A model generated the notes under the pieces. The model saw only the letters and a list, made by a program, of their open reading frames with translations, was not told the origin of the DNA and searched no databases. A stretch of DNA of 64,000 nt, taken from positions 930,001 to 994,000 of the forward strand of contig NZ_VJXX01000001.1 in NCBI RefSeq assembly GCF_009377195.2, given 5' to 3'. This DNA comes from Arthrobacter bussei (GTDB lineage Bacteria > Actinomycetota > Actinomycetes > Actinomycetales > Micrococcaceae). Below are positions 1-64,000 of the stretch, piece by piece. The first letter of the stretch is position 1. The number at the start of each line of letters is the position of its first letter. The position numbers were made by a program, and so were the translations under genes.

Positions 1-722
1 TAGAGGGTGCCTGGCGTGGGAGCCGGCCGGCGCCGCCGGGCGCCCGGTAGCCGGCTCTGCAGCCGGTGGATGCTCAGGTGCGCCTCCGCTGCGGCGACGG
101 CAGCCTCCACGAGGGCCAGCGTGTGGGTGGCCACGGCATCGGAGGTGCCGGTGATGTCGATGACACCGAGCACGGTCCCGGAATCGGGATCATGCAGCGG
201 GACGGCAGTGCAGCTCCACGGATGCACCTGGGGGCTGAAGTGTTCGGCGCCGGCGATCTGCACGCTGCGGCGGAGCGCGAGCGCGGTTCCCGGTGCGCTG
301 GTCCCCACGGTCTCCTCCGACCAGTCCGCGCCGGCCATGAACAGCATGCCCTCGGCCCGACGGCGCAGCTCGCGGTCACCGTCCACCCACAGGAGGCGGC
401 CGTTCTCGTCGCCGACCGCCACGAGCATCCCGGCGTCCAGGCTGGGCTGCACGAGCAGGCGGTCGATCACCGGCATCACTGCCGCGAGGGGGTGTCCCTG
501 CCGGTACGCCTCGAGGTCCTCCTCGGAGCAGAACAGGCGTGCGTGCGCGGTCGAGGGGTTGGGGAGATGGGTGAGGGACCTCAGCCACGACTCCTCGACC
601 AGGCCGCGCAGGTTGCCGTCGACACCGCCGCCCTGCCCCAGGGCCTCATGGGCGGCGAAGGCCCTCCGCTGCAGGATCTCGGAGGAGAGATCCGTGGGGA
701 GCGTGGAACGGGACGGCGACAT
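1..722 (-). CDS. GAF-domain transcriptional regulator, 5' part, runs off left edge
   Basis: The reverse strand is open from an ATG at 722 to the edge of the window (about 240 codons), with GGAG six bases before the start. The product begins MSPSRSTLPTDLSS and carries a GAF domain; the segment with SAPGTALALRRSVQIAGAEHF followed by HPWSCTAVPLHDPDSGTVLG is typical of the GAF-HTH (AcoR-like) regulators common in Arthrobacter, which often sit next to dehydrogenase genes and control alcohol or aldehyde metabolism. The DNA-binding C-terminus expected in such proteins of about 400 residues lies outside the window, unless a stop occurs in the codon cut by the edge (last bases TA). Ligand and target are not visible. 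A 12-bp inverted repeat lies just upstream of the start. Confidence 0.8.
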   Translation of the reverse strand, partial: MSPSRSTLPTDLSSEILQRRAFAAHEALGQGGGVDGNLRGLVEESWLRSLTHLPNPSTAHARLFCSEEDLEAYRQGHPLAAVMPVIDRLLVQPSLDAGMLVAVGDENGRLLWVDGDRELRRRAEGMLFMAGADWSEETVGTSAPGTALALRRSVQIAGAEHFSPQVHPWSCTAVPLHDPDSGTVLGVIDITGTSDAVATHTLALVEAAVAAAEAHLSIHRLQSRLPGARRRRPAPTPGTL

Positions 723-736
723 CGACACTCCGCTTC

Positions 737-771
737 GTGACCTGTCCCCCGTGGGGCGTGGGACAGGTCAC
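737..771 (-). promoter_or_regulatory. 12-bp perfect inverted repeat upstream of the GAF regulator
   Basis: GTGACCTGTCCC (737-748) and GGGACAGGTCAC (760-771) are perfect inverted copies separated by 11 bases. The repeat lies between the stop of the reductase gene and the start of the GAF regulator. There is no T-run, so a classical intrinsic terminator is unlikely. The TGTCCC/GGGACA core resembles the TGT-N-ACA dyads bound by AcoR-type activators, so an autoregulatory operator is a reasonable inference. Confidence 0.55.
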
Positions 772-783
772 AGTGTAGCGGGA

Positions 784-2205
784 CTACTCACCGCGGGAAA
801 TGGCCACCATGTCCTCGCGGGGCACCAGTTTCACGCGCTCCCTGACGACTTCCGCGTTGCCCGACGTGTTGACGAAGTTGGAGCCGAGCTTCATCTCGTG
901 GGCGTCGAGCTTCAGCCACCCGTCCCACGTGGTGTAGCGGACGCCGCGCTCCTCGAGGAGCGTGATGATGGCGTCCTCCGACGGATCCTCGGCGGGCGGC
1001 AGGTTCAGCCGGTCCTCGAGCAGGAAGCCGATCGTCTCGAGGGCATCGCCCTTGGTGTGCCCGATGAGGCCCACGGGCCCGCGCTTGATCCACCCCGTGG
1101 CATAGATGCCGGGTACCGGCGCTCCGCTCTCGTCGATCACGCGGCCGCCCTCGTTGGGGATGACGCCGCGCTTGTCGTCGAAGCCGACCTCGGGCAGCTC
1201 GGAACCGAAGTACCCGATGGCGCGGTAGACGGCCTGCACCGGGTAGTCGATGATCTCGCCGGTGCCGCGGACGTTGCCGTCCCCGGTCAGCTCGGTGCGC
1301 TCGAACCTCATGCCGGCCACCTTCCCGGGCGTCTCCATGGAGTCGTGGATCTCGACCGGAGAGTGCAGGAAGTGGAGGTGCAGCCGCCGGGACGCGCCGG
1401 TCGGCTCGTCCTCGACCAGCCAGTTGGTGAGTGTCTTCACCATCGTCTTGGTCTGGTTGTTGGTGGCGATCTGCTGCTCCGAGCCCGCGTCGAAGTCGAA
1501 GTCCTCGGGGTAGAGGATGATGTCGACGTCGCGCGAGTGCGAGAGTTCGCGCAGTTCCAGGGGCGTGAACTTGACCTGCGCCGGTCCGCGGCGGCCGAAC
1601 ACGTGCACGTCCGTGACAGGCGATGCCTTCAGACCCTGATAGACGTTCTCGGGGATCTCGGTGGAGAGGAGGTCGTCGGCGTGCTTCGACAGGATGCGCG
1701 CGACGTCGAGGGCCACGTTGCCGTTGCCGATGACGGCGATCTCCTTCGCCTCGAGCGGCCAGTCGCGGCTCACGTCAGGGTGTCCGTCGTACCAGGAGAC
1801 GAAGTCCGCACCGCCGAACGAGCCGTCGAGGTCGACCCCGGGGATGGTCAGGTCCGCATCGCGGATGGCGCCGGTGGCGAAGATGACGGCGTCGTAGAAA
1901 CGGCGGAAGTCGGACAGGGTGAGGTCCCTGCCGTAGTTGATGTTGCCGAGGAAGCGGATGTCGCCTCGGTCCAGCACCTTGTGCAGGGCGTTGACGATCC
2001 CCTTGATGCGCGGGTGGTCAGGGGCAACCCCGTAGCGGATCAGACCGTACGGTGCGGGGTACTGGTCGAACAGGTCGATGCTCACTGCGAAGTCGCCGCC
2101 CTGCACCTCGTTCGACTTCGTCAGGATGTCGGCGGCGTAGACGCCTGCCGGACCGGCGCCGATGATCGCGACCCGCAGCGGTCGTGCCGCAGCTGAGGTA
2201 GACAC
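784..2205 (-). CDS. fprA: ferredoxin-NADP(+) reductase, FprA type
   Basis: 473-residue flavoprotein that moves electrons between NADP(H) and ferredoxin, like mycobacterial FprA (about 456 residues). The FAD-binding motif GAGPAG is at residues 16-21, an NADP-binding GNGNVALDVARIL lies in the middle, and the C-terminus has the family motif GWIKRGPVGLIGHTKGDA. The start is the GTG at 2205, preceded by GAAGAAGG; the frame stays open far upstream only because it shadows the opposite-strand transporter gene. A possible -10 (TAGAAT, 2276-2281, reverse strand) would give a leader of about 60 nt. Cytoplasmic; redox partners are not encoded here. Confidence 0.93.
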   Translation of the reverse strand: MSTSAAARPLRVAIIGAGPAGVYAADILTKSNEVQGGDFAVSIDLFDQYPAPYGLIRYGVAPDHPRIKGIVNALHKVLDRGDIRFLGNINYGRDLTLSDFRRFYDAVIFATGAIRDADLTIPGVDLDGSFGGADFVSWYDGHPDVSRDWPLEAKEIAVIGNGNVALDVARILSKHADDLLSTEIPENVYQGLKASPVTDVHVFGRRGPAQVKFTPLELRELSHSRDVDIILYPEDFDFDAGSEQQIATNNQTKTMVKTLTNWLVEDEPTGASRRLHLHFLHSPVEIHDSMETPGKVAGMRFERTELTGDGNVRGTGEIIDYPVQAVYRAIGYFGSELPEVGFDDKRGVIPNEGGRVIDESGAPVPGIYATGWIKRGPVGLIGHTKGDALETIGFLLEDRLNLPPAEDPSEDAIITLLEERGVRYTTWDGWLKLDAHEMKLGSNFVNTSGNAEVVRERVKLVPREDMVAISRGE

Positions 2206-2421
2206 TGAATTGCCTTCTTCCCGATGGAGGAGCTCCTGCTGGATGCCGTGGTGCGGAATAAGCGCACAGTTCCCTATTCTAAATGGCCGTGGCCTGGAGA
2301 GGGTCCATGAGTGGCGCGGATCTCCTCGGGCGAGCACCAGGTCCTCGGCGGACGCCCCCGGATGCAGGGGAATAAAGGCCTGGCGCAACCCGTTGCGGAC
2401 CTCGTGAGCGGAACAGGTGCT

Positions 2422-3363
2422 GTGAGCGGTCGTCAGCCGAGGAGCGAGAACTCCGTCGGCATCCTCTTCGGTATCGGTGCCTACGGCCTGTGGGGCCTCC
2501 TTCCGCTCTACTTCCTGATCCTCGCGCCCGCCGGTCCCATCGAGATCGTCGCCAACCGCGTGCTGTGGTCCCTGATCTTCTGCGCCCTCCTGCTCACGGC
2601 GCTGCGCTCCTGGCGCCCGGTCCTCACTGCGCTCCGCACGCCGCAGATCTCGGGTACGCTCGCGGTCGCTGCGCTCCTGATCGCCGTGAACTGGTTCGTC
2701 TACACCTACGGCGTCACCTCCGGGCAGGCCATCGAAGCCTCGCTCGGCTACTTCATCAACCCGATCGTGTCGGTGCTCCTGGGCGTCTTCGTGCTGCGGG
2801 AGAAGCTCAGGCCCCTGCAGTGGACCGCCATCGGCATGGGCGTCCTGGCCGTGGTGGTGCTGGCGATCGGATACGGCTCGGTGCCCTGGATCGCCCTCAC
2901 CCTCGCCTTCTCCTTCGGCCTCTACGGATTCATGAAGAAGCGTGTGGGGTCCCGCGTGGACGCGGTCTCGAGCCTGAGCATCGAGACCCTGGTCCTCACA
3001 CCCATCGCTGCCGGCGTCATGCTGTGGCTCGCCTCGAGGGGGGAGGCCACCCTGCTCACCGAGGGTGCCGGCCACCTCTGGATCATGGCGGCCTCCGGTG
3101 TGATCACCGCGGTACCGCTGATCTTCTTCGGTGCAGCAGCGCGTCGGCTTCCGCTCACGACCATCGGCCTCCTGCAGTACCTGGCGCCCGTGCTGCAGTT
3201 CCTGCTGGCACTGCTGGTGCTGCACGAGGAGATGCCCTTCGAACGCTGGGTCGGTTTCAGCCTCGTCTGGGTGGGGCTCATCCTGCTGACCATCGACATG
3301 CTCCGCACCGTGCGGCGGCAGCCCAGGCCTGCCAGGGTGCCGGAACCGGCGACGGCGTCCTGA
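2422..3363 (+). CDS. rarD: EamA-family transporter RarD
   Basis: 313-residue membrane protein with ten predicted helices, built as two EamA halves. The start region SVGILFGIGAYGLWGLLPLYF and the YTYGVTSGQAIEASLGYFINPIVSVLLG stretch are characteristic of RarD, whose substrate is not firmly known (named after a chloramphenicol-sensitivity phenotype in Pseudomonas). The GTG at 2422 was chosen because it gives the usual short N-terminus; GTG 2404 in the same frame is an alternative and neither has a strong ribosome binding site. It diverges from fprA across a 216-bp spacer. Confidence 0.9.
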   Translation: MSGRQPRSENSVGILFGIGAYGLWGLLPLYFLILAPAGPIEIVANRVLWSLIFCALLLTALRSWRPVLTALRTPQISGTLAVAALLIAVNWFVYTYGVTSGQAIEASLGYFINPIVSVLLGVFVLREKLRPLQWTAIGMGVLAVVVLAIGYGSVPWIALTLAFSFGLYGFMKKRVGSRVDAVSSLSIETLVLTPIAAGVMLWLASRGEATLLTEGAGHLWIMAASGVITAVPLIFFGAAARRLPLTTIGLLQYLAPVLQFLLALLVLHEEMPFERWVGFSLVWVGLILLTIDMLRTVRRQPRPARVPEPATAS

Positions 3364-3396
3364 CACCCCCCGCCGCCCGTTCCGGCCTGCCCGTCC

Positions 3397-3966
3397 TCAT
3401 CCGGAACCCTCCGGCGAGACACCAGGCCGACGACGATCGCGGCTACCCCTCGAGCTGACGTCACTGCCGGACGTGCCGGTGACCGGAACGGGGAGCTCTG
3501 CCGTGAGGTAGGCATCGTTGAAGCGGGACAGCAGGCCTGCGAGCTCGACGACGTCGGCCGGTTCCCACCCTTCGAGCTGACGGCGGAAGGACCGCCGCCG
3601 CACGGCACGAGCCGCGTCGACGCGCCGCACACCCTCGGCGGTCAGCCTGACCGGGCGGGACCGTTCGTCGTCGACCGGCGCACTCCGCTCCACGAGCCCG
3701 AGCCGCACGAGCACCGCGACGTGACCGCTCACGGCCGGCAGGCTCATGCCCAGCACCGCGGCCAGATCGGTGACACGGCAGGGGCCGAGTGTCCTGGACG
3801 CCGAGAGCACGCTGTAGGCCGCGGGCTCCATCGCCGGGTCGATCCCCCGCGCCAGCGACCAGCAGACGAGCTGCTCGCTGCGGCACATCGTCGCCGCCCT
3901 CTCCTGGACGCCGTCGAGCACGGAGTCCCGCGACCCCGGGACCGTCGGATCCACGCCTCCATCCAT
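3397..3966 (-). CDS. MarR-family transcriptional regulator
   Basis: 189-residue protein with a winged helix-turn-helix core at about residues 45-115 (SRTLGPCRVTDLAAVLGMSLPAVSGHVAVLVRLGLVERS followed by the wing DDERSRPVRLTAEG). This fits MarR dimers that repress nearby genes and release DNA on ligand binding. The first 30 residues and the Arg/Ser-rich tail are atypical, so the real start may be a later codon. It faces rarD (convergent, 33-bp gap), so it probably does not control rarD; its target may be itself or a distant gene. Confidence 0.82.
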   Translation of the reverse strand: MDGGVDPTVPGSRDSVLDGVQERAATMCRSEQLVCWSLARGIDPAMEPAAYSVLSASRTLGPCRVTDLAAVLGMSLPAVSGHVAVLVRLGLVERSAPVDDERSRPVRLTAEGVRRVDAARAVRRRSFRRQLEGWEPADVVELAGLLSRFNDAYLTAELPVPVTGTSGSDVSSRGSRDRRRPGVSPEGSG

Positions 3967-4222
3967 GGCCGAATCCTAGGCAGCGGCCGCGCGCGGCGGA
4001 ATGCCCCGGGCGAGCATTACCCCGGATGACTCACTCCGACCGTCCTGCTCCGATACAGCACAGCGCGGCAGCGGGGCGGCCGATCCTTCCCGGCGGGGAC
4101 GGACGCCCGCGACCTCGGGCGGGACAACTCGCCCGTACGCCGGGGCCGGACTGCCTCAATTCAGCGGGGAGGACGGTCCGGTCGCGCCGGTACCGATGCC
4201 CGCGCCCTGCCGGACGAGGTGG

Positions 4223-5065
4223 TCAGCGCGGAGTGCGCACCCAGTCGCGCGGCACGACGACCATGGGCACCGGCAGCGCCCGCAGCATCTTGTTGGCCGT
4301 CGCGCCGAGGAAGATCTGCCGGTGCTGGGCAAGGCGGCTCGAACCGACGATGACCAGCTCCCCCGGATCCCACTCGATGCCGTCGATGGCCTGCTCGATC
4401 GTGCGGCCGTGCGCCACGATGATCGACGTCTCGTGCCCGTCCGGCAACTGCCCGACGGCGCGCGCCAGGACCGAGTGGGCATGCTGGTGCGCCTGGTTGA
4501 TGGCCTCACCCGAATCGGACGACTCCTGGACGTCGAGGGCCACGAGGGAGACGAGCCTGAGCGGGAGTCCCCGGCGCGCGGCCGACTCGATGGCGACGTC
4601 GATGGCGCCCTCCGCTCCCGGACGGTCACCGACCGCGCACGTCATGCGGGTGAAGGTGGCCCGGTGCCTGTACCCGCGCGGGGCCAGCGCCACGGGGACC
4701 TTCGAACTGTGGAGCACCGCGTTCGCGACGCTGCCCACGGTGAACCGCCGGAGGAGTCCGTTGCTGGAAGCGCCGATGACGATCAACCCGGCGTCGACGT
4801 CGTCCGCCGCCTCGAGGAGGCCCTGCGCGAAGGAATCCGCGAGGCGCACGCGCGTGGTGACCTCGACGCCGTCGGGCACGCTGTCCTTCGCACGGTCCAG
4901 CGCCTCCTGTGCCCGGCGCCCCCCGGGAGCGGAACTGCCGTCCTGCGGCCAGTCGAGCACTGTCACGAGGTCGATGCCCGCCGACTGCGTCAGGGCCAGC
5001 GAGGTGGCCAGTTCGAGGGCGTCCTGCCCGCGGTCATTCTCGGTGTAGCCAACGACGTAGCGCAC
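4223..5065 (-). CDS. tandem universal stress protein
   Basis: 280-residue protein made of two UspA domains (about residues 1-140 and 145-280). Each domain ends with the ATP-binding pattern of this family: VIGASSNGLLRRFTVGSVAN in the first and VIVGSSRLAQHRQIFLGATANK in the second. Start GTG at 5065 follows GAGGAGA at good spacing; earlier in-frame codons add no homology. Soluble. It lies just downstream of the amino acid permease gene (same strand, 125-bp gap) and is closely related to the USP at 6711-7604, so it looks like a duplicate belonging to the same locus. Role in polyamine or amino acid stress is inferred from position only. Confidence 0.88.
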   Translation of the reverse strand: MRYVVGYTENDRGQDALELATSLALTQSAGIDLVTVLDWPQDGSSAPGGRRAQEALDRAKDSVPDGVEVTTRVRLADSFAQGLLEAADDVDAGLIVIGASSNGLLRRFTVGSVANAVLHSSKVPVALAPRGYRHRATFTRMTCAVGDRPGAEGAIDVAIESAARRGLPLRLVSLVALDVQESSDSGEAINQAHQHAHSVLARAVGQLPDGHETSIIVAHGRTIEQAIDGIEWDPGELVIVGSSRLAQHRQIFLGATANKMLRALPVPMVVVPRDWVRTPR

Positions 5066-5190
5066 GGCGGGGTCTCCTCGGTGTGTACGGTGCGGGGGCG
5101 GCGCGGACGGCAGGCGCCGCACCGGATCGGTTCACTCTAGCGCAGCGCCTGCCGGGTGGCCGGGCGCCTCCCGAAGGACGCCCACCACTG

Positions 5191-6714
5191 CTACTCCTCC
5201 CGGGTCGCAGCGCCCTGGACCAGTACCTCCTGGCGGAAGAACGCCGGGTTGATCCGCGACCACACGAGCATCAGGACGGCGCCGAGGAGGATCACGCCGA
5301 TGCCCAGGATGAACACCATCCCGATCCCGAAGAGCTCCGACCCGGAGCCGTAGGCGGGATCCATGGAGTCCACGGCCGTCTTGACGAACATGACCAGCAG
5401 GATCACGCCGCCGAGCAGCGGGGCCAGGAAGCGGAAGAGCACGTTGCGTGCGCTCGAGAACGCCTGGGCCCGGAAGTACCAGACGCAGGCCAGCGCCGTG
5501 ATGCCGTAGTAGAAGCAGATCATCAGGCCGAGGGCGGTGATGGTGTCCCAGAGCGCGTTCTCGGACACGAGCCGGGTGAACACGTAGAAGCCGGCGGCGG
5601 CGACGGCGGCAGCCACCGTGGCGTAGCTCGGTGACTTGTGGGCCGGACTGATGCGTCCGTAGCCCTTCGGCAGGGCCTTGTAGTGGCCCATGGCGAGCAG
5701 AGTGCGCGCCGGGGAGACGAAGGTGGACTGCAGGGAGGCGGCCGAGGAGCTGAGGACGGCCATGGACATCAGGATGGCGAACGGCCCCATCACCGGCCCG
5801 GCCAGCGTGGCGAAGATGCTCTCCTGGTTGTCGGGATTGCCGGCTCCCAGCTCGCCGTCGCCCACGCCCGCGAAGGCGAGGGTGGCGAGGGCGACCGTGA
5901 GGTAGATGACCACGATCACGACGACGGTGAGGGCGCCGGCGCGTCCTGGCGTCTTCTTCGGGTTGGTGGTCTCCTCGTTCATGGTCAGCGTCACGTCCCA
6001 GCCCCAGTAGATGAAGATGGAGAGCGAGACACCCGCGGCGAAGGCCGAGAAGGACCCGACGGCGAACGGGTTGAACCACTCGGCGCTGATGCTCGTCGCG
6101 TCGAACGCCGTGCCGTTGGCCACGTGGACGAAGGCCGCGATGGCGAACCAGGCCAGGACCACGAGCTGGAACGTGACGAGGACGTACTGGACGGTCTTGG
6201 TGGCCTCCATGCCCCGGTAGGAGACGTAGCAGGCGAGCGCGATGAACACGAGCGTCGTCGCGATGTTCACCGGGAGGTCCAGGGTCAGCGCGGCGATCGA
6301 GGGGTCGTTGAGGAGCTGCGAGAGCATCAGGTAGAAGAAGTCCACGGCGACGGCCGCGAGGTTGGAGAGCACGATCACGGTGGCCGCGATCAGTCCCCAG
6401 CCTCCCATCCAGCCCACCCAGGGACCGAAGGCGCGGGTGGCCCACGTGAAGGAGGTGCCGGAGTCCGGCATGGCGCTGTTCAGCTCCCGGTAGCCGAGTG
6501 CCACGAGCAGCATCGGGATGAACCCGACCAGGAAGATGGCCGGCAGGTTCACGCCGACCTCGGCGACGGTGGGACCGAGTGCCGCCGTGAGCGTGTAGGC
6601 GGGTGCCACGCAGGACACCCCGATGACCACGGCGCCCAGCAGGCCCACCGTGCCCGAGTCGAGGCCCTTCCTGCTGAGCCCGGTTCCCCTTTGTGTTGTC
6701 TCGTCGATACTCAT
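5191..6714 (-). CDS. APC-family amino acid/polyamine permease
   Basis: 507-residue transporter with about 12 hydrophobic helices; the opening GLLGAVVIGVSCVAPAYTLTAALGPTVAEVG matches the first helix of the amino acid-polyamine-organocation family. Its start overlaps the stop of the upstream stress-protein gene by four bases (ATGA), implying translational coupling in an operon putrescine oxidase - USP - permease. From this context the probable substrate is putrescine or a related amine, but the sequence alone does not fix it. Proton-coupled uptake at the cytoplasmic membrane is the family's usual mode. Confidence 0.9.
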   Translation of the reverse strand: MSIDETTQRGTGLSRKGLDSGTVGLLGAVVIGVSCVAPAYTLTAALGPTVAEVGVNLPAIFLVGFIPMLLVALGYRELNSAMPDSGTSFTWATRAFGPWVGWMGGWGLIAATVIVLSNLAAVAVDFFYLMLSQLLNDPSIAALTLDLPVNIATTLVFIALACYVSYRGMEATKTVQYVLVTFQLVVLAWFAIAAFVHVANGTAFDATSISAEWFNPFAVGSFSAFAAGVSLSIFIYWGWDVTLTMNEETTNPKKTPGRAGALTVVVIVVIYLTVALATLAFAGVGDGELGAGNPDNQESIFATLAGPVMGPFAILMSMAVLSSSAASLQSTFVSPARTLLAMGHYKALPKGYGRISPAHKSPSYATVAAAVAAAGFYVFTRLVSENALWDTITALGLMICFYYGITALACVWYFRAQAFSSARNVLFRFLAPLLGGVILLVMFVKTAVDSMDPAYGSGSELFGIGMVFILGIGVILLGAVLMLVWSRINPAFFRQEVLVQGAATREE

Positions 6715-7604
6715 GCATCCGCCTCTGTGGATAAGGTGCCCGGGCCGGAGGTGGTGCCGGGCGTTGCATACGTACGCGGGACGACGACCATGGGGATGGT
6801 CAGCGTACGCAGGATCTTGTTGGCCGTGGATCCGAGGAAGAGGCGCATGTGCTGCGCGAGGCGGCTCGAGCCGACCAGCAGCACCTCCCCCTCGTCCCAG
6901 GCCATCGCCTCGACGGCCTCCTCGATGGAGGACCCGAGCGCCGTCTCGACGCTCACCCGGCCACCGGCCGCGAGCGACGACGCCGCCTCCGCGAGCCGCC
7001 GGTTCGCCTCGTCCTCGGCGCCCGCGGCATCGGGTTGCCCGGAGTCGAGGGCCACCAGGGACACGAGGCGGAGCGGAAGGCCACGGCGTTCCACGGAGGA
7101 CACGGCGACGGAGATGACGTCGTCGGCCCCTGCACGCCGACCGACGGCGCAGGTCAGGCGTGTCACGGGCTCGGTGCGGCGGTAGCCCCTCGGCGCGAGC
7201 GCGACCGGGACCGGCGCGGCGTGCAGGAGACCGCGCGCCACGTTGCCCACGCTGAACCGGGCGGCCAGGCCCCGGGAGCTCGCACCGATCACGATCAGTG
7301 ACGCCTCGGTGTCCTCGGCGGCGCGGATGAGTCCTTCGGCATTGGACTCGGCCCGGATGACGACGCCGCGGGCCGTCACGTCGTCGGGGACCAGGGCCAG
7401 CCCCTGGTCCATCCACTCGCGCATCTGCTCCGAGAGCAGGGTGTCGAAGCCCTGGTCCGGCGGGTACGTCCCCGCGTAGACGGAGTGCTCGGGCGTGACG
7501 AGGACGAGGTCCAGGTCGGCGTCCTGCCGCCGGGCGAGCGCGACCGCGAGGCAGACGGCGTCGTGCCCGCGCTCGTCGGCGGTGTAGCCGACGATGTAGC
7601 GCAT
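6711..7604 (-). CDS. tandem universal stress protein coupled to permease
   Basis: 297-residue protein beginning MRYIVGYTADERGHDA with two UspA domains; the nucleotide-binding stretches are VIGASSRGLAARFSVGNVAR and VLLVGSSRLAQHMRLFLGSTANK. It is similar to the USP at 4223-5065 along its length (both start RY(V/I)VGYT and share the LAPRGYR segment). It sits two bases after the putrescine oxidase stop and overlaps the permease start by four bases, so the three are likely made from one transcript. Stand-alone USPs next to transporters sometimes regulate them by binding ATP or AMP; that role is inference here. Confidence 0.9.
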   Translation of the reverse strand: MRYIVGYTADERGHDAVCLAVALARRQDADLDLVLVTPEHSVYAGTYPPDQGFDTLLSEQMREWMDQGLALVPDDVTARGVVIRAESNAEGLIRAAEDTEASLIVIGASSRGLAARFSVGNVARGLLHAAPVPVALAPRGYRRTEPVTRLTCAVGRRAGADDVISVAVSSVERRGLPLRLVSLVALDSGQPDAAGAEDEANRRLAEAASSLAAGGRVSVETALGSSIEEAVEAMAWDEGEVLLVGSSRLAQHMRLFLGSTANKILRTLTIPMVVVPRTYATPGTTSGPGTLSTEADA

Positions 7605-7606
7605 GC

Positions 7607-9010
7607 TCAGGCCCCCTGCGCGGTGCCGGTGGACTGCAGGCCGGAGGACAGCTCGAGGTGGATCGCGGTCGCGGTCCGCTGACCCATGCGGATGGCCCCG
7701 TCCACGTGCTGGTAGCCCTCCGCCGCGATGTCCGAGCAGGACCAGTGGATGGGACCGACGGGCGTGCGCTGGTCCCGGCCGTAGCGGTGGAGCCCACCGA
7801 GGTCGTAGCTGGAGGCGTACGCTCCGCGCGTCCATTCCTCGGACGCCCAGTCGGACTCGTAGTACACCTCGGGCTCCAGCGCCTGCGGCCCGAGGAATCC
7901 GGCGATCGAGGACAGGATGCGCTCGCGCCGCTCGTGCGGGGGGAGCTCGAACATCGCGTCCGCCTTCTCGTCGGAGATGAATCCGACGAGCGTGCCGCGG
8001 GGGTCCTCGTGGTTGGAGTTGTCGTAGACCTCCTGCACGATCGACCCGGCGCTGAAGCCGGTGCCGGAGAGCCCCTCCTCGCGCCAGAACGGGGTGGTAT
8101 AGACGGCGTGCACCTTGATGACCAGGCCGAGCGACTGGTGCTGGTGCATCTGGTGCTGGCGGCGCGGCAGCGGCGGCTCGTAGCTGATGCGCGAGTACAG
8201 GTTGGGTGGGACGGCGACGACGGCGTAGCGCGCGTGCACCGTCGTCGTGTCCGAGACCACCGTGACGCCGTCGACCCCGTCGATGCCGCTCCAGCGCAGG
8301 GTCCGCACGGGGCTCGAGAGGATCACGTCCTCCCCGAGGTCCGCCGCCATACGCTCCGAGACGGACTGCATGCCGCCCACCACCCGCCGGTCGAGGATGA
8401 AGTCCTCGTCCACCAGGTTGGAGAACGACCCCGCGGTCGCGGCCATGAGGATGGCCTGCAGTGTCGAGAAGGAGTGCGCGGGTTTGGTGAGCATGCCACC
8501 GGCGATGAAGAGGCCGATGTTGTCGCATGCCTCCTCGTCGTCGGACTGCTGCCGGAGCCAGTGGTGGAACGAGATGGTGTCCAGTGCACGCGCGTCCGGG
8601 TGGTTCCACGGCGCCTCCGGACCGGCCTCCGCCACGAGGCGGTCGAGGAGGTCGATCAGCCGCTGCATCTCCTCCCCCGTGTACTCGTCCACGGGGAACA
8701 TCTCCCCGGAGTAGCGGACGGGCGCGCCGTCGGGCCCGATGTAGACGGAGTCACCGTCCCTGTACCGGGGGAAGGTCGACATCCCGAGCTCGTCGAGGAG
8801 CCCGATCAGGGCGGTCTGGTCGGGGGAGACCCACTGGCCACCCACCTCCAGCACCGCGCCCTCCACGATGTCGGTATGGGTCCGGCCTCCCACACGGTCC
8901 CTCGCTTCGAGGACGGCGACGCTGTGGCCGGCCTTCCTCAGCTCCCGTGCCGCGGTCAGGCCGGAGGGGCCTGCCCCGATGATGACGACGTCGCGCTCGA
9001 TGGTCTGCAT
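7607..9010 (-). CDS. puo: putrescine oxidase (flavin monoamine oxidase family)
   Basis: 467-residue FAD enzyme that oxidises putrescine to 4-aminobutanal, ammonia and hydrogen peroxide. The dinucleotide motif GAGPSG is at residues 12-17, followed by VLEARDRVGGRTHTD; the C-terminal FAD motif is YQHVDGAIRMGQRTATAIH. Overall it matches the putrescine oxidases of Kocuria and Rhodococcus (around 450-480 residues). Start ATG 9010 follows GGGAGGATCAC. It is first gene of puo-USP-permease and is divergent from a TetR regulator; a 6-bp-arm inverted repeat in the shared promoter is a likely operator. Other primary amines as substrates cannot be excluded. Confidence 0.9.
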   Translation of the reverse strand: MQTIERDVVIIGAGPSGLTAARELRKAGHSVAVLEARDRVGGRTHTDIVEGAVLEVGGQWVSPDQTALIGLLDELGMSTFPRYRDGDSVYIGPDGAPVRYSGEMFPVDEYTGEEMQRLIDLLDRLVAEAGPEAPWNHPDARALDTISFHHWLRQQSDDEEACDNIGLFIAGGMLTKPAHSFSTLQAILMAATAGSFSNLVDEDFILDRRVVGGMQSVSERMAADLGEDVILSSPVRTLRWSGIDGVDGVTVVSDTTTVHARYAVVAVPPNLYSRISYEPPLPRRQHQMHQHQSLGLVIKVHAVYTTPFWREEGLSGTGFSAGSIVQEVYDNSNHEDPRGTLVGFISDEKADAMFELPPHERRERILSSIAGFLGPQALEPEVYYESDWASEEWTRGAYASSYDLGGLHRYGRDQRTPVGPIHWSCSDIAAEGYQHVDGAIRMGQRTATAIHLELSSGLQSTGTAQGA

Positions 9011-9045
9011 GTGATCCTCCCGGCCCTGCATGACGCGGGCCACAA

Positions 9046-9062
9046 AATGAACGGCATTCATT
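9046..9062. promoter_or_regulatory. inverted repeat, likely TetR operator in puo/tetR divergent promoter
   Basis: AATGAA (9046-9051) and TTCATT (9057-9062) are perfect inverted arms around CGGCA. A TATAGT hexamer on the reverse strand (9073-9078) could be the puo -10 box, which would place the dyad at about +4 to +20 of the puo transcript, a repressing position. The divergent TetR gene is the natural candidate to bind it. Confidence 0.5.
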
Positions 9063-9148
9063 ATTCCGCACTACTATAGCCAGAGGTCGCCCTCGAGGGA
9101 AGGGAGCGGGCCTAGAGTTAATCAGGACGCAACACGAAGGCAGGAGCC

Positions 9149-9820
9149 ATGACAGCACCCTCCCCCGAGCCCCGACGAGCCGGCCGGCCGCCCCGCAGCG
9201 TCCTGTCGAAGGACCGCATCACCGCGGCGGCCCTCGACCTCATCGCCGCCGAGGGCTACGAGGGCCTGACCATGTCGGGGCTCGCCCGGAGGCTGCGGGT
9301 GGCCCCCTCCGCCCTGTACAACCATGCCGGCTCCAAACAGGAGGTCCTCGGGTGGGTGCAGGACCACGTCATGACCATGGTGGATGTCAGCGCCTTCTCG
9401 CGTGAGGCGTGGGACGACGCCGTGCGGCAGTGGGCATGGTCCTACCGGGAGGTCTTCGCGCGGCACGCCCCCCTGGTGCCGGTCATCGCGGTGATGCCGG
9501 TGACGGACGCCGCCGGGACGCTGGGGATGTACGAGGAAGTGGCGCGCGGCTTCCTGGCCGGCGGGTGGCCCGAGGAGCGCATCGTGCCGACGATCGTGGC
9601 CCTCGAGTCCTTCATCTACGGGTCGGCGCTCGACGTCGCCGCACCGCGGGACATCTTCGACTCCGGGTCGCTGGGCGATCGCTTCCCCGTATTCACCGCC
9701 GCGGTCCACAGCGCGTCGGTGACGGGGGACGCGGACAGTGCGGCCGACGCCGCCTTCCACCTCGGGCTCGATGGCATGATCACGGGCCTGCGCGCACAGC
9801 TGGCGGCCTACTCGTCCTGA
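9149..9820 (+). CDS. TetR-family regulator of the putrescine oxidase operon
   Basis: 223-residue repressor. The N-terminal helix-turn-helix spans about residues 20-65 (KDRITAAALDLIAAEGYEGLTMSGLARRLRVAPSALYNHAGSKQEVLG), and the C-terminal part is the ligand-binding dimer domain of the TetR_C type. AGGAG precedes the ATG. It is transcribed away from puo with a 138-bp shared promoter holding an inverted repeat, so local control of polyamine oxidation is the simplest reading. The inducer (putrescine, an aldehyde, or other) is not visible. Confidence 0.88.
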   Translation: MTAPSPEPRRAGRPPRSVLSKDRITAAALDLIAAEGYEGLTMSGLARRLRVAPSALYNHAGSKQEVLGWVQDHVMTMVDVSAFSREAWDDAVRQWAWSYREVFARHAPLVPVIAVMPVTDAAGTLGMYEEVARGFLAGGWPEERIVPTIVALESFIYGSALDVAAPRDIFDSGSLGDRFPVFTAAVHSASVTGDADSAADAAFHLGLDGMITGLRAQLAAYSS

Positions 9821-9859
9821 CGCTCCACCCGCCCTGAAGAGCCATCCGGTCCTGGTGCC

Positions 9860-10438
9860 CTACTCCCCCTGGCGCGCGGGCCGGACGAGTCGCCCCATCC
9901 GGTATGCGGTGGAGTGCAGGACGTCCACGAAGGCGGAACCGTCGGCCTGCAGCCAGTCGGTCAGGGCGAGCTCGAACACCGTGACGCCGTAGCGCGCCAC
10001 CATGCGGGCCTCGTCGCCGGCCACCCCGTGCCGCTCGAGTGCTTCGCTGATCACCTCCCCGAGCAGGACGTTCTTGAGCAGTTCCCGCTCACGGAGGCCC
10101 TGGTCGGACTCGATGATGGCGCGCCGGGATCGGATGTCCTCACGCCAGCCCTCGAAGGGCCCCGTCGCCATCGCCTCGAAACCGTGCATCACGAGACCCA
10201 GCGGGGACAGGAAGGCAGGAGCGCCGGCGACCAGCGCCGCGACGACGCCGGGGAGCTCCCGCTCGCGCAGGAAGAGGACGTCGCGCTTGTCCGGGAAGTG
10301 GCGGAAGAAGGTTCGCGTGGTGAGCCCCGCGCGGGCGGCGATCTGCGGGACGGAGGTGGCGGCGTACCCCTGGACCGTGAACAGTTCGATGGCGGCCCGT
10401 TCCAGGCGGAGTGCGGCATCGGGGGCCCATCTGCTCAT
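9860..10438 (-). CDS. TetR-family regulator divergent from oxidoreductase
   Basis: 192-residue TetR repressor; the HTH is at about residues 10-55 (ALRLERAAIELFTVQGYAATSVPQIAARAGLTTRTFFRHFPDKRDVLF), the rest a helical effector domain. The ATG at 10438 is preferred because the upstream in-frame extension lies inside the palindromic operator region. It is divergent from the zinc-free alcohol dehydrogenase-like gene at 10527, and the spacer holds two perfect inverted 18-bp operator copies, so it almost surely controls both itself and that gene. Confidence 0.9.
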   Translation of the reverse strand: MSRWAPDAALRLERAAIELFTVQGYAATSVPQIAARAGLTTRTFFRHFPDKRDVLFLRERELPGVVAALVAGAPAFLSPLGLVMHGFEAMATGPFEGWREDIRSRRAIIESDQGLRERELLKNVLLGEVISEALERHGVAGDEARMVARYGVTVFELALTDWLQADGSAFVDVLHSTAYRMGRLVRPARQGE

Positions 10439-10453
10439 GGCTCCACCGTACTC

Positions 10454-10503
10454 GATGACACGGCATGCCATCCTGTCGTACTCTGATGGCATGCCGTGTC
10501 ATC
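10454..10503. promoter_or_regulatory. paired 18-bp inverted operators between tetR and the oxidoreductase
   Basis: GATGACACGGCATGCCAT (10454-10471) is repeated as an exact reverse complement at 10486-10503, with 14 bases between. Each arm contains the self-palindrome GGCATGCC. On the forward strand TGACAC (10456-10461) and TACTCT (17 bases later) make a plausible -35/-10 pair, so bound repressor would cover the promoters. Typical layout for two TetR dimers. Confidence 0.8.
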
Positions 10504-10526
10504 ACGGTCTTCTATTCGGGAGATTC

Positions 10527-11714
10527 ATGTACACCAACGCAGCCGCACTGCTCACCGACGCCTTCGGGGATCTGGAGGTACGGCCGGTCCCCTTCCCCGC
10601 AGCCCGTCCGGGCCAGCTGATCCTGCGCAACCGCGCCATCGCCGTCAACCCGCTCGATCTGATCAAGCAGACGACAGGCAAGGTGATGTACCGATGGCTC
10701 CCCTACCCGGCCGTCCTCGGAGAGGATGTGGCGGGAGAGGTGGTCGAGGTCGGGGCGGGAGTCACGCGCTTCGTCGCCGGCGATCGCGTCATGGCCTATG
10801 CGCTGGGCATGGAGAAGGGGCGGGATCATCTGGCGGAGGGCGGCTTCCAGCTCTACACAGCGGTCGACGCCGCACTGGCCGCACCCCTGCCGGACTCCCT
10901 CGCCTTCGAGGACGCCGTCGTCCTGCCGCTGGCCGTGTCGACCGCTGCCACGGCTCTCTTCCAGGATGACCACCTGGGTCTGCGTCCACCGACCGGTCCC
11001 CGCGTGGCCGGCGATCCATCGGGTGTCGAGCAGTCCCGGGCGGATGAGGCGCGGGCGGATCCGTCGTGGGTCGTCGTATGGGGCGGATCGACCAGCGTGG
11101 GTAGCAACGCGCTCCAGCTCGCCGCAGCCGCCGGATACCGCGTCGCGACCACGGGGTCGTCCCACAACCATGATCGACTGCGGGACCTCGGTGCCGACAT
11201 CGTCGTCGATCGGTCCAGTGCATCCGCAGTCCGGGATCTTGCCGCGTCGCTCGAGGGTCGTCACGTCGCCGGGATCCTCGCCGTCGGAACCGGATCGGGC
11301 GAGGCCTGCGTGTCCCTGGCCCTCCTCACCGGCACCGGGCGCGTGGCTCTCACAAGTCCGTCGGTGGCGCTGGAGTCACTGCCGAGGGCGCGCGGAGCAC
11401 ACCTGCTCCGCGCCCGGATCTTGCTGCAGCTCGCGGCGCGCACCGCGATCCTGCAGGTGCGGGCCCGCCTGCACGGCGTGCGGGCCGCGTTCGTCTGGGG
11501 AAGTTCGCTCCACCACAATGCCGTGGGGCCCATGCTGTGGGAGCAGTTCCTGCCTGCGGCCCTTGCTGCCGGGACGTACACGCCCGCACCGGCGCCGCGG
11601 ATCCTGGGCGAGGGACTGGATCATCTGCAGCCGGCACTCGACGCCCTGCGCGAGGGCGTGTCCGCGGCGAAGCTGGTGATCACGCTTCCGGGTGCGCCCG
11701 GTGACCCGGCATGA
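10527..11714 (+). CDS. MDR-family zinc-type alcohol dehydrogenase-like oxidoreductase
   Basis: 395-residue medium-chain dehydrogenase/reductase. The GroES-like N-terminal domain includes NPLDLIKQTTGKVMYRWLPYPAVLGEDVAGEVVEVGAGV, and the Rossmann domain has VVVWGGSTSVGSNALQLAAAAGYRV. The catalytic-zinc Cys/His set of true alcohol dehydrogenases is absent, pointing to a quinone-oxidoreductase or enoyl-reductase-like NAD(P)H enzyme. Between residues about 150 and 175 there is an unusual hydrophilic insertion (PPTGPRVAGDPSGVEQSRADEARADPS). Start ATG 10527 follows GGGAGA; it is controlled by the adjacent TetR protein. Substrate unknown. The last codons run into a decamer tandem repeat. Confidence 0.87.
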   Translation: MYTNAAALLTDAFGDLEVRPVPFPAARPGQLILRNRAIAVNPLDLIKQTTGKVMYRWLPYPAVLGEDVAGEVVEVGAGVTRFVAGDRVMAYALGMEKGRDHLAEGGFQLYTAVDAALAAPLPDSLAFEDAVVLPLAVSTAATALFQDDHLGLRPPTGPRVAGDPSGVEQSRADEARADPSWVVVWGGSTSVGSNALQLAAAAGYRVATTGSSHNHDRLRDLGADIVVDRSSASAVRDLAASLEGRHVAGILAVGTGSGEACVSLALLTGTGRVALTSPSVALESLPRARGAHLLRARILLQLAARTAILQVRARLHGVRAAFVWGSSLHHNAVGPMLWEQFLPAALAAGTYTPAPAPRILGEGLDHLQPALDALREGVSAAKLVITLPGAPGDPA

Positions 11715-11780
11715 CCCGGCGTGACCCGGCATGACCCGGCGTGACCTGACGACCTGGTGATCCCGTGATCCCGTGATCCC
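11701..11780. repeat. short tandem repeats at a convergent gene end
   Basis: Four exact copies of the decamer (G/A)TGACCCGGC run from 11701 to 11740, the first including the oxidoreductase's last codons and stop, followed by a degenerate fifth. From 11757 to 11780 the octamer GTGATCCC occurs three times. The tract lies between two convergent genes. Confidence 0.9.
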
Positions 11781-11843
11781 GTGTGATGCTGACCTGCCCT
11801 CGCGGGCTCCTGTCGGAGCGAGCACGGCCGGGGCGGAAGAAAA

Positions 11844-11870
11844 GGCCCCGCAGCTCGATGCCGCAGGGCC
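11844..11870 (-). terminator. intrinsic terminator of gabT
   Basis: On the reverse strand a GC-rich stem (GGCCC ... GGGGCC) is followed by TTTTCTT, 34 bases past the gabT stop. This fits a Rho-independent terminator for the aldehyde dehydrogenase-gabT operon. Confidence 0.7.
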
Positions 11871-11903
11871 CTCGTCGTCGTACGCTGCCCGACCCGCCGC
11901 GGG

Positions 11904-13292
11904 TCAGCCGGCGTTCACGGTCCTGATGGCGTGTTCGAGCACGTCCAGGCCGTCCGCCAGCAGTTCGTCGGTGATGACGAGCGGCGGCAGCAGGCGGATG
12001 ACGTTCCCGTAGGTGCCGCAGGTCAGGATGATGACACCCTCGCGCAGGCACTGTGCCGCGATGGCCTTCGTCGCGTCGGCGTTGGGCATCCGACCGCCGC
12101 CGGGCTCCACGAACTCGATGGCCAGCATGGCTCCGCGTCCGCGCAGCTCCCCGACGATGCTGCCGTCCCCGAGATCCGTCTGCAGTGCGGCGAACCGCTC
12201 GGTGACCTGCGCCTCGATGCGGCGGGCCCTGCCCGCGAGGTCCTGCTCCTTCATGGTCCCGATGGCGCCGAGTGCAGCGGCGCACGCCACCGGATTACCG
12301 CCGTAGGTACCGCCGAGTCCGCCGGCGTGGACGGCGTCGAGCAGGTCCGCCCGGCCGGTGATGGCAGACAGGGGCATGCCGCCGGCGATCCCCTTCGCCA
12401 TCGTGATGATGTCCGGGACCACGCCCTCGTGGTTCACGGCGAACCACTCGCCCGTCCGGCAGAAACCGGACTGGACCTCGTCCGCGATGAAGACGACACC
12501 GTTGGCCTTCGCCCAGTCCGCCAGGGCGGGCAGGAAGCCCTCGGCGGGGACGATGAATCCACCCTCGCCCTGCACGGGCTCGATGATGATCGCCGCGACC
12601 GACTCCGCGCCGATCTGCTTCTCGATCATCGTGATGGCCCGCTGCGCCGCTTCGGGGCCCGTGATCGACGGGTTCTCCTCACGGAAGGGATAGCTCATCG
12701 GCACGCGGTAGATCTCGGGCGCGAAGGGGCCGAAGTCGGTCTTGTACGGCATCGACTTCGCCGTGAGGGCCATCGTGAGATTGGTGCGGCCGTGGTACGC
12801 GTGGTCGAAGGCGACGACCGCGTTGCGTCCGGTGGCCAGGCGTGCCACCTTGACGGCGTTCTCCACGGCCTCGGCACCGGAGTTGAACAGGACGGTGCGC
12901 TTCTCGAAGTCGCCGGGCGTCAGGGCTGCCAGCTGCTCCGCGACGGCGATGTAGCCCTCGTAGGGCGTCACCATGAAGCAGGTGTGCGTGAAGTGCTCCA
13001 CCTGCTCCTTGACGGCGCCGACCACGGCCGGGTCGGACGCACCGACGCTCGTCACGGCGATGCCGGAGCCGAGATCGATGAAGGAGTTGCCGTCGACGTC
13101 GTGGATGATCCCGCCGTCGGCGTCCGCCACGTAGACGGGCACGCCGGAGGCGACGCCCTTGGCGACGACGGCCGCGCGGCGGGCGGCGAGCTCGGTGGAC
13201 CGGGGGCCGGGGAAGTCCCCGGTGATGCGGCGCTTCTGCTCGAGCCTGAAGCTCGGGGCGGTGATCCCGGGAGTGGTTGCGAAGATGGTCAT
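11904..13292 (-). CDS. gabT: 4-aminobutyrate aminotransferase
   Basis: 462-residue PLP enzyme of the class III aminotransferases, transferring the amino group of GABA to 2-oxoglutarate to give succinate semialdehyde. The glycine-rich GAEAVENAVKVAR, the Asp of FIADEVQSGFCRTG and the PLP lysine K300 in TMAKGIAGGMPL are all present. Start ATG 13292 follows AAAGGA. It lies 28 bp after the aldehyde dehydrogenase gene on the same strand, and a strong terminator follows. With that gene and the putrescine oxidase it completes putrescine degradation to succinate semialdehyde; a succinate semialdehyde dehydrogenase is not seen in the window. Confidence 0.95.
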   Translation of the reverse strand: MTIFATTPGITAPSFRLEQKRRITGDFPGPRSTELAARRAAVVAKGVASGVPVYVADADGGIIHDVDGNSFIDLGSGIAVTSVGASDPAVVGAVKEQVEHFTHTCFMVTPYEGYIAVAEQLAALTPGDFEKRTVLFNSGAEAVENAVKVARLATGRNAVVAFDHAYHGRTNLTMALTAKSMPYKTDFGPFAPEIYRVPMSYPFREENPSITGPEAAQRAITMIEKQIGAESVAAIIIEPVQGEGGFIVPAEGFLPALADWAKANGVVFIADEVQSGFCRTGEWFAVNHEGVVPDIITMAKGIAGGMPLSAITGRADLLDAVHAGGLGGTYGGNPVACAAALGAIGTMKEQDLAGRARRIEAQVTERFAALQTDLGDGSIVGELRGRGAMLAIEFVEPGGGRMPNADATKAIAAQCLREGVIILTCGTYGNVIRLLPPLVITDELLADGLDVLEHAIRTVNAG

Positions 13293-13320
13293 CGGGGAGG
13301 GTCCTTTGTCTCGGGGACGA

Positions 13321-14757
13321 TCAGGCGTCCAGCACGCTCATGACGTGCTTGATGCGGGTGTAGTCCTCCACGCCGTACATGGAGAGGTCCTTGCCGTAGC
13401 CGGAGTTCTTGAAGCCGCCGTGCGGCATCTCGGCCGTGAGCATGATGTGCGTGTTGATCCAGACGGCGCCGAAGTCGAGGTCGCGGGAGACACGCATCGC
13501 GGTGCCGTGATCCGTGGTCCACACGCTGGAGGCGAGCGCGTAGTCCACGCCGTTGGCGAGCTCCAGCGCCTCCTCCTCGGTGGCGAAGGTCTGCACGGTG
13601 AGGATGGGACCGAAGGTCTCCTGCTGCACCACCGGATCGTCCTGGCGCGCACCGGTGATGATGGTGGGCTCGAAGAAGTAGCCCTTCTCCCCCGCGCGCT
13701 TGCCGCCGGTCGCGATGCTGCAGTGTGCCGGCAGGCCTTCGATGACGGAGGTGACCGCGTTGAAGTGGTTGATGTTGTTGAGCGGCCCGAAGTAGTTCTC
13801 GGAGTCGTCGGCGCTGCCCGTGCGCAGGGTCGCCGTGTGCTCGACCATCGCGGCCACGAGATCGTCGTGTGCCTCCTCCTGGACCAGCACGCGGGTGATC
13901 GCGGTGCAGTCCTGGCCGGCGTTGAAGAAGGCGAACTCGGTGATGGCCTCCGCCGTCTTCTTCAGGTCCGCATCGGCGAAGACGACGGCGGGAGCCTTGC
14001 CGCCGAGCTCGAGGTGGGCCCGCTTGAGGCCCTTCGCAGCGCTGGAGGCGACGGCGATGCCCGCACGGACGGACCCGGTGATGGACACCAGCCCCGGCAC
14101 GGGATGCTCGATCATCGCCGCGCCGGTCTCACCGGTCCCGAGCACCACGTTCAGGACGCCGTCGGGCAGGATGCCCTGGGTCAGGCGTGCCAGCACGAGG
14201 GTCGACTCGGGCGTGGTGTCACTGGGCTTCAGCACCACCGTGTTGCCGGCCGCGAGCGCCGGACCGATCTTCCAGATGGCCATGAGGAAGGGATAGTTCC
14301 AGGGGGCGACCTGCGCGACGACGCCGATGGGCTCGCGGCGCACGTAGGAGGTGTGGCCCTCCATGTACTCGCCGGCGGACTTGCCCTCGAGGATGCGCGC
14401 GGCGCCGGCGAAGAACCGCAGCTGGTCAGCGCCCACGGCCACCTCTTCGGCGGCGATCATCTCGCGCACCTGCCCGGTGTTGCGGTGCTGCGCCTCGACG
14501 AGCTCGTCGCTGGCGGCCTCGACGGCGTCGGCGAGCTTCAGCAGCATCAGCTGGCGCTGGCTCGGGGTGGTCCGCTTCCAGGTGGTGAAGGCACGCCGGG
14601 CGGCCTGCATCGCGTCGTCGACGTCGGCCGGGGTGGAGACGGGCGACTGCGCCACGACCTCGCCGTTGGTCGGGTTGACGATGTCGAGGAGCTGATCACG
14701 AGCGCCGGCGGGCACCACGAAGTGTCCGTCGATGTAGTTCTGAAGGGTCTCGGCCAC
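13321..14757 (-). CDS. patD: gamma-aminobutyraldehyde dehydrogenase
   Basis: 478-residue NAD(P)-dependent aldehyde dehydrogenase. The motifs are complete: NYPFLMAIWKIGPALAAGN, general base Glu in HLELGGKAP, nucleophile C284 in AGQDCTAITR, and ETFGPIL. The sequence resembles the 4-aminobutyraldehyde dehydrogenases (PatD/YdcW), which make GABA from the product of putrescine oxidase; adjacency to gabT supports this. Betaine-aldehyde dehydrogenase activity is the main alternative, as the families are close. It begins the patD-gabT operon and is divergent from a PucR-type regulator. Confidence 0.9.
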   Translation of the reverse strand: MAETLQNYIDGHFVVPAGARDQLLDIVNPTNGEVVAQSPVSTPADVDDAMQAARRAFTTWKRTTPSQRQLMLLKLADAVEAASDELVEAQHRNTGQVREMIAAEEVAVGADQLRFFAGAARILEGKSAGEYMEGHTSYVRREPIGVVAQVAPWNYPFLMAIWKIGPALAAGNTVVLKPSDTTPESTLVLARLTQGILPDGVLNVVLGTGETGAAMIEHPVPGLVSITGSVRAGIAVASSAAKGLKRAHLELGGKAPAVVFADADLKKTAEAITEFAFFNAGQDCTAITRVLVQEEAHDDLVAAMVEHTATLRTGSADDSENYFGPLNNINHFNAVTSVIEGLPAHCSIATGGKRAGEKGYFFEPTIITGARQDDPVVQQETFGPILTVQTFATEEEALELANGVDYALASSVWTTDHGTAMRVSRDLDFGAVWINTHIMLTAEMPHGGFKNSGYGKDLSMYGVEDYTRIKHVMSVLDA

Positions 14758-14879
14758 GCTGCAGCGCCTTTCACGGGGTGTCTTCGCACGCTCGTGCCGG
14801 TGCCGGTCGACGTGCGCGTTTCAGCAGAACGCTACCGGCGGTCAGTAACCCACGCCACGTGTTGTTGCACAGTAAGCAA

Positions 14880-14900
14880 ACCTGTGTGCCGTGCACAGGT
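14880..14900. promoter_or_regulatory. inverted repeat in patD/pucR divergent promoter
   Basis: ACCTGTG (14880-14886) and CACAGGT (14894-14900) are perfect 7-bp arms with a 7-base spacer, 25 bp before the PucR-type ATG. A second small dyad (TTGC ... GCAA) lies just upstream at about 14864-14878. Position and symmetry suggest the PucR-type regulator's own operator. Confidence 0.5.
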
Positions 14901-14924
14901 ACAACTGTCCCCTACGCTGGTGGC

Positions 14925-16457
14925 ATGGCCATCACGCTGCCCGATCTCCTCGCGGACCCCGCACTGGGCCTCGTGGCCGAGGGAGCGGCCCGGCCACCCG
15001 CACAGCCCATCCAGTGGGTGGCGGTGACGGAACTGGAGGACCCCCGGCCGTTCCTGAACGGCGCCGAGGTGGTCCTCACCACCGGTGTCCGCCTGAAGAC
15101 GGGCGCTGCACAACGGGCCTTCGTGCGACGGGCGCATGAGGCCGGCGCCCTGGCGATCGGCTTCGGGGTGGGCCTGACGCACCGGCGGATTCCCGCCGCC
15201 GTGCTCGCCGAGGCGGACGCCGTCGGACTCGCCGCCTTCAGCGTCCCCTACGAGGTCCCCTTCATCGCGATTGGCAAGAAGGTGGCGGATGCTCTCTCGG
15301 CCGCGCAGTACGCGGGTCTCGAGGAACTCCTCGAGGGCCACGCCGTCCTCGCGTCCGCCCTCCTCGGAGCTGGTGGCCTCGCAGCGCTCCTCGGCGAGCT
15401 GACCCGGATGCTCGGTACCGACGTCGCACTCTTCCAGTACGGGACGCGCATCGCGGACGCTCGACGGACAGGCGCCCGGCGCCCGCCGGCGGCGTCACCA
15501 CGCGCCGCCGCCGCGGACCGCGCAGCCGGAGCTGCGGACGCTGATGCGTCAGGTGCCGACTCCGACGACGCGGCTTCCCCGGTCCCGACGACCTGGCATC
15601 GCGTGCCCATCGCCACCGGCCTGAAGGACCGCTGCACCCTCGCGATCGCGGAGCCCTACGCGCACGCCGCCGTCGTCGACTACGCGCAGAGCCTCATCTC
15701 GGTGGAACTCACCAACCAGGCGCGCAACCGGACCGGCGCCCGCACGGCGACCGGCCAGTTGCTGGAGGACGTGGTGCGGGGGACGCTCGCCGGGCCCGAG
15801 GCCGCGGCGCGGCTCGCCAGCTCGGGGATCGACACCACCGCACGGCACGGGATGCTGATCGTCGACGTGGCGTCGGGGCAGCGACGCAGCCTCAGGACGC
15901 TGCCGCTGCCCTACGGCTGGGACGGTGTCTCGGCCGGGGTTGTCGACGAGCGCCTGGTCCTCGTGCTGCCCGCTCCGGCGAGCCATGATCCCGCGCCGCT
16001 CGACCCGGCGGAGCTCAGCCGGTATCTGCACGGTGCCGGCCTGACGGCCCGTATCGGTGTCGGCGGCGCCTACGCGCAGCCCACGGGCCTGCGCTGGAGC
16101 TACTTCGAGGCACGGGAGGCCCTCCAGCGCGGGCAGGCGGTCAACCGTGCCGACCGCCTCAGCCTGACGTCGCTGCTGATGTCCAGCGCCGACGTACCCC
16201 TCGCCGACCTCGCCGCCGAGACCCTCAGGCCCCTCGAGGACTTCGACGAGGCACACGGGGCGGGTCTCGTCACGACGCTCCAGCGGTACCTCGACCTCGA
16301 CGGCTCGGTGGCCGCCGTCGCCGCCGACCTCGCGCTCCACCGCAACACGATCCGCTACCGGCTCCAGCAGGTGGTCACCCTGACCGGGTACGACGCCGCG
16401 GTCACGGCCGATCGCGTCCACCTCTACCTGGCGCTCAGGGTCAGGGCGCTGGGCTGA
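14925..16457 (+). CDS. PucR-family transcriptional regulator
   Basis: 510-residue regulator. The N-terminal PucR domain (about residues 5-125, including LTTGVRLKTGAAQRAFVRRAHEAGALAIGFGVG) is followed by an Ala-rich low-complexity segment near 185-215, and the C-terminal PucR-type helix-turn-helix is RYLDLDGSVAAVAADLALHRNTIRYRLQQV near residue 460. ATG 14925 gives the standard N-terminus; the open frame upstream is non-coding. Such proteins activate nitrogen-compound catabolic operons, for example GABA genes in other bacteria. Being divergent from patD-gabT, it is probably their activator. Confidence 0.9.
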   Translation: MAITLPDLLADPALGLVAEGAARPPAQPIQWVAVTELEDPRPFLNGAEVVLTTGVRLKTGAAQRAFVRRAHEAGALAIGFGVGLTHRRIPAAVLAEADAVGLAAFSVPYEVPFIAIGKKVADALSAAQYAGLEELLEGHAVLASALLGAGGLAALLGELTRMLGTDVALFQYGTRIADARRTGARRPPAASPRAAAADRAAGAADADASGADSDDAASPVPTTWHRVPIATGLKDRCTLAIAEPYAHAAVVDYAQSLISVELTNQARNRTGARTATGQLLEDVVRGTLAGPEAAARLASSGIDTTARHGMLIVDVASGQRRSLRTLPLPYGWDGVSAGVVDERLVLVLPAPASHDPAPLDPAELSRYLHGAGLTARIGVGGAYAQPTGLRWSYFEAREALQRGQAVNRADRLSLTSLLMSSADVPLADLAAETLRPLEDFDEAHGAGLVTTLQRYLDLDGSVAAVAADLALHRNTIRYRLQQVVTLTGYDAAVTADRVHLYLALRVRALG

Positions 16458-16598
16458 GGGCTGCGGAAGCAAGCCCCCTGACCACCCATCCCCGGCGCCC
16501 GACTGCACGAAAACCTGTCACGCACCGCTCGGCCGGCCCGCACCCATGGGATAGTTTGGAGCGACGTACACCGGTCTCAGGAGTCTTCGGGGGTATCC

Positions 16599-17843
16599 AT
16601 GTCACTGCTTCAGGCCGACGAGCCACACCTGCGGGAAGTTGCCAGGCGGGCGGTCCTGCAGGACTACCGGCTGCCCTACGGCGAGGCAGGGGGTGCTCCG
16701 GTCCAGGAGGTCGACTACGAGACGCCGCCGGAACTCCTCAACCTCGTGAAGCTGGCCGTGCGCGTCAGCGCGATGGACATGGGTGTCATCAACATCATCA
16801 CGGCGGACCAGCAGCACCAGATCGCCGCGGTCGGGGTGGAGGCGTCGGTGTGCTCCCGCGACGACTCCATGTGCTCGAAGGTCTTCACGTCCGGGTCCAT
16901 CACGGCAGTCCCGGATGCCTCCCTTGATGCGCGCTTCGCCGACAACCCCTTCGTCAACGGGGGAATCGCCGAGGTCCGCTCCTACGCCTCCGTGCCGCTC
17001 CTGACCGGGTCCGGCTACGCGCTCGGCTCGCTGTGCGTGTTCTCCCCACGCGTGCTGGCGCTCGGGCCCGAGCAGCGTGAGGGCCTCGAGATCCTCGCGC
17101 GTCAGGTCGTGGAGGTCCTGGAGCTGCAGTACAAGACCAGACAGCTCCTCGAGGCGCTCGAGGTGGTGCGTCGCAGCAACGAGGACCTGGCCGGCTTCGC
17201 GGCCCGCGTCAGCCATGACCTCAAGAATCCGCTGACGGCGATCCTCGGCTACACGGAACTGAGTGAACAGGACACGGACGTCCCGGCGGCGGGACCGGCG
17301 GCACGGTACTTCAGCATCATCCGGGGTAGCGCGAGCCGCATGCTGACCACGGTCGAGGAGGTGCTGGAGTTCTCGCGCATCGGTGGGGCGATCACCCGGC
17401 GGCCCGTACGTCTGGCCACCATGATGAACGCCGTCCTGCAGGACGTCCTCCCGCTGAGCAGCGCCTCCGACGCGCTCGTCACGGTGCAGGATGCCCACCT
17501 GTTCGTCGACCGAGCCCAGGTCATCGCCCTGCTGCAGAACCTCGTGTCCAACGCGATCAAGTACTCGACGCCGGGCAGTCCGCCGCGCGTCGAGGTGGTC
17601 GCGAGCCTCGGCGAGACGCAGGTCCTGCGGATCATCGACCACGGCAAGGGCATCGACCGGGAGGATCGTACACGCGTCCTCGAGCCCCTCGTCCGCCTCC
17701 AGCGCGACGGCGACCCGGCCGGCAGCGGCATCGGCCTCGCGACCTGTGCCCGGATCGCGCGGGCGCACGAGGGCTCGATCAGCATCACGGCGACACCCGG
17801 CGGCGGGACCACGGTGACGGTCGACCTGGGTCCTGCCGCCTGA
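16599..17843 (+). CDS. GAF-domain sensor histidine kinase
   Basis: 414-residue soluble kinase. A GAF domain fills about residues 45-175 (with SVCSRDDSMCSKVFTSGSI, containing paired cysteines), then a short linker leads to HisKA with phospho-acceptor H206 in RVSHDLKNPLTAILGYTE, and an HATPase domain with NLVSNAIKYS and GSGIGLATCARIARAHEG. There is no transmembrane segment, so it senses a cytoplasmic signal. No cognate receiver follows directly; the nearest is the receiver-phosphatase protein 2.1 kb downstream. It may feed that partner-switching module, which is inference. Confidence 0.9.
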   Translation: MSLLQADEPHLREVARRAVLQDYRLPYGEAGGAPVQEVDYETPPELLNLVKLAVRVSAMDMGVINIITADQQHQIAAVGVEASVCSRDDSMCSKVFTSGSITAVPDASLDARFADNPFVNGGIAEVRSYASVPLLTGSGYALGSLCVFSPRVLALGPEQREGLEILARQVVEVLELQYKTRQLLEALEVVRRSNEDLAGFAARVSHDLKNPLTAILGYTELSEQDTDVPAAGPAARYFSIIRGSASRMLTTVEEVLEFSRIGGAITRRPVRLATMMNAVLQDVLPLSSASDALVTVQDAHLFVDRAQVIALLQNLVSNAIKYSTPGSPPRVEVVASLGETQVLRIIDHGKGIDREDRTRVLEPLVRLQRDGDPAGSGIGLATCARIARAHEGSISITATPGGGTTVTVDLGPAA

Positions 17844-17907
17844 AGCCCGAGGGCTCGCCTGTGCCCTGCGGTCTGAGACCCGCGGGCACGGGCCTGGGGC
17901 CGCAGCC

Positions 17908-18000
17908 CGAGGCCCGAGCGCCGCATTCCGAGGCCCGAGCGCCGTGGGCTACGGGCTACGGGCTAGGGGCTACGGGCTACGGGCTACGGGCTACGGGCTC
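17908..18000. repeat. tandem repeats: 21-mer x2 and heptamer GGGCTAC x7
   Basis: CGAGGCCCGAGCGCCG recurs at 17908 and 17929 as part of a 21-bp duplication. From 17946 the heptamer GGGCTAC runs in seven full copies (one variant, GGGCTAG) and a partial eighth to 18000. The tract occupies most of the 231-bp space between two convergent kinase genes; nothing else is visible there. Confidence 0.92.
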
Positions 18001-18074
18001 AACCTGTCCGGCGAGGGCGATCCTCGGAACCCGCGGCCCGACACTCACGGCCGGGATCCTCGGTCGTCACCGCC

Positions 18075-19760
18075 CTAGTACTCCTGCGCCTGCAGTTCCT
18101 GGTCCTGCTCGGCCCGGGCGAGCGGCAGCCGGAAGGTGAACGTGGACCCCTGGCCCTCGACGCTCCGGCAGCTGATCGTCCCGCCGTGCCGCTCGACGAT
18201 CGCCTTCGAGATGGCGAGGCCCAGGCCCACGCCCGGAATGGCCGCATTGCGTGCGGCCGAGGTCCGGAAGAACTTCGAGAACACACCGCGCAGTTCCTCG
18301 GCCGACATACCGCTGCCCTCGTCGGTCACGCTGCACTCCACCGCACCGTCGATCTCCGCCGCCGCGATCGTCACACGCCCCCCCGCCGGAGAGTACTTGA
18401 CGGCGTTCGAGAGCAGGTTGTCGAGGACCTGGCCGATCCGCGGTGCGTCACAGAGCGCCACGAGGTCACGCCCGGTGAGGTCCTCGAACCGGACGAGCGG
18501 ATTGCCGTTGCGCTCCTGCGCCGCCCCGACCCGCTCCCTCACCAGGGAGGAGAAGTCGGTGGGTACGGGCCTGATCTCCGGTGTGCCCTCCGCCGTGGAC
18601 AGCAGGTCCACCACGAGCTTGTGCAGGCGCTCGGAGTTGCGGGACACCACCTCCAGGCCGGAGGCGACGTCGGGCTCGAGGTCCGGTATGCCGGTCAGCA
18701 ACTCGAGATATCCGCGAATGGCGGTCAGCGGCGTCCGCAGTTCGTGGGACACCGTTGCCACGAACTCGTCCTTGGCGTTGAGGGCGCGCACGAGTTCCGT
18801 CACGTCGTTGAACGTCACCACGGATCCCTCGCGTGTGCCGTCCTGGTTGGTCATCAGGCGCGACGACGTCGACAGCACGCGCTGGTTCGGGAGTTCGCCC
18901 CACCAGAGGAGGTAGTCGGAGAACACCTGGCCCTCGGCGGCGCGGCGCGTCGGGCGCCGGTTCTCCGGCATCGGGGACGTCCCGTCCTGCTGGAAGATGC
19001 GGAGGTCCTCCTCCGCGGTGTCCGAGGCCGTGCCCGCGAGGGCCCGGAACTGCTCGAGCTTGCGGTTGGTCAGGAGTGGGCGTCCGCGCTCGTCGACGGC
19101 GATGAGGCCGATGTCCACGCTGTTGACCACGGTGTCGAGCAGGCGCTCGCGCCGGGCGCTCTCCTCCAGCAGCTGCTGCAGCGCCCGGTCCTTCTCCTCG
19201 ACGACGTCCTGCTGCGCCATCATGCTGGCGGTCATCACCCGGATGGTGACGCCGATCGCGAGCATGATGAACGGGAGCAGGAAGGACTGCGTCAGGGACT
19301 GGGAGGTGACCGCGGTGTCCGTCACGAACACGGGCACCCAGACGACACCGAGCGCCGCGAGGAAACCGGCGGTGAGCGCCGCTCGGGGATACAGCCCCGA
19401 GGCGGCCAGCCAGATCACGGGGAAGACGGTGAGGAGCCCCACACCGGTGATCACCGTTCCCGCGCCGTAGCGCATGAGGCCGATCGGGATGAAGTCCAGG
19501 AGCGGGATGATCAGGAAACTCGCATGCGGCAGGCGGTCCCACGGCACGAGGAAGCACAGCGCCAGGAGGACGGCCTGGAGAGCGACACCGATGAGGAAGG
19601 GCCGGCTCTCGAACAGATCAGGGTGGAACAGGGATCCGCCGACGAGGATCAGGATGACGGTCAGCGAGAGGGGCAGCTGACTGAGGACGACCCGGGCGCG
19701 CAGGGTCAACTCGTGGAACTGTCGCGTATTGAGCGTCAGGTAGGAGAGCACCCTGTCCAT
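18075..19760 (-). CDS. membrane sensor histidine kinase with PAS domain
   Basis: About 561 residues. Six hydrophobic helices occupy roughly residues 25-190, followed by a linker, a PAS-like domain (NSVDIGLIAVDERGRPLLTNRKLEQF), HisKA with H339 in TVSHELRTPLTAIRGYLELL, and HATPase with DNLLSNAVKYSPAGG and GVGLGLAISKAIVERHGG. Start ATG 19760 was chosen for its upstream GAGGGGAAG; in-frame starts at 19811 (ATG) and 19847 (GTG) would add a basic leader. It is divergent from the receiver-phosphatase gene, separated by about 226 bp, and is the best candidate to phosphorylate it. Confidence 0.88.
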   Translation of the reverse strand: MDRVLSYLTLNTRQFHELTLRARVVLSQLPLSLTVILILVGGSLFHPDLFESRPFLIGVALQAVLLALCFLVPWDRLPHASFLIIPLLDFIPIGLMRYGAGTVITGVGLLTVFPVIWLAASGLYPRAALTAGFLAALGVVWVPVFVTDTAVTSQSLTQSFLLPFIMLAIGVTIRVMTASMMAQQDVVEEKDRALQQLLEESARRERLLDTVVNSVDIGLIAVDERGRPLLTNRKLEQFRALAGTASDTAEEDLRIFQQDGTSPMPENRRPTRRAAEGQVFSDYLLWWGELPNQRVLSTSSRLMTNQDGTREGSVVTFNDVTELVRALNAKDEFVATVSHELRTPLTAIRGYLELLTGIPDLEPDVASGLEVVSRNSERLHKLVVDLLSTAEGTPEIRPVPTDFSSLVRERVGAAQERNGNPLVRFEDLTGRDLVALCDAPRIGQVLDNLLSNAVKYSPAGGRVTIAAAEIDGAVECSVTDEGSGMSAEELRGVFSKFFRTSAARNAAIPGVGLGLAISKAIVERHGGTISCRSVEGQGSTFTFRLPLARAEQDQELQAQEY

Positions 19761-19986
19761 CCGGCGGCCACTTCCCCTCGTGCGTCGTCGAGCATCATTC
19801 CGTCGCGGCATGACGGCGCCGATGCGCTCAGGCGCGTCGGCCTCCACAGACTAGCGCGGTGGACCGTCGATTTCGGAGGGCGGAGAGCGGCCCCGGCCTC
19901 AAGATCACATCAAGATCGGCGCAACAACCCGAGCAACATGGCGAAGGCCCGGCGCGCGTGCCGGGCAGCGCGCGCCGTAGCGTTTA

Positions 19987-21096
19987 ATGAAGTCCATGAC
20001 TGTCTCCCCGGAGCCCCGCCGTGCACTGGTTGTCGAGGACGACGTCGACATCCGGGGCCTGCTCGTCCAGATCCTGAAGCGCGAGGGTTTCACGGTGACC
20101 GAGGCCGCCACCGCCCGCGAAGGCCTGGAGAAGGCGCGCGCCGGGGCCGATCTCATCACCCTCGATCTCAACCTCCCCGACGGCGATGGTGTCGAGGTGT
20201 GCCGAGAGGTCCGCGAGTTCTCCGACGCGTACATCCTCATGATCACCGCCCGCACCGATGAGATCGAGCGACTCACGGGCCTCGAGACCGGTGCCGACGA
20301 CTACATCAGCAAACCGTTCAGCCCGCGCGAACTCGTGGCGCGGATCAATTCGCTGTTCCGCCGCCAGAGCCGCCAGGCCGCAGCGGACGTCGCGCACGCC
20401 GACGAGCGCCAGCGTGCCGCGGAAGTCCAGCAGAACCTGCTCCCCCGGGACCGCCTGGCGCTCCCGGACTACGAGCTCGCCGGACGCTTCAGGCCGTCCC
20501 GCAGCGTCGGTGGCGATTTCTACGACTGGTACGGCACGGCCGACGGCCTGCACCTCACCGTCGCGGACGCCATGGGCAAGGGGATGGGCGCCGCCCTCGT
20601 CGCGGCGACGGTGCGCGCGATCATGCGCTCGGTGGCCACACAGCCGAACCTCGAGACCGCCTTCGCGACGGCGGCCCGTGCCACCGAGGCCGACCTCGAG
20701 CAGACGAGTTCCTTCGTCACCCTGTTCCATGGGCGCCTCGACGCCGCGACCGGCGTCGTCGGGTACGTGGACGCCGGCCATGGACTGGCCCTCCACGTCA
20801 TGGCGGACGGCAGCGCCGAGCGGCTTCCCTCGGCGGGGCCACCCGTCGGCGCGTGGCCCGACCAGACCTGGGCGGCGGGAACCGTGCAGCTCGAGCCGGG
20901 GGACGCACTCGCGATCGTGAGCGACGGCCTGCTGGACATCTACGAGACGGTGGAGGAGTTCACGGAAGCCGTCGCCGGTGTCGTCACCGCCTCCGCGGGG
21001 GTGGAGGAGGCCTGCGCCGCCCTGCTCGACATGGCGGACGTCCCGGAGGTGGCGGACGACGTCACCGTCGTCATCCTCCAGCGCTCGCCCGCCTAG
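19987..21096 (+). CDS. response regulator fused to PP2C-type (SpoIIE/RsbU) phosphatase
   Basis: 369 residues. Receiver domain at about 12-130 with acidic pair EDD, phospho-acceptor D60 in ITLDLNLPDGDG and the conserved Lys of SKPFSP; then a short coiled linker (DERQRAAEVQQNLLPRD) and a SpoIIE-type phosphatase domain with GGDFYDW, DAMGKGMGAAL, DAGHGLAL and VADDVTVVIL metal-binding elements. This architecture turns a kinase signal into dephosphorylation of a STAS protein, and exactly such a gene follows. Either ATG 19987 or 19996 may start translation; neither has a ribosome binding site, and TAGCGT just upstream suggests a leaderless or near-leaderless message. Confidence 0.92.
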   Translation: MKSMTVSPEPRRALVVEDDVDIRGLLVQILKREGFTVTEAATAREGLEKARAGADLITLDLNLPDGDGVEVCREVREFSDAYILMITARTDEIERLTGLETGADDYISKPFSPRELVARINSLFRRQSRQAAADVAHADERQRAAEVQQNLLPRDRLALPDYELAGRFRPSRSVGGDFYDWYGTADGLHLTVADAMGKGMGAALVAATVRAIMRSVATQPNLETAFATAARATEADLEQTSSFVTLFHGRLDAATGVVGYVDAGHGLALHVMADGSAERLPSAGPPVGAWPDQTWAAGTVQLEPGDALAIVSDGLLDIYETVEEFTEAVAGVVTASAGVEEACAALLDMADVPEVADDVTVVILQRSPA

Positions 21097-21149
21097 CCGG
21101 CGCCCCCACGATCGACCACCACGGACAGCACCGCCGGAAGGACGTACAG

Positions 21150-21482
21150 ATGGAATTCAGCACGCAGGACAAGGGCCGCTACACCGAGGTCACGCCGAGC
21201 GGACGGCTCAACATGGTCGCTGCGCCGAAGCTCCGCGAGGTCATCGACGGCGTCGTCAGCGCCGGTGGCCGGCGGATCGTCGTGAATCTCGCCGAGACCA
21301 CCTTCATGGACTCGTCCGGGCTCGGAGCGCTGATCGGCTGCCTCAAACTGGCGCGGCAGTCCGGTGGGGACCTGCGGATCGCCGCCGTGCAGCCGCAGGT
21401 CAACATGGTGCTGGAACTCACCAGCATGCACCGTGTGCTGACGCCCCACGCCACGGCCGAGCAAGCGTTCCCCAATGACTGA
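21150..21482 (+). CDS. STAS-domain anti-sigma factor antagonist (RsbV-like)
   Basis: 110-residue STAS protein. The phosphorylation loop is TTFMDSSGLGALIG with Ser55/Ser56 as the expected kinase site. In the RsbV/SpoIIAA family the unphosphorylated form sequesters the RsbW kinase. GGAAGGA precedes ATG 21150. It sits 53 bp after the phosphatase gene and its stop overlaps the start of the kinase gene, consistent with a phosphatase-STAS-kinase operon. Confidence 0.93.
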   Translation: MEFSTQDKGRYTEVTPSGRLNMVAAPKLREVIDGVVSAGGRRIVVNLAETTFMDSSGLGALIGCLKLARQSGGDLRIAAVQPQVNMVLELTSMHRVLTPHATAEQAFPND

Positions 21483-21936
21483 CAACCTGGCGCGACGCGT
21501 CCTCGAGGAACCGGCCACCGAGCAGGCGATCGAGGATCTGCACGGCGTGCTGGACCAACTGTGGCTGGACGCCGCCTTCGTGCCCCAGCTGGACCAGATG
21601 GCTTTCACGACCGCCGTCATCGAATCCGCAAGCAACGTCGTGCAGCACGGTGTCCCCTCACCCGGCGCCACCCTCCATCTCGGCGTCGAACTCACGGTGT
21701 CCGCGGAGCGATTGAAGGCGGTGATCAGCGAGATCGGGGCCGCGCCGCACGATCCCGTGCCCGACCTCGATGACCTGCCCGAGCCCTCGCTGCCCGACGA
21801 GGACGCCCTGCTGGAGGACTACGACGAGTCCGGTCGCGGTCTGTCGATGATCCGTGCCCTGGTCACGACGGTGACCGTGGAACGCCAGGGTGACACCAAC
21901 GTGTGGGTCCTCTCCAGGGATTCCGGCCAGGACTGA
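21475..21936 (+). CDS. RsbW-like anti-sigma factor serine kinase
   Basis: 153 residues with a GHKL ATPase fold. The N-box is FTTAVIESASNVVQHG with E50 and N54, and the G1-like loop is DESGRGLSMIRALV. An acidic loop (PDLDDLPEPSLPDEDALLEDYD) sits between the two, longer than in RsbW of Bacillus. Start ATG 21475 overlaps the STAS stop by eight bases, implying coupling. RsbW proteins phosphorylate their STAS partner and bind a sigma factor; no sigma gene is nearby, so the final target is either remote or not a sigma factor. Confidence 0.88.
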   Translation: MTDNLARRVLEEPATEQAIEDLHGVLDQLWLDAAFVPQLDQMAFTTAVIESASNVVQHGVPSPGATLHLGVELTVSAERLKAVISEIGAAPHDPVPDLDDLPEPSLPDEDALLEDYDESGRGLSMIRALVTTVTVERQGDTNVWVLSRDSGQD

Positions 21937-21964
21937 CCCGATCCGGACGGGTGCGCCGTCGTCC

Positions 21965-22184
21965 GTACACCCCCGGCGGCAGCAGCTGTATACCCTCCGG
22001 CGGCAGCAGCCGTATATTCTCCGGTGGCAGCAGCGCCTCCGGGATCATCACGTCCCGGTCGCTCCCGGAGGGCCGGTGGCTACGGCAGTGCCCACTGCCT
22101 CAGGAGGGCCGCCCACCATCCCCCGGGGCCGTCGGCTACGGAAGTCCCGGCCGCTCCGGGACGCCCTGCGGTTATGGAAGTGCC
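21965..22184. repeat. two repeat families filling a convergent spacer
   Basis: A 23-24-bp unit of the form GTATNNNCTCCGGCGGCAGC occurs three times in tandem (21965-21987, 21988-22011, 22012-22035). A second unit, GG(C/T)TA(C/T)GG(A/C)AGT(G/C)CC, occurs at 22078-22092, 22134-22148 and 22170-22184; the last copy includes the stop codon of the esterase. Together they make up nearly all of the 235-bp gap between two convergent genes. Confidence 0.85.
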
Positions 22185-23140
22185 GGCCGGCCGAGGAACG
22201 CGGCGATGTCCGCGTAGACCTCCTTCGACTCGGGCAGGCGGGGGAAGGCCGGGAACACGTGGAACCCGCCCGGGTACACCTTCATGGTGACGTCCGCGCC
22301 CGCTGTGACGGCACGGTCCCGGAAGACCGTCGCGTCCGCCATGCAGACATCACGCGTGCCCTGGTAGATGCGGGTCGGGGGGACCGTCGCCAGCATCTCC
22401 TCCGGGGCGCATGCGGGGCTGATGAGGGGCGACCTCGGGTCGTCTCCCCCGGCCCACCACAGGCCGGCCTGCACGCCGCCCGCCACGGACAGCATCGGGT
22501 CCACAGCGTCGTACTTCGGGATCTCGGGGTTGGTCCCGGTCACGTCGAGCCATGGTGAGAACGCGACGATCCGCCCCGGTGCAGGTAGCCCTGCCTCATG
22601 GAACGCCCAGGGCTGCGCGACCGCCAGCCCGCCGCCGGCGGAGTCCCCCATGAGGGTGACATCCACCGGGTCGGCCGTCCGCAGCACCTCCCGGTACACG
22701 GAGACGAGATACGGGAAGGCCTCCCGGTAGGTGCTCTCCGGAGCCAGCCGGTAGAGCGGGACCGTGACCGCGGCGCCCGTCCGCTTCGTCAGTTCGGCGA
22801 TGATCCACCAGTGCGGGCGGCCGAGCTCGTTGATGTAGATGCCGCCGTGCGTATAGATGATGTGCGACCTCGTCGCACCGAGCAGGGGGCGCACGGTGAT
22901 GGTTCGGACCCCGTCGATCCGCTTCTCCTGGATGGTGTGCGTCTGCTTGAAGGTCCAGGGGACCGCTGCAGTGGACGGGTAGGTCCGCCCGGGGTACGTG
23001 GCGTTGACCCAGTCGGTGCCGTTCAGGTTCCGCTTCGTCGGCAGGAGGCCGATCAGGCGCGAGGCCGTCCGCATGGCCCACGAGCCGTCCTGCGTGCTCG
23101 GCTCGACCGTCCCGGGACCCGCTGCGTATCCGCTCGTCAT
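22172..23140 (-). CDS. alpha/beta hydrolase (HSL-family esterase)
   Basis: 322-residue hydrolase of the hormone-sensitive-lipase group. The nucleophile elbow is GDSAGGG, the oxyanion region is HGGIY (usual HGGGX), and the catalytic His lies in YPGGFHVF, with an Asp expected in GTRDVCMADA. No signal peptide is seen. Hydrolysis of short acyl esters or amides is likely; natural substrate unknown. Single gene, convergent with the signalling operon and 149 bp from the divergent TRIC-channel gene. Confidence 0.88.
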   Translation of the reverse strand: MTSGYAAGPGTVEPSTQDGSWAMRTASRLIGLLPTKRNLNGTDWVNATYPGRTYPSTAAVPWTFKQTHTIQEKRIDGVRTITVRPLLGATRSHIIYTHGGIYINELGRPHWWIIAELTKRTGAAVTVPLYRLAPESTYREAFPYLVSVYREVLRTADPVDVTLMGDSAGGGLAVAQPWAFHEAGLPAPGRIVAFSPWLDVTGTNPEIPKYDAVDPMLSVAGGVQAGLWWAGGDDPRSPLISPACAPEEMLATVPPTRIYQGTRDVCMADATVFRDRAVTAGADVTMKVYPGGFHVFPAFPRLPESKEVYADIAAFLGRPALP

Positions 23141-23289
23141 GGGGCCAGCCTAGTGCGGTGCACGGAGCCGGGGTGCCTCTGTCATGCTGGTGAAGCCCGT
23201 CCTGTCGTTCGCCGGATCCACGCGGTACGCCCCGTGCTCGTGTCCGTCCCACCCGTCGGTCATCGTGAAAGAAGGAGCCGCTCGACCAG

Positions 23290-23925
23290 ATGGACACCGC
23301 GTCGCACATCGCCCTCGCCGCAGACCTCCTCGGCGTCTTCTTCTTCGCCGTCTCCGGGTCCCTGCTGGCGGCGCGCAAGGGGTTCGACCTCGTGGGATCC
23401 CTCCTGCTGGCGTCCCTGGCCTCCCTCGGCGGAGGAGTGGCGCGCGACCTCATCATCGATGTCCCCCCTGCGGCCTTCAACAATCCCGCCTACCTGGTCC
23501 CGCCGTTGCTCGCGACCGTCCTCGTGTACTTCGTCTTCTCCGGTGTGGAGCGGGTCAAACGGGTCCTGGTGATCTTCGACGCCGCGGGCCTCGCCCTCTT
23601 CTGCATCACGGGCACCGTGAAGGCGCTCGATGTCGGGCTCAATCCCGTCTCCGCCGTGCTGCTGGGCGTCACCACCGCGGTGGGCGGCGGCCTGCTGCGC
23701 GACGTCGTCGCCAACGAGATCCCCCAGCTCTTCGACCCGCGTGACATCTACGCACTGCCCGCGATGCTCGGCGCCGTCGTCGTCGTCGTCCTCTACCTGA
23801 CCGGGACCTTCACGATCGTCACGGGCATGCTGGCGGCGTCGCTCGTGTTCTCCCTGCGCGTTCTCGCCTGGCGCTACGGCTGGCACGCCCCGCTCGCGTC
23901 CCGCACCTGGAGCGCACGGAGGTAG
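23290..23925 (+). CDS. TRIC-family cation channel (UPF0126, YadS-like)
   Basis: 211-residue membrane protein with about seven helices in two repeated halves; the paired glycine-rich signatures are LASLASLGGGVARDL and GVTTAVGGGLLRDV, each followed by a conserved acidic/polar segment. Prokaryotic TRIC homologues form trimeric potassium-permeable channels. AGGAG lies 12 bases before ATG 23290. It stands alone, followed 61 bp later by the SUKH-like gene. Confidence 0.92.
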   Translation: MDTASHIALAADLLGVFFFAVSGSLLAARKGFDLVGSLLLASLASLGGGVARDLIIDVPPAAFNNPAYLVPPLLATVLVYFVFSGVERVKRVLVIFDAAGLALFCITGTVKALDVGLNPVSAVLLGVTTAVGGGLLRDVVANEIPQLFDPRDIYALPAMLGAVVVVVLYLTGTFTIVTGMLAASLVFSLRVLAWRYGWHAPLASRTWSARR

Positions 23926-23986
23926 CCCGCGCTTGCGGCCCGACGGCTAGGATGGACGCACCCCCGCCACCACTCCTGGAGTACCT

Positions 23987-24412
23987 GTGACTGAGCTGTT
24001 TTCCGACAAATTCCGCGCCCTGGTGCCCTCGTACTTCGAGGACGAGTGGGCCGAGGAAGACGGGCTGACCGAGGACGAGCTCGCCGAGATGCTCGAGGGC
24101 AAGGACTTCGAGCTGCCCCTGGCGCTCCGCGAGTTCTACCGTGCGGTGGGTGCCACCGAGGACATCATGGAGGCCTTCCACTTCTTCTGGGACCCCGACG
24201 AGCTCGAGATCGAGGACGGCTTCCTGCTGTTCCTCGAGGACGAGGACGAGCAGTACACCTGGGGCATGAGGGTGGAGCAGCTCGACGTCCCGGACCCGAT
24301 CGTCTGGCGGCGCAACAATGCACGCGGCGAGTGGCAGAGCGAGGAGGGCACCTTCACGGAGTACGTCCTGGATCTCTTCGAGTGGGTCTTCGAGGAGGAC
24401 GACGAGAACTGA
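23987..24412 (+). CDS. SUKH/SMI1-KNR4-like acidic protein
   Basis: 141 residues, strongly acidic (over a quarter Asp/Glu). The order PLALREFYRAVG, then FHFFWDPDELEIEDGFLLFLEDEDEQYTWGM, then PIVWRRNN is the pattern of SMI1/KNR4 (SUKH) domains, found in toxin-immunity proteins and in housekeeping adaptors. GTG start with GGAG five bases upstream. Its stop overlaps the HIT gene start by one base (TGATG), so the two are co-translated. No toxin gene is adjacent, which argues against a classic immunity role. Confidence 0.75.
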   Translation: MTELFSDKFRALVPSYFEDEWAEEDGLTEDELAEMLEGKDFELPLALREFYRAVGATEDIMEAFHFFWDPDELEIEDGFLLFLEDEDEQYTWGMRVEQLDVPDPIVWRRNNARGEWQSEEGTFTEYVLDLFEWVFEEDDEN

Positions 24413-24888
24413 TGGAGTTCGTCCACCACGCTCCCGAAGGCTACCGGTGCCCGTTCTGCGACCTGGCACGGGGTGACTTCAGCAATCCGAAGAATCTGTG
24501 CAGGCCCGGGGACGTCATCTACGCGGACGACCTCGTGCTGGCGTTCATCGCCTCGCACGGCTTCGAGCCGAACCCCGGTCACGTGCTCGTCACGCCCCGT
24601 GAGCACGTCGAACTGCTGTACGAGCTGCCCGACGACGTCGCCGCCCGCATCATGACGCTCACCCGGGACATCGCCGTCGCGATCAAGCTGGCATGGGAAC
24701 CGGACGGTGTCTCGACCCGGCAGCACAACGAGCCCGCCGGCAGCCAGCACGTCTGGCACTACCACCAGCACATCCTGCCGCGGTGGCACGACGACGGCTT
24801 CTACTTCACCCCGAAGCGCCCCATCGTCGATCCCGCCGTCCGGGCGCGGAAGGCCGACGAGCTCAGGTCCTTCCTCCCGACGAGGTAG
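24412..24888 (+). CDS. HIT-family hydrolase
   Basis: 158-residue histidine-triad protein. An N-terminal CPFC pair (zinc-ribbon-like) is followed by the core GFEPNPGHVLVTPREHVELLYELPDD and the triad HVWHYHQHILPR with His-x-His-x-His. HIT proteins hydrolyse or transfer nucleotides from phosphoramidates and dinucleotides. Start ATG 24412 shares a base with the previous stop. Its pairing with a SUKH-like protein is the notable feature. Confidence 0.9.
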   Translation: MEFVHHAPEGYRCPFCDLARGDFSNPKNLCRPGDVIYADDLVLAFIASHGFEPNPGHVLVTPREHVELLYELPDDVAARIMTLTRDIAVAIKLAWEPDGVSTRQHNEPAGSQHVWHYHQHILPRWHDDGFYFTPKRPIVDPAVRARKADELRSFLPTR

Positions 24889-24943
24889 CGCCCACCGGCA
24901 TCCTCCTGGTGCTGCTGCGGCCTCGAGGCGCCCTTTCGCCCCC

Positions 24944-25015
24944 GAAGCGCGTGTCGTGCGGGGACACGCCGGTAATCCGGAGCAGTCGGCCCGGAATGCC
25001 GCGCACGAAGCGGCA
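24944..25015. repeat. 72-nt element A downstream of the DUF559 gene
   Basis: Aligns without gaps to element B (25969-26040) at about 53 of 72 positions, same orientation. It contains a perfect 7-bp hairpin, GCGTGTC (24948) with GACACGC, and a second one, GCCGC/GCGGC around GCACGAA. It ends 13 bp past the stop of the DUF559 gene. Identity was counted by eye. Confidence 0.6.
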
Positions 25016-25028
25016 GCTGCGCTCACCG

Positions 25029-25853
25029 TCAGCGGACGGGACGGCGGTCGAGCGCCGCGAGGACCATCGCAAGGACATCGTCCGGCTGAAACATGACGTC
25101 CTCGTAGCAGAAACGCAGCACCAGGTAGCCGCCGATCACCGTCATGTTGTTCCTCCTGCGGTCACGCCGTAGTGCCTGCCGGTCAGAATGGAACGCCGCT
25201 CCGTCGATCTCGACGATCAGGTGGCCCTCCACCAGGAAGTCGACACGACCCACTCCCGCGATGTGGACCTGTGGCCGGACGTCGAGGCCGGCACCTCGCA
25301 GCAGGAGGCGTGCCACGACCTCGATCGCGGACTCCCCGGTCAGATCCACCGACGCCAGGGCAGTGCGGGCCACGCCGTTGAACGAACCGCTCAGCCTCGA
25401 TCCGACGAAGGCCGCCGTCGTGGCACCGCGTCGGAGCGCGCACTCCACCACAGGCACCGACTCCTCCGGCGGGCGGCACTGCAGGACATGCACGAGGACA
25501 TCGGCGAGTCCGACCAGCGGCATGCGGGGGTGCGGAGGAACGGATCTTCCCCGGTGATTGATACATCCCTCAGCCGATCGCCCGGCCCGGCTGACGTGCA
25601 GGACCGACCACGGCCGGACGCACCAGAGCCCGTAGTGGGTGGCAGCGGACAGGCAGGTCAGGCGTGCTCCCGCTGCCAGTGCACGGACGAGGTCGGGCGG
25701 CGCCCCGGGAAGGGCCAGGACTCCCCGTCGGATGCGGAGGATCCGGCCGTCATCGATGGAGCGCTCGATCGCGCGCTCCCCCGCTCCGCGCTGCAGGAGG
25801 GTGGAGGTGCGGGCCACCCCGCCGGAGGACTGGAGGATCTGCTCGGGTGTCAT
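25029..25853 (-). CDS. AbiEi-type winged-helix plus DUF559 endonuclease-like protein
   Basis: 274 residues. The N-terminus (MTPEQILQSSGGVARTSTLLQRGAGERAIERSIDDGRILRIRRGVLAL) is the winged-helix found in type IV antitoxin AbiEi proteins; the C-terminus (ESAIEVVARLLLRGAGLDVRPQV...GRVDFLVEGHLIVEIDGAAFHSD) is a DUF559 domain related to Vsr/restriction-fold nucleases, with its acidic residues and the EIDG motif kept. No AbiEii toxin is adjacent. Start ATG 25853 drops a non-conserved extension. Codon use looks slightly less GC-biased than neighbours. It is framed by two related structured elements, which hints at a selfish or mobile unit. Function unknown. Confidence 0.82.
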   Translation of the reverse strand: MTPEQILQSSGGVARTSTLLQRGAGERAIERSIDDGRILRIRRGVLALPGAPPDLVRALAAGARLTCLSAATHYGLWCVRPWSVLHVSRAGRSAEGCINHRGRSVPPHPRMPLVGLADVLVHVLQCRPPEESVPVVECALRRGATTAAFVGSRLSGSFNGVARTALASVDLTGESAIEVVARLLLRGAGLDVRPQVHIAGVGRVDFLVEGHLIVEIDGAAFHSDRQALRRDRRRNNMTVIGGYLVLRFCYEDVMFQPDDVLAMVLAALDRRPVR

Positions 25854-25968
25854 GGGTCCAGCCAAGGTGCTGCAGCCCGCCGTCGCCGGTGATCCGGCTG
25901 CTATGTGGACCGGCCGAGCACTCGCAGACGGCATGGGGATGCGGCGTCGTGCACGTGCTTCGGCGAGC

Positions 25969-26040
25969 GGAGCGCGTGTCGTGGTGCGGCACGCCGGGGA
26001 TCGGCACCGACCGGCCTCGAAGCCCGTGCACGAAGCCGCA
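25969..26040. repeat. 72-nt element B upstream of the DUF559 gene
   Basis: Direct, diverged copy of element A. Conserved blocks are AGCGCGTGTCGTG, CACGCCGG, and GCACGAAGC followed by CGCA or GGCA at the end. The first hairpin is retained only as GCGTG/CACGC. It lies 116 bp upstream of the DUF559 start and 33 bp from the end of the polyprenyl synthase gene. Confidence 0.6.
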
Positions 26041-26072
26041 AGGGCACAAGCAGACGGAACGCGGCAGGACCG

Positions 26073-27167
26073 CTAGACGTCCCGGCTGACGACCGCCTGC
26101 GCGAAGCTGGCCAGCGCCTGCTTCACCACGCTGTCCGGCAACGGCTCGAGGGCGGCGACGGCGTCGTCCGCCCACCGCTGCGCCACGGCCCACGCAGCCT
26201 GCGTCTGCGGGTGCGAGCGGACGGCGGCGACGGCCTCGGCCAGCGCCTCGTCGGAGGTCAGGTCACCGTCGACGAGGGCGACGACGTCCGCCGCCGAGCT
26301 GTCTCCGGCAGCGGCGGCGCGGCGCAGGAGGATCACCGGAAGGGTGGGGACACCCTCGCGGAGATCGGTCCCGGGAGCCTTGCCGGACTTCACCTTCAGG
26401 CCGGTCACGTCGATGACGTCGTCGGCGAGCTGGAAGGCGACACCGACCTTCTCGCCGTAGGACACCATGACATCGACGACCTCGCGCGGGGTGTCCGCGA
26501 AGAGCGCGCCGAGCTGCCCGGAGGCGGCGACGAGGGAGCCGGTCTTGTCCGCGATCACGGAGAGGTAGTGCTCGAGGTCGTCCTGGCCGTCGCGGGGACC
26601 GACGGTCTCGTGCAGCTGCCCGAGGCAGAGCCGCTCGAAGGTGCGGGCCTGGATACCGAGGGCCTCCCCGCCGAGTTCGGACACGAGGATGGAGGCGCGG
26701 GCGAAGATGAGGTCACCCGTGAGGATCGCGACGGAGTTGCCCCAGACCTCGTGCGCGGTAGGGGCGCCACGGCGGTAGGGCGCGGAGTCCATGACGTCGT
26801 CGTGGTACAGCGTGGCGAGGTGGGTCAGTTCGACGACGACGGCGGCCTGGACCACCTTCGCGCGGGTCGGGTTGCCGAGGTGCGAGGCGAGGATGGTCAG
26901 CAGGGGCCGGATGCGCTTGCCGCCCGCCTCGACGAGGTGGCGGCTCGTGGCGTCGGCGAGGGGGTCCGAGTTGGCGATGGCTCCGCGGAGCTGCTTCTCC
27001 ACCTCGGCGAGGCAGGACGAGACCGACGGCCCCAGGTCCGGGTCCTCGGCGATGAGGGCGAACCCGGGAGGCAGGCGCAGAGCCTCGGAGTCGTCCGCGA
27101 TGTCCGCCGTGTCCAGCGCGCTGCCCCGGCCCACGCTGGCCCATCCGGAGTTGAAGGATTGTGTCAC
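26073..27167 (-). CDS. polyprenyl diphosphate synthase (menaquinone side chain)
   Basis: 364-residue trans-isoprenyl synthase. The aspartate-rich motifs are LYHDDVMD (first, with the following RRGAPT) and FQLADDVID (second); GGKRIRPLL binds substrate. The roughly 40-residue N-terminal extension is usual for actinobacterial members. It condenses isopentenyl diphosphate to a long (probably octa- or nonaprenyl) chain for menaquinone; the chain length is not readable here. GTG start at 27167, nine bases after the menJ stop, as third gene of menG-menJ-synthase. Confidence 0.93.
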   Translation of the reverse strand: MTQSFNSGWASVGRGSALDTADIADDSEALRLPPGFALIAEDPDLGPSVSSCLAEVEKQLRGAIANSDPLADATSRHLVEAGGKRIRPLLTILASHLGNPTRAKVVQAAVVVELTHLATLYHDDVMDSAPYRRGAPTAHEVWGNSVAILTGDLIFARASILVSELGGEALGIQARTFERLCLGQLHETVGPRDGQDDLEHYLSVIADKTGSLVAASGQLGALFADTPREVVDVMVSYGEKVGVAFQLADDVIDVTGLKVKSGKAPGTDLREGVPTLPVILLRRAAAAGDSSAADVVALVDGDLTSDEALAEAVAAVRSHPQTQAAWAVAQRWADDAVAALEPLPDSVVKQALASFAQAVVSRDV

Positions 27168-27176
27168 GGTCTAAGA

Positions 27177-28493
27177 CTAACCACGTGCGACGGCGCCATG
27201 CGCACGAAGGGTGCCCATGACGGACGGCTGGTTGGTGGTGGGCGGGACGAGGGACTCGAGCAGATGGATCACGCGGTCCTCGAAGCCGCGGCCTCCGGCG
27301 TCGGTCAGGTTGGCGAGCATCCGGACCACGAACCGCATGAGCAGCGGGACGGGCATGCCCGTGCGCAGCGCGAGGGAGAGGATGGCCGGCTTGCCGATCA
27401 GCTGGGCGAAGATCCGGCCCAGCGTGAAGTGGCTGCCCCACTGCTCGCGGACGTAGGGTGCGTAGGCCGACATGACCTGGTCGCGGCCGAGCGGCGAGGA
27501 GACGGACCGGGACCGCTCGATGAACTCGGCGGCATAGCGTGCCGATTCCATGGCGTAGGAGATGCCCTCACCGTTGAAGGGCGAGACCATGCCGCCGGCG
27601 TCGCCGAGGAGCAGTAGTCCGGGACTGTAGTGCGGCGTGCGGTTGAAGCCCATGGGCAGGGCCGCCCCCCGGATCTCGCCGACCTGGTTCTCGGGCGTGA
27701 AGCCCCACTCGGCGGGCATGCCGCCGGTCCAGTCACGCAGGACCTGCTTGTAGTCCAGCTTCCCGAACTCGGCGGAGGAGTTGAGGATGCCGAGCCCGAC
27801 GTTGGAGGTTCCGTCCCCGACGCCGAAGACCCAGCCGTACCCGGGCAGCGGTTTCCCGGTGGCGTCCGGCAGCTCGAGCCAGCCCTCCATCCAGTCGTCG
27901 CTCGTGCGCGGGCTCGTGAAGTAGGTGCGCACGGCGACCCCGAGGGGGCGGTCGTCGCGCTTCTGCATGCCGAGACTCACCGCGGTGCGGGTGGAGTTGC
28001 CGTCGGCCGCCAGGACGACGTCGGCCGTGAAATCCCGCGTCTCGCCGGTCTTCCGGCCGTCGGCGTCGAGCAGGTTCACGGTCACGCCCGTGACGCGACC
28101 GGTCTCGTCGCGGAGAGCCGTGGACACGGAGTGACCCTCGAGAATCGTTGCGCCGGCCGAGCGAGCGTGCTCGGCGAGGGCCTCGTCGAAGCCGAGGCGG
28201 GTGCGGACCAGCCCGTAGTCGGGGAAGTCGCTCAACTCGGGCCAGGGCACCTCCACAGTGCGCTTGCCGGCGATCAGGCGGAGTCCCCTGTTGCGCCGCC
28301 ATCCCTCACTCTCGTCGTGCGGGAGGCCGAGGAGCTGCAGCTCCCGCGTGGCACGGGGCGTGAGTCCGTCGCCGCACACCTTCTCCCGGGGGAACCAGGT
28401 CTTCTCGAGGACCGTGACCTCGATACCCGCGCTCGCCAGGTAGTAGGCCGCGGTGGACCCGGCCGGACCGGCGCCGACGATCAGGACGGACAT
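27177..28493 (-). CDS. menJ: geranylgeranyl reductase family protein, menaquinone reductase
   Basis: 438-residue FAD enzyme. GAGPAGSTAAYYLASAG at the N-terminus binds FAD, KVCGDGLTPRA is the family signature, and LLLGDAGGMVSPFNGEGISYAMESA is the second FAD motif. In Mycobacterium the homologue MenJ saturates one isoprene unit of menaquinone; location between menG and the polyprenyl synthase supports that here. Its ATG follows the menG stop without any gap (TAGATG), so the operon is tightly coupled. Confidence 0.92.
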   Translation of the reverse strand: MSVLIVGAGPAGSTAAYYLASAGIEVTVLEKTWFPREKVCGDGLTPRATRELQLLGLPHDESEGWRRNRGLRLIAGKRTVEVPWPELSDFPDYGLVRTRLGFDEALAEHARSAGATILEGHSVSTALRDETGRVTGVTVNLLDADGRKTGETRDFTADVVLAADGNSTRTAVSLGMQKRDDRPLGVAVRTYFTSPRTSDDWMEGWLELPDATGKPLPGYGWVFGVGDGTSNVGLGILNSSAEFGKLDYKQVLRDWTGGMPAEWGFTPENQVGEIRGAALPMGFNRTPHYSPGLLLLGDAGGMVSPFNGEGISYAMESARYAAEFIERSRSVSSPLGRDQVMSAYAPYVREQWGSHFTLGRIFAQLIGKPAILSLALRTGMPVPLLMRFVVRMLANLTDAGGRGFEDRVIHLLESLVPPTTNQPSVMGTLRAHGAVARG

Positions 28494-29258
28494 CTAGCCC
28501 GCCGCCGACGTGCGTCGGGTCAGCCGGACCTGGCCCGGGAGGAGCGGTTCCTCGCCGGGCGCTGCGGGAGCCTTGACGGCGCGGTGCACGGCGACGATCC
28601 CGCCGTTGAGGTTCCGGTACTCGACGTCGTTCCAGCCGCTGTCACTGATCCAGGCGGCGAGAGCGTCCTGGTCGGGCCACGCCCGGATGGACTCGGCGAG
28701 GTACACGTAGGCGTCCGGATTCGAACTGACCTTCCGCGCTATCGCCGGCAGGGCCCGCATGAGGTACTCGGTGTAGGTGGTGCGCCAGAGGGCCACGGTG
28801 GGCTGGGAGAACTCGGCGATCACGAGGCGTCCGCCGGGCCGCGTGACGCGCAGCATCTCGGCGAGCGACTTCTTCGGCTCGTTGACGTTGCGGAGCCCGA
28901 AGGAGATGGTCGAGGCGTCGAAGGAGTTGTCCGCGAACGGGAGGTTGGTGGCGTCCCCGGCGACGAAGTCGATGTCCGGGCGGCGGCGCTTGCCCACCTT
29001 CAGCATGCCGAGCGAGAAGTCGCAGGCGACGACGTCGACCCCTGCGTCCGCGTAGGGCTCGCTCGAGGTGCCCGTGCCGGCCGCGAGGTCCAGGACCCGC
29101 TGGCCCGGTTCGGCTCCGACCGCGTCGACGACGATCCGGCGCCATCGACGCGTCTGTCCCATCGACAGGACGTCGTTGACGACGTCGTACTTGGGCGCCA
29201 CGTCGTCGAACATGGCTGCTACTTCGTCAGGGCGCTTCTCCAGCGATGCACGATTCAC
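28494..29258 (-). CDS. menG: demethylmenaquinone methyltransferase
   Basis: 254-residue SAM-dependent methyltransferase (UbiE/MenG family) performing the last methylation of menaquinone. Seen: [26 protein letters not shown], the SAM motif [12 protein letters not shown], and [15 protein letters not shown] start at 29258. It heads the menG-menJ-polyprenyl synthase operon and is divergent from the isochorismate synthase gene across 169 bp, so both arms of the pathway share a promoter region. Confidence 0.95.
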
Positions 29259-29427
29259 TCCCCCAGTGTCTCAAACATTGCCGCGATGCCCGACCGGCAC
29301 GGTAGGGTCCGCAGGCCCGCGCCCGCCGGGACGCGGGCGCACGCACCGGGACGTGCCGAACCTCACGGCGCAGGGCGTCCTTCCCGCAGGAAGCGGGCCG
29401 GAGCCGCCGGAGTACGCTTGGACCATC

Positions 29428-30774
29428 ATGAGCACTCCGTCCCTCACCGCGCTGACGCCTGCGCCCGGACAGTCCCGCGGGCTCCGCAGCATCACGGTGG
29501 CACGCGGCGACATGGATCCGCAGTCCGGCCTTCTCGAGTACGTGGTGCGCAATGACGCGCACACCTGGATCCGGCGCGGCGGAGGCCTCGTGGCCTACGG
29601 CGAGACGGCCCGCTTCACCACCACCGGCCCGGACCGTTTCACGCAGGCGCAGGAGTGGTGGCGCCGCGAGCTGGCTGGCGCCGAGGTGCAGGATGACCTC
29701 GGGGTACCCGGATCCGGCCTGATCGCCTTCGGGTCCTTCGCCTTCTCGAAGACCTCGTCCCACGAGTCCCGCCTGATCGTCCCCGAGGTGGTCATCGGCT
29801 GCAGCGAGGGACGGGCCTGGCTGACCTACATCACGGACGACGCCGGCGCCGAGCTCAGCGCGGAGGCAGCCGAGGCGGCGCTGGCCGCCTATCTCGTCGA
29901 ACCGGACGCGGACCGCTCCCCCGATCCCGCGGACCACCTCGGCCCCGGGGTGCTCAGCGAGGAGCAGTACAAGCTCGCCGTCGAGGAGGGCGTCAAGCAC
30001 GTGCAGGGCGGCGGGCTCAGCAAGGTGGTGCTGGCCCGCGACGTCGTCGCCCACCTCGCATCGCCCGTCGCCACGGCCCAGGTCCTGCGGGAACTGGCGG
30101 TGCGCTACGAGGACTGCTGGACCTACGCCGTCGACGGTCTGATCGGATCCACGCCCGAGATGCTCATCAAGGTGGAGCACAACACCGCGCAGGCACGCGT
30201 GCTCGCCGGGACACTGGACCGCGCCGATGCGCCGGTCGATGACCCCGGCTACCCCACGAGGGTGCTCGCCGGCTCGGACAAGCAGCTCCACGAACACCAG
30301 ATCGCCATCGACTCGCTCACCGAGACCCTGCAGCCCTTCACGAGCTCCATGACGTCCCACAGCGAGCCCTTCGTGCTCCAGCTGCCCAACGTCTGGCACC
30401 TCGCGTCGGACGTCACCGCGCAGCTCGCCGTCGACGACGACGGCCAGGTCCCGACATCGCTGGCCCTCGTCCAGGCCCTCCATCCGACCGCTGCGGTGTG
30501 CGGCACGCCGACGACGGTCGCGGGAGCGCTCATCCGCGAACTGGAGCACCTGCAGCGGGGTCCGTATGCGGGGCCTGTCGGCTGGATCGACGCCGGCGGC
30601 AACGGGGAGTGGGGGATCGCGCTGCGCGGTGCGGTGGTCGAGACTCCGATGCGCGTGCGCCTCTATGCCGGGTGCGGGATCGTCGAGGGGTCCCAGCCCG
30701 ATGCCGAGCTCGCGGAGACCTGGAGCAAGTTCAGGCCGATGATCGAGGCGCTGGGCCTGACCGCTCCGTCCTGA
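29428..30774 (+). CDS. menF: isochorismate synthase
   Basis: 448-residue chorismate-utilising enzyme starting menaquinone synthesis. The C-terminal domain has VEEGVKHVQGGGLSKVVLARD, GSTPEMLIKV, HEHQIAIDSL, HPTAAVCGTP, and YAGPVGWIDAGGNGEWGIALRGA, the conserved catalytic and Mg-binding stretches. ATG 29428 lacks a ribosome binding site, and TACGCT at 29412-29417 could be a -10 box, so the message may be nearly leaderless. Salicylate synthase is excluded by context. Confidence 0.94.
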   Translation: MSTPSLTALTPAPGQSRGLRSITVARGDMDPQSGLLEYVVRNDAHTWIRRGGGLVAYGETARFTTTGPDRFTQAQEWWRRELAGAEVQDDLGVPGSGLIAFGSFAFSKTSSHESRLIVPEVVIGCSEGRAWLTYITDDAGAELSAEAAEAALAAYLVEPDADRSPDPADHLGPGVLSEEQYKLAVEEGVKHVQGGGLSKVVLARDVVAHLASPVATAQVLRELAVRYEDCWTYAVDGLIGSTPEMLIKVEHNTAQARVLAGTLDRADAPVDDPGYPTRVLAGSDKQLHEHQIAIDSLTETLQPFTSSMTSHSEPFVLQLPNVWHLASDVTAQLAVDDDGQVPTSLALVQALHPTAAVCGTPTTVAGALIRELEHLQRGPYAGPVGWIDAGGNGEWGIALRGAVVETPMRVRLYAGCGIVEGSQPDAELAETWSKFRPMIEALGLTAPS

Positions 30775-30785
30775 CCCTTGGTTAC

Positions 30786-30804
30786 CTATAGGCAATGCCT
30801 GTAG
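30786..30804. promoter_or_regulatory. near-perfect 9-bp-arm palindrome upstream of ABC transporter
   Basis: CTATAGGCA and TGCCTGTAG flank a single A; one position departs from symmetry. It lies 83 bp upstream of the binding-protein start and just before a plausible promoter (-35-like TGACGC 30809-30814, -10 TAGAAT 30833-30838). Probable operator of an unlinked regulator. Confidence 0.55.
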
Positions 30805-30886
30805 CCTGTGACGCACATCTCTCTTTCATCGTTAGAATCAGCAGGACCTTTTTCCGATCCATCACGTCCGCACAAGTGAGGCACCC

Positions 30887-31687
30887 ATGCTTTCCAAGAA
30901 CCACGCACTGCTGGCCGCCCTGGCCGTCGGCACCCTCGCGCTCAGCGCCTGCGGCGGAGGCTCCGACGACGCCGGCTCCGGCTCCGCCTCCGGGGAGGCC
31001 GGCGGCCTGAGCCTCGTCTCCGAGGGGTCGCTGACGGTCTGCTCGGACATCCCGTACCCGCCCTTCGAGTACGAGGAGAACGGCGAGTACACCGGGTTCG
31101 ACATGGACCTGATGCGGGAGATCGCCACCGGGATGGGCCTCGAGCTCGCCGTCCAGGACGTCGGCTTCGACGGGCTCCAGAGTGGAGCCGTCCTCGGCGC
31201 CGGCCAGTGCGACATCGGCGCGAGCGCCGTGACCATCACGGAGGAGCGCCAGGCGAACCTCGCCTTCTCCGATCCCTACTACGATTCCCTGCAGTCCGTC
31301 CTCGTGCCCGCGGACTCGGACATCGCCTCCATCGAAGACCTCGCCGGCAAGAAGGTCGGCGTCCAGCAGGGCACCACCGGCGCCCTCTACGCGGAGCAGA
31401 ACGCCCCCGAGGCCGAGCTCGTCCAGTACCCCTCCGATGCCGAGATGTACGCCGCGATCCAGGCGGGCAACGTCGACGCCCTCCTCCAGGACCTCCCGGT
31501 CAACCTCGGCCACACCGAGGACGGCGCCTTCACCATCGCCGAGGAACTGCCCACGGACGAGCAGTACGGCTTCATCATGTCCAAAGAAGGCAGCGAGGAG
31601 CTCGTGACCGCCGTCAACGAGCAGCTGACCGCGCTGCGCGACGACGGCACGTACCAGGACATCTACGACACCTACTTCTCGGAGTAG
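30887..31687 (+). CDS. ABC transporter substrate-binding lipoprotein, polar amino acid type
   Basis: 266 residues. Signal peptide with lipobox LSAC, Cys22 being the lipidation site, then a Ser/Gly-rich linker and a SBP_bac_3 domain (LTVCSDIPYPPFEYEENGEYTGFDMDLMREIATGMG; CDIGASAVTITEERQANLAFSDPYYDS). This family binds polar amino acids such as glutamate, glutamine, cystine or arginine; the exact ligand is not apparent. First gene of a binding protein-permease-ATPase operon. A hairpin follows its stop. Confidence 0.93.
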   Translation: MLSKNHALLAALAVGTLALSACGGGSDDAGSGSASGEAGGLSLVSEGSLTVCSDIPYPPFEYEENGEYTGFDMDLMREIATGMGLELAVQDVGFDGLQSGAVLGAGQCDIGASAVTITEERQANLAFSDPYYDSLQSVLVPADSDIASIEDLAGKKVGVQQGTTGALYAEQNAPEAELVQYPSDAEMYAAIQAGNVDALLQDLPVNLGHTEDGAFTIAEELPTDEQYGFIMSKEGSEELVTAVNEQLTALRDDGTYQDIYDTYFSE

Positions 31688-31697
31688 ATCCATCGCA

Positions 31698-31731
31698 GCC
31701 CGCGCGGCGTCGATGACGGCGCCGCACGGGC
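31698..31731 (+). promoter_or_regulatory. intercistronic hairpin after the binding-protein gene
   Basis: GCCCGCGCGGCG ... TC pairs with GACGGCGCCGCACGGGC, leaving one mismatch and a 3-nt bulge. No T-run follows. It lies in the 77-bp gap before the permease gene and probably stabilises the upstream message or lowers read-through so that binding protein exceeds permease. Confidence 0.55.
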
Positions 31732-31764
31732 CCCATCTCCTTCGAAGGAAGGTAGTTCCTCCGC

Positions 31765-32550
31765 GTGAAACGCTCTACACGCAGACGCCTCACGCAGGGC
31801 GTCCTCTACGCGATCTTCGCTGCAGTCATCCTCTTCGTCCTCCTCTCCGCGGACTGGGGGCGGATCCAGCCCTACTTCTTCAATGTCGACGTGGCGCGGG
31901 CCGCCTTCCCCGAGATCCTCACCATCGCGGCCAAGAACACCATCGTCTACACGGCGATCGCCTTCGTGGGCGGCATGCTGTTCGGGCTCCTCCTGGCGCT
32001 CATGAAGCTCTCCCCCGTCCTGCCGTACCGCTGGCTCGCAACCGGCTACATCGAGCTCTTCCGCGGGCTGCCCGCCCTCCTCGTGATCTTCGGTTTCGCC
32101 TTCGCGGTGCCGATCGCGTTCCAGTGGCAGGCGCCGGGCGGCAGCGTGGGTGCCGGCCTGATCGGCCTGATCGTGGTCTCGGCGGCGTACATCGCCGAGA
32201 CCATCAGGGCAGGCATCGAGGCCGTGCCCAAGGGCCAGGTCGAAGCCGCGCGGTCCCTCGGCATGGGGTCGACGTGGACACTGGTCACGGTCGTGCTCCC
32301 GCAGGCGTTCCGCATCATCACCCCTCCCCTGACGAACGAGCTCGTGATCCTCATCAAGGACACCTCGCTGCTCTTCATCGCGGGCATGGCGATCGGCGAC
32401 CGTGAGCTCACGACCTTCGCCCGCGACTCCCTGACGAACTCGGCGAACGCGACGCCCCTGGTGGTGGCGGCACTGCTCTACCTGGTCATCACGCTCCCGC
32501 TCACGCAGCTGGTCGCGAAGCTCGAACGACACAACAAGAGAGGCCGGTGA
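31765..32550 (+). CDS. ABC transporter permease, polar amino acid type
   Basis: 261-residue membrane protein with about five helices. The HisM/GlnP-type cytoplasmic loop is [27 protein letters not shown], the EAA contact for the ATPase. [15 protein letters not shown] and [13 protein letters not shown] are standard family stretches. GTG start at 31765. Its stop overlaps the ATPase start by four bases. With only one permease gene, the channel is likely a homodimer. Confidence 0.93.
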
Positions 32551-33314
32551 TCCCCGTGGCGCATGCAGCTCCGGGCACCACGGCGGTGCCAGCGATCGAG
32601 ATCCGCGCACTGTGCAAGAACTTCGGCGAGAACGAGGTGCTCAAGGGCATCGACTTCCATGTGGACCAGGGCGAGGTGGTCTGCGTGATCGGCCCCTCGG
32701 GCTCCGGGAAGTCCACCCTCCTGCGCTGCGTCAACCGGCTGGAGGAGCCCACCTCCGGCACCGTGATGGTGGAGGGCATCGACATCACGGACCGCGAGAC
32801 GGACCTCGACGACGTCCGCACGCGCATCGGCATGGTGTTCCAGCAGTTCAATCTCTTCCCGCACCTCAGCGTGCTGAAGAACCTCACGCTCGCACAGCAG
32901 CGGGCCAAGAAGCGGGGCAGGGCCGAGGCCGTCGAGGTGGCCCGGCGCAACCTCGCCAAGGTGGGCCTCTCCGAGAAGGCGGATGCCTTCCCGGCCCAGC
33001 TCTCGGGCGGGCAGCAGCAGCGTGTCGCCATCGCCCGCGCCCTGTCGATGGATCCGGACATGATGCTCTTCGACGAGCCGACCAGCGCCCTGGACCCCGA
33101 ACTCGTCGGCGACGTGCTGGAGGTCATGAAGCAGCTCGCCCGGGAGGGCATGACCATGATGGTCGTGACACACGAGATGGGCTTCGCCCGCGAGGTCGGG
33201 GACCGCGTGGTGTTCATGGACGGCGGCGTCGTGGTGGAGCAGGGCAGGCCCGACGACGTCCTCGGCGACCCTCAGCACGAGCGGACGAAGCTCTTCCTCT
33301 CGAAGGTGCTCTAG
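32547..33314 (+). CDS. ABC transporter ATP-binding protein, polar amino acid type
   Basis: 255-residue ATPase: Walker [11 protein letters not shown]-loop [11 protein letters not shown], signature [15 protein letters not shown], Walker [13 protein letters not shown], and switch His in VTHEMGF. Close to the GlnQ/GluA group. Start GTG 32547 within GTGA overlaps the permease stop; GTG 32556 is a possible later start. The gene ends flush against the convergent menD stop, leaving no spacer. Confidence 0.95.
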
Positions 33315-35117
33315 CTAGGGGGCCGTCACGTCCGCCACCGCCCGGCGGATCCGTGCGTGGAGGTCCCGGAGCGTGCTGCGGTCGGTGCGCACCTCGAGGA
33401 TGGAGCGGCCCGAGATGGGCCGCTCCATCGCCGTATCCAGCTCCTCCAGCGTCGTGGCGCGCTCGTACCGGAGTCCGTAGGCGGCCGCGAGCGCGGCCAC
33501 GTCCACGGTGTGCGGGGTGCCGAACAGGCGTTCGACGGTGGCGCCGTACCGCGCCGTCGTCGTCTCGGCACCGTGCTCGAGCAGGCCGAAGATCCCGCCG
33601 CCGCCGTCGTTGAGGACCACGACGTGCATGTCCGGCTGCGGTTCGCCGCTGCCGAGGAGCAGGCCACCGACGTCGTGCAGGAACGTGAGGTCACCGAGGA
33701 GGACGCGGGTCGGGATGCCCGCCGCGAGCGCCACGCCGCTCGCGGTCGAGATGGTGCCGTCGATCCCGGCCAGCCCGCGGTTGGCGAAGACCTCGAGCGG
33801 ATGCCAGTCGGTCGAGGCGATCAGATCCATGTCCCGGATGGGGTTGGAGGACCCCAGCACCAGATTGCCGTCGGTGTGCTCCCAGACGGCGTCGGCCACG
33901 TCGAGTCCCGTGAGCCGCTCCTCGTCGACGAGGAGCGAGCGGATGGCGGCGTCGGCCGCTGCCCCGGCCTCGCGCCAGCGCCCGAGCCAGCCCTCCGCCC
34001 CGCGACCCGCGAAGGCGATCAGTCCGGGCAGGTCGTCGATGATGCGTTCGGTCCGGCGCCCTTCCTCGAACCAGGCCACGGGCTCGGGCAGGTACAGCGC
34101 GTGCTCGACATCGGCCCGGGCGAGGAGCGCGGTCACCGGACGGGACAGCGTGGGCCGCCCGAACGTGACCACGCGGGTGATCGACGGGCCGAGGTGCTCC
34201 AGCAGCAGGCGGTAGGCCGCGATGCCACTGCTGCCGAAACGCGCGTTCGACGAAGGCTCGGCCAGCAGCGGCAGGTCCAGGTGGGCGGCGAACACCGCGG
34301 CTACCTCGCCGGCACCGTGTCCGGCGACGACGACCGTCGTGCCCTGACCGTCCGGAACGTCGGAGCGGGACGCGCCCGCCGAGCGCGTCGAACCCTCCGC
34401 GGCGGACTCCGGCGTTCCCGAGCCGGCTGATGCATCCGATCCGATGACAGATCCACCTGCAGCGTCCCACCCGTGTGCACCGTCCTGCTGCCCTTCCGCC
34501 TGCGCGGGGCGGGCAGATCGGAGGGCGTCGGTATCGTCCGTGCCCGGCACCAGGGGGTCGCGGAAGGCGAGGTTGAGGTGCACGGGCCCGGCCGGGCTGG
34601 TCGCCGTACCGTCGACCGGCCGCCCGAGTGCGGCGCGCAGGACGTCGGCGATGAGGTTCGTGGGATCCTCCCCCGCGCCCACATCCACGCCCGCGCGCAC
34701 GTGGACGCCGAACAGCCCTGGCTGCACCGTCGTCTGGTTGGCCCCGGTTCCGCGGAGCTCGCCGGGCCGATCCGCGGAGACGACCACCAGGGGCACCGCG
34801 GCATGGTTCGCCTCCATGACGGCGGGAAGCAGCTCGCCCACCGCCGTACCCGACGTCGTCACGACGGCAGCCGGCCGTTGTCCGCCGAGGGCCAGGCCGA
34901 GCGCCGTGAAGGCGCCGGACCGCTCGTCGATGCGCACGTGCAGCCGGACGAGCCCCTCGGCCTCCGCCTCCGCGAGCGCGTAGGCGAGCGGGGCGCTGCG
35001 GGATCCGGGGGCCACGACGACGTCGGTCACACCGCCCGCCACCAGGGCCCGCACGGCCCGGGCCGCCGTCACGGCGGAACCGAGGGGAGCAGGATGGGAG
35101 GTCTCTGAGTCGGTCAC
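33315..35117 (-). CDS. menD: SEPHCHC synthase (menaquinone biosynthesis)
   Basis: 600-residue thiamine diphosphate enzyme joining isochorismate and 2-oxoglutarate. Seen: VVVAPGSRSAPLAYAL, the catalytic region IDERSGAFTALGLALG, TTSGTAVGELLPAVMEANH, and the ThDP motif LGDLTFLHDVGGLLLG...VVVLNDGGGGIFGLLEHG. An Ala/Gly/Ser-rich segment near residues 215-265 is longer than in Escherichia coli MenD. GTG start at 35117 within GGAGAGGTG. It is monocistronic, 84 bp from the phoX-like stop, with a strong hairpin between. Confidence 0.95.
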   Translation of the reverse strand: MTDSETSHPAPLGSAVTAARAVRALVAGGVTDVVVAPGSRSAPLAYALAEAEAEGLVRLHVRIDERSGAFTALGLALGGQRPAAVVTTSGTAVGELLPAVMEANHAAVPLVVVSADRPGELRGTGANQTTVQPGLFGVHVRAGVDVGAGEDPTNLIADVLRAALGRPVDGTATSPAGPVHLNLAFRDPLVPGTDDTDALRSARPAQAEGQQDGAHGWDAAGGSVIGSDASAGSGTPESAAEGSTRSAGASRSDVPDGQGTTVVVAGHGAGEVAAVFAAHLDLPLLAEPSSNARFGSSGIAAYRLLLEHLGPSITRVVTFGRPTLSRPVTALLARADVEHALYLPEPVAWFEEGRRTERIIDDLPGLIAFAGRGAEGWLGRWREAGAAADAAIRSLLVDEERLTGLDVADAVWEHTDGNLVLGSSNPIRDMDLIASTDWHPLEVFANRGLAGIDGTISTASGVALAAGIPTRVLLGDLTFLHDVGGLLLGSGEPQPDMHVVVLNDGGGGIFGLLEHGAETTTARYGATVERLFGTPHTVDVAALAAAYGLRYERATTLEELDTAMERPISGRSILEVRTDRSTLRDLHARIRRAVADVTAP

Positions 35118-35144
35118 CTCTCCATCCTCACATCCCGGACGCGA

Positions 35145-35176
35145 ACGCACCCCCTCCCGACGGGGAGGGGGTGCGT
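35145..35176 (-). terminator. 14-bp perfect hairpin after the PhoX-like gene
   Basis: ACGCACCCCCTCCC (35145-35158) pairs fully with GGGAGGGGGTGCGT (35163-35176) over a 4-nt loop. It starts 25 bp past the phosphatase stop. The following bases are not T-rich, so termination would be of the actinobacterial type without a U-tract. Confidence 0.65.
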
Positions 35177-35200
35177 GGGCCGTGCGGGTCGGGGACGGCG

Positions 35201-37363
35201 CTACTTGCCGTCGCTGTTCCCACGGGATTCGCTGACGCCGGACTTCGGCCGGGCCTTGCCGGGCGAGCGGCGGCCGCGTCCCCTGTGGTCCTCGGCCGGA
35301 GCCTCCGCGCCGCGGTACACCTGCACCACGGAGGGGCGGGGGACGGCTGCCTCACCCTTGCCGGGCAGGGCCCCGAGCGGTACGTAGTCCGGGAAGAGCG
35401 AAGCCTGCTCGGCCCACGTCCCGTCCTCGCCCGGGTGCTGCACGGCCACGAACACACTGCCCTCCTGGTCCCGGATGATGGGCCCGCAGGTCTCGGCGTC
35501 GCGCGGGACCGCGAGGAACTGCTGCACACGGCCGCGCTCCGCGCCGACCAGGCCGACCTTGAACAGCCCGTCGTTGAATCCCACGGTGCCGGGCTGGCCG
35601 TCGGTGGAGATCCAGAGGTTGCCCTCGGAGTCGAACGCGACGTTGTCCGGGCAGGAGATCGGCGAGACCTTGTCCTTCGGGTAGCCCGCGAAGTAGGTGG
35701 ACGGGTTGCGTGCAGGATCACCGCAGACGAGCAGGAGGTTCCAGGTGAAGCGCGTGCCGGTCGCGTTGTTGCCGGCCTCGGTGATCTCCACGACGTGGCC
35801 GTCGCGGTTCTGCGTGCGCGGGTTGGCCTCGTCGGCGATCGCGTTGGAACCGACGCCGCGGTTGGTGTTGTTGGTGCAGGCGACGTAGACCTTGCCGGAG
35901 ACGGGGTTCGGCTCCACGTCCTCGCAGCGGTCCATCTTCGTGGGGCCCACCGTGTCCGCCGCCAGGCGGGTGAAGACGGCCACCTCGGCCGCCGTCATGC
36001 CCGGCACCACCGACTGGTTGTCGATGAGGAGCGGCAACCACTCGCCGACGCCGTCGAAAGCTCCGTCGGAGGGGAGCGTGCCCGTGCCGTTGATCTCGGC
36101 GACCGAGTTGCCCTGGAAGCGCGCGACGTACAGCGAGCCCTCACTGAGCAGCGTCATGTTGGCGCGACGTGCGGCGGGGTTGGTGCCCGGGGTGACCCGG
36201 TTCCTGGAGACGAACTTGTAGAGGTAGTCGAAGCGCTCGTCGTCGCCCACGTAGGCGACCACCCGGCCGTCGGAGGCCACCGTGACGTTCGCACCCTCGT
36301 GCTTGAAGCGCCCGAGTGCCGTGTGCTTCTTCGGGGTGGACGTGGGATCGAAGGGATCCACCTCCACGATGTAGCCGAAGCGGTTCGTCTCGTTCTCGTA
36401 GCCGGCGTTCCGGGTGTCGAAGCGCGGCTCGTCGATCTCCCAGCCGCGGACGGTCGGACGGTTGCTGATGCCGTAGCGGCGGTCGCCGGCGCTCGTGCCG
36501 GGCGAGACGAAGTAGCCGTTGAAGTTCTCCTCGCCGGAGAGGATGGTGCCCCACGGCGTGGTGCCGCCGGCGCAGTTGCCCAGCGTGCCGAGGATCGTCC
36601 GTCCCGCGGGATCGTCCTTGGTCTTGAGGAGGTCCGAGCCCGCGGCCGGGCCCGTCACCTCGTACGGCGTGGTGGTCAGGTAGCGGCGGTTGAGGGCCGC
36701 ACCCTGGATGTAGGACCAGGGCTTGTTGGCGTTCTTGCGCTCGAGCTCGACGACGGACAGGCCGTGTGCGGCCTTGCCGATCCCGCGCACCTCGGCTGCG
36801 GCGAGGGTCGGTGGGACCATGATGTTCTCGTTCGTGTACTCGTGGTTCGCGAAGAGCACCGCGCGGCGGCCCTTGCTGCCCTCGATCTCGATGATGTCGG
36901 TGTAGTCGCAGTTGTAGCCGAACTGCAGCGCCTGCGCTGCCGCGGTCTGGTTGCCGGCGTCGAACCTCGGCGAGTCGGCGAACAGGGGATCGCCCCAGCG
37001 GATCACCGGCTTCCAGCCGTAGCCCTCGGGAACGGTCATGTCATCCACCAGGGCGTCCACGGGGGCGATGGCGGTGAAGGCCAGCTTGCCCGCCGGCTTC
37101 CCGGGCTTCCCCGGGGCGGCGACGGCGGACACGGCGCCGGTCGGGGTGCCGACCAGGAGCGTCAGTGCTCCGGCAGCGCCCACGCCGAGCGCGCTGCGGC
37201 GCGAGAACTCGCTGCTGACGATGTCGCGGAAGTAGGTGTTCCTCGACGTGTTGCAGACCGGATCGGAGCACGCATTGTCACACTTCAGGGCGCAGGTCAC
37301 GGCACTGCGCTTGCCCTTGGTGTGGCCCAGCATGGGCAGCAGGCGGCGCGTGGTTTCAGTCAT
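35201..37363 (-). CDS. phoX: PhoX-family alkaline phosphatase (DUF839), Tat-exported
   Basis: 720 residues. A Tat motif SRRSAL (R55-R56) precedes a hydrophobic stretch at about 58-80; the preceding leader carries four cysteines (C24, C28, C32, C37), an odd feature shared with long DUF839 proteins. The body has NHEYTNEN, NCAGGTTPWGTILSGEENFNGYF, EVDPFDP and NVAFDSEGNLWISTDG motifs of PhoX, a calcium/iron phosphatase releasing phosphate outside the cell. ATG 37363 follows GAGAGG. A PHO-box-like repeat lies about 80 bp upstream, fitting phosphate-starvation control. Confidence 0.9.
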   Translation of the reverse strand: MTETTRRLLPMLGHTKGKRSAVTCALKCDNACSDPVCNTSRNTYFRDIVSSEFSRRSALGVGAAGALTLLVGTPTGAVSAVAAPGKPGKPAGKLAFTAIAPVDALVDDMTVPEGYGWKPVIRWGDPLFADSPRFDAGNQTAAAQALQFGYNCDYTDIIEIEGSKGRRAVLFANHEYTNENIMVPPTLAAAEVRGIGKAAHGLSVVELERKNANKPWSYIQGAALNRRYLTTTPYEVTGPAAGSDLLKTKDDPAGRTILGTLGNCAGGTTPWGTILSGEENFNGYFVSPGTSAGDRRYGISNRPTVRGWEIDEPRFDTRNAGYENETNRFGYIVEVDPFDPTSTPKKHTALGRFKHEGANVTVASDGRVVAYVGDDERFDYLYKFVSRNRVTPGTNPAARRANMTLLSEGSLYVARFQGNSVAEINGTGTLPSDGAFDGVGEWLPLLIDNQSVVPGMTAAEVAVFTRLAADTVGPTKMDRCEDVEPNPVSGKVYVACTNNTNRGVGSNAIADEANPRTQNRDGHVVEITEAGNNATGTRFTWNLLLVCGDPARNPSTYFAGYPKDKVSPISCPDNVAFDSEGNLWISTDGQPGTVGFNDGLFKVGLVGAERGRVQQFLAVPRDAETCGPIIRDQEGSVFVAVQHPGEDGTWAEQASLFPDYVPLGALPGKGEAAVPRPSVVQVYRGAEAPAEDHRGRGRRSPGKARPKSGVSESRGNSDGK

Positions 37364-37443
37364 GGGGGTGGTACCTCTCAAGAAGATGAACGGCGTTCGC
37401 CCCTCACCCTGCCGAGACCACCTGAACAGCCGTGGTGCGCGCC

Positions 37444-37461
37444 GGTGAACGCCGGGTTAAC
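37444..37461 (-). promoter_or_regulatory. PHO box (PhoP binding repeats) upstream of phoX
   Basis: On the reverse strand GTTAACC, four bases, then GTTCACC: two direct heptamers 11 bp apart, as in the Streptomyces PHO box (GTTCACC units). A third unit, CGCACCA, follows at the same spacing but is degenerate. Located 81-98 bp before the phoX ATG. Confidence 0.7.
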
Positions 37462-37561
37462 GGCGCCGGAACAGGGTCCGCCCGTCAGCCTCCCGGAAGC
37501 ACCGCATCCTGCAGCGCCCCGTCGAGCCCGCTCGCATCGACCGCGTATCTCCTGCGTGTGA

Positions 37562-38602
37562 TCATTCCGTGTCGCCGGCGGCGGACTTCCGGTCCCGCGC
37601 TGCTAGGACCGCATGGGTCCGGGCGAGCCGCTCCAGCCACCAGGACCGACGGCTTCCGTCGGCTGCGAACCGCAGCAGTCGTTCTTCACGCACGTCGACG
37701 TCACGCACGGGCAGGCGACCGCCCTCGGGCACCAGCGAGGCGTCCGTGACGTCACCCTCCATGAGCGAGACCGTGGCCAGGCCGCAGGCGAACGGCAGGT
37801 CGGGAAGCGCTGCCGCGAGCGCGACACCGGAACGGATCCCCACCGAGGTGTCGAGCGCGGAACTGACCACGGCCGGCAGCCCTGCCTGCCGGATGATGTC
37901 GAGCGCCCGCCGCACTCCCCCGAGTGGCGCGGCCTTGACCACGAGGACGTCGGCCGCGTCCTCGCGCGCGACCAGCAGCGGATCCTCCTGCCGCCGGACG
38001 CTCTCGTCCGCCGCGACCAGGATCTCCGACCCGCGGCGCCGGAGTTCCAGGCGGACGGCCCGGAGGCCCGGGATGTCGGCCACCGGCTGCTCCACGTACT
38101 GCAGGCCGGACGGAGCCAGGGCATCCAGTGCCGTGAGTGCCTCCGTGACCTCCCAGCCGCCGTTCGCGTCCACCTTGATGCCGGCGTCGGGCAGGAGTCG
38201 GCGTACCTCAGCCACGCGGGCGACGTCGTCGCGCAGGTCCTGTCCCCGCTCCGCCACCTTGACCTTGACCGCGCCCACCGGCCCGAAGCGGGCGAGGACA
38301 CCCTCCACCGCCTCCGGCCCGACGGCGGGGACGGTGGCGTTCACCGGCACGGAGTCCCGGACCGGGGCGGGGTACCCCGCCCAGGCCGCCTCGAGGGCGG
38401 AGGCCAGCCACGGCGCGGACTCGTCGTCGTCGTACTCGAGGAAGGGGCTGAACTCTCCCCAGCCGGCGGGCCCCCGCACGAGGAGTGCCTCGCGATGCAG
38501 GACGCCGCGGAACTTCACCCGCATGGGGATGGACACCACGCGGGCCGAGGACAGCAGGTCCTCGAGCGACGGCAGGGGCAGGGGGGCGGTCTGTGGCGTC
38601 AC
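37562..38602 (-). CDS. menC: o-succinylbenzoate synthase
   Basis: 346-residue enolase-superfamily enzyme that dehydrates the MenD/MenH product to o-succinylbenzoate. Catalytic elements: KVKVAERG (lysine pair), GIKVDANGGW, YVEQPV, AADESVRR and VVKAAPLGG, giving the Asp-Glu-Asp metal ligands and the second lysine. GTG start at 38602 preceded by GAGGG. Single gene, about 200 bp from phoX; other men genes lie 2-11 kb away. Confidence 0.94.
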   Translation of the reverse strand: MTPQTAPLPLPSLEDLLSSARVVSIPMRVKFRGVLHREALLVRGPAGWGEFSPFLEYDDDESAPWLASALEAAWAGYPAPVRDSVPVNATVPAVGPEAVEGVLARFGPVGAVKVKVAERGQDLRDDVARVAEVRRLLPDAGIKVDANGGWEVTEALTALDALAPSGLQYVEQPVADIPGLRAVRLELRRRGSEILVAADESVRRQEDPLLVAREDAADVLVVKAAPLGGVRRALDIIRQAGLPAVVSSALDTSVGIRSGVALAAALPDLPFACGLATVSLMEGDVTDASLVPEGGRLPVRDVDVREERLLRFAADGSRRSWWLERLARTHAVLAARDRKSAAGDTE

Positions 38603-38713
38603 GCCCTCAGGCTACGGCAGGGGCCCCGCGGTCCCGGGAGGGCAGGCCGACGTCTCAGGACGAGGTCACAGGACGGTGGCGGAACTCCGAGGTCGGTGTG
38701 GAACGATTGACCG

Positions 38714-39628
38714 ATGACCACGCAGCGGACCAGGACGACCGCCCGGGCGGCGCGCTCGCCGTTCGTCTTCGTGCTGGCCGCACTCGCCTGCGCGGCGGCT
38801 CTCGGCTGGACCTACTGGGCGTTCGTCCGGACGACGACGGGACAGTTCGCGGACGAGTCGGCCTGGCAGGAAGCAGGGGTGGCGGCGCCGGACACGCAAC
38901 TGCCCTTCCTGCGGTTCCTCGACACTCTTCCCGCCATCTCCGTTGTCCTCGCCGCGGCGGCCATCCTCTTCGTGGTGCTCAGGCGGCAGCGGTACGGGGC
39001 CGCGGTGGTCGCCGTCGCCGTCGTCCTGACCTCGAACCTGACCACCCAGGTACTGAAGAATCTCGTCTTCGACCGGCCCGACCGCGGCGTCGCCACGCTC
39101 GCCTTCAATTCATTACCCTCCGGGCATACGACTCTGGCGGCATCGGCGGCAGCTGCCGTCTTCATCATCATGACCCCCCGCTGGCGTCCCTTCGCCGCGG
39201 CTGCGGGCGGTGCGTACTCCGTCCTCGCCGGGGTGGCCACGTTCATCAACCTGTGGCACCGTCCGGCGGACGTCGTCGCGGCTCTTCTCGTCGTCGGTAC
39301 CTGGACTCTCATCGGCGGCCTCATCATCATGCGGACGGGCGATCACTGGAACCGGTGGGAGGGATTCGGCAGCGGGTGGGGCTCCTCGCGCGGCTGGCTG
39401 GTGCTCTGCTGGATCCTGGGCCCGGGCGGCCTGCTCGTGTCCGCCGTCCTGTACGTGTCCGTTCAGGCAGCGGGTCCGGCCGCCGTGCCGGGGACCGCGA
39501 CCGTCCCCCTCTTCTTCTGGTGGGGGCTGACGTGGATCGTCGGCGTGGGCTTCACCCTCTCCGGGGCCGCGGGCTGGCTGTTCGCCGCCCAAGCGCGCCG
39601 CGCGCCGGCCACCGACTGCCGGCGGTAG
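38714..39628 (+). CDS. PAP2-family phosphatase, membrane-bound
   Basis: 304 residues with about six to seven helices. PAP2 motifs: KNLVFDRPD (C1), NSLPSGHTT (C2) and FINLWHRPADVV (C3, where the usual Ser-Arg start is replaced but the catalytic His and Asp remain). The last third adds extra helices. Such proteins dephosphorylate lipid pyrophosphates or phosphatidic acid; the substrate cannot be told. ATG start; divergent from menC with a 111-bp spacer. Confidence 0.88.
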   Translation: MTTQRTRTTARAARSPFVFVLAALACAAALGWTYWAFVRTTTGQFADESAWQEAGVAAPDTQLPFLRFLDTLPAISVVLAAAAILFVVLRRQRYGAAVVAVAVVLTSNLTTQVLKNLVFDRPDRGVATLAFNSLPSGHTTLAASAAAAVFIIMTPRWRPFAAAAGGAYSVLAGVATFINLWHRPADVVAALLVVGTWTLIGGLIIMRTGDHWNRWEGFGSGWGSSRGWLVLCWILGPGGLLVSAVLYVSVQAAGPAAVPGTATVPLFFWWGLTWIVGVGFTLSGAAGWLFAAQARRAPATDCRR

Positions 39629-39733
39629 CACCCTCCGCGGTCCTCCGCACGCGCTTTCCGTCCCCTGCTCCTTGTTGAAGCACCGCACCGTCCGGTGCCA
39701 CGCTGACCGGACGAGCGACGAAGGAGGAGACGG

Positions 39734-40882
39734 ATGAGAGCCATGGTCTACCGCGGTCCCTACAAGATCCGCGTCGAAGAGAAACCCATGCCGAGGATCG
39801 AACACCCGAACGACGCCATCATCCGGGTGACGACGGCGGCGATCTGCGGCTCCGACCTGCACCTGTACCACGGGATGATGCCGGACACCCGGATCGGCCA
39901 CACGTTCGGCCACGAGTTCATCGGCGTGGTCGAGGAGGTGGGCCCCTCGGTGCAGAACCTGAAGCGCGGCGACCGCGTGATGGTGCCCTTCAACGTCTAC
40001 TGCGGCTCCTGCTATTTCTGCGCACGCGGCCTCTACTCCAACTGCCACAATGTCAACCCGAATGCGACGGCGGTCGGTGGCATCTACGGGTACTCGCACA
40101 CCACGGGCGGGTACGACGGCGGGCAGGCCGAGTTCGTGCGCGTGCCCTTCGCGGACGTGGGACCGGCCATCATCCCGGACTGGATGGACAGCGAAGACGC
40201 CGTGCTGCTCACGGACGCCCTCGCGACGGGCTATTTCGGGGCGCAGCTCGGCGACATCGTCGAGGGTGACACCGTCGTGGTCTTCGGGGCGGGACCCGTG
40301 GGCCTCTACGCCGCGAAGTCCGCCTGGCTGATGGGCGCGGGGCGCGTGATCGTCGTCGACCACCTCGAGTACCGGCTCGAGAAGGCGCGCACCTTCGCCC
40401 ACGCCGAGACCTTCAACTTCGCGGCGTACGACGACATCGTGGTCGAGATGAAGAGGACCACGGACTGGCTCGGGGCCGACGTCGTCATCGACGCCGTCGG
40501 GGCCGAGGCGGACGGGAACTTCCTCCAGCAGGTCACCGGGACCAAGCTCAAACTGCAGGGCGGTTCGCCGATCGCGCTCAACTGGGCGATCGACGCTGCC
40601 CGCAAGGGCGGCACGGTGTCCGTCGTCGGCGCCTACGGGCCCATCTTCAGCGCCGTGAAGTTCGGGGACGCGCTCAACAAGGGCCTCACGCTGCGCATGA
40701 ACCAGACACCGGTGAAACGGCAGTGGCCGCGCCTCTTCAGCCATATCCAGAACGGCTTCCTCAAGCCGAACGACATCGTCACCCATCGGATCCCGCTGGA
40801 GGACATCGCCGAGGGGTACCACCTGTTCTCGGCCAAGCTCGACAACTGCATCAAGACCCTCGTCATCGCGGACCCCAGCTAG
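39734..40882 (+). CDS. zinc-dependent alcohol/formaldehyde dehydrogenase
   Basis: 382-residue MDR enzyme. Catalytic zinc ligands C38 (AAICGSDLHLYH) and H60-E61 (GHTFGHEF) are present, as is the structural-zinc group NVYCGSCYFCARGLYSNC. The Rossmann motif is VVVFGAGPVGLYAAKSAWLMGAGRV. Length and the internal insertion resemble the glutathione-independent formaldehyde dehydrogenase branch. AAGGAGGAG precedes ATG 39734. Followed after 10 bases by a membrane-anchored protein gene, likely an operon. Substrate not fixed. Confidence 0.9.
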   Translation: MRAMVYRGPYKIRVEEKPMPRIEHPNDAIIRVTTAAICGSDLHLYHGMMPDTRIGHTFGHEFIGVVEEVGPSVQNLKRGDRVMVPFNVYCGSCYFCARGLYSNCHNVNPNATAVGGIYGYSHTTGGYDGGQAEFVRVPFADVGPAIIPDWMDSEDAVLLTDALATGYFGAQLGDIVEGDTVVVFGAGPVGLYAAKSAWLMGAGRVIVVDHLEYRLEKARTFAHAETFNFAAYDDIVVEMKRTTDWLGADVVIDAVGAEADGNFLQQVTGTKLKLQGGSPIALNWAIDAARKGGTVSVVGAYGPIFSAVKFGDALNKGLTLRMNQTPVKRQWPRLFSHIQNGFLKPNDIVTHRIPLEDIAEGYHLFSAKLDNCIKTLVIADPS

Positions 40883-40892
40883 GAGGCACACC

Positions 40893-41486
40893 ATGTCGAC
40901 GACGCCGTCCACCCCCTACGTCGCCAACAAGCCGAAGGACATCCCCTCCCCGGAGGCTCTCCGGGCGCGCATCCCGGGCTGGGGTGCGGACCTCGACCCG
41001 AAGGACCGGCCCTCCTACCCCCGCGAGGTGTACGACCCCGCGGGCACCGGCGCGCACTGGGACTACCCCGAGGAGCAGCAATCGGGCCGGGAGGGCCGGG
41101 AGCGTTCGATCGAGCACGGGCAGCTGACGCCGGTCTTCGGCACCAGCGCACCGCTGCACGGCGTCTCCGGCCGGATCCGCCGGTACGCCTACCGCTACAG
41201 CGAGGGGCGCGCGGCGCACTGGCTCATCCTGATCGGGGCCGACCGGGTGGATGCCTGGGGGGCGCACCTCCGATCCCTGGTGTCCCTCCGTCCGGACAAC
41301 CCGGTGACCGAGACAGGGGTCCTGGCGGAAGGACGGTTGCACGGCATCGCGTCGCGCCTCGGGAAGAGGCGCGCCGACGTCAACCACCAGTGGCTCGACC
41401 CCGTCATCGTGGGCGGTCCGTGGGTCGTGGCGACGGCAGGAGCCGTTCTGGCGGCGCGGGTGGTCCGGCGTCGCGCCCGGCGCTGA
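40893..41486 (+). CDS. hypothetical protein, co-transcribed with zinc dehydrogenase
   Basis: 197 residues, not recognised. The N-terminal half is rich in Pro, Asp and Arg with no clear fold; the middle has GLSGRIRR-like GVSGRIRRYAYRYSEGRAAHWLILIGADRVDAWGAHLRSLVSLRPDNP; the C-terminus ends in one hydrophobic helix (VGGPWVVATAGAVLAA) followed by VVRRRARR, suggesting a tail-anchored protein with a cytoplasmic body. AGGAGG lies just before the ATG. Position 10 bases after the dehydrogenase suggests a shared role. The stop lies in a 24-bp tandem duplication. Confidence 0.8.
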   Translation: MSTTPSTPYVANKPKDIPSPEALRARIPGWGADLDPKDRPSYPREVYDPAGTGAHWDYPEEQQSGREGRERSIEHGQLTPVFGTSAPLHGVSGRIRRYAYRYSEGRAAHWLILIGADRVDAWGAHLRSLVSLRPDNPVTETGVLAEGRLHGIASRLGKRRADVNHQWLDPVIVGGPWVVATAGAVLAARVVRRRARR

Positions 41487-41516
41487 CGAGGGCGTCGCGC
41501 CCGGCGCTGATGAGGG
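41469..41516. repeat. 24-bp tandem duplication over a stop codon
   Basis: CGTCGCGCCCGGCGCTGACG plus AGGG is repeated back to back (41469-41492, 41493-41516) with one difference. The first copy contains the stop of the upstream gene. It lies between convergent genes. Confidence 0.92.
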
Positions 41517-41564
41517 CCAGGTCACGGCGACGGCCGGAGCGTAATCGGCCGCACGGCACATGCC

Positions 41565-42803
41565 TCAGCTCCGCGGCACCGCCGGTTCCGCGGAGCCCGG
41601 TGCAGCGCGCGGGATCCAGTACCAGAGCACGGCAGCACCGAGGAAGCCGAGGGCGGCCGTCGCCCAGATGCCCGCGGACAGGGTCGCCAGCGCCGTGACC
41701 AGGGACAGGAGTGCGGGTCCGGACATGTTCCCCACATCCGTGAACAGCCGCCAGATGCCGAGGAACTGCGGACGGCCGGGCGACGGCGAGAAATCGGCGC
41801 CCAGCGTCATCACGATGCCCGAACCGATGCCGTTGCCGAACCCGATGAGCAGCGCCACCAGCAGCAGGCCGACTGCGTCCGCGGTGAACGGCAGCAGCGT
41901 CAGGGACGTGCCCATGATGAGCATGCACGGCACGGCGATCCAGCGGCGGCCCTTGACGTCCATGATCTTGCCGGACGGGTAGAAGATCAGCATGTCGATG
42001 GCGCCCGAGAGACCGTAGATGAGCGCCGTCGACGAGGCGTCCAGCCCGATGCTCTCCGCCCAGAGCGGGAGGACGGCCTGACGCGTCGCCCGCACCGCGG
42101 CGATCAGGAGGACACCGACACCGACCGTGACGAAGATCCGGGAGTGGCTGCGCATGACGGACCGCACGGTCGGCGCGGGCGGAGGCGCCAGCGCCGCCCC
42201 GACGGGCGACTGCGCGGTGAGGGCCAGGCGGCCGGGAGCTCCGAGCTCGGGGACGCGCCAGCTGAGGGCCGCGGCTGCGATGCTCGCGACCCCGCCGACC
42301 CAGTAGGCGCCGTCCAGGCCGTACACGGCCATGGCGAGGGCCGCGGCGAAGGGGCCGATGAACACGCCGATGCGCGTCACGCCGCCCAGGGTCGAGAGCG
42401 CGCGTGCTCGGAAATGGGCCGGGACGGCCTCGGTGAGGTAGCTCTGCCGGGCGAGGCCGAACACGGCACCGGCCATGCCGACCATGAACACCGCGGCGGC
42501 GAAGACGGGGAGGGTCGGTGCAGCGAGCGCCAGGAACATCGCGGCCGCGCACCACAGCGCCGCCCCCACCAGCGCTTTCCGCTCGCCGAAACGGGTGGCG
42601 ATCAGGGTGGCCGGGACATTCGTGACGAGGGACCCGATCCCGGACAGCGTGATGACGAGGGCCGCCGTCGCGACGTCTGCTCCGAGGTCGCGCGCCGTCA
42701 GGGCGATGACGGGCAGGATGGCCCCTGTCGCGACGCCGTAGAGCAGTGACGGCCCGTACGCCCCGACGGCGATCGATCGGAGGTCGAAAGTTTCCCTGGG
42801 CAC
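41565..42803 (-). CDS. MFS transporter
   Basis: 412-residue major facilitator with 12 helices. The loop 2-3 motif appears as TLIATRFGERKALVGAALW, and the second half starts near SHSRIFVTVGVGVLLIAAVRATRQAVLPLWAESIG. The family resembles drug or metabolite exporters; substrate unknown. GTG start at 42803. Divergent (189-bp gap) from the molybdopterin oxidoreductase gene. No regulator is adjacent. Confidence 0.88.
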   Translation of the reverse strand: MPRETFDLRSIAVGAYGPSLLYGVATGAILPVIALTARDLGADVATAALVITLSGIGSLVTNVPATLIATRFGERKALVGAALWCAAAMFLALAAPTLPVFAAAVFMVGMAGAVFGLARQSYLTEAVPAHFRARALSTLGGVTRIGVFIGPFAAALAMAVYGLDGAYWVGGVASIAAAALSWRVPELGAPGRLALTAQSPVGAALAPPPAPTVRSVMRSHSRIFVTVGVGVLLIAAVRATRQAVLPLWAESIGLDASSTALIYGLSGAIDMLIFYPSGKIMDVKGRRWIAVPCMLIMGTSLTLLPFTADAVGLLLVALLIGFGNGIGSGIVMTLGADFSPSPGRPQFLGIWRLFTDVGNMSGPALLSLVTALATLSAGIWATAALGFLGAAVLWYWIPRAAPGSAEPAVPRS

Positions 42804-42992
42804 CGTTCCACCCTAGTCCGAGGGCCGGCATCGGACGCGGTCGATGTCCTCGCGACGCTACGTCAACAGAGGGACCGCGGCAACGCAGCGCGACGACGAC
42901 GTGACCGCGGCTCTGGACGGAGAGGGCCCGGCGGACTACCTTGTTCCTACCGCCGCGGCTGACCCGGCGGCCTCATCCCGGCGGGAGCACCC

Positions 42993-43586
42993 ATGGCGAC
43001 ACCGACCTCAGGCTTCACCGGCAGGCGCCAGAACAGGGGCGCGAACCTGCCACCGGGCCAGTACCTGACGGACAGCTTCCCCGTGATGTCCGCAGGGCCC
43101 ACCCCGCACGTGCTGCTCAGGGACTGGAGCTTCCAGATCGCGGCCGGGCCGGGCCGGACGCACCGGTGGAGCTGGGAGGAGCTGCAGGCCCTGCCGCAGG
43201 AGGACGTCACCACCGACATCCACTGCGTGACGCACTGGTCGAAGTTCGGCACCACCTGGCGGGGCGTTACGCTGGACACGCTCTTCGAGGACGTCGAGTC
43301 CGACGCCGAGTACACGATGGTGCACTCCTACGGCGGGTACACGACGAACGTCCCGCTCGATGACCTCCTGGACGGGAAGGCGTGGCTCGTCCACGAGTTC
43401 GACGGCGAACCCCTCCCCTCCGCGCACGGCGGCCCGGCCCGGCTCCTGGTGCCGCACCTGTACTTCTGGAAGAGCGCCAAGTGGGTCAGCGGGATCCGGA
43501 TGATGGACCAGGACCTGCCGGGCTTCTGGGAGACCAACGGCTACAACATGTACGGGGACCCGTGGCGGGAGGAACGCTATTGGTGA
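42993..43586 (+). CDS. sulfite oxidase-like molybdopterin oxidoreductase
   Basis: 197-residue molybdenum-cofactor protein of the sulfite oxidase/MsrP fold, cut to the cofactor domain. C78 in DIHCVTHWSKFGTTWRGV is the molybdenum ligand; LLDGKAWLVHEFDGEPLPSAHGGPARLLVPHLYFWKSAKWV is the family signature. There is no Tat signal, so it works in the cytoplasm, unlike MsrP. GGGAG precedes the ATG. Its stop overlaps the next start by four bases, pairing it with a flavin reductase that presumably supplies or takes electrons. Confidence 0.92.
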   Translation: MATPTSGFTGRRQNRGANLPPGQYLTDSFPVMSAGPTPHVLLRDWSFQIAAGPGRTHRWSWEELQALPQEDVTTDIHCVTHWSKFGTTWRGVTLDTLFEDVESDAEYTMVHSYGGYTTNVPLDDLLDGKAWLVHEFDGEPLPSAHGGPARLLVPHLYFWKSAKWVSGIRMMDQDLPGFWETNGYNMYGDPWREERYW

Positions 43587-44299
43587 GGAGGACGTGGCAG
43601 ACCGCACAGGTCAGCGCCGCCCGGCCCGAGACCGCCGACGCCCGCACCATCCGCCTGCGCTTCCCCGAACCCGTGACCGGCACGGCCGGCCAGCACGTGG
43701 ACCTGCGCCTGACGGCGGAGGACGGGTACCAGGCCGTCCGCTCCTACTCCGTGGCCGCCTGGGTCCCGCCGTACGAGCTCGAGGTGACGGTCGAGGAACT
43801 GGACGACGGCGAGGTGTCCCCGTTCCTCGTCGGCGTCCTGGCCGTGGGTGACGACCTCGAGGTGCGCGGTCCCGTGGGCGGCTGGTTCACGTGGACACCC
43901 GACAACGGCGGCCCTCTCCAGCTGATCGCGGGAGGATCGGGCGTGGTACCGCTCATGGCGATGCTGCGCTCGCACTCCGAGTCCCGCTCGGCGGTCCCGG
44001 CCCGGCTGCTCTACTCGGTCCGCAGCCCCGCGAGCATGTTCTACGGGGGCGAACTCGCCGTGATCGGGCAGGAGAACTCGCAGGTGCGGCTGGACATCGC
44101 CTACTCCCGTGAGGCTCCAGAGGGAGCGACAGCGGGCAGGCTCACCCATGAAGCCGTGACGGCGTCGTGCTTCCCGCCCGAGGACGCGCCGGCCATCTAC
44201 ATCTGCGGGTCCACGGGCTTCGTGGAAGCGGTGTCCTCCTGGCTCGTGGAGGACGGACACGAACCGGCCCGCATCCGCACGGAGCGTTACGGCGGGTAG
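43583..44299 (+). CDS. FAD/NAD(P)-binding reductase partner of the molybdo-enzyme
   Basis: 238 residues with a ferredoxin-reductase FAD domain (AGQHVDLRLTAEDGYQAVRSYSVAA) and an NAD domain (LQLIAGGSGVVPLMAMLR; YICGSTGFVEAVSSWLVEDG). No 2Fe-2S domain is present, so electrons pass flavin to partner directly. GTG 43583 overlaps the previous stop as GTGA; GGGAGG is upstream. Middle gene of a three-gene cassette with DUF6510. Confidence 0.9.
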   Translation: MRRTWQTAQVSAARPETADARTIRLRFPEPVTGTAGQHVDLRLTAEDGYQAVRSYSVAAWVPPYELEVTVEELDDGEVSPFLVGVLAVGDDLEVRGPVGGWFTWTPDNGGPLQLIAGGSGVVPLMAMLRSHSESRSAVPARLLYSVRSPASMFYGGELAVIGQENSQVRLDIAYSREAPEGATAGRLTHEAVTASCFPPEDAPAIYICGSTGFVEAVSSWLVEDGHEPARIRTERYGG

Positions 44300-44368
44300 G
44301 CACGACGGCGGGCGAGCCGATCGCGCAGGACATCGGCGGCCACCGGGACAGCAGGGGAAGGACGGAGC

Positions 44369-44653
44369 ATGGACAGCACGCAGGAGTACTCACCGGACCA
44401 GGAGCATGTGGACGGCAACGCCCTCGCCGGCGCCCTGGACCAGTTCGTCGCGGACCTCACGAGCGCCGACTGCATGTGCGCCGGATGCGGGACCTCGGGC
44501 CCCCTGGCCGCGGCGCTGCTCTACCGGCAGGCGCCCGGGATGGTGCTGCGCTGTCCCAGCTGCACCGCGGTCCTGCTGTGCCTCACGGATCAGGGTGACC
44601 GGCAGATCCTCACGGTCGACGGCGTACGGCGCCTCGTCATCAGCACACCCTGA
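44369..44653 (+). CDS. DUF6510 zinc-ribbon protein
   Basis: 94 residues with CMCAGCG and LRCPSCT, two Cys pairs forming a probable zinc ribbon; the N-terminal DGNALAGAL and the layout match DUF6510, which is usually found beside this molybdo-enzyme/reductase pair in Actinobacteria. It lies 69 bp downstream on the same strand. Possible roles are assembly factor or redox adaptor; none is demonstrated by the sequence. Confidence 0.85.
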   Translation: MDSTQEYSPDQEHVDGNALAGALDQFVADLTSADCMCAGCGTSGPLAAALLYRQAPGMVLRCPSCTAVLLCLTDQGDRQILTVDGVRRLVISTP

Positions 44654-44663
44654 TCGTCCACGC

Positions 44664-44966
44664 CTACTCGCCGCCGCCGTCGCCCGCGTCGGCGCCCGCC
44701 CCGAACGAATCCGAGGCCCCGAAGGACGCGGGCAGGCCACCCTGCGGATCACCGTGACTGGATGTGACATAAGCGTGCAGGGAGTCGCCCGCCCGGAGCA
44801 CCGAGGCATCCGTGTAGTCGGGTGGCCCCTCCTCGAGGGCCAGGGCGGGAAGCGGGGCGCAGGCGATGGTCGTGCCGGCCGCAGCGGGCCACGGCACACG
44901 GGTGGCGAGATCCTCGGCCTCGACGGCCGGTGCCGCAGGAAGATCGGGCTGCAGGTCCTGGTCCAC
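44664..44966 (-). CDS. hypothetical small protein
   Basis: 100 residues, not recognised. GTG 44966 is preceded by GAGGAGG at good spacing, which supports a real gene. The product is acidic and Pro/Ala/Gly-rich (WPAAAGTTIACAPLPALALEEGPPDYTDASVLRAGDSLHAYVTSS) with a low-complexity tail GADAGDGGGE. No signal peptide or helix is evident. It faces the DUF6510 gene. Confidence 0.6.
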   Translation of the reverse strand: MDQDLQPDLPAAPAVEAEDLATRVPWPAAAGTTIACAPLPALALEEGPPDYTDASVLRAGDSLHAYVTSSHGDPQGGLPASFGASDSFGAGADAGDGGGE

Positions 44967-45149
44967 GCTTACCTCCTCGTCAGGCACCACTCTCAGGGTG
45001 CACTGTCTCGATGGTCCCGCGTCCAGCGGAGGAGTCAAGGGGTCCCGGACCCTCGACGAAGGAGGGTACGCCCGCCGTGCCGGGCGGGATCCGGAGGAAG
45101 CGGCATGCCGGCGGGCGTGGACATGGCTGCAGACCAGGGATACCCGGGT

Positions 45150-45533
45150 CTACCCGGCCAGAAGGAACCCCGCCCACAGCCCGAGGCCGGCTGCGGCCAG
45201 CGCCGTCACCGCTGTGCCGAGTCCGGAGAGGAGGGCAGCGCGGGTCCGACCGGCCTGTACCAACCGCACGGTCTCGTCGCTCGCCGTGCTGAAGGTGGTG
45301 TATCCGCCGAGGAATCCGGTCCCGGCGATGAGCGTCCACTCCGGCGGCAGGGCCGCCGCCAGGACGATCCCGGTGAGCAGGCCCAGGAGCAGGGAGCCGG
45401 AGATGTTGACGGTCATGGTGCCGACCGGGGCCGCCCCGTGCATCCGCGAGCGGATCATCCCGTCGAGCACGAAGCGGGCCACGGATCCCAGTCCGCCCGC
45501 GAGACCGACGGCCAGCACGACGGCGACGCTCAT
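45150..45533 (-). CDS. crcB: CrcB/Fluc fluoride channel subunit 1
   Basis: 127 residues, four helices. Family signatures: GGLGSVARFVLDG, GTMTVNISGSLLLGLL (central Asn) and GTGFLGGYTTFSTASDETV, the sodium- and fluoride-pore phenylalanine region. Start overlaps the stop of the other crcB by four bases (ATGA). Pairs of small CrcB proteins form dual-topology or heterodimeric channels that export fluoride. Confidence 0.94.
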   Translation of the reverse strand: MSVAVVLAVGLAGGLGSVARFVLDGMIRSRMHGAAPVGTMTVNISGSLLLGLLTGIVLAAALPPEWTLIAGTGFLGGYTTFSTASDETVRLVQAGRTRAALLSGLGTAVTALAAAGLGLWAGFLLAG

Positions 45534-46015
45534 CGCTCGGACCCGCGATGGTGCTGTTCCCCGGTCGGACGCACGCTGTGCCCGACGGCGATACCGGCCG
45601 CCGTCGCCACCAGTCCCATGAGGACCGATACCGCCAGGTAGCCGAGTCCTGCGAGGAGGCGCCCGCCGGACACCAGGAGTGACGTGTCGACGGCGAGCGC
45701 GCTGTAGGTCGTGAACCCCCCCAGGAATCCGGTGCCGAGCACGAGCCTCAGCGCCCGGCGCCGTCCCACGTCGGGACCTCGGCGCGCGAGCGCCTCGAGC
45801 AGCACGCCGAGGGCGAACGCGCCGGTGACATTGATCAGGAGGATACCGAGCGGCAGGCCACCCGGAGCCGGGAGCACCTCGGCCAGGCCGAACCGGGCGA
45901 GCGTGCCGGCCGTGCCGCCCATGAGGACCAGCCCCAGGTACCGCGGCCGGAGGTGTACCGGGCGCCGCCCGGCGGGAGGCCGGGCAGCGCCCGGTGCGTC
46001 GTCGCGATCAGGCAA
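45530..46015 (-). CDS. crcB: CrcB/Fluc fluoride channel subunit 2
   Basis: About 161 residues. Core signatures: MGGTAGTLARFGLAE, LLINVTGAFALGVLLEAL and LGTGFLGGFTTYSALAVDTSLL. The first helix requires a start upstream of ATG 45922, and the only candidate nearby is TTG 46015, which overlaps the hydrolase stop by eight bases; this start is a best guess. The basic N-terminal extension is unlike that of the partner, consistent with opposite topology. Confidence 0.88.
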   Translation of the reverse strand: MPDRDDAPGAARPPAGRRPVHLRPRYLGLVLMGGTAGTLARFGLAEVLPAPGGLPLGILLINVTGAFALGVLLEALARRGPDVGRRRALRLVLGTGFLGGFTTYSALAVDTSLLVSGGRLLAGLGYLAVSVLMGLVATAAGIAVGHSVRPTGEQHHRGSER

Positions 46016-46754
46016 CGTGCCGCGCGAGGAACTCCAGCGTGCGCTGCCAGGCGTCCTCGGCCGGAGCTGCCCGGTAGGCGAAGCGGTTGGAGTCGTTGAA
46101 GAAGGCGTGGCCGGCACCCGGGTAGACGACGGCGGTGAAATCGACCCCGGCGTGCTGCATCGCCGCCTCGAGGGCCGGCAGTTCCTGGAGGAGCCCGTCG
46201 TCGTCCTGCCCGTAGAAGGCGAGGACGGGTGCCTCGATGCGCCCGAGCTCTTCCGCCGTGAACGTGGCATGGCCGTAGAACGGCACGCTTGCGAGGAGGC
46301 GCGGCTCGTGCACGGCGAGGGAGAAGCTGTACGTCCCTCCGAAGCAGAAGCCGATGATGCCCACGCGCCCGGCCACCTCGGCGTCGTCGAACAGATGGGA
46401 GAAACAGGCCCGCACGCGCTCCGTGGTGAGCGCGCCGAACTCGGGACTGCGCAGGGGCGCGAGGAGCGCACGCAGCTTCGGCTGCGCCTCGTTCCGCGCC
46501 TCGTCGTCGGGCCCGGCCAGCGCCTCCCCCAGGCCCAGGGTGTTCTGCTCGGTGATGCCCTGGTCCGCGAGGAGATCGGGCGCGACCACGACATAGCCCT
46601 CACGCGCGAAGCGGTCGGCGACATCACGCGTGTGGCCGACGAGCCCCCACACCTCGTGGACGAGCACGAGCCCGCCCCGGATGGGTCCCTCCGGCCGGAC
46701 GACGTAGGCGGAGACGGTGCCCGAGGGGGTGTCGATGTCCTGGAGGGTGCTCAT
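46008..46754 (-). CDS. dienelactone hydrolase family protein
   Basis: 248-residue alpha/beta hydrolase with Cys nucleophile C137 in GFCFGG, Asp in FYGQDDDG and His in PGAGHAFFND. The family includes carboxymethylenebutenolidase, but many members have other ester or lactone substrates. ATG 46754 chosen over an upstream in-frame ATG. The gene is coupled to two fluoride channel genes, raising the possibility that it acts on fluorinated compounds; that is inference. Confidence 0.9.
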   Translation of the reverse strand: MSTLQDIDTPSGTVSAYVVRPEGPIRGGLVLVHEVWGLVGHTRDVADRFAREGYVVVAPDLLADQGITEQNTLGLGEALAGPDDEARNEAQPKLRALLAPLRSPEFGALTTERVRACFSHLFDDAEVAGRVGIIGFCFGGTYSFSLAVHEPRLLASVPFYGHATFTAEELGRIEAPVLAFYGQDDDGLLQELPALEAAMQHAGVDFTAVVYPGAGHAFFNDSNRFAYRAAPAEDAWQRTLEFLARHVA

Positions 46755-46929
46755 CCGCCTAGGTTTGCACGCTTCACCGTGCCGCGCCAACCACCCGCCC
46801 GGTTGTCCGCGACGATGTCGCGGAAGACCTCCCGCAGTGATGCGGGCGGGGTGCGTTGTCGTCGTCGGTACGCGGATCGGGTGTCCCTTGCATCGAGACA
46901 GTGTGCCGGCGACGGCGTGGAGCGCCCCG

Positions 46930-47454
46930 TCAGGCCAGGACGGAACAGCTCACGCGGAGCTCGCGGAGGGGTGGGTCGAAGCGGTCGTCGTCCTTCTCGA
47001 CGCCGTCCGCCCGCCAGCCGTGCCGCGCGTAGAAGACCAGTGCCCGCGCGTTGCCCGCCGCCACCCACAGATAGCCGCTGCCGTACCCCATTCCCGCGAG
47101 CTCGGTGACACTGCGGGTGAAGAGCCGGGACCCGAAGCCCCTGGACCAGTACTCGGGAGCCAGGTTGATGGCCTGCAGCTCCCCCACGCCCCGGTCGACG
47201 TCGTCCCGCGGCAGACCGAAGCCGGACCAGCCCGCCACCTCGCCCCCGACCGCGAGGACGAGCTGCCGGACGTCGGGCGTCTGTGCCCCGAGCCGCTGCT
47301 CCCACCCGGTGGTCAACCGTGCATGGTCCATCCGGGCCAGGTAGTCGGCCGGCAGGATGCCCCCGTACGCCGCCCGCCACGCGTCGATCTGGGAGCGGGC
47401 GAATCCGGGTGCGTCGACCGCCGTCGCCTCCCTGATGACCCAGCTGCTCTGCAC
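46930..47454 (-). CDS. GNAT-family N-acetyltransferase
   Basis: 174 residues. The GNAT acetyl-CoA site is LAPEYWSRGFGSRLFTRSVTELAGMGYGSGYLWVAAGNARALVFYARHGWRADG, with the usual order of motifs A and B. GTG 47454 follows a strong GAGAGGGGGGAACA. Substrate unknown. Divergent from another acetyltransferase 74 bp away. Confidence 0.9.
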   Translation of the reverse strand: MQSSWVIREATAVDAPGFARSQIDAWRAAYGGILPADYLARMDHARLTTGWEQRLGAQTPDVRQLVLAVGGEVAGWSGFGLPRDDVDRGVGELQAINLAPEYWSRGFGSRLFTRSVTELAGMGYGSGYLWVAAGNARALVFYARHGWRADGVEKDDDRFDPPLRELRVSCSVLA

Positions 47455-47528
47455 TGTTCCCCCCTCTCCGGCGACCGTCCCGACTCCGGCACGGTCGGGT
47501 CCGGCCGTCGCTCGGCTACGATGGCGCG

Positions 47529-48065
47529 GTGTCCAGCACCACCCTGCCATCCGGGACGACCCTGCGTCTGCTCGAGTCCACCGACGCCGCTGAGCTCGCC
47601 GCCGCGTATCGCCGGAACCGCGAGCACCTTGCCCCGTGGGAGCCGCTGCGCGAGGAGGACTTCTTCACCGTGGAGGGTCAGGCCGGTGCGGTCGCCGCCC
47701 GACTCGCGGGCCTCGCATCAGGGACGGACGCGCCCTGGGTCCTCGAGGCCGAGGGCAGGATCGTCGGAGCGGTCACCCTCTCCGGGATCGTCCGTGGCCC
47801 CTTCCTCAGTGCCCACGTGGGCTACTGGGTGGACGCCGCGCTGCAGGGACGGGGCATCACGTCGGCCGCACTCCGGGCGGTCCTCACCGCGGCCCGCGAC
47901 GACCTGGGGCTGCACCGCGTGCAGGCCTCGGTGCTGCCGCACAATGCCGGGTCCCGGGCTCTCCTCGACCGGGCGGGCTTCACCCTGATCGGATCGGCGC
48001 CTTCCTACCTCCGGATCGCGGGCCGATGGCAGGACCACCTCCTGTACCAGCGCATCCTCGCCTGA
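47529..48065 (+). CDS. GNAT-family N-acetyltransferase, RimJ/RimL type
   Basis: 178 residues. Typical RimJ/L sequence: VGYWVDAALQGRGITSAALRAVLTAARDDLGLHRVQASVLPHNAGSRALLDRAGFTLIG, ending YLRIAGRWQDHLLYQRIL. These enzymes acetylate N-termini of ribosomal proteins or small molecules. GTG start at 47529. No partner gene. Confidence 0.92.
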   Translation: MSSTTLPSGTTLRLLESTDAAELAAAYRRNREHLAPWEPLREEDFFTVEGQAGAVAARLAGLASGTDAPWVLEAEGRIVGAVTLSGIVRGPFLSAHVGYWVDAALQGRGITSAALRAVLTAARDDLGLHRVQASVLPHNAGSRALLDRAGFTLIGSAPSYLRIAGRWQDHLLYQRILA

Positions 48066-48313
48066 CCGGGACCGGCTGCGGACCCTGGTAACCGCCCGTC
48101 AGAGCGCGCCGAGGGCCTGCGCCGTCGGCACGGCGGAGGCCGCGGCCCAGGCCTGCGCACGGCACGACGCCGGGTACGGCACCGGGCGCTCGACGTCGGA
48201 CAGACCCTCTCCGACACGCGCCACGTCAGGACACGCGGTGCCGGGAGCGCCGGCAGGCGGATCAGCGGGTACCATCGGTGCCACCACCCTCAGTCAACGA
48301 CGACGGACGCGTG

Positions 48314-48730
48314 ATGGCTTCTAGACTCCTCGTACCACTCGGCATGATCAGCACCTCCCTCGGGATCCTCGCGCTCTTCGCGGGCGTCCGGGGCTACCCG
48401 TTCCTCCTTCTCGCCGCGGGCGGGATCGTTCTGGCGCGCTCCTGTTTCTCCACCGGCACTGACCCCGCCGCGACGCGGGCCGACCCTGCGCCCGTTCCGC
48501 AGTTCGCCCTGCCGGCGGTACCCGAATGTCCGCCGGAGCGCCTGCGCGAGGCCCGGACGCTCGCCGCGCGCCTGGCCCGTGCGGCGAGCGAGGACCGGGC
48601 CCGGGCGGCGAGCGAGGACCGGGGCTCGGAGGCCGGGTACGGGGCAGATGCTCCGGGTTCGCCGACCGCAGGCAGGGCACGGGTCCTCGCGGACGCTGCG
48701 GCGCCGCCGTCCGGCCGGTGGTCGCCGTGA
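48314..48730 (+). CDS. hypothetical membrane protein
   Basis: 138 residues, not recognised. Two hydrophobic helices fill residues 1-42 (LLVPLGMISTSLGILALFAGVRGYPFLLLAAGGIVLA), followed by a Pro/Ala/Arg-rich cytoplasmic region with the repeat RAASEDRARAASEDRG. ATG 48314 or the GTG just before it can start. No clear ribosome binding site. Codon use fits the genome. The 248 bp upstream hold no other gene. Confidence 0.6.
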   Translation: MASRLLVPLGMISTSLGILALFAGVRGYPFLLLAAGGIVLARSCFSTGTDPAATRADPAPVPQFALPAVPECPPERLREARTLAARLARAASEDRARAASEDRGSEAGYGADAPGSPTAGRARVLADAAAPPSGRWSP

Positions 48731-48784
48731 CGACGCCCTCGAGCGCAGTGCCGTGAAGCGCTCTGTGTGCTGGGTCGGAGCGCC

Positions 48785-49762
48785 ATGAGGCGCGTGCTGA
48801 TCCTCGGTGGCACGGCCTGGCTCGGCAGGGAACTGGCGGCGCGGTTCCTCGACGAAGGGGACGAGGTGACCTGCCTGGCGCGCGGCACGGCGGGGCCGCC
48901 ACCGGCTGGAGCCGTTTTCGCCGCAGCCGACCGTGCCGATCCCGCCGCCTACCGGGCCGTCGCCTCCGAGGACTGGGACGAGGTCGTCGAGATCTCGTGG
49001 GACGTGCAGCACGTCTCCGGCGCCCTGGCCGCGCTGGCCGATCGCGCCGCCCACTGGACCCTGGTGTCCTCGTGCTCCGTGTACGCCTCGAACACCGAGC
49101 CCGGGGCGGATGAAGCCGCCGCCCTCGTCGACGTCGGGGCCGGTGCTGATACCACGGACTATGCCACGGCGAAGGTGATGTGCGAGCAGGAATCACGCAG
49201 GGTGCTCGCAGATCGGCTGCTCACCGTCCGCGCAGGCCTGATCGCCGGTCCCGGCGACGGCAGCGACCGCTTCGGCTACTGGGTATCGCGCTGCGCCCTG
49301 GCCGGCGACGGCGCCGTCCTGGCACCGACCCTCGCCGGCCGCTTCATCCAGGTCATCGATGTCCGGGACCTCGCGGCGTGGACCGTCGACGCCGGCCGTG
49401 CGGGGACCACGGGCTCGATCAACGCGGTGGGTGACGAGACGTCCTTCGGCGGCATGCTGGTCCAGGCCCGCTCGGTCGCGGGACATACCGGTGCCGTCGT
49501 CGAGGCGCCGTCGGACTGGCTGCTGGAACAGGCCGTGACCTACTGGGCGGGCCCGCGGTCGCTCCCACTCTGGCTACCCGAAGACTTCTCCGGGTTCAAC
49601 CGGCGCAGCAACGCCGCCTTCAAGGCTGCGGGAGGAAGCCTGCGGGACCTTCGGCGGACCCTCGAGGACACGCTCGACGACGAACGCGCGCGGGGACTGA
49701 CGCGGGACAGACGATCGGGACTGACGCGCCGGGAGGAGCTCGCTCTGCTGGCCTCGCTCTAG
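48785..49762 (+). CDS. NAD-dependent epimerase/dehydratase-like reductase
   Basis: 325 residues of the extended short-chain dehydrogenase type. The NAD motif is VLILGGTAWLGRELAARF, SCSVYAS supplies the catalytic Ser and DYATAKVMCE the Tyr-x3-Lys pair. It resembles the reductases related to chloroplast RNA-binding CSP41 and similar bacterial proteins; substrate unknown. ATG 48785 gives the standard N-terminus. It overlaps the convergent DUF2630 gene by four bases. Confidence 0.88.
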   Translation: MRRVLILGGTAWLGRELAARFLDEGDEVTCLARGTAGPPPAGAVFAAADRADPAAYRAVASEDWDEVVEISWDVQHVSGALAALADRAAHWTLVSSCSVYASNTEPGADEAAALVDVGAGADTTDYATAKVMCEQESRRVLADRLLTVRAGLIAGPGDGSDRFGYWVSRCALAGDGAVLAPTLAGRFIQVIDVRDLAAWTVDAGRAGTTGSINAVGDETSFGGMLVQARSVAGHTGAVVEAPSDWLLEQAVTYWAGPRSLPLWLPEDFSGFNRRSNAAFKAAGGSLRDLRRTLEDTLDDERARGLTRDRRSGLTRREELALLASL

Positions 49763-50019
49763 GAGCGCCCGCGCGTCCTCGGCCAATACCCCTCGACCTG
49801 GCTCACCGGGCGGACGGCGGCACCGTCCGGGTCCTGTCCGTACTGGGACCTCGCCCGGCGCTGGCGTAGCAGGTCCCAGCACTGGTCGAGGCTCTCCTCC
49901 AGGTGGCGCAGCCGCTCGGAGTTCTCCTGACCGCGCATGCTGCCTGCCTCGTTCTGCCGCAGGTCGTGCTCCTCGTCCACGAGCGAACGGATCGTGGTGA
50001 GGATGTTCTGGTCGTCCAT
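49759..50019 (-). CDS. DUF2630 family protein
   Basis: 86 residues. MDDQNILTTIRSLVDEEHDLR, HLEESLDQCWDLLRQRRARSQYGQDPDGAAVRPVSQVEGY is the complete DUF2630 pattern of Actinobacteria. Mostly helical, probably a coiled coil; function not known. Its stop overlaps that of the reductase gene by four bases. Confidence 0.92.
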   Translation of the reverse strand: MDDQNILTTIRSLVDEEHDLRQNEAGSMRGQENSERLRHLEESLDQCWDLLRQRRARSQYGQDPDGAAVRPVSQVEGYWPRTRGRS

Positions 50020-50338
50020 GCTGGGCCTCCTCGGCGTCTCCGCGCGCAGTGCTCACGCTGCGGACCGTGTACGGGCGCACGCGGTGCACGTACCGTACCC
50101 GGATCGCACGATCCGGACCAGACCGGCGTTCCTGGAGCACCACGTCGAGCCCGAGCGGGCGGAGCAGCGCCACGCCGTGCCCTGCCGGCGATGGCTTCCC
50201 CCGACGGCACGACGGCGGCGGATGCCGGCTGTGCGGTCGGGCCCTCCGGCGCTGTGAGGTTGCTGTGCATCCGCCTGTCGGACCGCAGGACAGGGAACAC
50301 CGCGCGCGGACCTCCCGTTGGACGGTGTGTCCCCTCTC
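50020..50338. other. 319-bp gap without a gene
   Basis: No reading frame with recognisable content. One perfect palindrome, CCGGATCG-CA-CGATCCGG at 50097-50114, could be an operator for either divergent gene; nothing else stands out. Confidence 0.5.
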
Positions 50339-50968
50339 GTGAAAGGTACTTCGCTGCGCATCCTCCTCATCGGTATCGACGGCTCCGGCAAGAGCACGGC
50401 AGCGCACGAGCTGGAGCGGGCCCTCGTAGGCCGGGGGCAGGCCGCCGCCGTCTTCAGGAATCCTGCAGGCCGCCGGACGATGGCCGGGTGGTGGGCCCGG
50501 CTCGGACACGCACCGGGTCCGCGTGTCCTCGACGCACTCGAGACGGTCGCCCGGGTGGTCAACGTCCTGCGCAACGAGCTGCGGATGCGGACCTACGACG
50601 GCGTCGCGGTGCTGGACCGGGGCCTGGAGTGCCAGCTGGCGCTCCGCGCCGCCCGGGGCCTGCCGCGGGGCGTGATGGTGCCCTGGCTCCTCGGCCTGCT
50701 GCCCGCCGCGGACGTCGTCGCCTTCTTCGACGTCCCGGTCGACGTGGCCGTCGACCGGGTGAGGCTCCGCGCCACCGACGAGGAGGACCCGGCGGACCTG
50801 ACGGCACTGGAGGCCGGGTACCGCGCCCTGTCCGAGTTCGCCTCGTTCACGGCCGTCGACGCGTCGAGGCCCCTGCATGACGTGCTCGAGGACCTGCTCG
50901 CACTCGTCGACGGCGAAGGCGCCGCATCCGCGAGCGACCGCCTGCTCGCGGTCTCTCGCACCCCGTAG
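50339..50968 (+). CDS. thymidylate kinase-like P-loop protein
   Basis: About 209 residues. The P-loop is IGIDGSGKST, then VLDRG in the middle, DVVAFFDVPVDVAVDRVRLR and a final D-rich helix, as in thymidylate kinase-like proteins. It is divergent from canonical Tmk, and similar genes often sit in polysaccharide loci, so a role other than dTMP phosphorylation is likely. Start uncertain: GTG 50339, GTG 50327 or TTG 50318. Upstream spacer 319 bp. Confidence 0.75.
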   Translation: MKGTSLRILLIGIDGSGKSTAAHELERALVGRGQAAAVFRNPAGRRTMAGWWARLGHAPGPRVLDALETVARVVNVLRNELRMRTYDGVAVLDRGLECQLALRAARGLPRGVMVPWLLGLLPAADVVAFFDVPVDVAVDRVRLRATDEEDPADLTALEAGYRALSEFASFTAVDASRPLHDVLEDLLALVDGEGAASASDRLLAVSRTP

Positions 50969-50986
50969 GGACCCGCCCGGCGCCGC

Positions 50987-51895
50987 CTAGAGCGCGCTGA
51001 TCGTCCAGCCCGTCCGGTGCGTCTGCCCGGGCTCGAGCACCACGAGGTCCTCGCCGGAGTTGAAGGCCTCCGGCGGGCAGGTCATGGGTTCGACGGCGAG
51101 ACCGAGGCGCGTGCTCTCGGGCTTCTTCGGGAGGTCCGCGGTGTGGATCTGGACCCAGGGGCAGCTCTCGTCCCACGTCATGGCCGTCCCCGTCCCATCG
51201 GCAGGGTCCATGAGGCGCACGGTCGCGAACCCCGCGGCATCACGCTGGATCCCGGTGAACGCGTGGTCGATCTGCACGTCCCCGAGGGCGTGCGCCGAGC
51301 GGAAGTCGAAGGGCGTCCCGTCCACGTCCTCCCTGCCGACCGGCAGCAGGCGGTCGGCAGTCACGGTCAGCACCGTCGAGGCGGGGAGTTCGAGCACCCA
51401 GTCGTCGAGCGCGGACGTGCCTGCCACCAGGTACGGGTGGGGGCAGACCCCGTAGGGGGCCCGGTTGGATCCGGTGTTCAGCGCGGTGACCTCGGTCCGG
51501 AAGCCGTCCGGGCCCACGCCGAAGCGCGCGTGCAGCGCCACGGTGAAGGGGTACGCCGCGCTCGGCTCGATGGTGCAGCCGAGCGTCACGCTGGAGGCCG
51601 TGTGCTCCACGAGCGTCCAGGGGATGTCGAAGACGAGTCCGTGGAGGGCCGTGACCCGCTCGGGTTCGTTGATCGCCAATTCGTGATCGACGCCGTCGAA
51701 CGTGTAGCGCCCGTCGGCGATCCGGTTGGGCCAGGGAGCCACGAAGGCGCCGCGGAAGTTGGGCATGTCCTCGTCGGGGCCGAAGCCGACCACGAGGGGG
51801 CGGCCCTCGTACGTCAGTTCACGGACGGCGGCACCGAGACCGAGGACGACGGCCGCATAGCCGTCGCCCTCGATCCTGTATTCGGGATGGTTCAT
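50987..51895 (-). CDS. aldose 1-epimerase family protein
   Basis: 302 residues, galactose mutarotase fold. Conserved stretches: FVAPWPNRIADGRYTFDG, LHGLVFDIPW, PYGVCPHPYLV (catalytic His) and VEPMTCPPEAFNSGEDLVVLEPG (Glu). It interconverts anomers of a sugar, here most likely arabinose, released by the upstream arabinofuranosidase. ATG 51895 overlaps that gene's stop as ATGA. Last gene of the five-gene operon. Confidence 0.92.
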   Translation of the reverse strand: MNHPEYRIEGDGYAAVVLGLGAAVRELTYEGRPLVVGFGPDEDMPNFRGAFVAPWPNRIADGRYTFDGVDHELAINEPERVTALHGLVFDIPWTLVEHTASSVTLGCTIEPSAAYPFTVALHARFGVGPDGFRTEVTALNTGSNRAPYGVCPHPYLVAGTSALDDWVLELPASTVLTVTADRLLPVGREDVDGTPFDFRSAHALGDVQIDHAFTGIQRDAAGFATVRLMDPADGTGTAMTWDESCPWVQIHTADLPKKPESTRLGLAVEPMTCPPEAFNSGEDLVVLEPGQTHRTGWTISAL

Positions 51896-53403
51896 GCGAG
51901 GGCTACGGCCGTCCATGACACGGGTGGCAGCGTGACGGTCACGGCGCCGCCGTCGAGTGTCGCCGTGGTGTTGGGCTTCATGGTCACGCGCTCGGGCTCC
52001 TCGAGAGTGTTCTTCGCATACACGTCCGTATCGTACAGCGACTCGGCGCTGACGCCGGTGAAGCCGTCGAGGGCCGCGATGTCGATCGTCACGGTGATCT
52101 CCTCGGTCTGCGAGCGGTTGACCAGGAAGACGGCGGCGGTACCGGCGGCGTCGTCGTGCGTCGCCACGGCGTCCACGAGCGGGACGACGCCGTACTCGGC
52201 GCTCTCGTACGTGCCGGCGTCGAGCTTGAGTTCGAGAACGGAGCCCTGCGCCAGGCGTGAGGTGATGGCGAACGGGAAGAAGGTCGTCTGCCGCCATGCC
52301 GGGCCGTCCGGCTCCGTCATGATCGGCGCGATCACGTTCACGAGCTGCGCCAGCGACGCCGACGTCACTCGGTCCGCGTGCTTGAGCAGCGAGATCATCA
52401 GGTTGCCGAACACGACGGCGTCCGCCACCGAGTAGCAGTCCTCGAGCAGGCGCGGGGCGACCGGCCAGTTGTCGAGGCCCTGGATCTTGTCGACGTTCTC
52501 GAAGCGGCTGATGTACCAGACATTCCACTCGTCGAAGGAGATGTTGATGGTCTTCGAGCTGCCGCGGACGGCCTTCACGTGGTCGGCGGTGGCGACGACC
52601 GATTCGATGAAGTGGTCCATGTCCACGGCGGAGGCGAGGAACGAGGCGAGGTCGCCGTTCTTCTCCTCGTAGTAGGCGTGGCAGGAGATGTAGTCGACAT
52701 CGTCGTACGTGTGCGACAGGACCACGCGCTCCCACTCGCCGAAGGTCGGCATGTGGGCGCTGGAGGAGCCGCAGGCCACGAGCTGGATCGACGGATCGAG
52801 CTGGCGCATGGCCTTGGCCGTGCGGGAGGCGAGCTTGCCGTAGTCCTCCGCGGAGCGGTGCCCGAGCTGCCACGGACCGTCCATCTCGTTGCCGAGGCAC
52901 CAGATCTTCACGTCGAACGGGTCGGGCCGCCCGTTGGCCATGCGCTGGTCGGCGAGAGCCGTGCCCTTGGGCAGGTTCGCGTATTCGAGCAGTTCGAGGG
53001 CCTCGAGCGTGCCGCGCGTCCCGAGATTCACCGCGAGCATGAGGTCGCTGTCCACCTTCCGCAGCCAGGAGGCGAACTCGTGCATCCCGACCTGGTTGGT
53101 CTCCGTGGAGTGCCATGCGAGATCGAGGCGCGTGGGGCGCTCCTCGCGCGGGCCCACGCTGTCCTCCCAGCGGAAACCGGAGACGAAGTTGCCGCCCGGG
53201 TAGCGGATGGTCGAGACACCCATCTCCCTGACCAGCTCGACGACGTCCTGGCGGAAGCCCTCGTCGTCGGCCGTGGCGTGGCCGGGTTCGTAGATGCCGT
53301 CGTACACGTGGCGGCCGAGGTGTTCGACGAAGCCGCCGAAGATGTTGCGGTTGATCGGCCCGACCGTGAAGTGGGGGTCGAGGGTGAGGCGTGCGTTCTG
53401 CAT
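51892..53403 (-). CDS. abfA: alpha-L-arabinofuranosidase, GH51
   Basis: 503 residues, GH51. Acid/base E173 lies in GNEMDGPW and nucleophile E292 in SFDEWNVW; the family opening INRNIFGGFVEHLGRHVYDGIYEPG and the C-terminal beta domain are complete. No signal peptide, so it cleaves imported arabino-oligosaccharides inside the cell. Fourth gene of the binding protein-permease-permease-abfA-epimerase operon. Length matches intracellular GH51 enzymes. Confidence 0.95.
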   Translation of the reverse strand: MQNARLTLDPHFTVGPINRNIFGGFVEHLGRHVYDGIYEPGHATADDEGFRQDVVELVREMGVSTIRYPGGNFVSGFRWEDSVGPREERPTRLDLAWHSTETNQVGMHEFASWLRKVDSDLMLAVNLGTRGTLEALELLEYANLPKGTALADQRMANGRPDPFDVKIWCLGNEMDGPWQLGHRSAEDYGKLASRTAKAMRQLDPSIQLVACGSSSAHMPTFGEWERVVLSHTYDDVDYISCHAYYEEKNGDLASFLASAVDMDHFIESVVATADHVKAVRGSSKTINISFDEWNVWYISRFENVDKIQGLDNWPVAPRLLEDCYSVADAVVFGNLMISLLKHADRVTSASLAQLVNVIAPIMTEPDGPAWRQTTFFPFAITSRLAQGSVLELKLDAGTYESAEYGVVPLVDAVATHDDAAGTAAVFLVNRSQTEEITVTIDIAALDGFTGVSAESLYDTDVYAKNTLEEPERVTMKPNTTATLDGGAVTVTLPPVSWTAVALA

Positions 53404-53453
53404 CGAACTACTTTCTGCGCGGTGTCGTGGGTCGGTGGGGGCGGGTGCCCGGG

Positions 53454-54383
53454 CTACTTGAGCGAGCCCAGGGACAGTCCGCCCTGCCAGTACTTCTGGA
53501 GGGACAGGAAGGCGATGATCAGCGGGATGATCGAGATGAAGGCACCCGTGGTGATGAGGTTCCACAGCGCCTCGCCGCCGCTGCCGGCGTTGGAGAGGGC
53601 GGTCCAGCCGTTGAGTCCCACGGTGACGGGGAGCAGCAGCGGGTCGCTGAGGACCGCGAGCGGCAGGAAGAAGTTGTTCCAGGTGCCGACGACGGAGAGC
53701 AGGAGCACCGTGACGATGGCCGGGCGGAGCAGCGGCAGCGCGATGGTGAAGAACGTCCTGAGTTCCCCCGCCCCGTCGATCCGGGCGGCATCGAGCAGTT
53801 CGTCCGGCACCGCCTCCTGGGCGAAGACCCGCATGAGGTAGACGCCGAAGGGGCTGAGGAGCGACGGGAGGATGACGGCCCAGATGGTGTTGACGAGACC
53901 CACCTCGCTGAGCAGGACGAACGTCGGGATGACGAGCGCCGTCAGCGGGACCATGACCGCGCCGAGGAGGACGCCGAAGAAGGCGCCCCTGCCGCGGAAC
54001 CTGTACTTGGCGAAGCCGTAGCCGGCGAGGACCGCGAGGACCGTCGCACCCACACCGCCGGAGATGGCGTACAGGAACGAGTTGCCGAGCCACCGCCAGT
54101 AGATGCCGTTCTGGCGGTCGAACAGGCCCTGCACGTTGTCGAAGAAGTGGAACTCGTCGTCGAACCACAGCGGCCCACCAGAGCCGCTGAAGAGGCCGGC
54201 GGTGTCCTTGGTGCTCGCGACGGACAGCCACCAGATGGGGGTGATGAAGTAGATGACGAGGATGAGCAGGAAGATGTGCGAGCCGATGCGTGGTCCGCCG
54301 CTGCGGGCCCTGGTGCGCGACGCCGCGCTCCGGCCCCTGCCGCCCTGCTGCTTCGGATCGAGCGTGTCGGTGACGAGTGCCAT
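53454..54383 (-). CDS. ABC sugar permease, MalG type
   Basis: 309 residues, six helices after a basic N-terminus. The EAA loop is FAQEAVPDELLDAARIDGAGELRTFFTIALPLLRPA, and the end QKYWQGGLSLGSLK is usual for carbohydrate CUT1 permeases. Pairs with the MalF-type gene 3 bp upstream. No ATPase gene is in the operon; CUT1 systems often share a common MsmX/MsiK ATPase encoded elsewhere. Confidence 0.93.
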   Translation of the reverse strand: MALVTDTLDPKQQGGRGRSAASRTRARSGGPRIGSHIFLLILVIYFITPIWWLSVASTKDTAGLFSGSGGPLWFDDEFHFFDNVQGLFDRQNGIYWRWLGNSFLYAISGGVGATVLAVLAGYGFAKYRFRGRGAFFGVLLGAVMVPLTALVIPTFVLLSEVGLVNTIWAVILPSLLSPFGVYLMRVFAQEAVPDELLDAARIDGAGELRTFFTIALPLLRPAIVTVLLLSVVGTWNNFFLPLAVLSDPLLLPVTVGLNGWTALSNAGSGGEALWNLITTGAFISIIPLIIAFLSLQKYWQGGLSLGSLK

Positions 54384-54386
54384 GGC

Positions 54387-55337
54387 TTATTTCAGTCCGC
54401 TCTGCTTGCGGGTCAGGAAAAGGAAGAAGAAGGAGAACACGAAGACCACGATGCCGAGGGCGAAGGAGATGGCCGAGGCGTAGTTGAACTGGCTGTAGGA
54501 GAAGGCCAGCGAGAACGCGTACATGTTCGGTGTGTAGTCCGTGGGGATGGCACCCTGCGCCACCCCCCGCAGCACCTGTGGTTCGGTGAAGAACTGGAGG
54601 GTCCCGATCAGGGCGAAGATCACCACCATGACGAGCGACGAGGAGATCATCGGCACCTTGATGCGCGTGGCGATCTGCCGGTCCGAGGCGCCGTCGAGCA
54701 CGGCCGCCTCGTAGATACCCGGGTCGATGCCCCGCAGCGCCGCGTAGATGATGATCATGTAGTAGCCGGCCCACTGCCAGGTGACGATGTTCACGAGGCT
54801 GCCGAAGATGCTGTCCTGCGCGAGGAAGTTCGGCGCCTCGGCCCCGAACAGGGCGAAGACCGTACTCGCGGGACCGAAGCGCGGGCTGTAGAGGAAGCCC
54901 CACATGAGCGCGCCGATGACCACGGGCACGGCATAGGGGATGAAGATCATCAGCCGGGAGAACTTCGACGCCCAGGTGGCCAGGTTGTCGAGGACGAGCG
55001 CGGCGATCAGCGCCACGATCATCTGCGCCGGGATCATGATGAGCCCGAACTTCGCGACCGTGAGCAGTCCGTCGAGGAAGAGCGGATCGGTGAAGGCCTT
55101 GGCGTAGTTCGCGAATCCCACGAACCTGTCGCCGGTGGCGAGCGTGCTCGTGAACAGGCTCATCCGGAAGGCGAAGACGAGCGGGAGGACCAGGAAGGTC
55201 AGGAAGATCAGGGCGAAGGGTGCGACGAACAGCCATCCCCAGCGTTGGCGGCGCCGGTAGTTCCTGTCCGGTCGGTGCTTGACCGGCTGGTGTGCCTCGG
55301 CGCGGTGGGACGACGTCGGCGCGGTGGTCGTGGCCAT
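54387..55337 (-). CDS. ABC sugar permease, MalF type
   Basis: 316 residues, six helices. First helix WGWLFVAPFALIFLTFLVLPLVFAFRMSLF; EAA loop DPGIYEAAVLDGASDRQIATRIKVPMISSS. ATG 55337 is preceded by GAGGAAAG; the open frame upstream lies in a hairpin region and is not coding. Probably imports arabino-oligosaccharides, judged from the operon. Confidence 0.93.
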   Translation of the reverse strand: MATTTAPTSSHRAEAHQPVKHRPDRNYRRRQRWGWLFVAPFALIFLTFLVLPLVFAFRMSLFTSTLATGDRFVGFANYAKAFTDPLFLDGLLTVAKFGLIMIPAQMIVALIAALVLDNLATWASKFSRLMIFIPYAVPVVIGALMWGFLYSPRFGPASTVFALFGAEAPNFLAQDSIFGSLVNIVTWQWAGYYMIIIYAALRGIDPGIYEAAVLDGASDRQIATRIKVPMISSSLVMVVIFALIGTLQFFTEPQVLRGVAQGAIPTDYTPNMYAFSLAFSYSQFNYASAISFALGIVVFVFSFFFLFLTRKQSGLK

Positions 55338-55396
55338 GGTGGTCTTTCCTCGGGATCGGAACGGATGTGGGGTGAAGGTCTCCGCAGGGACCGGGA

Positions 55397-55430
55397 GGCA
55401 GGGTGCCCGCCCTGGGGCGGGCACCCTGCC
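55397..55430 (-). promoter_or_regulatory. 14-bp perfect intercistronic hairpin after the sugar-binding protein gene
   Basis: GGCAGGGTGCCCGC pairs exactly with GCGGGCACCCTGCC around a 6-nt loop, seven bases past the binding-protein stop and 60 bp before the permease start. No T-run. Expected to protect the upstream message or partly terminate, lowering permease expression. Confidence 0.75.
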
Positions 55431-55436
55431 GGCAGG

Positions 55437-56789
55437 CTACGTGAGCGTGAAGCCCTGCTCGGTGGCGTACTGCTCGAGCGAGGCCTGCAGGTCGTCGAGT
55501 GCCTGGCTCGCGTCCTTCTCGCCCTGGACCATGGCGTAGATCTGCACCGTCAGCTGGTCGTAGGCGTAGTTCTGGAAGGGGCTGAAGGTGGCGCCCTCGT
55601 AGCCGGCAGCGGCATCGAGGAACACGTCCCTGTTGATCTGCTGCCCGCCGAAGAACTCGTACTCCTTGGTGGCGAACTCGTCGGATTCCAGGACCGGCGC
55701 GTAGGAGGGGAAGAGGGCGCCCGCGTCGACGCCGAGGTTCATGCCTTCCTCGTTCCCGAAGATGCCCATGGCCACCTTCGCGGCGAGCTCCTTGTCGGAG
55801 GCCTGCTCGGTCACCGCGAAGGTCGAGCCGCCCCAGTTGACCTGCACGGGGTTCGCAGCGTCCCACTGCGGAAGCGGCGCTGCACGCCAGACCGCGGTCG
55901 GGTCGGCGTCCGAGAGCCCCTGCAGGTACCCGGGCCCCCAGGCCGCCGCGAGATACACGGCGTAGGAACCATCGACCAGCTTGGTGTTGTAGTCGGCGGT
56001 GAAGGCGTCATCGGTGGCCACGAGACCGTCCTTGACGAGTCCCTCCCAGTACTCGAGCACCTTCTTGGCGCCGTCGTCGTTCACGTTGATGCCGATCTCC
56101 TGCGGGTTCGCGGAGTCGTACTCGAACGGGACGGACCCGGCCTGGGCGAAGAGCGCCTGGTTGAATGCGCGGCCATTGGTCGGGAAGTCGGCCATGACCG
56201 CGCCGTCACCCGAGGCCTTCAGGGTCTGCGCGGCCGCCTCGAACTCCTCCCAGGTGGTCGGCACCTCGATGCCCGCGGCGTCGAAGATGTCCTGGCGGTA
56301 GAGCATGCCCATGGGTCCGCCGTCGACCGGGATCGCATACACGGCGTCGCCGCTCGATGCGTCCTCCCAGGCACCCTCGGCGTAGTCCCCCTCGACGTCG
56401 TTCGCGCCGAACTCGGTCAGGTCCACGAGGGCGTCGCGGATGGTGAAGCTGGAGAGGACCTCGGACTCGAGCTGGATGACGTCCGGGGCTCCGGACCCGG
56501 ACTCGATCGACGTCGAGAACTTCGTGTACTCGTCATTGCCCTGACCTGCGTTCGTCCAGCAGATCTGGACGTCGTCGTTGGCGTTGTTGAAGGTGTCGAC
56601 CACCTGGTCGAAACCGGGGTACCAGGCCCAGACGGTCACCTGGGGAGCCTCGGCGTTGACGACGGTGTTGGTGCAGGAGGCCGCTTCGGAGCCCCCTCCT
56701 CCGCCGCCGGATTCCCCTCCGGAGCAGCCGGTCAGTGCTACGGCGGTGGCGGCGACGATGCCGACCGATGCCAGGAACGTGGCTTTCAT
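55437..56789 (-). CDS. ABC sugar-binding lipoprotein
   Basis: 450 residues, SBP_bac_1 fold. Lipobox LTGC with Cys22, then a glycine-rich linker. Motifs include VTVWAWYPGFDQVVDTFNNAN, FTIRDALVDLTEFG, and NWGGSTFAVTEQASDKELA. ATG 56789 follows GAGAGGAAG; the frame upstream is the promoter. First gene of the arabinoside operon. Its promoter contains a TTGACA -35 and overlapping LacI-type operators. Confidence 0.93.
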   Translation of the reverse strand: MKATFLASVGIVAATAVALTGCSGGESGGGGGGSEAASCTNTVVNAEAPQVTVWAWYPGFDQVVDTFNNANDDVQICWTNAGQGNDEYTKFSTSIESGSGAPDVIQLESEVLSSFTIRDALVDLTEFGANDVEGDYAEGAWEDASSGDAVYAIPVDGGPMGMLYRQDIFDAAGIEVPTTWEEFEAAAQTLKASGDGAVMADFPTNGRAFNQALFAQAGSVPFEYDSANPQEIGINVNDDGAKKVLEYWEGLVKDGLVATDDAFTADYNTKLVDGSYAVYLAAAWGPGYLQGLSDADPTAVWRAAPLPQWDAANPVQVNWGGSTFAVTEQASDKELAAKVAMGIFGNEEGMNLGVDAGALFPSYAPVLESDEFATKEYEFFGGQQINRDVFLDAAAGYEGATFSPFQNYAYDQLTVQIYAMVQGEKDASQALDDLQASLEQYATEQGFTLT

Positions 56790-57098
56790 ATCGTGTGCTT
56801 CCTCTCGCGGTGGCGTTCCACCGTGGCCAGCCCGTGGGCGGCCGGTCCAGGTCCTGCAGGGAGGAGGATCACCGGGGCACCCGGATGGCGTGCCCGCTCG
56901 AATCTTCCTTGATCCGGGTCCCGTCCTCCTGCGCGTCGACCTCCGGTGGAGAGGTGTGGAGCAGGGCTTGGTTCCGTCGTTTACATCGTTGTAGGTAAAC
57001 GATGTAGAAGAAGCATGCAGAGTGAGGCCGGTCACTGTCAAGCAGGTGCTGCGGGAATCCTCCCCGGCGTCGGCACCATGACCCGCGGCGCGGGCAGC
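56790..57098. other. 309-bp promoter region between the sugar operon and its regulator gene
   Basis: Apart from the promoter and operator listed separately, no gene or repeat is seen. The transcribed leader of the binding-protein gene would be about 200 nt and has no obvious riboswitch. Confidence 0.6.
56982..57006 (-). promoter_or_regulatory. LacI-type operator at the arabinoside operon promoter
   Basis: TACATCGTT and AACGATGTA are perfect 9-bp inverted arms around 7 bases; inside, CTACAACGATGTAA (reverse strand) matches the 14-bp palindrome near the lacI start at 12 of 14 positions. A promoter lies immediately before it (TTGACA 57036-57041 and CATGCT 57012-57017, reverse strand, 18-bp spacing), so the operator starts close to +1. 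Confidence 0.75.
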
Positions 57099-58118
57099 TC
57101 AGCCGGGCAGCGCGGAGGACTCGCGCTCGATCACCTGGTAGCGGGCTTCGAACTCGCGGGGAGGCACATCACCGTCGCGCCGGGAGATCCGCTCCTGCAG
57201 CACCCGGACCGCGGTGTCCGCGATCTCGAGCCTGCCCGGGTCGATGGTGGAGAGGGTCGGCAGGGAGTACCGCCCCTCGTCGAGGTCGTCGAACCCGATG
57301 ACGGCGACGTCGTCGGGGATCCGCAGCCCCGCCTCCTGCAGCACCCGCATGGCACCGAGCGCCAGGGTGTCGTTCATGCCGAACATCGCGTCGAACTCCA
57401 CCCCCGATTCGAGGAGCTCGCGCATGGACGTCGCCCCATTGGCACGGTGCCAGAAGGTGGTGTAGCCGACGAGGGCGGGATCGAAGGGGATCCCCGCCTC
57501 CTCCAGTGCCTGCTGGTAGCCGCGCAGGCGGAGACCGGCCGAGCCGATCACCTCACCCCGGTGGCCGCCGACGACGGCGATGCGGCGCCGGCCCTTGGAG
57601 ATGAGATGCGCCGTCGCGGCCCGCGCCGATTCCACGTTGCTCATGGTCACGTGGTCGGTGGGGCCGCCGAAGATCCGTTCGCCGAGCAGGACGAGCGGGA
57701 AGTTGACGTCGAGGTAGTGGGCGTCCTCGTTCGACATGCCGAGCGGACTGAAGAGCAGGCCGTCGGTCATCTGCAGCCGTGGGCTCCGCAGGATCTCCAG
57801 CTCGCGTGCCCGGTCACCGCCGCCGGTCTGCTCGATGAGGACCTTGAGCCCCCGCCGCTCGGCGGCCGTGATGACGGCATCGGCCAGTTCGGCGAAGTAG
57901 CTGAGGGACAGCTCGGGGACGGCGAGGCCGATCACGCCGGTCCTGCCGGACCGGAGGCTGCGTGCCGAGAGGTTGGGGCTGTACCCGAGCTCGTCGATGG
58001 CCTCCATGACCCGCTGCTTGGTGTCGGCCCGGATGTGCTGGTAGTCGTTGATGACGTTCGAGACGGTCTTGATCGAGACGCCGGCCGCCAGGGCGACGTC
58101 CTTCAGTGTGGCCGCCAT
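57099..58118 (-). CDS. LacI-family regulator of the arabinoside operon
   Basis: 339 residues. The N-terminal HTH is TLKDVALAAGVSIKTVSNVIN with the hinge helix SPNLSARSLRSGRTGVIGL; the rest is a periplasmic-binding-protein-like sensor. ATG 58118 follows CGAGGGAG. It lies upstream of the operon on the same strand, and its probable operator (CTACAACGTTGTAG) occurs both before its own gene and, in related form, before the binding-protein gene. Inducer probably arabinose or an arabinoside. Confidence 0.93.
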   Translation of the reverse strand: MAATLKDVALAAGVSIKTVSNVINDYQHIRADTKQRVMEAIDELGYSPNLSARSLRSGRTGVIGLAVPELSLSYFAELADAVITAAERRGLKVLIEQTGGGDRARELEILRSPRLQMTDGLLFSPLGMSNEDAHYLDVNFPLVLLGERIFGGPTDHVTMSNVESARAATAHLISKGRRRIAVVGGHRGEVIGSAGLRLRGYQQALEEAGIPFDPALVGYTTFWHRANGATSMRELLESGVEFDAMFGMNDTLALGAMRVLQEAGLRIPDDVAVIGFDDLDEGRYSLPTLSTIDPGRLEIADTAVRVLQERISRRDGDVPPREFEARYQVIERESSALPG

Positions 58119-58170
58119 TGCGCTCCCTCGATCCACCGGTGATGCCCTGCACGTCACGCGTCCCGCGAGT

Positions 58171-58184
58171 CTACAACGTTGTAG
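58171..58184. promoter_or_regulatory. perfect 14-bp LacI operator
   Basis: CTACAACGTTGTAG is a complete palindrome with the central CG typical of LacI-family sites. It lies 53 bp before the lacI ATG and 75 bp before the alditol oxidase ATG, so it could control both. Confidence 0.8.
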
Positions 58185-58258
58185 GATTGCCGGGCACCCT
58201 ACCGCTTGTGTCCTGCGGCTCCTTTCCCGCCGGCGCGACCCTGCCAGACAAGGACACC

Positions 58259-59533
58259 ATGATCGAGGAACAGGTACGGGACCGGCTCAACTGGGCGGGA
58301 AACCATGCGTATGCCGCCGAGGCGATCGCCCACCCCACCACGCTCACGGAGCTGCAACGGGCCGTCACGGGAAGCACCCGCGTCAGCGCCCTCGGCTCCC
58401 GCCACTCCTTCAACGACATCGCGGACAGCCCGGGCACCCTCGTGTCGCTGGACGTCATGGACCCGGCCGTCTCGGTCGATCCGGAGGCCCTCACGGTCAC
58501 GGTCGGCGCGGGAGTGCGCTACGGCGTCCTCGCCGAGCACCTGCAGCGCCGCGGCTACGCCCTGCACAACCTCGCCTCCCTCCCCCACATCTCCATCGGT
58601 GGCGCCATCGCGACCGCCACCCACGGATCGGGGGACCGCAACGGGAACCTCGCGACCGCCGTCGTGGGCCTGGAGCTCGTCACGGCCTCCGGTGACGTCC
58701 TCACCGTCACACAGGGGGACGACGATTTCGACGGCATGGTGGTGGGCCTCGGCGCCCTCGGGGTCGTCCACCGCGTGACGCTGCGCATCGAGCCGACCTT
58801 CGAGGTCCGCCAGGACGTATTCACGGACGTCCCGTGGGACGCCGTGCTCGCCGACTACGACGCCGCCACCTCCGCCGCCTACAGCGTCAGCCTCTTCACG
58901 GACTGGACCGGCGGCACCATCGGTCAGGCCTGGCTGAAGAGCCGCGTGGACAGCGGGACCGCGGTCCCCACGGACTTCTTCGGCGGCACCCCGGCAGAGG
59001 CCGCCCTGCACCCCGTGCCGGGCGTGGCCGCGGACCACTGCACGCAGCAGCTCGGCGTCTCGGGCCCGTGGTCGGACCGCCTGGCCCACTTCCGCCTCGC
59101 CTTCACCCCCAGCAACGGCGAGGAACTGCAGACCGAGTATCTCGTGGGCCGCGAACACGCCGTCGCGGCCATCGAGGCCGTGCGCGCCCTCGCGCCACGC
59201 ATCACGCCGCTGCTGCAGGTCTCGGAGATCCGCTCGATGGCCGCGGACGGGCTCTGGCTCAGCAACAACTACCAGCGGGCCGGCATCGGCCTCCACTTCA
59301 CCTGGAAGCCCGCCCAGCCCGAGGTCGAGGCGCTGCTGCCGGAGATCGAGGCCGCCCTGGCGCCGTTCGCCATGCGTCCGCACTGGGGCAAGCTGTTCAC
59401 TGCTGATGCCGCCCGGCTGGCCCCGCTGTATCCGCGCTTCGACGACTTCCGCGCCCTGGCGGCACGCATGGATCCCGAGGGCAAATTCCGCAACGCCTTC
59501 CTGGACCGGACCGTCTTCGGCTCGACCGCCTAG
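58259..59533 (+). CDS. alditol oxidase (FAD, covalent)
   Basis: 424 residues, close to Streptomyces AldO (418). H49 in ALGSRHSFND corresponds to the histidine that binds FAD covalently; LPHISIGGAIATATHGSGDRNGNLA completes the FAD domain, and HWGKLFTADAA, FRNAFLDR mark the C-terminal ALO domain. It oxidises sugar alcohols such as xylitol or sorbitol with oxygen. ATG 58259 follows AAGGA. Divergent from lacI, sharing the operator region. Confidence 0.9.
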   Translation: MIEEQVRDRLNWAGNHAYAAEAIAHPTTLTELQRAVTGSTRVSALGSRHSFNDIADSPGTLVSLDVMDPAVSVDPEALTVTVGAGVRYGVLAEHLQRRGYALHNLASLPHISIGGAIATATHGSGDRNGNLATAVVGLELVTASGDVLTVTQGDDDFDGMVVGLGALGVVHRVTLRIEPTFEVRQDVFTDVPWDAVLADYDAATSAAYSVSLFTDWTGGTIGQAWLKSRVDSGTAVPTDFFGGTPAEAALHPVPGVAADHCTQQLGVSGPWSDRLAHFRLAFTPSNGEELQTEYLVGREHAVAAIEAVRALAPRITPLLQVSEIRSMAADGLWLSNNYQRAGIGLHFTWKPAQPEVEALLPEIEAALAPFAMRPHWGKLFTADAARLAPLYPRFDDFRALAARMDPEGKFRNAFLDRTVFGSTA

Positions 59534-59554
59534 GTCCTCGGACCACCCGGCCGG

Positions 59555-60418
59555 TCAGTGCTTGCGCGTCAGCCAGGTCCAGTGGGCCAGGGTGCGGAGG
59601 CGGATCAGGAGCGCCCTCGACTGCTCGGGGCCGTACGGGAGGATCGGGATGGCCTTGGTCATGTCCACGGAGGCCTCGTCCATGGCCAAGCGCGTCACCC
59701 TGATGGCACTGCGCATCTTGTTCATCTGCGTGGTGACCTCCGCGACGCCGACGGGAGCTCCGTGACCGGGGACGAACACGTCGTAGAGGTCCTCCAGCGC
59801 CACCATCTTCCCGAGCGTCCGCACCCAGTCCACGGGGAAGGAGTCCTCGAACGCCGGATCCGCGCCCTCCTCCACGAGGTCACCCGTGAAGAGGACGTTC
59901 CCGGCGCCGACGAGCAGATCGTGGTCCGTGTGGCCGCGGCCGAGGTGGAAGAGCGTCACCGACACCTCCCCCAGGTCGAGGTCCACGGGCGTGCCCTCCA
60001 CGAGCCGGTTGGCCGGGAGGATCTGCGTGTGGACGCCGTCGCCCGTGCCCATGGCCGGTTCGACGGCGGCGACCAGCGTCCGCTGGTCCTCGCCGGTCTC
60101 ACCCTGCGCGGCGCTGCACCTCGCGGTGGCCCAGAACTCCTCCACACCCTGCGCGGCGAAATAGGCGTTGCCGAAGAAGTGGTCCGCGTGCGCGTGCGTG
60201 TTGACCACGATCAGGGGCAGATCGGTGATGCCCCGGACCTGCGCGTACACCTCGGCGGCCCCGACGGGACCCGCACCGGCGTCGACCACCAGGGCGCGCT
60301 CGCGCCCGACGACGAGGCCCGCGTTCATCCGGAAGCCGGGAGTCGGGAGCTGGTAGATGCCCGGCGCGAGCTCGCGCCAGGGGCTGCGGGTCTCGGCGCT
60401 GGGGACGTCGGTGGTCAT
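59555..60418 (-). CDS. MBL-fold metallohydrolase
   Basis: 287 residues with the metallo-beta-lactamase motifs THAHADH, H in HLGRGHTDHD, D in FTGDLVEEGAD and H in VPGHGAP, a complete two-metal site. Function within the broad family cannot be fixed. GAGAGG precedes ATG 60418. Convergent with the alditol oxidase gene (21-bp gap). Confidence 0.9.
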   Translation of the reverse strand: MTTDVPSAETRSPWRELAPGIYQLPTPGFRMNAGLVVGRERALVVDAGAGPVGAAEVYAQVRGITDLPLIVVNTHAHADHFFGNAYFAAQGVEEFWATARCSAAQGETGEDQRTLVAAVEPAMGTGDGVHTQILPANRLVEGTPVDLDLGEVSVTLFHLGRGHTDHDLLVGAGNVLFTGDLVEEGADPAFEDSFPVDWVRTLGKMVALEDLYDVFVPGHGAPVGVAEVTTQMNKMRSAIRVTRLAMDEASVDMTKAIPILPYGPEQSRALLIRLRTLAHWTWLTRKH

Positions 60419-60552
60419 GGGGTCCTCTCGGTCGCGGCAGGACTCCCAGTCTAGGTCGGCCGGGTCCGCCCGCCGGGGAGCAGGCCGTGACCTCGTGGCG
60501 CGAGGAGCCGACCCGGCGACCCCACCGGGCGTCGGAGCCGGGATCTGCAGCG

Positions 60553-61191
60553 TCAGGTCCCGGCAGTCGCGGTGTCCGGGGCGGTGTCCGGGGCGGGCCG
60601 CGGGCGTTCCGGCACCCGGAAGACCGGCAGGGCGAGGTTGATCAGCGGCCCGATGAGGAGCGCGAAGGCGACGGTGCCCAGCCCCACGGTCCCGCCGAGC
60701 AGCCAGCCCAGCACCAGCACCGTGCCCTCGATGCCGGTGCGGACGAGCCAGATGGGCAGGCCGCTGCGCGCGTGGATGCCCGTCATCAGTCCGTCGCGCG
60801 GTCCGGGCCCCAGGCGGGCACCGATGTAGAGGCCGCTGGCGACGGCGAGGAGCACCAGGCCGCCGGTGAACAGCAGGATCCGCGCCCACAGCTGGGTGGG
60901 CTCGGTGAGCAGTGCCAGGCCGATCTCCGCGCTCGGCCCCACGAGCGCGACGTTGAGGACGGTGCCGATGCCCGGGCGCTGCCGCAGCGGGATCCAGAGG
61001 AGCAGGACGATCAGACCGATGATGTTGGTCATGAAACCGAAGGGGATGCCGGTCCGGAGGGACCCGCCCTGCCCGAGGACGTCCCAGGGCGAGACGCCGA
61101 GCGTCGCCCGGATCATCATCGCGAGGGACAGGCCGTAGAGGAAGAGTCCGAGCAGGAGTTGCAGTCCGCGCCGGACACCGAGGAAGGTCAT
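60553..61191 (-). CDS. yczE: YczE/YitT-family membrane protein
   Basis: 212 residues, five helices. GLFLYGLSLAMMIRATLGVSPWDVLGQG and LGPGPRDGLMTGIHARSGLPIWLVRTGIE are hallmarks of YczE-like proteins, which are generally encoded next to a MocR-type regulator as here. Transport or channel function is suspected, substrate unknown. ATG 61191 chosen over an upstream extension that enters the promoter. Confidence 0.9.
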   Translation of the reverse strand: MTFLGVRRGLQLLLGLFLYGLSLAMMIRATLGVSPWDVLGQGGSLRTGIPFGFMTNIIGLIVLLLWIPLRQRPGIGTVLNVALVGPSAEIGLALLTEPTQLWARILLFTGGLVLLAVASGLYIGARLGPGPRDGLMTGIHARSGLPIWLVRTGIEGTVLVLGWLLGGTVGLGTVAFALLIGPLINLALPVFRVPERPRPAPDTAPDTATAGT

Positions 61192-61209
61192 GCCTTCAGT
61201 ACAACGTGT

Positions 61210-61236
61210 AATTGGACTGACAACAAGATGCCAATT
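61210..61236. promoter_or_regulatory. inverted repeat in yczE/yczR divergent promoter
   Basis: AATTGG (61210-61215) and CCAATT (61231-61236) flank 15 bases in the 61-bp spacer between the genes. Likely binding site of the MocR-type regulator; A/T content is far above that of the surroundings. Confidence 0.55.
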
Positions 61237-61252
61237 GTGAAATGGTGGCTCC

Positions 61253-62665
61253 ATGATGGTCCTCACCGCGCGGCGCCTCGCCGCGGAACTCGGCTCCTGG
61301 CGGACCGCCGGGCCCGCTTACGCGGCACTGGCCGACCGCATCCGCCTGCTCACCCTCGACGGCCGGATCCCCCTCGGGTCACGGCTACCGGCCGAACGGG
61401 AACTCGCGGTGCAGCTCGCGGTCAGCCGCACGCTCGTCGCCGCCGCCTACGCGCGCCTGCGCTCGGCCGGGTACGTGCAGAGCACGCGCGGCTCGGGATC
61501 CGTGGTGGCGATGCCGGGACGCGGCGCCCCGGCGCACGACGACGGCGGCTCCGGCGTCGTGCTCGACCTCAGCAAGGCAGCACTGCCCGCCGCCCCGCAG
61601 GTCGGTGAAGCAGCCGTACGTGCCGCCTCCGAGCTGCCCGCCTACCTCAACGGTGACGGCTACGACCTGCTCGGCCTCCCCCGGCTGCGGCAGGCCCTCG
61701 CCGACCGGTACACCGCCCGCGGCGTGCCGACCGAGCCCGGGCAGCTCATGGTGACCCTCGGCGCGCAGCACGCCATCTCGCTCCTCGCGCGGACCTGGCT
61801 CACGCGCAGCGACACCGTCCTCGTCGAGGCCCCGAGCTATCCGCACGCCTACGAAGCGCTCCGCGCGGCCGGCCGGCGGCTCGTCCCCGTCTCCGTCGGC
61901 GCGGGGGACGGCTGGGACGACGACGGCCTGGAGCAGGCCTTCGACCGGGCACGGCCCGCCCTCGCCTACGTGATGCCGGACTTCCACAACCCCACAGGGG
62001 CCGTGATGCCGCCCGGACAGCGCGAGCGCCTCATGTCCGCCGCGGCCCGGGCCGGCACGGTGGTCGTGGCGGACGAGACGATGGCCGAGCTGCGGATCGA
62101 GGGCGACGCCGAGCCGCCCCTCGCGGCGTTCGGTCCCGCCGTGCTGATCGGCTCCATGGGCAAGACCGTCTGGGGCGGGCTGCGCATCGGCTGGATCAGG
62201 GCGGAGCGCGAGGTGATCCGGCGGCTCGTGCAGTCCCGGTACGCGCAGGACCTCGGGACGCCGATCCTCGAGCAGCTGATCGCCCTCGAGATGCTCGGCG
62301 ACTACGACGCGCTGCTCCGGTTCCGGGCGCAGCAGCTCGCCGACGGACAGCGGGAGCTCGGCCGGCTCCTCGCCGCACAGCTGCCGGGGTGGGACGTACC
62401 GCGCGTCTCGGGCGGCCTCTGCACCTGGGTCAATCTCGGCGCCCCGGTCAGCTCCGAACTCGCCCTCGCCGCGCGCGACCGCGGCCTGCTGCTGGGAGCC
62501 GGGCCCCGCTTCGGCATGGACGGCGTGTTCGAGCGCTTCCTCCGCGTCCCCTTCAGCTATCCGGCCGAGGACACCCGACGGGCCGTGGGAATCCTCGCCG
62601 GGGCGTGGGCAGCCCTCGACGGCAGCAGGTCCGCGCGCGACGACTTCGCCCCCGCACTGGTCTAG
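61253..62665 (+). CDS. yczR: MocR-family (GntR-aminotransferase) regulator, YczR type
   Basis: 470 residues. N-terminal GntR winged helix (YAALADRIRLLTLDGRIPLGSRLPAERELAVQLAVSRTLVAAAYARLRSAGYV) joined to a fold-type I aminotransferase domain with PLP lysine K304 in GSMGKTVWGGLRIG and the Asn/Asp/Tyr set of YVMPDFHNPTG and VADETMAEL. PLP or an amino compound is the likely effector. It is divergent from yczE, the standard pairing. Confidence 0.92.
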   Translation: MMVLTARRLAAELGSWRTAGPAYAALADRIRLLTLDGRIPLGSRLPAERELAVQLAVSRTLVAAAYARLRSAGYVQSTRGSGSVVAMPGRGAPAHDDGGSGVVLDLSKAALPAAPQVGEAAVRAASELPAYLNGDGYDLLGLPRLRQALADRYTARGVPTEPGQLMVTLGAQHAISLLARTWLTRSDTVLVEAPSYPHAYEALRAAGRRLVPVSVGAGDGWDDDGLEQAFDRARPALAYVMPDFHNPTGAVMPPGQRERLMSAAARAGTVVVADETMAELRIEGDAEPPLAAFGPAVLIGSMGKTVWGGLRIGWIRAEREVIRRLVQSRYAQDLGTPILEQLIALEMLGDYDALLRFRAQQLADGQRELGRLLAAQLPGWDVPRVSGGLCTWVNLGAPVSSELALAARDRGLLLGAGPRFGMDGVFERFLRVPFSYPAEDTRRAVGILAGAWAALDGSRSARDDFAPALV

Positions 62666-62701
62666 CGGGCGCACCGGCACCGCGGCGCGGACCCGGTCGC
62701 G

Positions 62702-64000
62702 TCACAGCTGGTGCGCGGGCGCCGCCCGATGACTTGCCAGATGGAGTGCGAGATAGGGCGCCGTGGCGCTCGTCCCCGCGTCGAGGCGGGCGACGTCAGC
62801 AGGCGTCCCCGTCGCGACGATCGACCCGCCCGCCGAACCGCCTCCGGGCCCGAGGTCGATCACCCAGTCGGCCGCGGCCACCACGGACATGGTGTGCTCC
62901 ACGACCACGACGGTGTTCCCCGCGTCCACGAGCGTGCGCAACTGGGCGAGGAGCAGGACGACGTCGGCCGGGTGCAGGCCCGTGGTCGGCTCGTCGAGCA
63001 GGTACAGGGTGTGCCCGCGGCGGGCGCGCTGCAGTTCCGTGGCGAGCTTGATCCGCTGGGCCTCGCCCCCGGACAGCTCGGTGGCCGGCTGGCCGAGGCG
63101 GAGGTAGCCCAGGCCCACCTCGCGGAGCGTGGCGAGGGAGCGCGCTGCGGCGGGGACGTTCGCGAGGAAGCCGGCGGCGTCGTCGACCGTCAGGGCGAGC
63201 ACGTCGGCGATGCTGCGGCCGTCCAGCGTGACCGAGAGCGTCTCCTCGTTGTAGCGCGCGCCGTGACAGGTGGGGCACGGCCCGTAGCTCCCGGGCAGGA
63301 AGAGCAGCTCGACGGACACGAAGCCCTCGCCCTGGCACGTCTCGCAGCGGCCGCCCTGAACGTTGAAGGAGAAGCGACCCGCTCCGAAGCCCCTGGCCCG
63401 GGCCTCGTCCGTCGCGGCGAAGGCCTTCCGCACGGCGTCGAAGAGCCCCGTGTAGGTGGCGAGGTTGGATCGCGGCGTCCGCCCGATCGGCTTCTGGTTG
63501 ACGCTGACGAGCCGGTCGACGGCCTCGAGGCCGCTGATGCCCGCCACTGGCGGCTCTGCCGCGCCGGCCTGACTGTCGGCGTCGTCGTCGATCTCCTCCG
63601 GGGTGTCGTTGCGCACGTGCGCCCCGACGGCCTCGGCCAGGACCGTACTGACCAGGGTCGACTTCCCGGAACCGGACACCCCGGTGACCGCCGTCAGCAC
63701 GCCGACCGGGATCTCGGCGTCGAGTCCCGCGAGGTTGTGGCGGTGGATGCCGGTCAGGCGCAGCCAGCCCGCGGGCGAACGCGGGGCGGGAGGACCGGCG
63801 TCCGCGGATCCGCTTCCGGCGAGGAACGGTGCCGTCACCGATGCCGGGATGGCGGCGAGGCCGTCGACCGGGCCGCTGTAGAGGACGGTGCCACCGCCCT
63901 CGCCCGCGCCCGGGCCCACGTCGACGATCCAGTCCGCGTGGCGCACCACGTCCATGTTGTGCTCGACGACGAACACCGAGTTGCCGGCGTCCTTGAGCTC
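62702..64000 (-). CDS. UvrA-like ABC ATPase, C-terminal part, runs off right edge
   Basis: At least 432 residues of an excinuclease UvrA-type protein. Visible: the end of the first ATPase (VFVVEHNMDVVRHADWIVDVGPGAG), second Walker [11 protein letters not shown], zinc finger CETCQGEGF...CPTCHGARYN, signature LSGGEAQRIKLATEL, Walker B LYLLDEPTTGLH and switch His EHTMSVV. The linker is short and there is an Arg-rich insertion-free layout like the UvrA2/DrrC group, linked to DNA damage or drug resistance rather than the main UvrA. The frame continues beyond the window. Confidence 0.9.
   Translation of the reverse strand, partial: ELKDAGNSVFVVEHNMDVVRHADWIVDVGPGAGEGGGTVLYSGPVDGLAAIPASVTAPFLAGSGSADAGPPAPRSPAGWLRLTGIHRHNLAGLDAEIPVGVLTAVTGVSGSGKSTLVSTVLAEAVGAHVRNDTPEEIDDDADSQAGAAEPPVAGISGLEAVDRLVSVNQKPIGRTPRSNLATYTGLFDAVRKAFAATDEARARGFGAGRFSFNVQGGRCETCQGEGFVSVELLFLPGSYGPCPTCHGARYNEETLSVTLDGRSIADVLALTVDDAAGFLANVPAAARSLATLREVGLGYLRLGQPATELSGGEAQRIKLATELQRARRGHTLYLLDEPTTGLHPADVVLLLAQLRTLVDAGNTVVVVEHTMSVVAAADWVIDLGPGGGSAGGSIVATGTPADVARLDAGTSATAPYLALHLASHRAAPAHQL

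Follow-up and report, generated by a model that had tools for sequence, protein, structure and literature searches.

The window analysed here is a 64,000 nt stretch of the Arthrobacter bussei genome. It contains five adjacent genes, for two histidine kinases, a receiver fused to a PP2C phosphatase, a STAS protein and a small GHKL protein (Table 1). All five had been predicted from the sequence alone, and all are genuine according to their ORFs and Pfam matches. The start of the RsbW-like gene overlaps the end of the STAS gene by 8 nt, and the gene for the membrane kinase is divergent from the PP2C-STAS-RsbW operon.

Table 1. Features of the partner-switch locus (positions in the window) and two genes elsewhere in the same genome (G000)
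Feature	Position	Strand	Length	Basis or comment
Soluble GAF histidine kinase (GAF, HisKA, HATPase_c), candidate input	16599..17843	+	414 aa	ORF and Pfam
Membrane histidine kinase (HisKA, HATPase_c), candidate input	18075..19847	-	590 aa	ORF and Pfam
Receiver-PP2C (Response_reg and SpoIIE), RsbU-like phosphatase	19987..21096	+	369 aa	ORF and Pfam
Gap, site of BcsA-like GT2 gene in relatives	21097..21149	.	53 nt	
Single-domain STAS protein, phospho-acceptor motif DSSGL	21150..21482	+	110 aa	Pfam; start picked by eye
RsbW/SpoIIAB-like GHKL protein (HATPase_c_2)	21475..21936	+	153 aa	ORF and Pfam
Solitary GT2 gene	G000:C29:72147-74093			Class II
SigB/F/G-like sigma gene	G000:C9:281012-281668			Same contig as the window, ~668 kb from the switch

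The SpoIIE domain of the receiver-PP2C matched PF07228 at 109.8 bits with the metal-binding PP2C motif patterns intact, and no other SpoIIE match in the genome is near full length. A partial second match (contig C38, 331 aa ORF) appeared by eye to be an ordinary PPM-type phosphatase and was not counted as a switch phosphatase. The STAS protein matched PF01740 (61 bits) and TIGR00377 (78.9 bits, above its cut-off), and the DSSGL motif was present in 81 of 82 STAS sequences.

The RsbW-like protein matched PF13581 at 38.4 bits. Six other PF13581 matches above the cut-off are in open frames of 404-709 codons and were excluded by size only. The predicted structure (pLDDT 76.7) gave 20 Foldseek matches at E<=0.001, 18 of them to chains from SpoIIAB, RsbV/RsbW or SigF-system entries and two to LvrC, and on this model the protein is a small stand-alone GHKL protein of the SpoIIAB/RsbW fold. 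Two properties count against the interpretation proposed below. The NCBIfam RsbW model scored only 21 bits on the window protein (cut-off 145). In addition, the ATP site retains the N box (E, N) and the G2 box, but the G1 box aspartate of RsbU/V/W-type switches is replaced by Glu. This aspartate is absent from 57 of 72 aligned RsbW-like proteins, which bears on the STAS phosphorylation step, and is present in eight of nine sequences from outside the family.

By a Kyte-Doolittle scan, the membrane kinase has six hydrophobic segments, whereas the GAF kinase has none. The former had been described as a membrane PAS kinase; the membrane part of this description holds, but the PAS domain was detected only below threshold (PAS_4, E 0.062). 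Relatives of the membrane kinase and the GAF kinase were found at 27 and 12, respectively, of 88 RsbW-bearing loci, and relatives of both are present in all 13 genomes in which the switch and its proposed target are unlinked (see below), with the GAF kinase relative in the same place. Recurrence beside the switch makes both kinases candidate inputs to the receiver-PP2C, and the two-kinase input originally predicted is retained in that form. Conversion of histidine-aspartate signalling into partner switching, also predicted, is consistent at the sequence level with the kinase domains, receiver, PP2C, STAS serine and RsbW/SpoIIAB-like fold.

Locus comparison showed that the PP2C, STAS and RsbW genes are grouped across many genera, and this recurrence side by side indicates that the grouping is not due to chance. 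In all four named relatives with complete loci, a gene for a BcsA-like GT2 protein (~650 aa) lies between the PP2C and STAS genes, and the operon order is PP2C > GT2 > STAS > RsbW. In some relatives the GT2 and PP2C genes overlap, and the GT2 gene is within 700 bp of the RsbW gene on the same strand at 63 of the 88 loci. Several genomes supply more than one of these loci, L024 and L167 are identical in sequence, and G197 was scored as not linked although both its pieces sit at contig ends.

The GT2 core aligned in two pieces with that of the BcsA cellulose synthase (7lby, 4hg6), with TED and QxxRW retained (QxxRW in 64 of 65 GT2 rows). Unlike BcsA, the GT2 has an insert of ~150 residues just before the TED motif (65 of 65 rows), at a point where positions 447 and 449 of 7lby are neighbours, and scans of three GT2 proteins gave no PilZ match at E<=0.001. 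As the available part of one report (PMC10374906) describes c-di-GMP binding without PilZ by BgsA of Sinorhizobium, c-di-GMP might still control the GT2 despite the missing PilZ match. The predicted GT2 structure (four rows) has helices across most of the insert but is too poor (pLDDT 42) to establish its fold. The GT2 tree comprises 65 rows; L208, where the GT2 is in two ORFs, was dropped by the score filter, and further copies in G050, G268 and G006, the GT2s of G063 and G137, the loci from outside the family and four later unlinked genomes are outside the tree.

RsbW matches were accepted at E<=1e-6 across the family and at 1e-10 within the genus, GT2 matches at E<=1e-120 (1e-80 in the order) and SigBFG matches at E<=1e-40; A1 was built from five sequences, including that of the window, and A4 from four. 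Among 295 genomes of the family, 61 had both RsbW and GT2, six had RsbW only, one had GT2 only and 227 had neither (phi 0.93). Of the 38 genomes of the genus, the same 25 had RsbW and GT2, and in 13 of these the two were unlinked. Elsewhere in the order, 11 searched genomes contained the GT2, at full length in nine, and all nine of these loci included adjacent STAS and RsbW genes with a PP2C gene in the stretch. The co-occurrence is partly trivial, because the genes are linked, and Fisher p-values for it are inflated by shared ancestry. When 1070 predicted neighbouring genes, called using a GC3 heuristic, were clustered, the only ones of the best 28 clusters with more than four genus labels were RsbW, GT2, STAS, a merged signalling cluster and one ABC-transporter cluster (10 genomes).

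There are exceptions. G289, the genome with GT2 only, has a divergent STAS protein (70 bits, lacking DSSGL) encoded beside the GT2 and no RsbW match. PP2C, STAS and RsbW occur without the GT2 in three genomes of genus g4, RsbW is kept without it in G121 and G175, and G217, which also lacks the GT2, retains PP2C and a shortened RsbW. Switches without the GT2 indicate that other outputs, or decay, exist.

The window genome is one of the 13 with unlinked genes, and has a class I switch with no GT2 in the operon and a solitary class II GT2 with the catalytic motifs DDG, DAD, TED and QRLRW. Nine solitary GT2s form a single clade (100/100) inside class II, while the accompanying switches group with class I, and each of these nine genomes contains only one RsbW match. 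In all 13 unlinked genomes PP2C, STAS and RsbW are present and a GT2 is kept elsewhere, adjoining a GH26-OpgC fusion gene in 12 of them. The window lineage lost the operon GT2, and most likely its switch today acts on a solitary GT2 from a different class. The 13 unlinked genomes appear to reflect a single event, and this was counted against the main interpretation. The receiver and PP2C motifs were intact in eight of nine unlinked genomes checked by pattern. In G621, also unlinked, PP2C spans two reading frames, and G285 has VAGDFYD in place of the PP2C motif VGGDFYD.

The reading that we prefer, with a probability of roughly 0.57, is that the locus encodes a partner switch driven by a two-component system, with a membrane polysaccharide synthase as the output of the switch in place of a sigma factor. 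What points to it is gene content, the operon of the relatives, co-inheritance even when the genes are unlinked, and the weak tracking of SigB/F/G-like factors (see below). The suspicion in the original prediction that the output may be unusual is supported, and the BcsA-like GT2 co-inherited with the switch is the named candidate. A histidine kinase would phosphorylate the receiver of the receiver-PP2C, which would then dephosphorylate the STAS serine. Unphosphorylated STAS would bind the RsbW-like protein and pull it off the synthase, which would become active, and re-phosphorylation of STAS would reset the switch. Control of polysaccharide synthesis would then probably be post-translational, with the RsbW-like protein presumably binding the synthase directly, and the GT2 insert is the proposed docking site. 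This suggests that some bacteria switch polysaccharide production on and off by partner switches. If so, partner switching would extend from transcription to enzyme control, and a BcsA-like synthase could be regulated in the absence of PilZ. With comparative genomics now naming a concrete candidate target, one membrane synthase in soil-type actinobacteria, the question is testable.

The absence of a sigma gene, originally predicted, holds within the window, where there is no Sigma70_r2 match; all 14 matches in the genome lie elsewhere. It does not hold genome-wide, as the search recommended for a SigB/SigF-type gene elsewhere found one, a SigB/F/G-like gene that is the only one in the genome (196 bits with its best NCBIfam model, TIGR02980, short of the cut-off of 234). 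An ordinary SigB/SigF switch acting at a distance, with the RsbW-like protein as the anti-sigma factor and the GT2 a mere target gene in the operon of relatives, is nevertheless unlikely. The genome does have a single such sigma gene, with no anti-sigma gene recognized by eye beside it, and a single stand-alone switch, and the modelled RsbW-like fold matches include SigF-anti-sigma complexes. RsbW and SigBFG are also associated in the 295 family genomes (phi 0.31, p 3e-7 without correction for ancestry). However, 25 of the 61 genomes with switch and GT2 have no SigBFG match (E<=1e-40), SigBFG occurs without an RsbW match in 51 other genomes, and within the genus there is no association (SigBFG in 20 of 25 switch genomes and nine of 13 others, p 0.69). 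Across the family genomes and the genus, a sigma factor of this class was not found to travel with the switch, and in the window genome the two are ~668 kb apart.

It is quite unlikely that the switch acts on transcription of the GT2 and other genes via a different regulator (an ECF sigma, the housekeeping sigma or a non-sigma factor). There are 13 other Sigma70_r2 matches in the genome, and the accessible part of a STAS review (PMC8256260) describes partner switching that acts on the Chlamydia housekeeping sigma, but no sigma or transcription-factor family is prominent among the recurring neighbours (best 28 clusters) and a position inside the operon, overlapping PP2C in some relatives, is an odd one for a distant target. 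That the window module is a relic, decaying without output since the GT2 was lost, is very unlikely. The operon GT2 is missing, G217 is down to PP2C and a shortened RsbW, and G621 and G285 have the altered PP2C genes described above; against this stand the complete switch plus GT2 in 13 of 13 unlinked genomes and the motifs intact in eight of nine.

The proposed synthase switch resembles RsbU-RsbV-RsbW and SpoIIE-SpoIIAA-SpoIIAB of Bacillus in its PP2C, its STAS protein with the DSSGL serine and its small GHKL protein. It differs in that the operon has no sigma gene and, in relatives, the GT2 as a conserved fourth gene, the G1 Asp is replaced in the class that includes the window, and the phosphatase carries a receiver. 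HsbR-HsbA of Pseudomonas is a receiver-PP2C with a STAS protein, and to our knowledge the operon includes no GT2. This partner switch is linked to biofilm (PMC6482189), and its output is reported to run via the sigma factor RpoS, unlike the GT2 output proposed here. Partner-switch proteins are likewise tied to polysaccharide or biofilm in Vibrio fischeri (SypE-SypA) and Nostoc (HmpU-HmpV-HmpW), as far as the accessible text of the sources goes; that text gives the direct target of SypA and HmpV as unknown (PMC8256260) and the mechanism of SypA as still to be determined (PMC4517449), and names no BcsA-like partner, whereas here relatives carry the GT2 gene within the operon itself. Unlike the receiver-PP2C, SypE is a dual kinase/phosphatase. 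In the accessible portions of the open-access literature, no description of a partner switch paired with a cellulose-synthase-like gene was found, which is weak evidence of absence.

A fuller version of the synthase reading is tentative, and as a whole doubtful. In this version, the RsbW-like protein would have ceased to act as a typical ATP-dependent serine kinase; it would dock on the insert of a PilZ-less GT2 and hold the enzyme off until removed by unphosphorylated STAS, replacing c-di-GMP control; the window clade would have re-paired with a GT2 of the other class, and the acidic lid would have evolved with the change of partner. The long acidic loop originally noticed in the RsbW-like protein was borne out: the stretch separating the G1 box from the G2 box is 26 residues long, whereas most of the 72 relatives in the alignment have 12-17. 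This long lid is found in the 13 unlinked genomes, and a shorter version is found in genus g4.

Two histidine kinases, a receiver-PP2C, a STAS protein and a small GHKL protein were confirmed in the window, at exactly the coordinates predicted for the five genes (see table). The second gene, described as a membrane PAS kinase, does encode a membrane histidine kinase, with PAS detected only below threshold. We refer to the RsbU-like receiver-PP2C, STAS and RsbW/SpoIIAB-like protein (RsbW) as the switch. In whole-genome profile searches (3.63 Mb in 42 contigs, 99 % complete), SpoIIE gave one near-full-length match and one partial match, which was read as a PPM-type phosphatase and set aside. PF13581 gave seven matches over the cut-off, with a small open frame only for the one in the window, and two other STAS matches are inside frames of 593 and 619 codons. 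Among named organisms, Arthrobacter, Pseudarthrobacter and Paenarthrobacter are the closest. The region directly before the GAF kinase gene (window positions 11904-16457) contains aminotransferase-like and aldehyde-dehydrogenase-like ORFs, identified by eye, and a PucR-type regulator gene that is recurrent in 12 genomes of the genus.

Features of the switch and associated genes in the A. bussei genome
Feature	Position	Strand	Remark
GAF histidine kinase, soluble	16599-17843	+	upstream of switch unit
Membrane histidine kinase	18075-19847	-	precedes switch unit
Receiver-PP2C	19987-21096	+	first gene of three-gene unit
STAS	21150-21482	+	second gene of unit
RsbW-like GHKL protein	21475-21936	+	third gene; start overlaps STAS end by 8 nt
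SigB/F/G-like sigma	contig C9, 281012-281668		~668 kb from switch
BcsA-like GT2, insert-bearing	contig C29, 72147-74093		solitary
GH26-OpgC fusion	contig C29, locus L140, 9518-12106	-	directly after solitary GT2

The original prediction placed no sigma gene near the switch. This is true only locally, because a SigB/F/G-like gene is present elsewhere in the genome as one of 14 Sigma70_r2 matches, none of them inside the window. Its best NCBIfam model is TIGR02980 (196 bits, under the curated 234), and no anti-sigma gene was seen beside it by eye.

PP2C and STAS are separated by only 53 nt in the window. In every named relative whose locus is complete (L024, L025, L026 and L028; L027 is broken off by a contig end), they flank a gene of ~650 codons. 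This gene encodes a membrane synthase of the cellulose synthase type (GT2). Its profile aligned to Escherichia coli BcsA (7lby) in two pieces, 3-243 and 396-631, matching chain positions 196-447 and 449-685. This leaves ~150 inserted residues at a single point directly ahead of the TED motif, and the RREAL-to-TED distance measures 158-175 residues in each of the 65 GT2 rows compared. BcsA is described in PMC10374906 as controlled by c-di-GMP via PilZ. No PilZ domain was found in the three GT2 proteins scanned, which is compatible with a different control but is no proof of it. The window's genome carries an insert-bearing GT2 away from the switch.

What the sequences show is the anatomy of the switch, its conservation and its inheritance together with GT2. 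Among 295 family genomes, RsbW was found in 67 and GT2 in 62, with both in 61 and neither in 227 (phi 0.93). A SigB/F/G-like sigma (E<=1e-40) was found in 89 (phi 0.31 with RsbW); it occurs together with RsbW in 38 genomes, RsbW without it in 29 and it without RsbW in 51, and 25 of the 61 genomes with RsbW and GT2 have none. As linked genes travel together, the informative genomes are the unlinked ones. In the window's genus (38 genomes), RsbW and GT2 occur in an identical set of 25 genomes, and in 13 of these (G000, the window's genome, and G116, G130, G222, G248, G264, G271, G278, G285, G612, G619, G621 and G622) they are on separate contigs or >1 Mb apart, with PP2C directly adjoining STAS in all 13. 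The sigma is in 20/25 of these genomes vs 9/13 others (p 0.69; Fisher values for co-occurrence, in family and genus, ignore ancestry). The gene arrangement is common to all 13, which look like the outcome of a single event and hence are not 13 independent proofs.

Six genomes have RsbW and no GT2, namely G121, G175, G217 and three of genus g4 (G034, G102 and G133) that retain PP2C-STAS-RsbW. The g4 loci L151, L198 and L199, with this arrangement and lids of 21-24 residues, possibly represent a third output. Of 88 loci with RsbW, 77 have STAS next to it, 77 have PP2C in the stretch and 63 have GT2 within 700 bp on the same strand. G217, which lacks GT2, has an operon remnant (L180) in which PP2C is accompanied by a shortened RsbW and neither GT2 nor STAS is matched. 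Another locus (L262, G268:C1:117000-131000) is a second copy of STAS, RsbW and PP2C, with a GT2 containing an internal stop nearby.

GT2 was found at E<=1e-80 in 20 of 347 order genomes, 11 of them outside the family. It is full length in nine of these 11 (families f3, f6, f8, f18 and f19), and in all nine loci STAS and RsbW are adjacent and PP2C is in the stretch. In the other two (G508 and G546), the GT2 match is in two pieces with the insert partly unmatched, no RsbW match was found, and a weak STAS-like gene (35 and 41 bits; L258 and L259) without DSSGL immediately follows GT2. A second GT2 copy in G063, its insert also partly unmatched, has neither an RsbW match nor a STAS-like gene. GH26-like genes are near all three.

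Sixty-five GT2 proteins, among them the solitary GT2s of the nine unlinked genomes known at that stage, were placed in a maximum-likelihood tree. The nine solitary GT2s form one clade (100/100) inside class II, in which the five non-solitary rows are each beside a divergent STAS and RsbW. In the concatenated STAS and RsbW tree (77 loci; FastTree, rooted at the midpoint, with several low support values), the switches from these nine genomes group with class I and adjoin g1 genomes with a class I GT2 still in the operon. With one RsbW match per genome, each of the nine thus combines a class I switch that lacks its GT2 with a class II GT2 that lacks a switch of its own, which is most simply read as a change of partner. 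A further solitary GT2, of class I, is present in G271. The solitary class II GT2 has as its neighbour a gene for a fusion of a GH26-like domain with an OpgC-type acyltransferase in 8/9 genomes and in 4/4 further ones (12/13 overall; no match in the G278 stretch), which suggests that the product may be an acylated beta-glycan. In the window's genome, the Pfam match to GH26 is marginal (20.6 bits vs 20.2) and that to OpgC is strong.

The best structure matches of the predicted RsbW model (pLDDT 76.7) are SpoIIAB and RsbW; by sequence, RsbW 6m36 was reached only at E 0.0034. Glu and Asn of the N box are retained. The G1-box Asp is found in only 15/72 sequences, all class II, and is replaced by Glu in the window and Ala in others. 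As 8/9 out-family proteins have this Asp (the exception, L249, occurs with a class I-like GT2), its loss is probably derived. Because the STAS serine is retained (DSSGL in 81/82), some kinase should still phosphorylate STAS. The predicted long acidic loop of RsbW was borne out: in an alignment of 72, nine unlinked genomes have a lid of 24-28 residues; the lid of the other four is 25 residues long. The remaining aligned sequences have 12-17, or 21-24 in g4. Thus, the long lid coincides with the change of GT2, with g4 as a partial exception.

The original prediction, that histidine-aspartate signalling is converted into partner switching with a possibly unusual output, was right in kind, and GT2 can now be proposed as that output. 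By analogy with RsbU/V/W, receiver phosphorylation would activate PP2C, which would dephosphorylate STAS, and dephosphorylated STAS would take RsbW off its client. We propose that this client is GT2, contacted via the insert. SypE-SypA and HmpU-V-W are precedents, described as polysaccharide-linked switches with undetermined targets (PMC8256260, PMC4517449).

Most class I phosphatases have a receiver, the exceptions among those scanned being L144 and L146 (SpoIIE only) and L249 (GAF domain), while all five class II phosphatases scanned have GAF. The g4 phosphatase of L151 has a receiver. The PP2C gene of G621 is read in two frames, and some other loci have it split over two ORFs. Relatives of the membrane kinase and the GAF kinase are found in 27 and 12 of the 88 RsbW-bearing loci, respectively, and both occur together in all 13 unlinked genomes.
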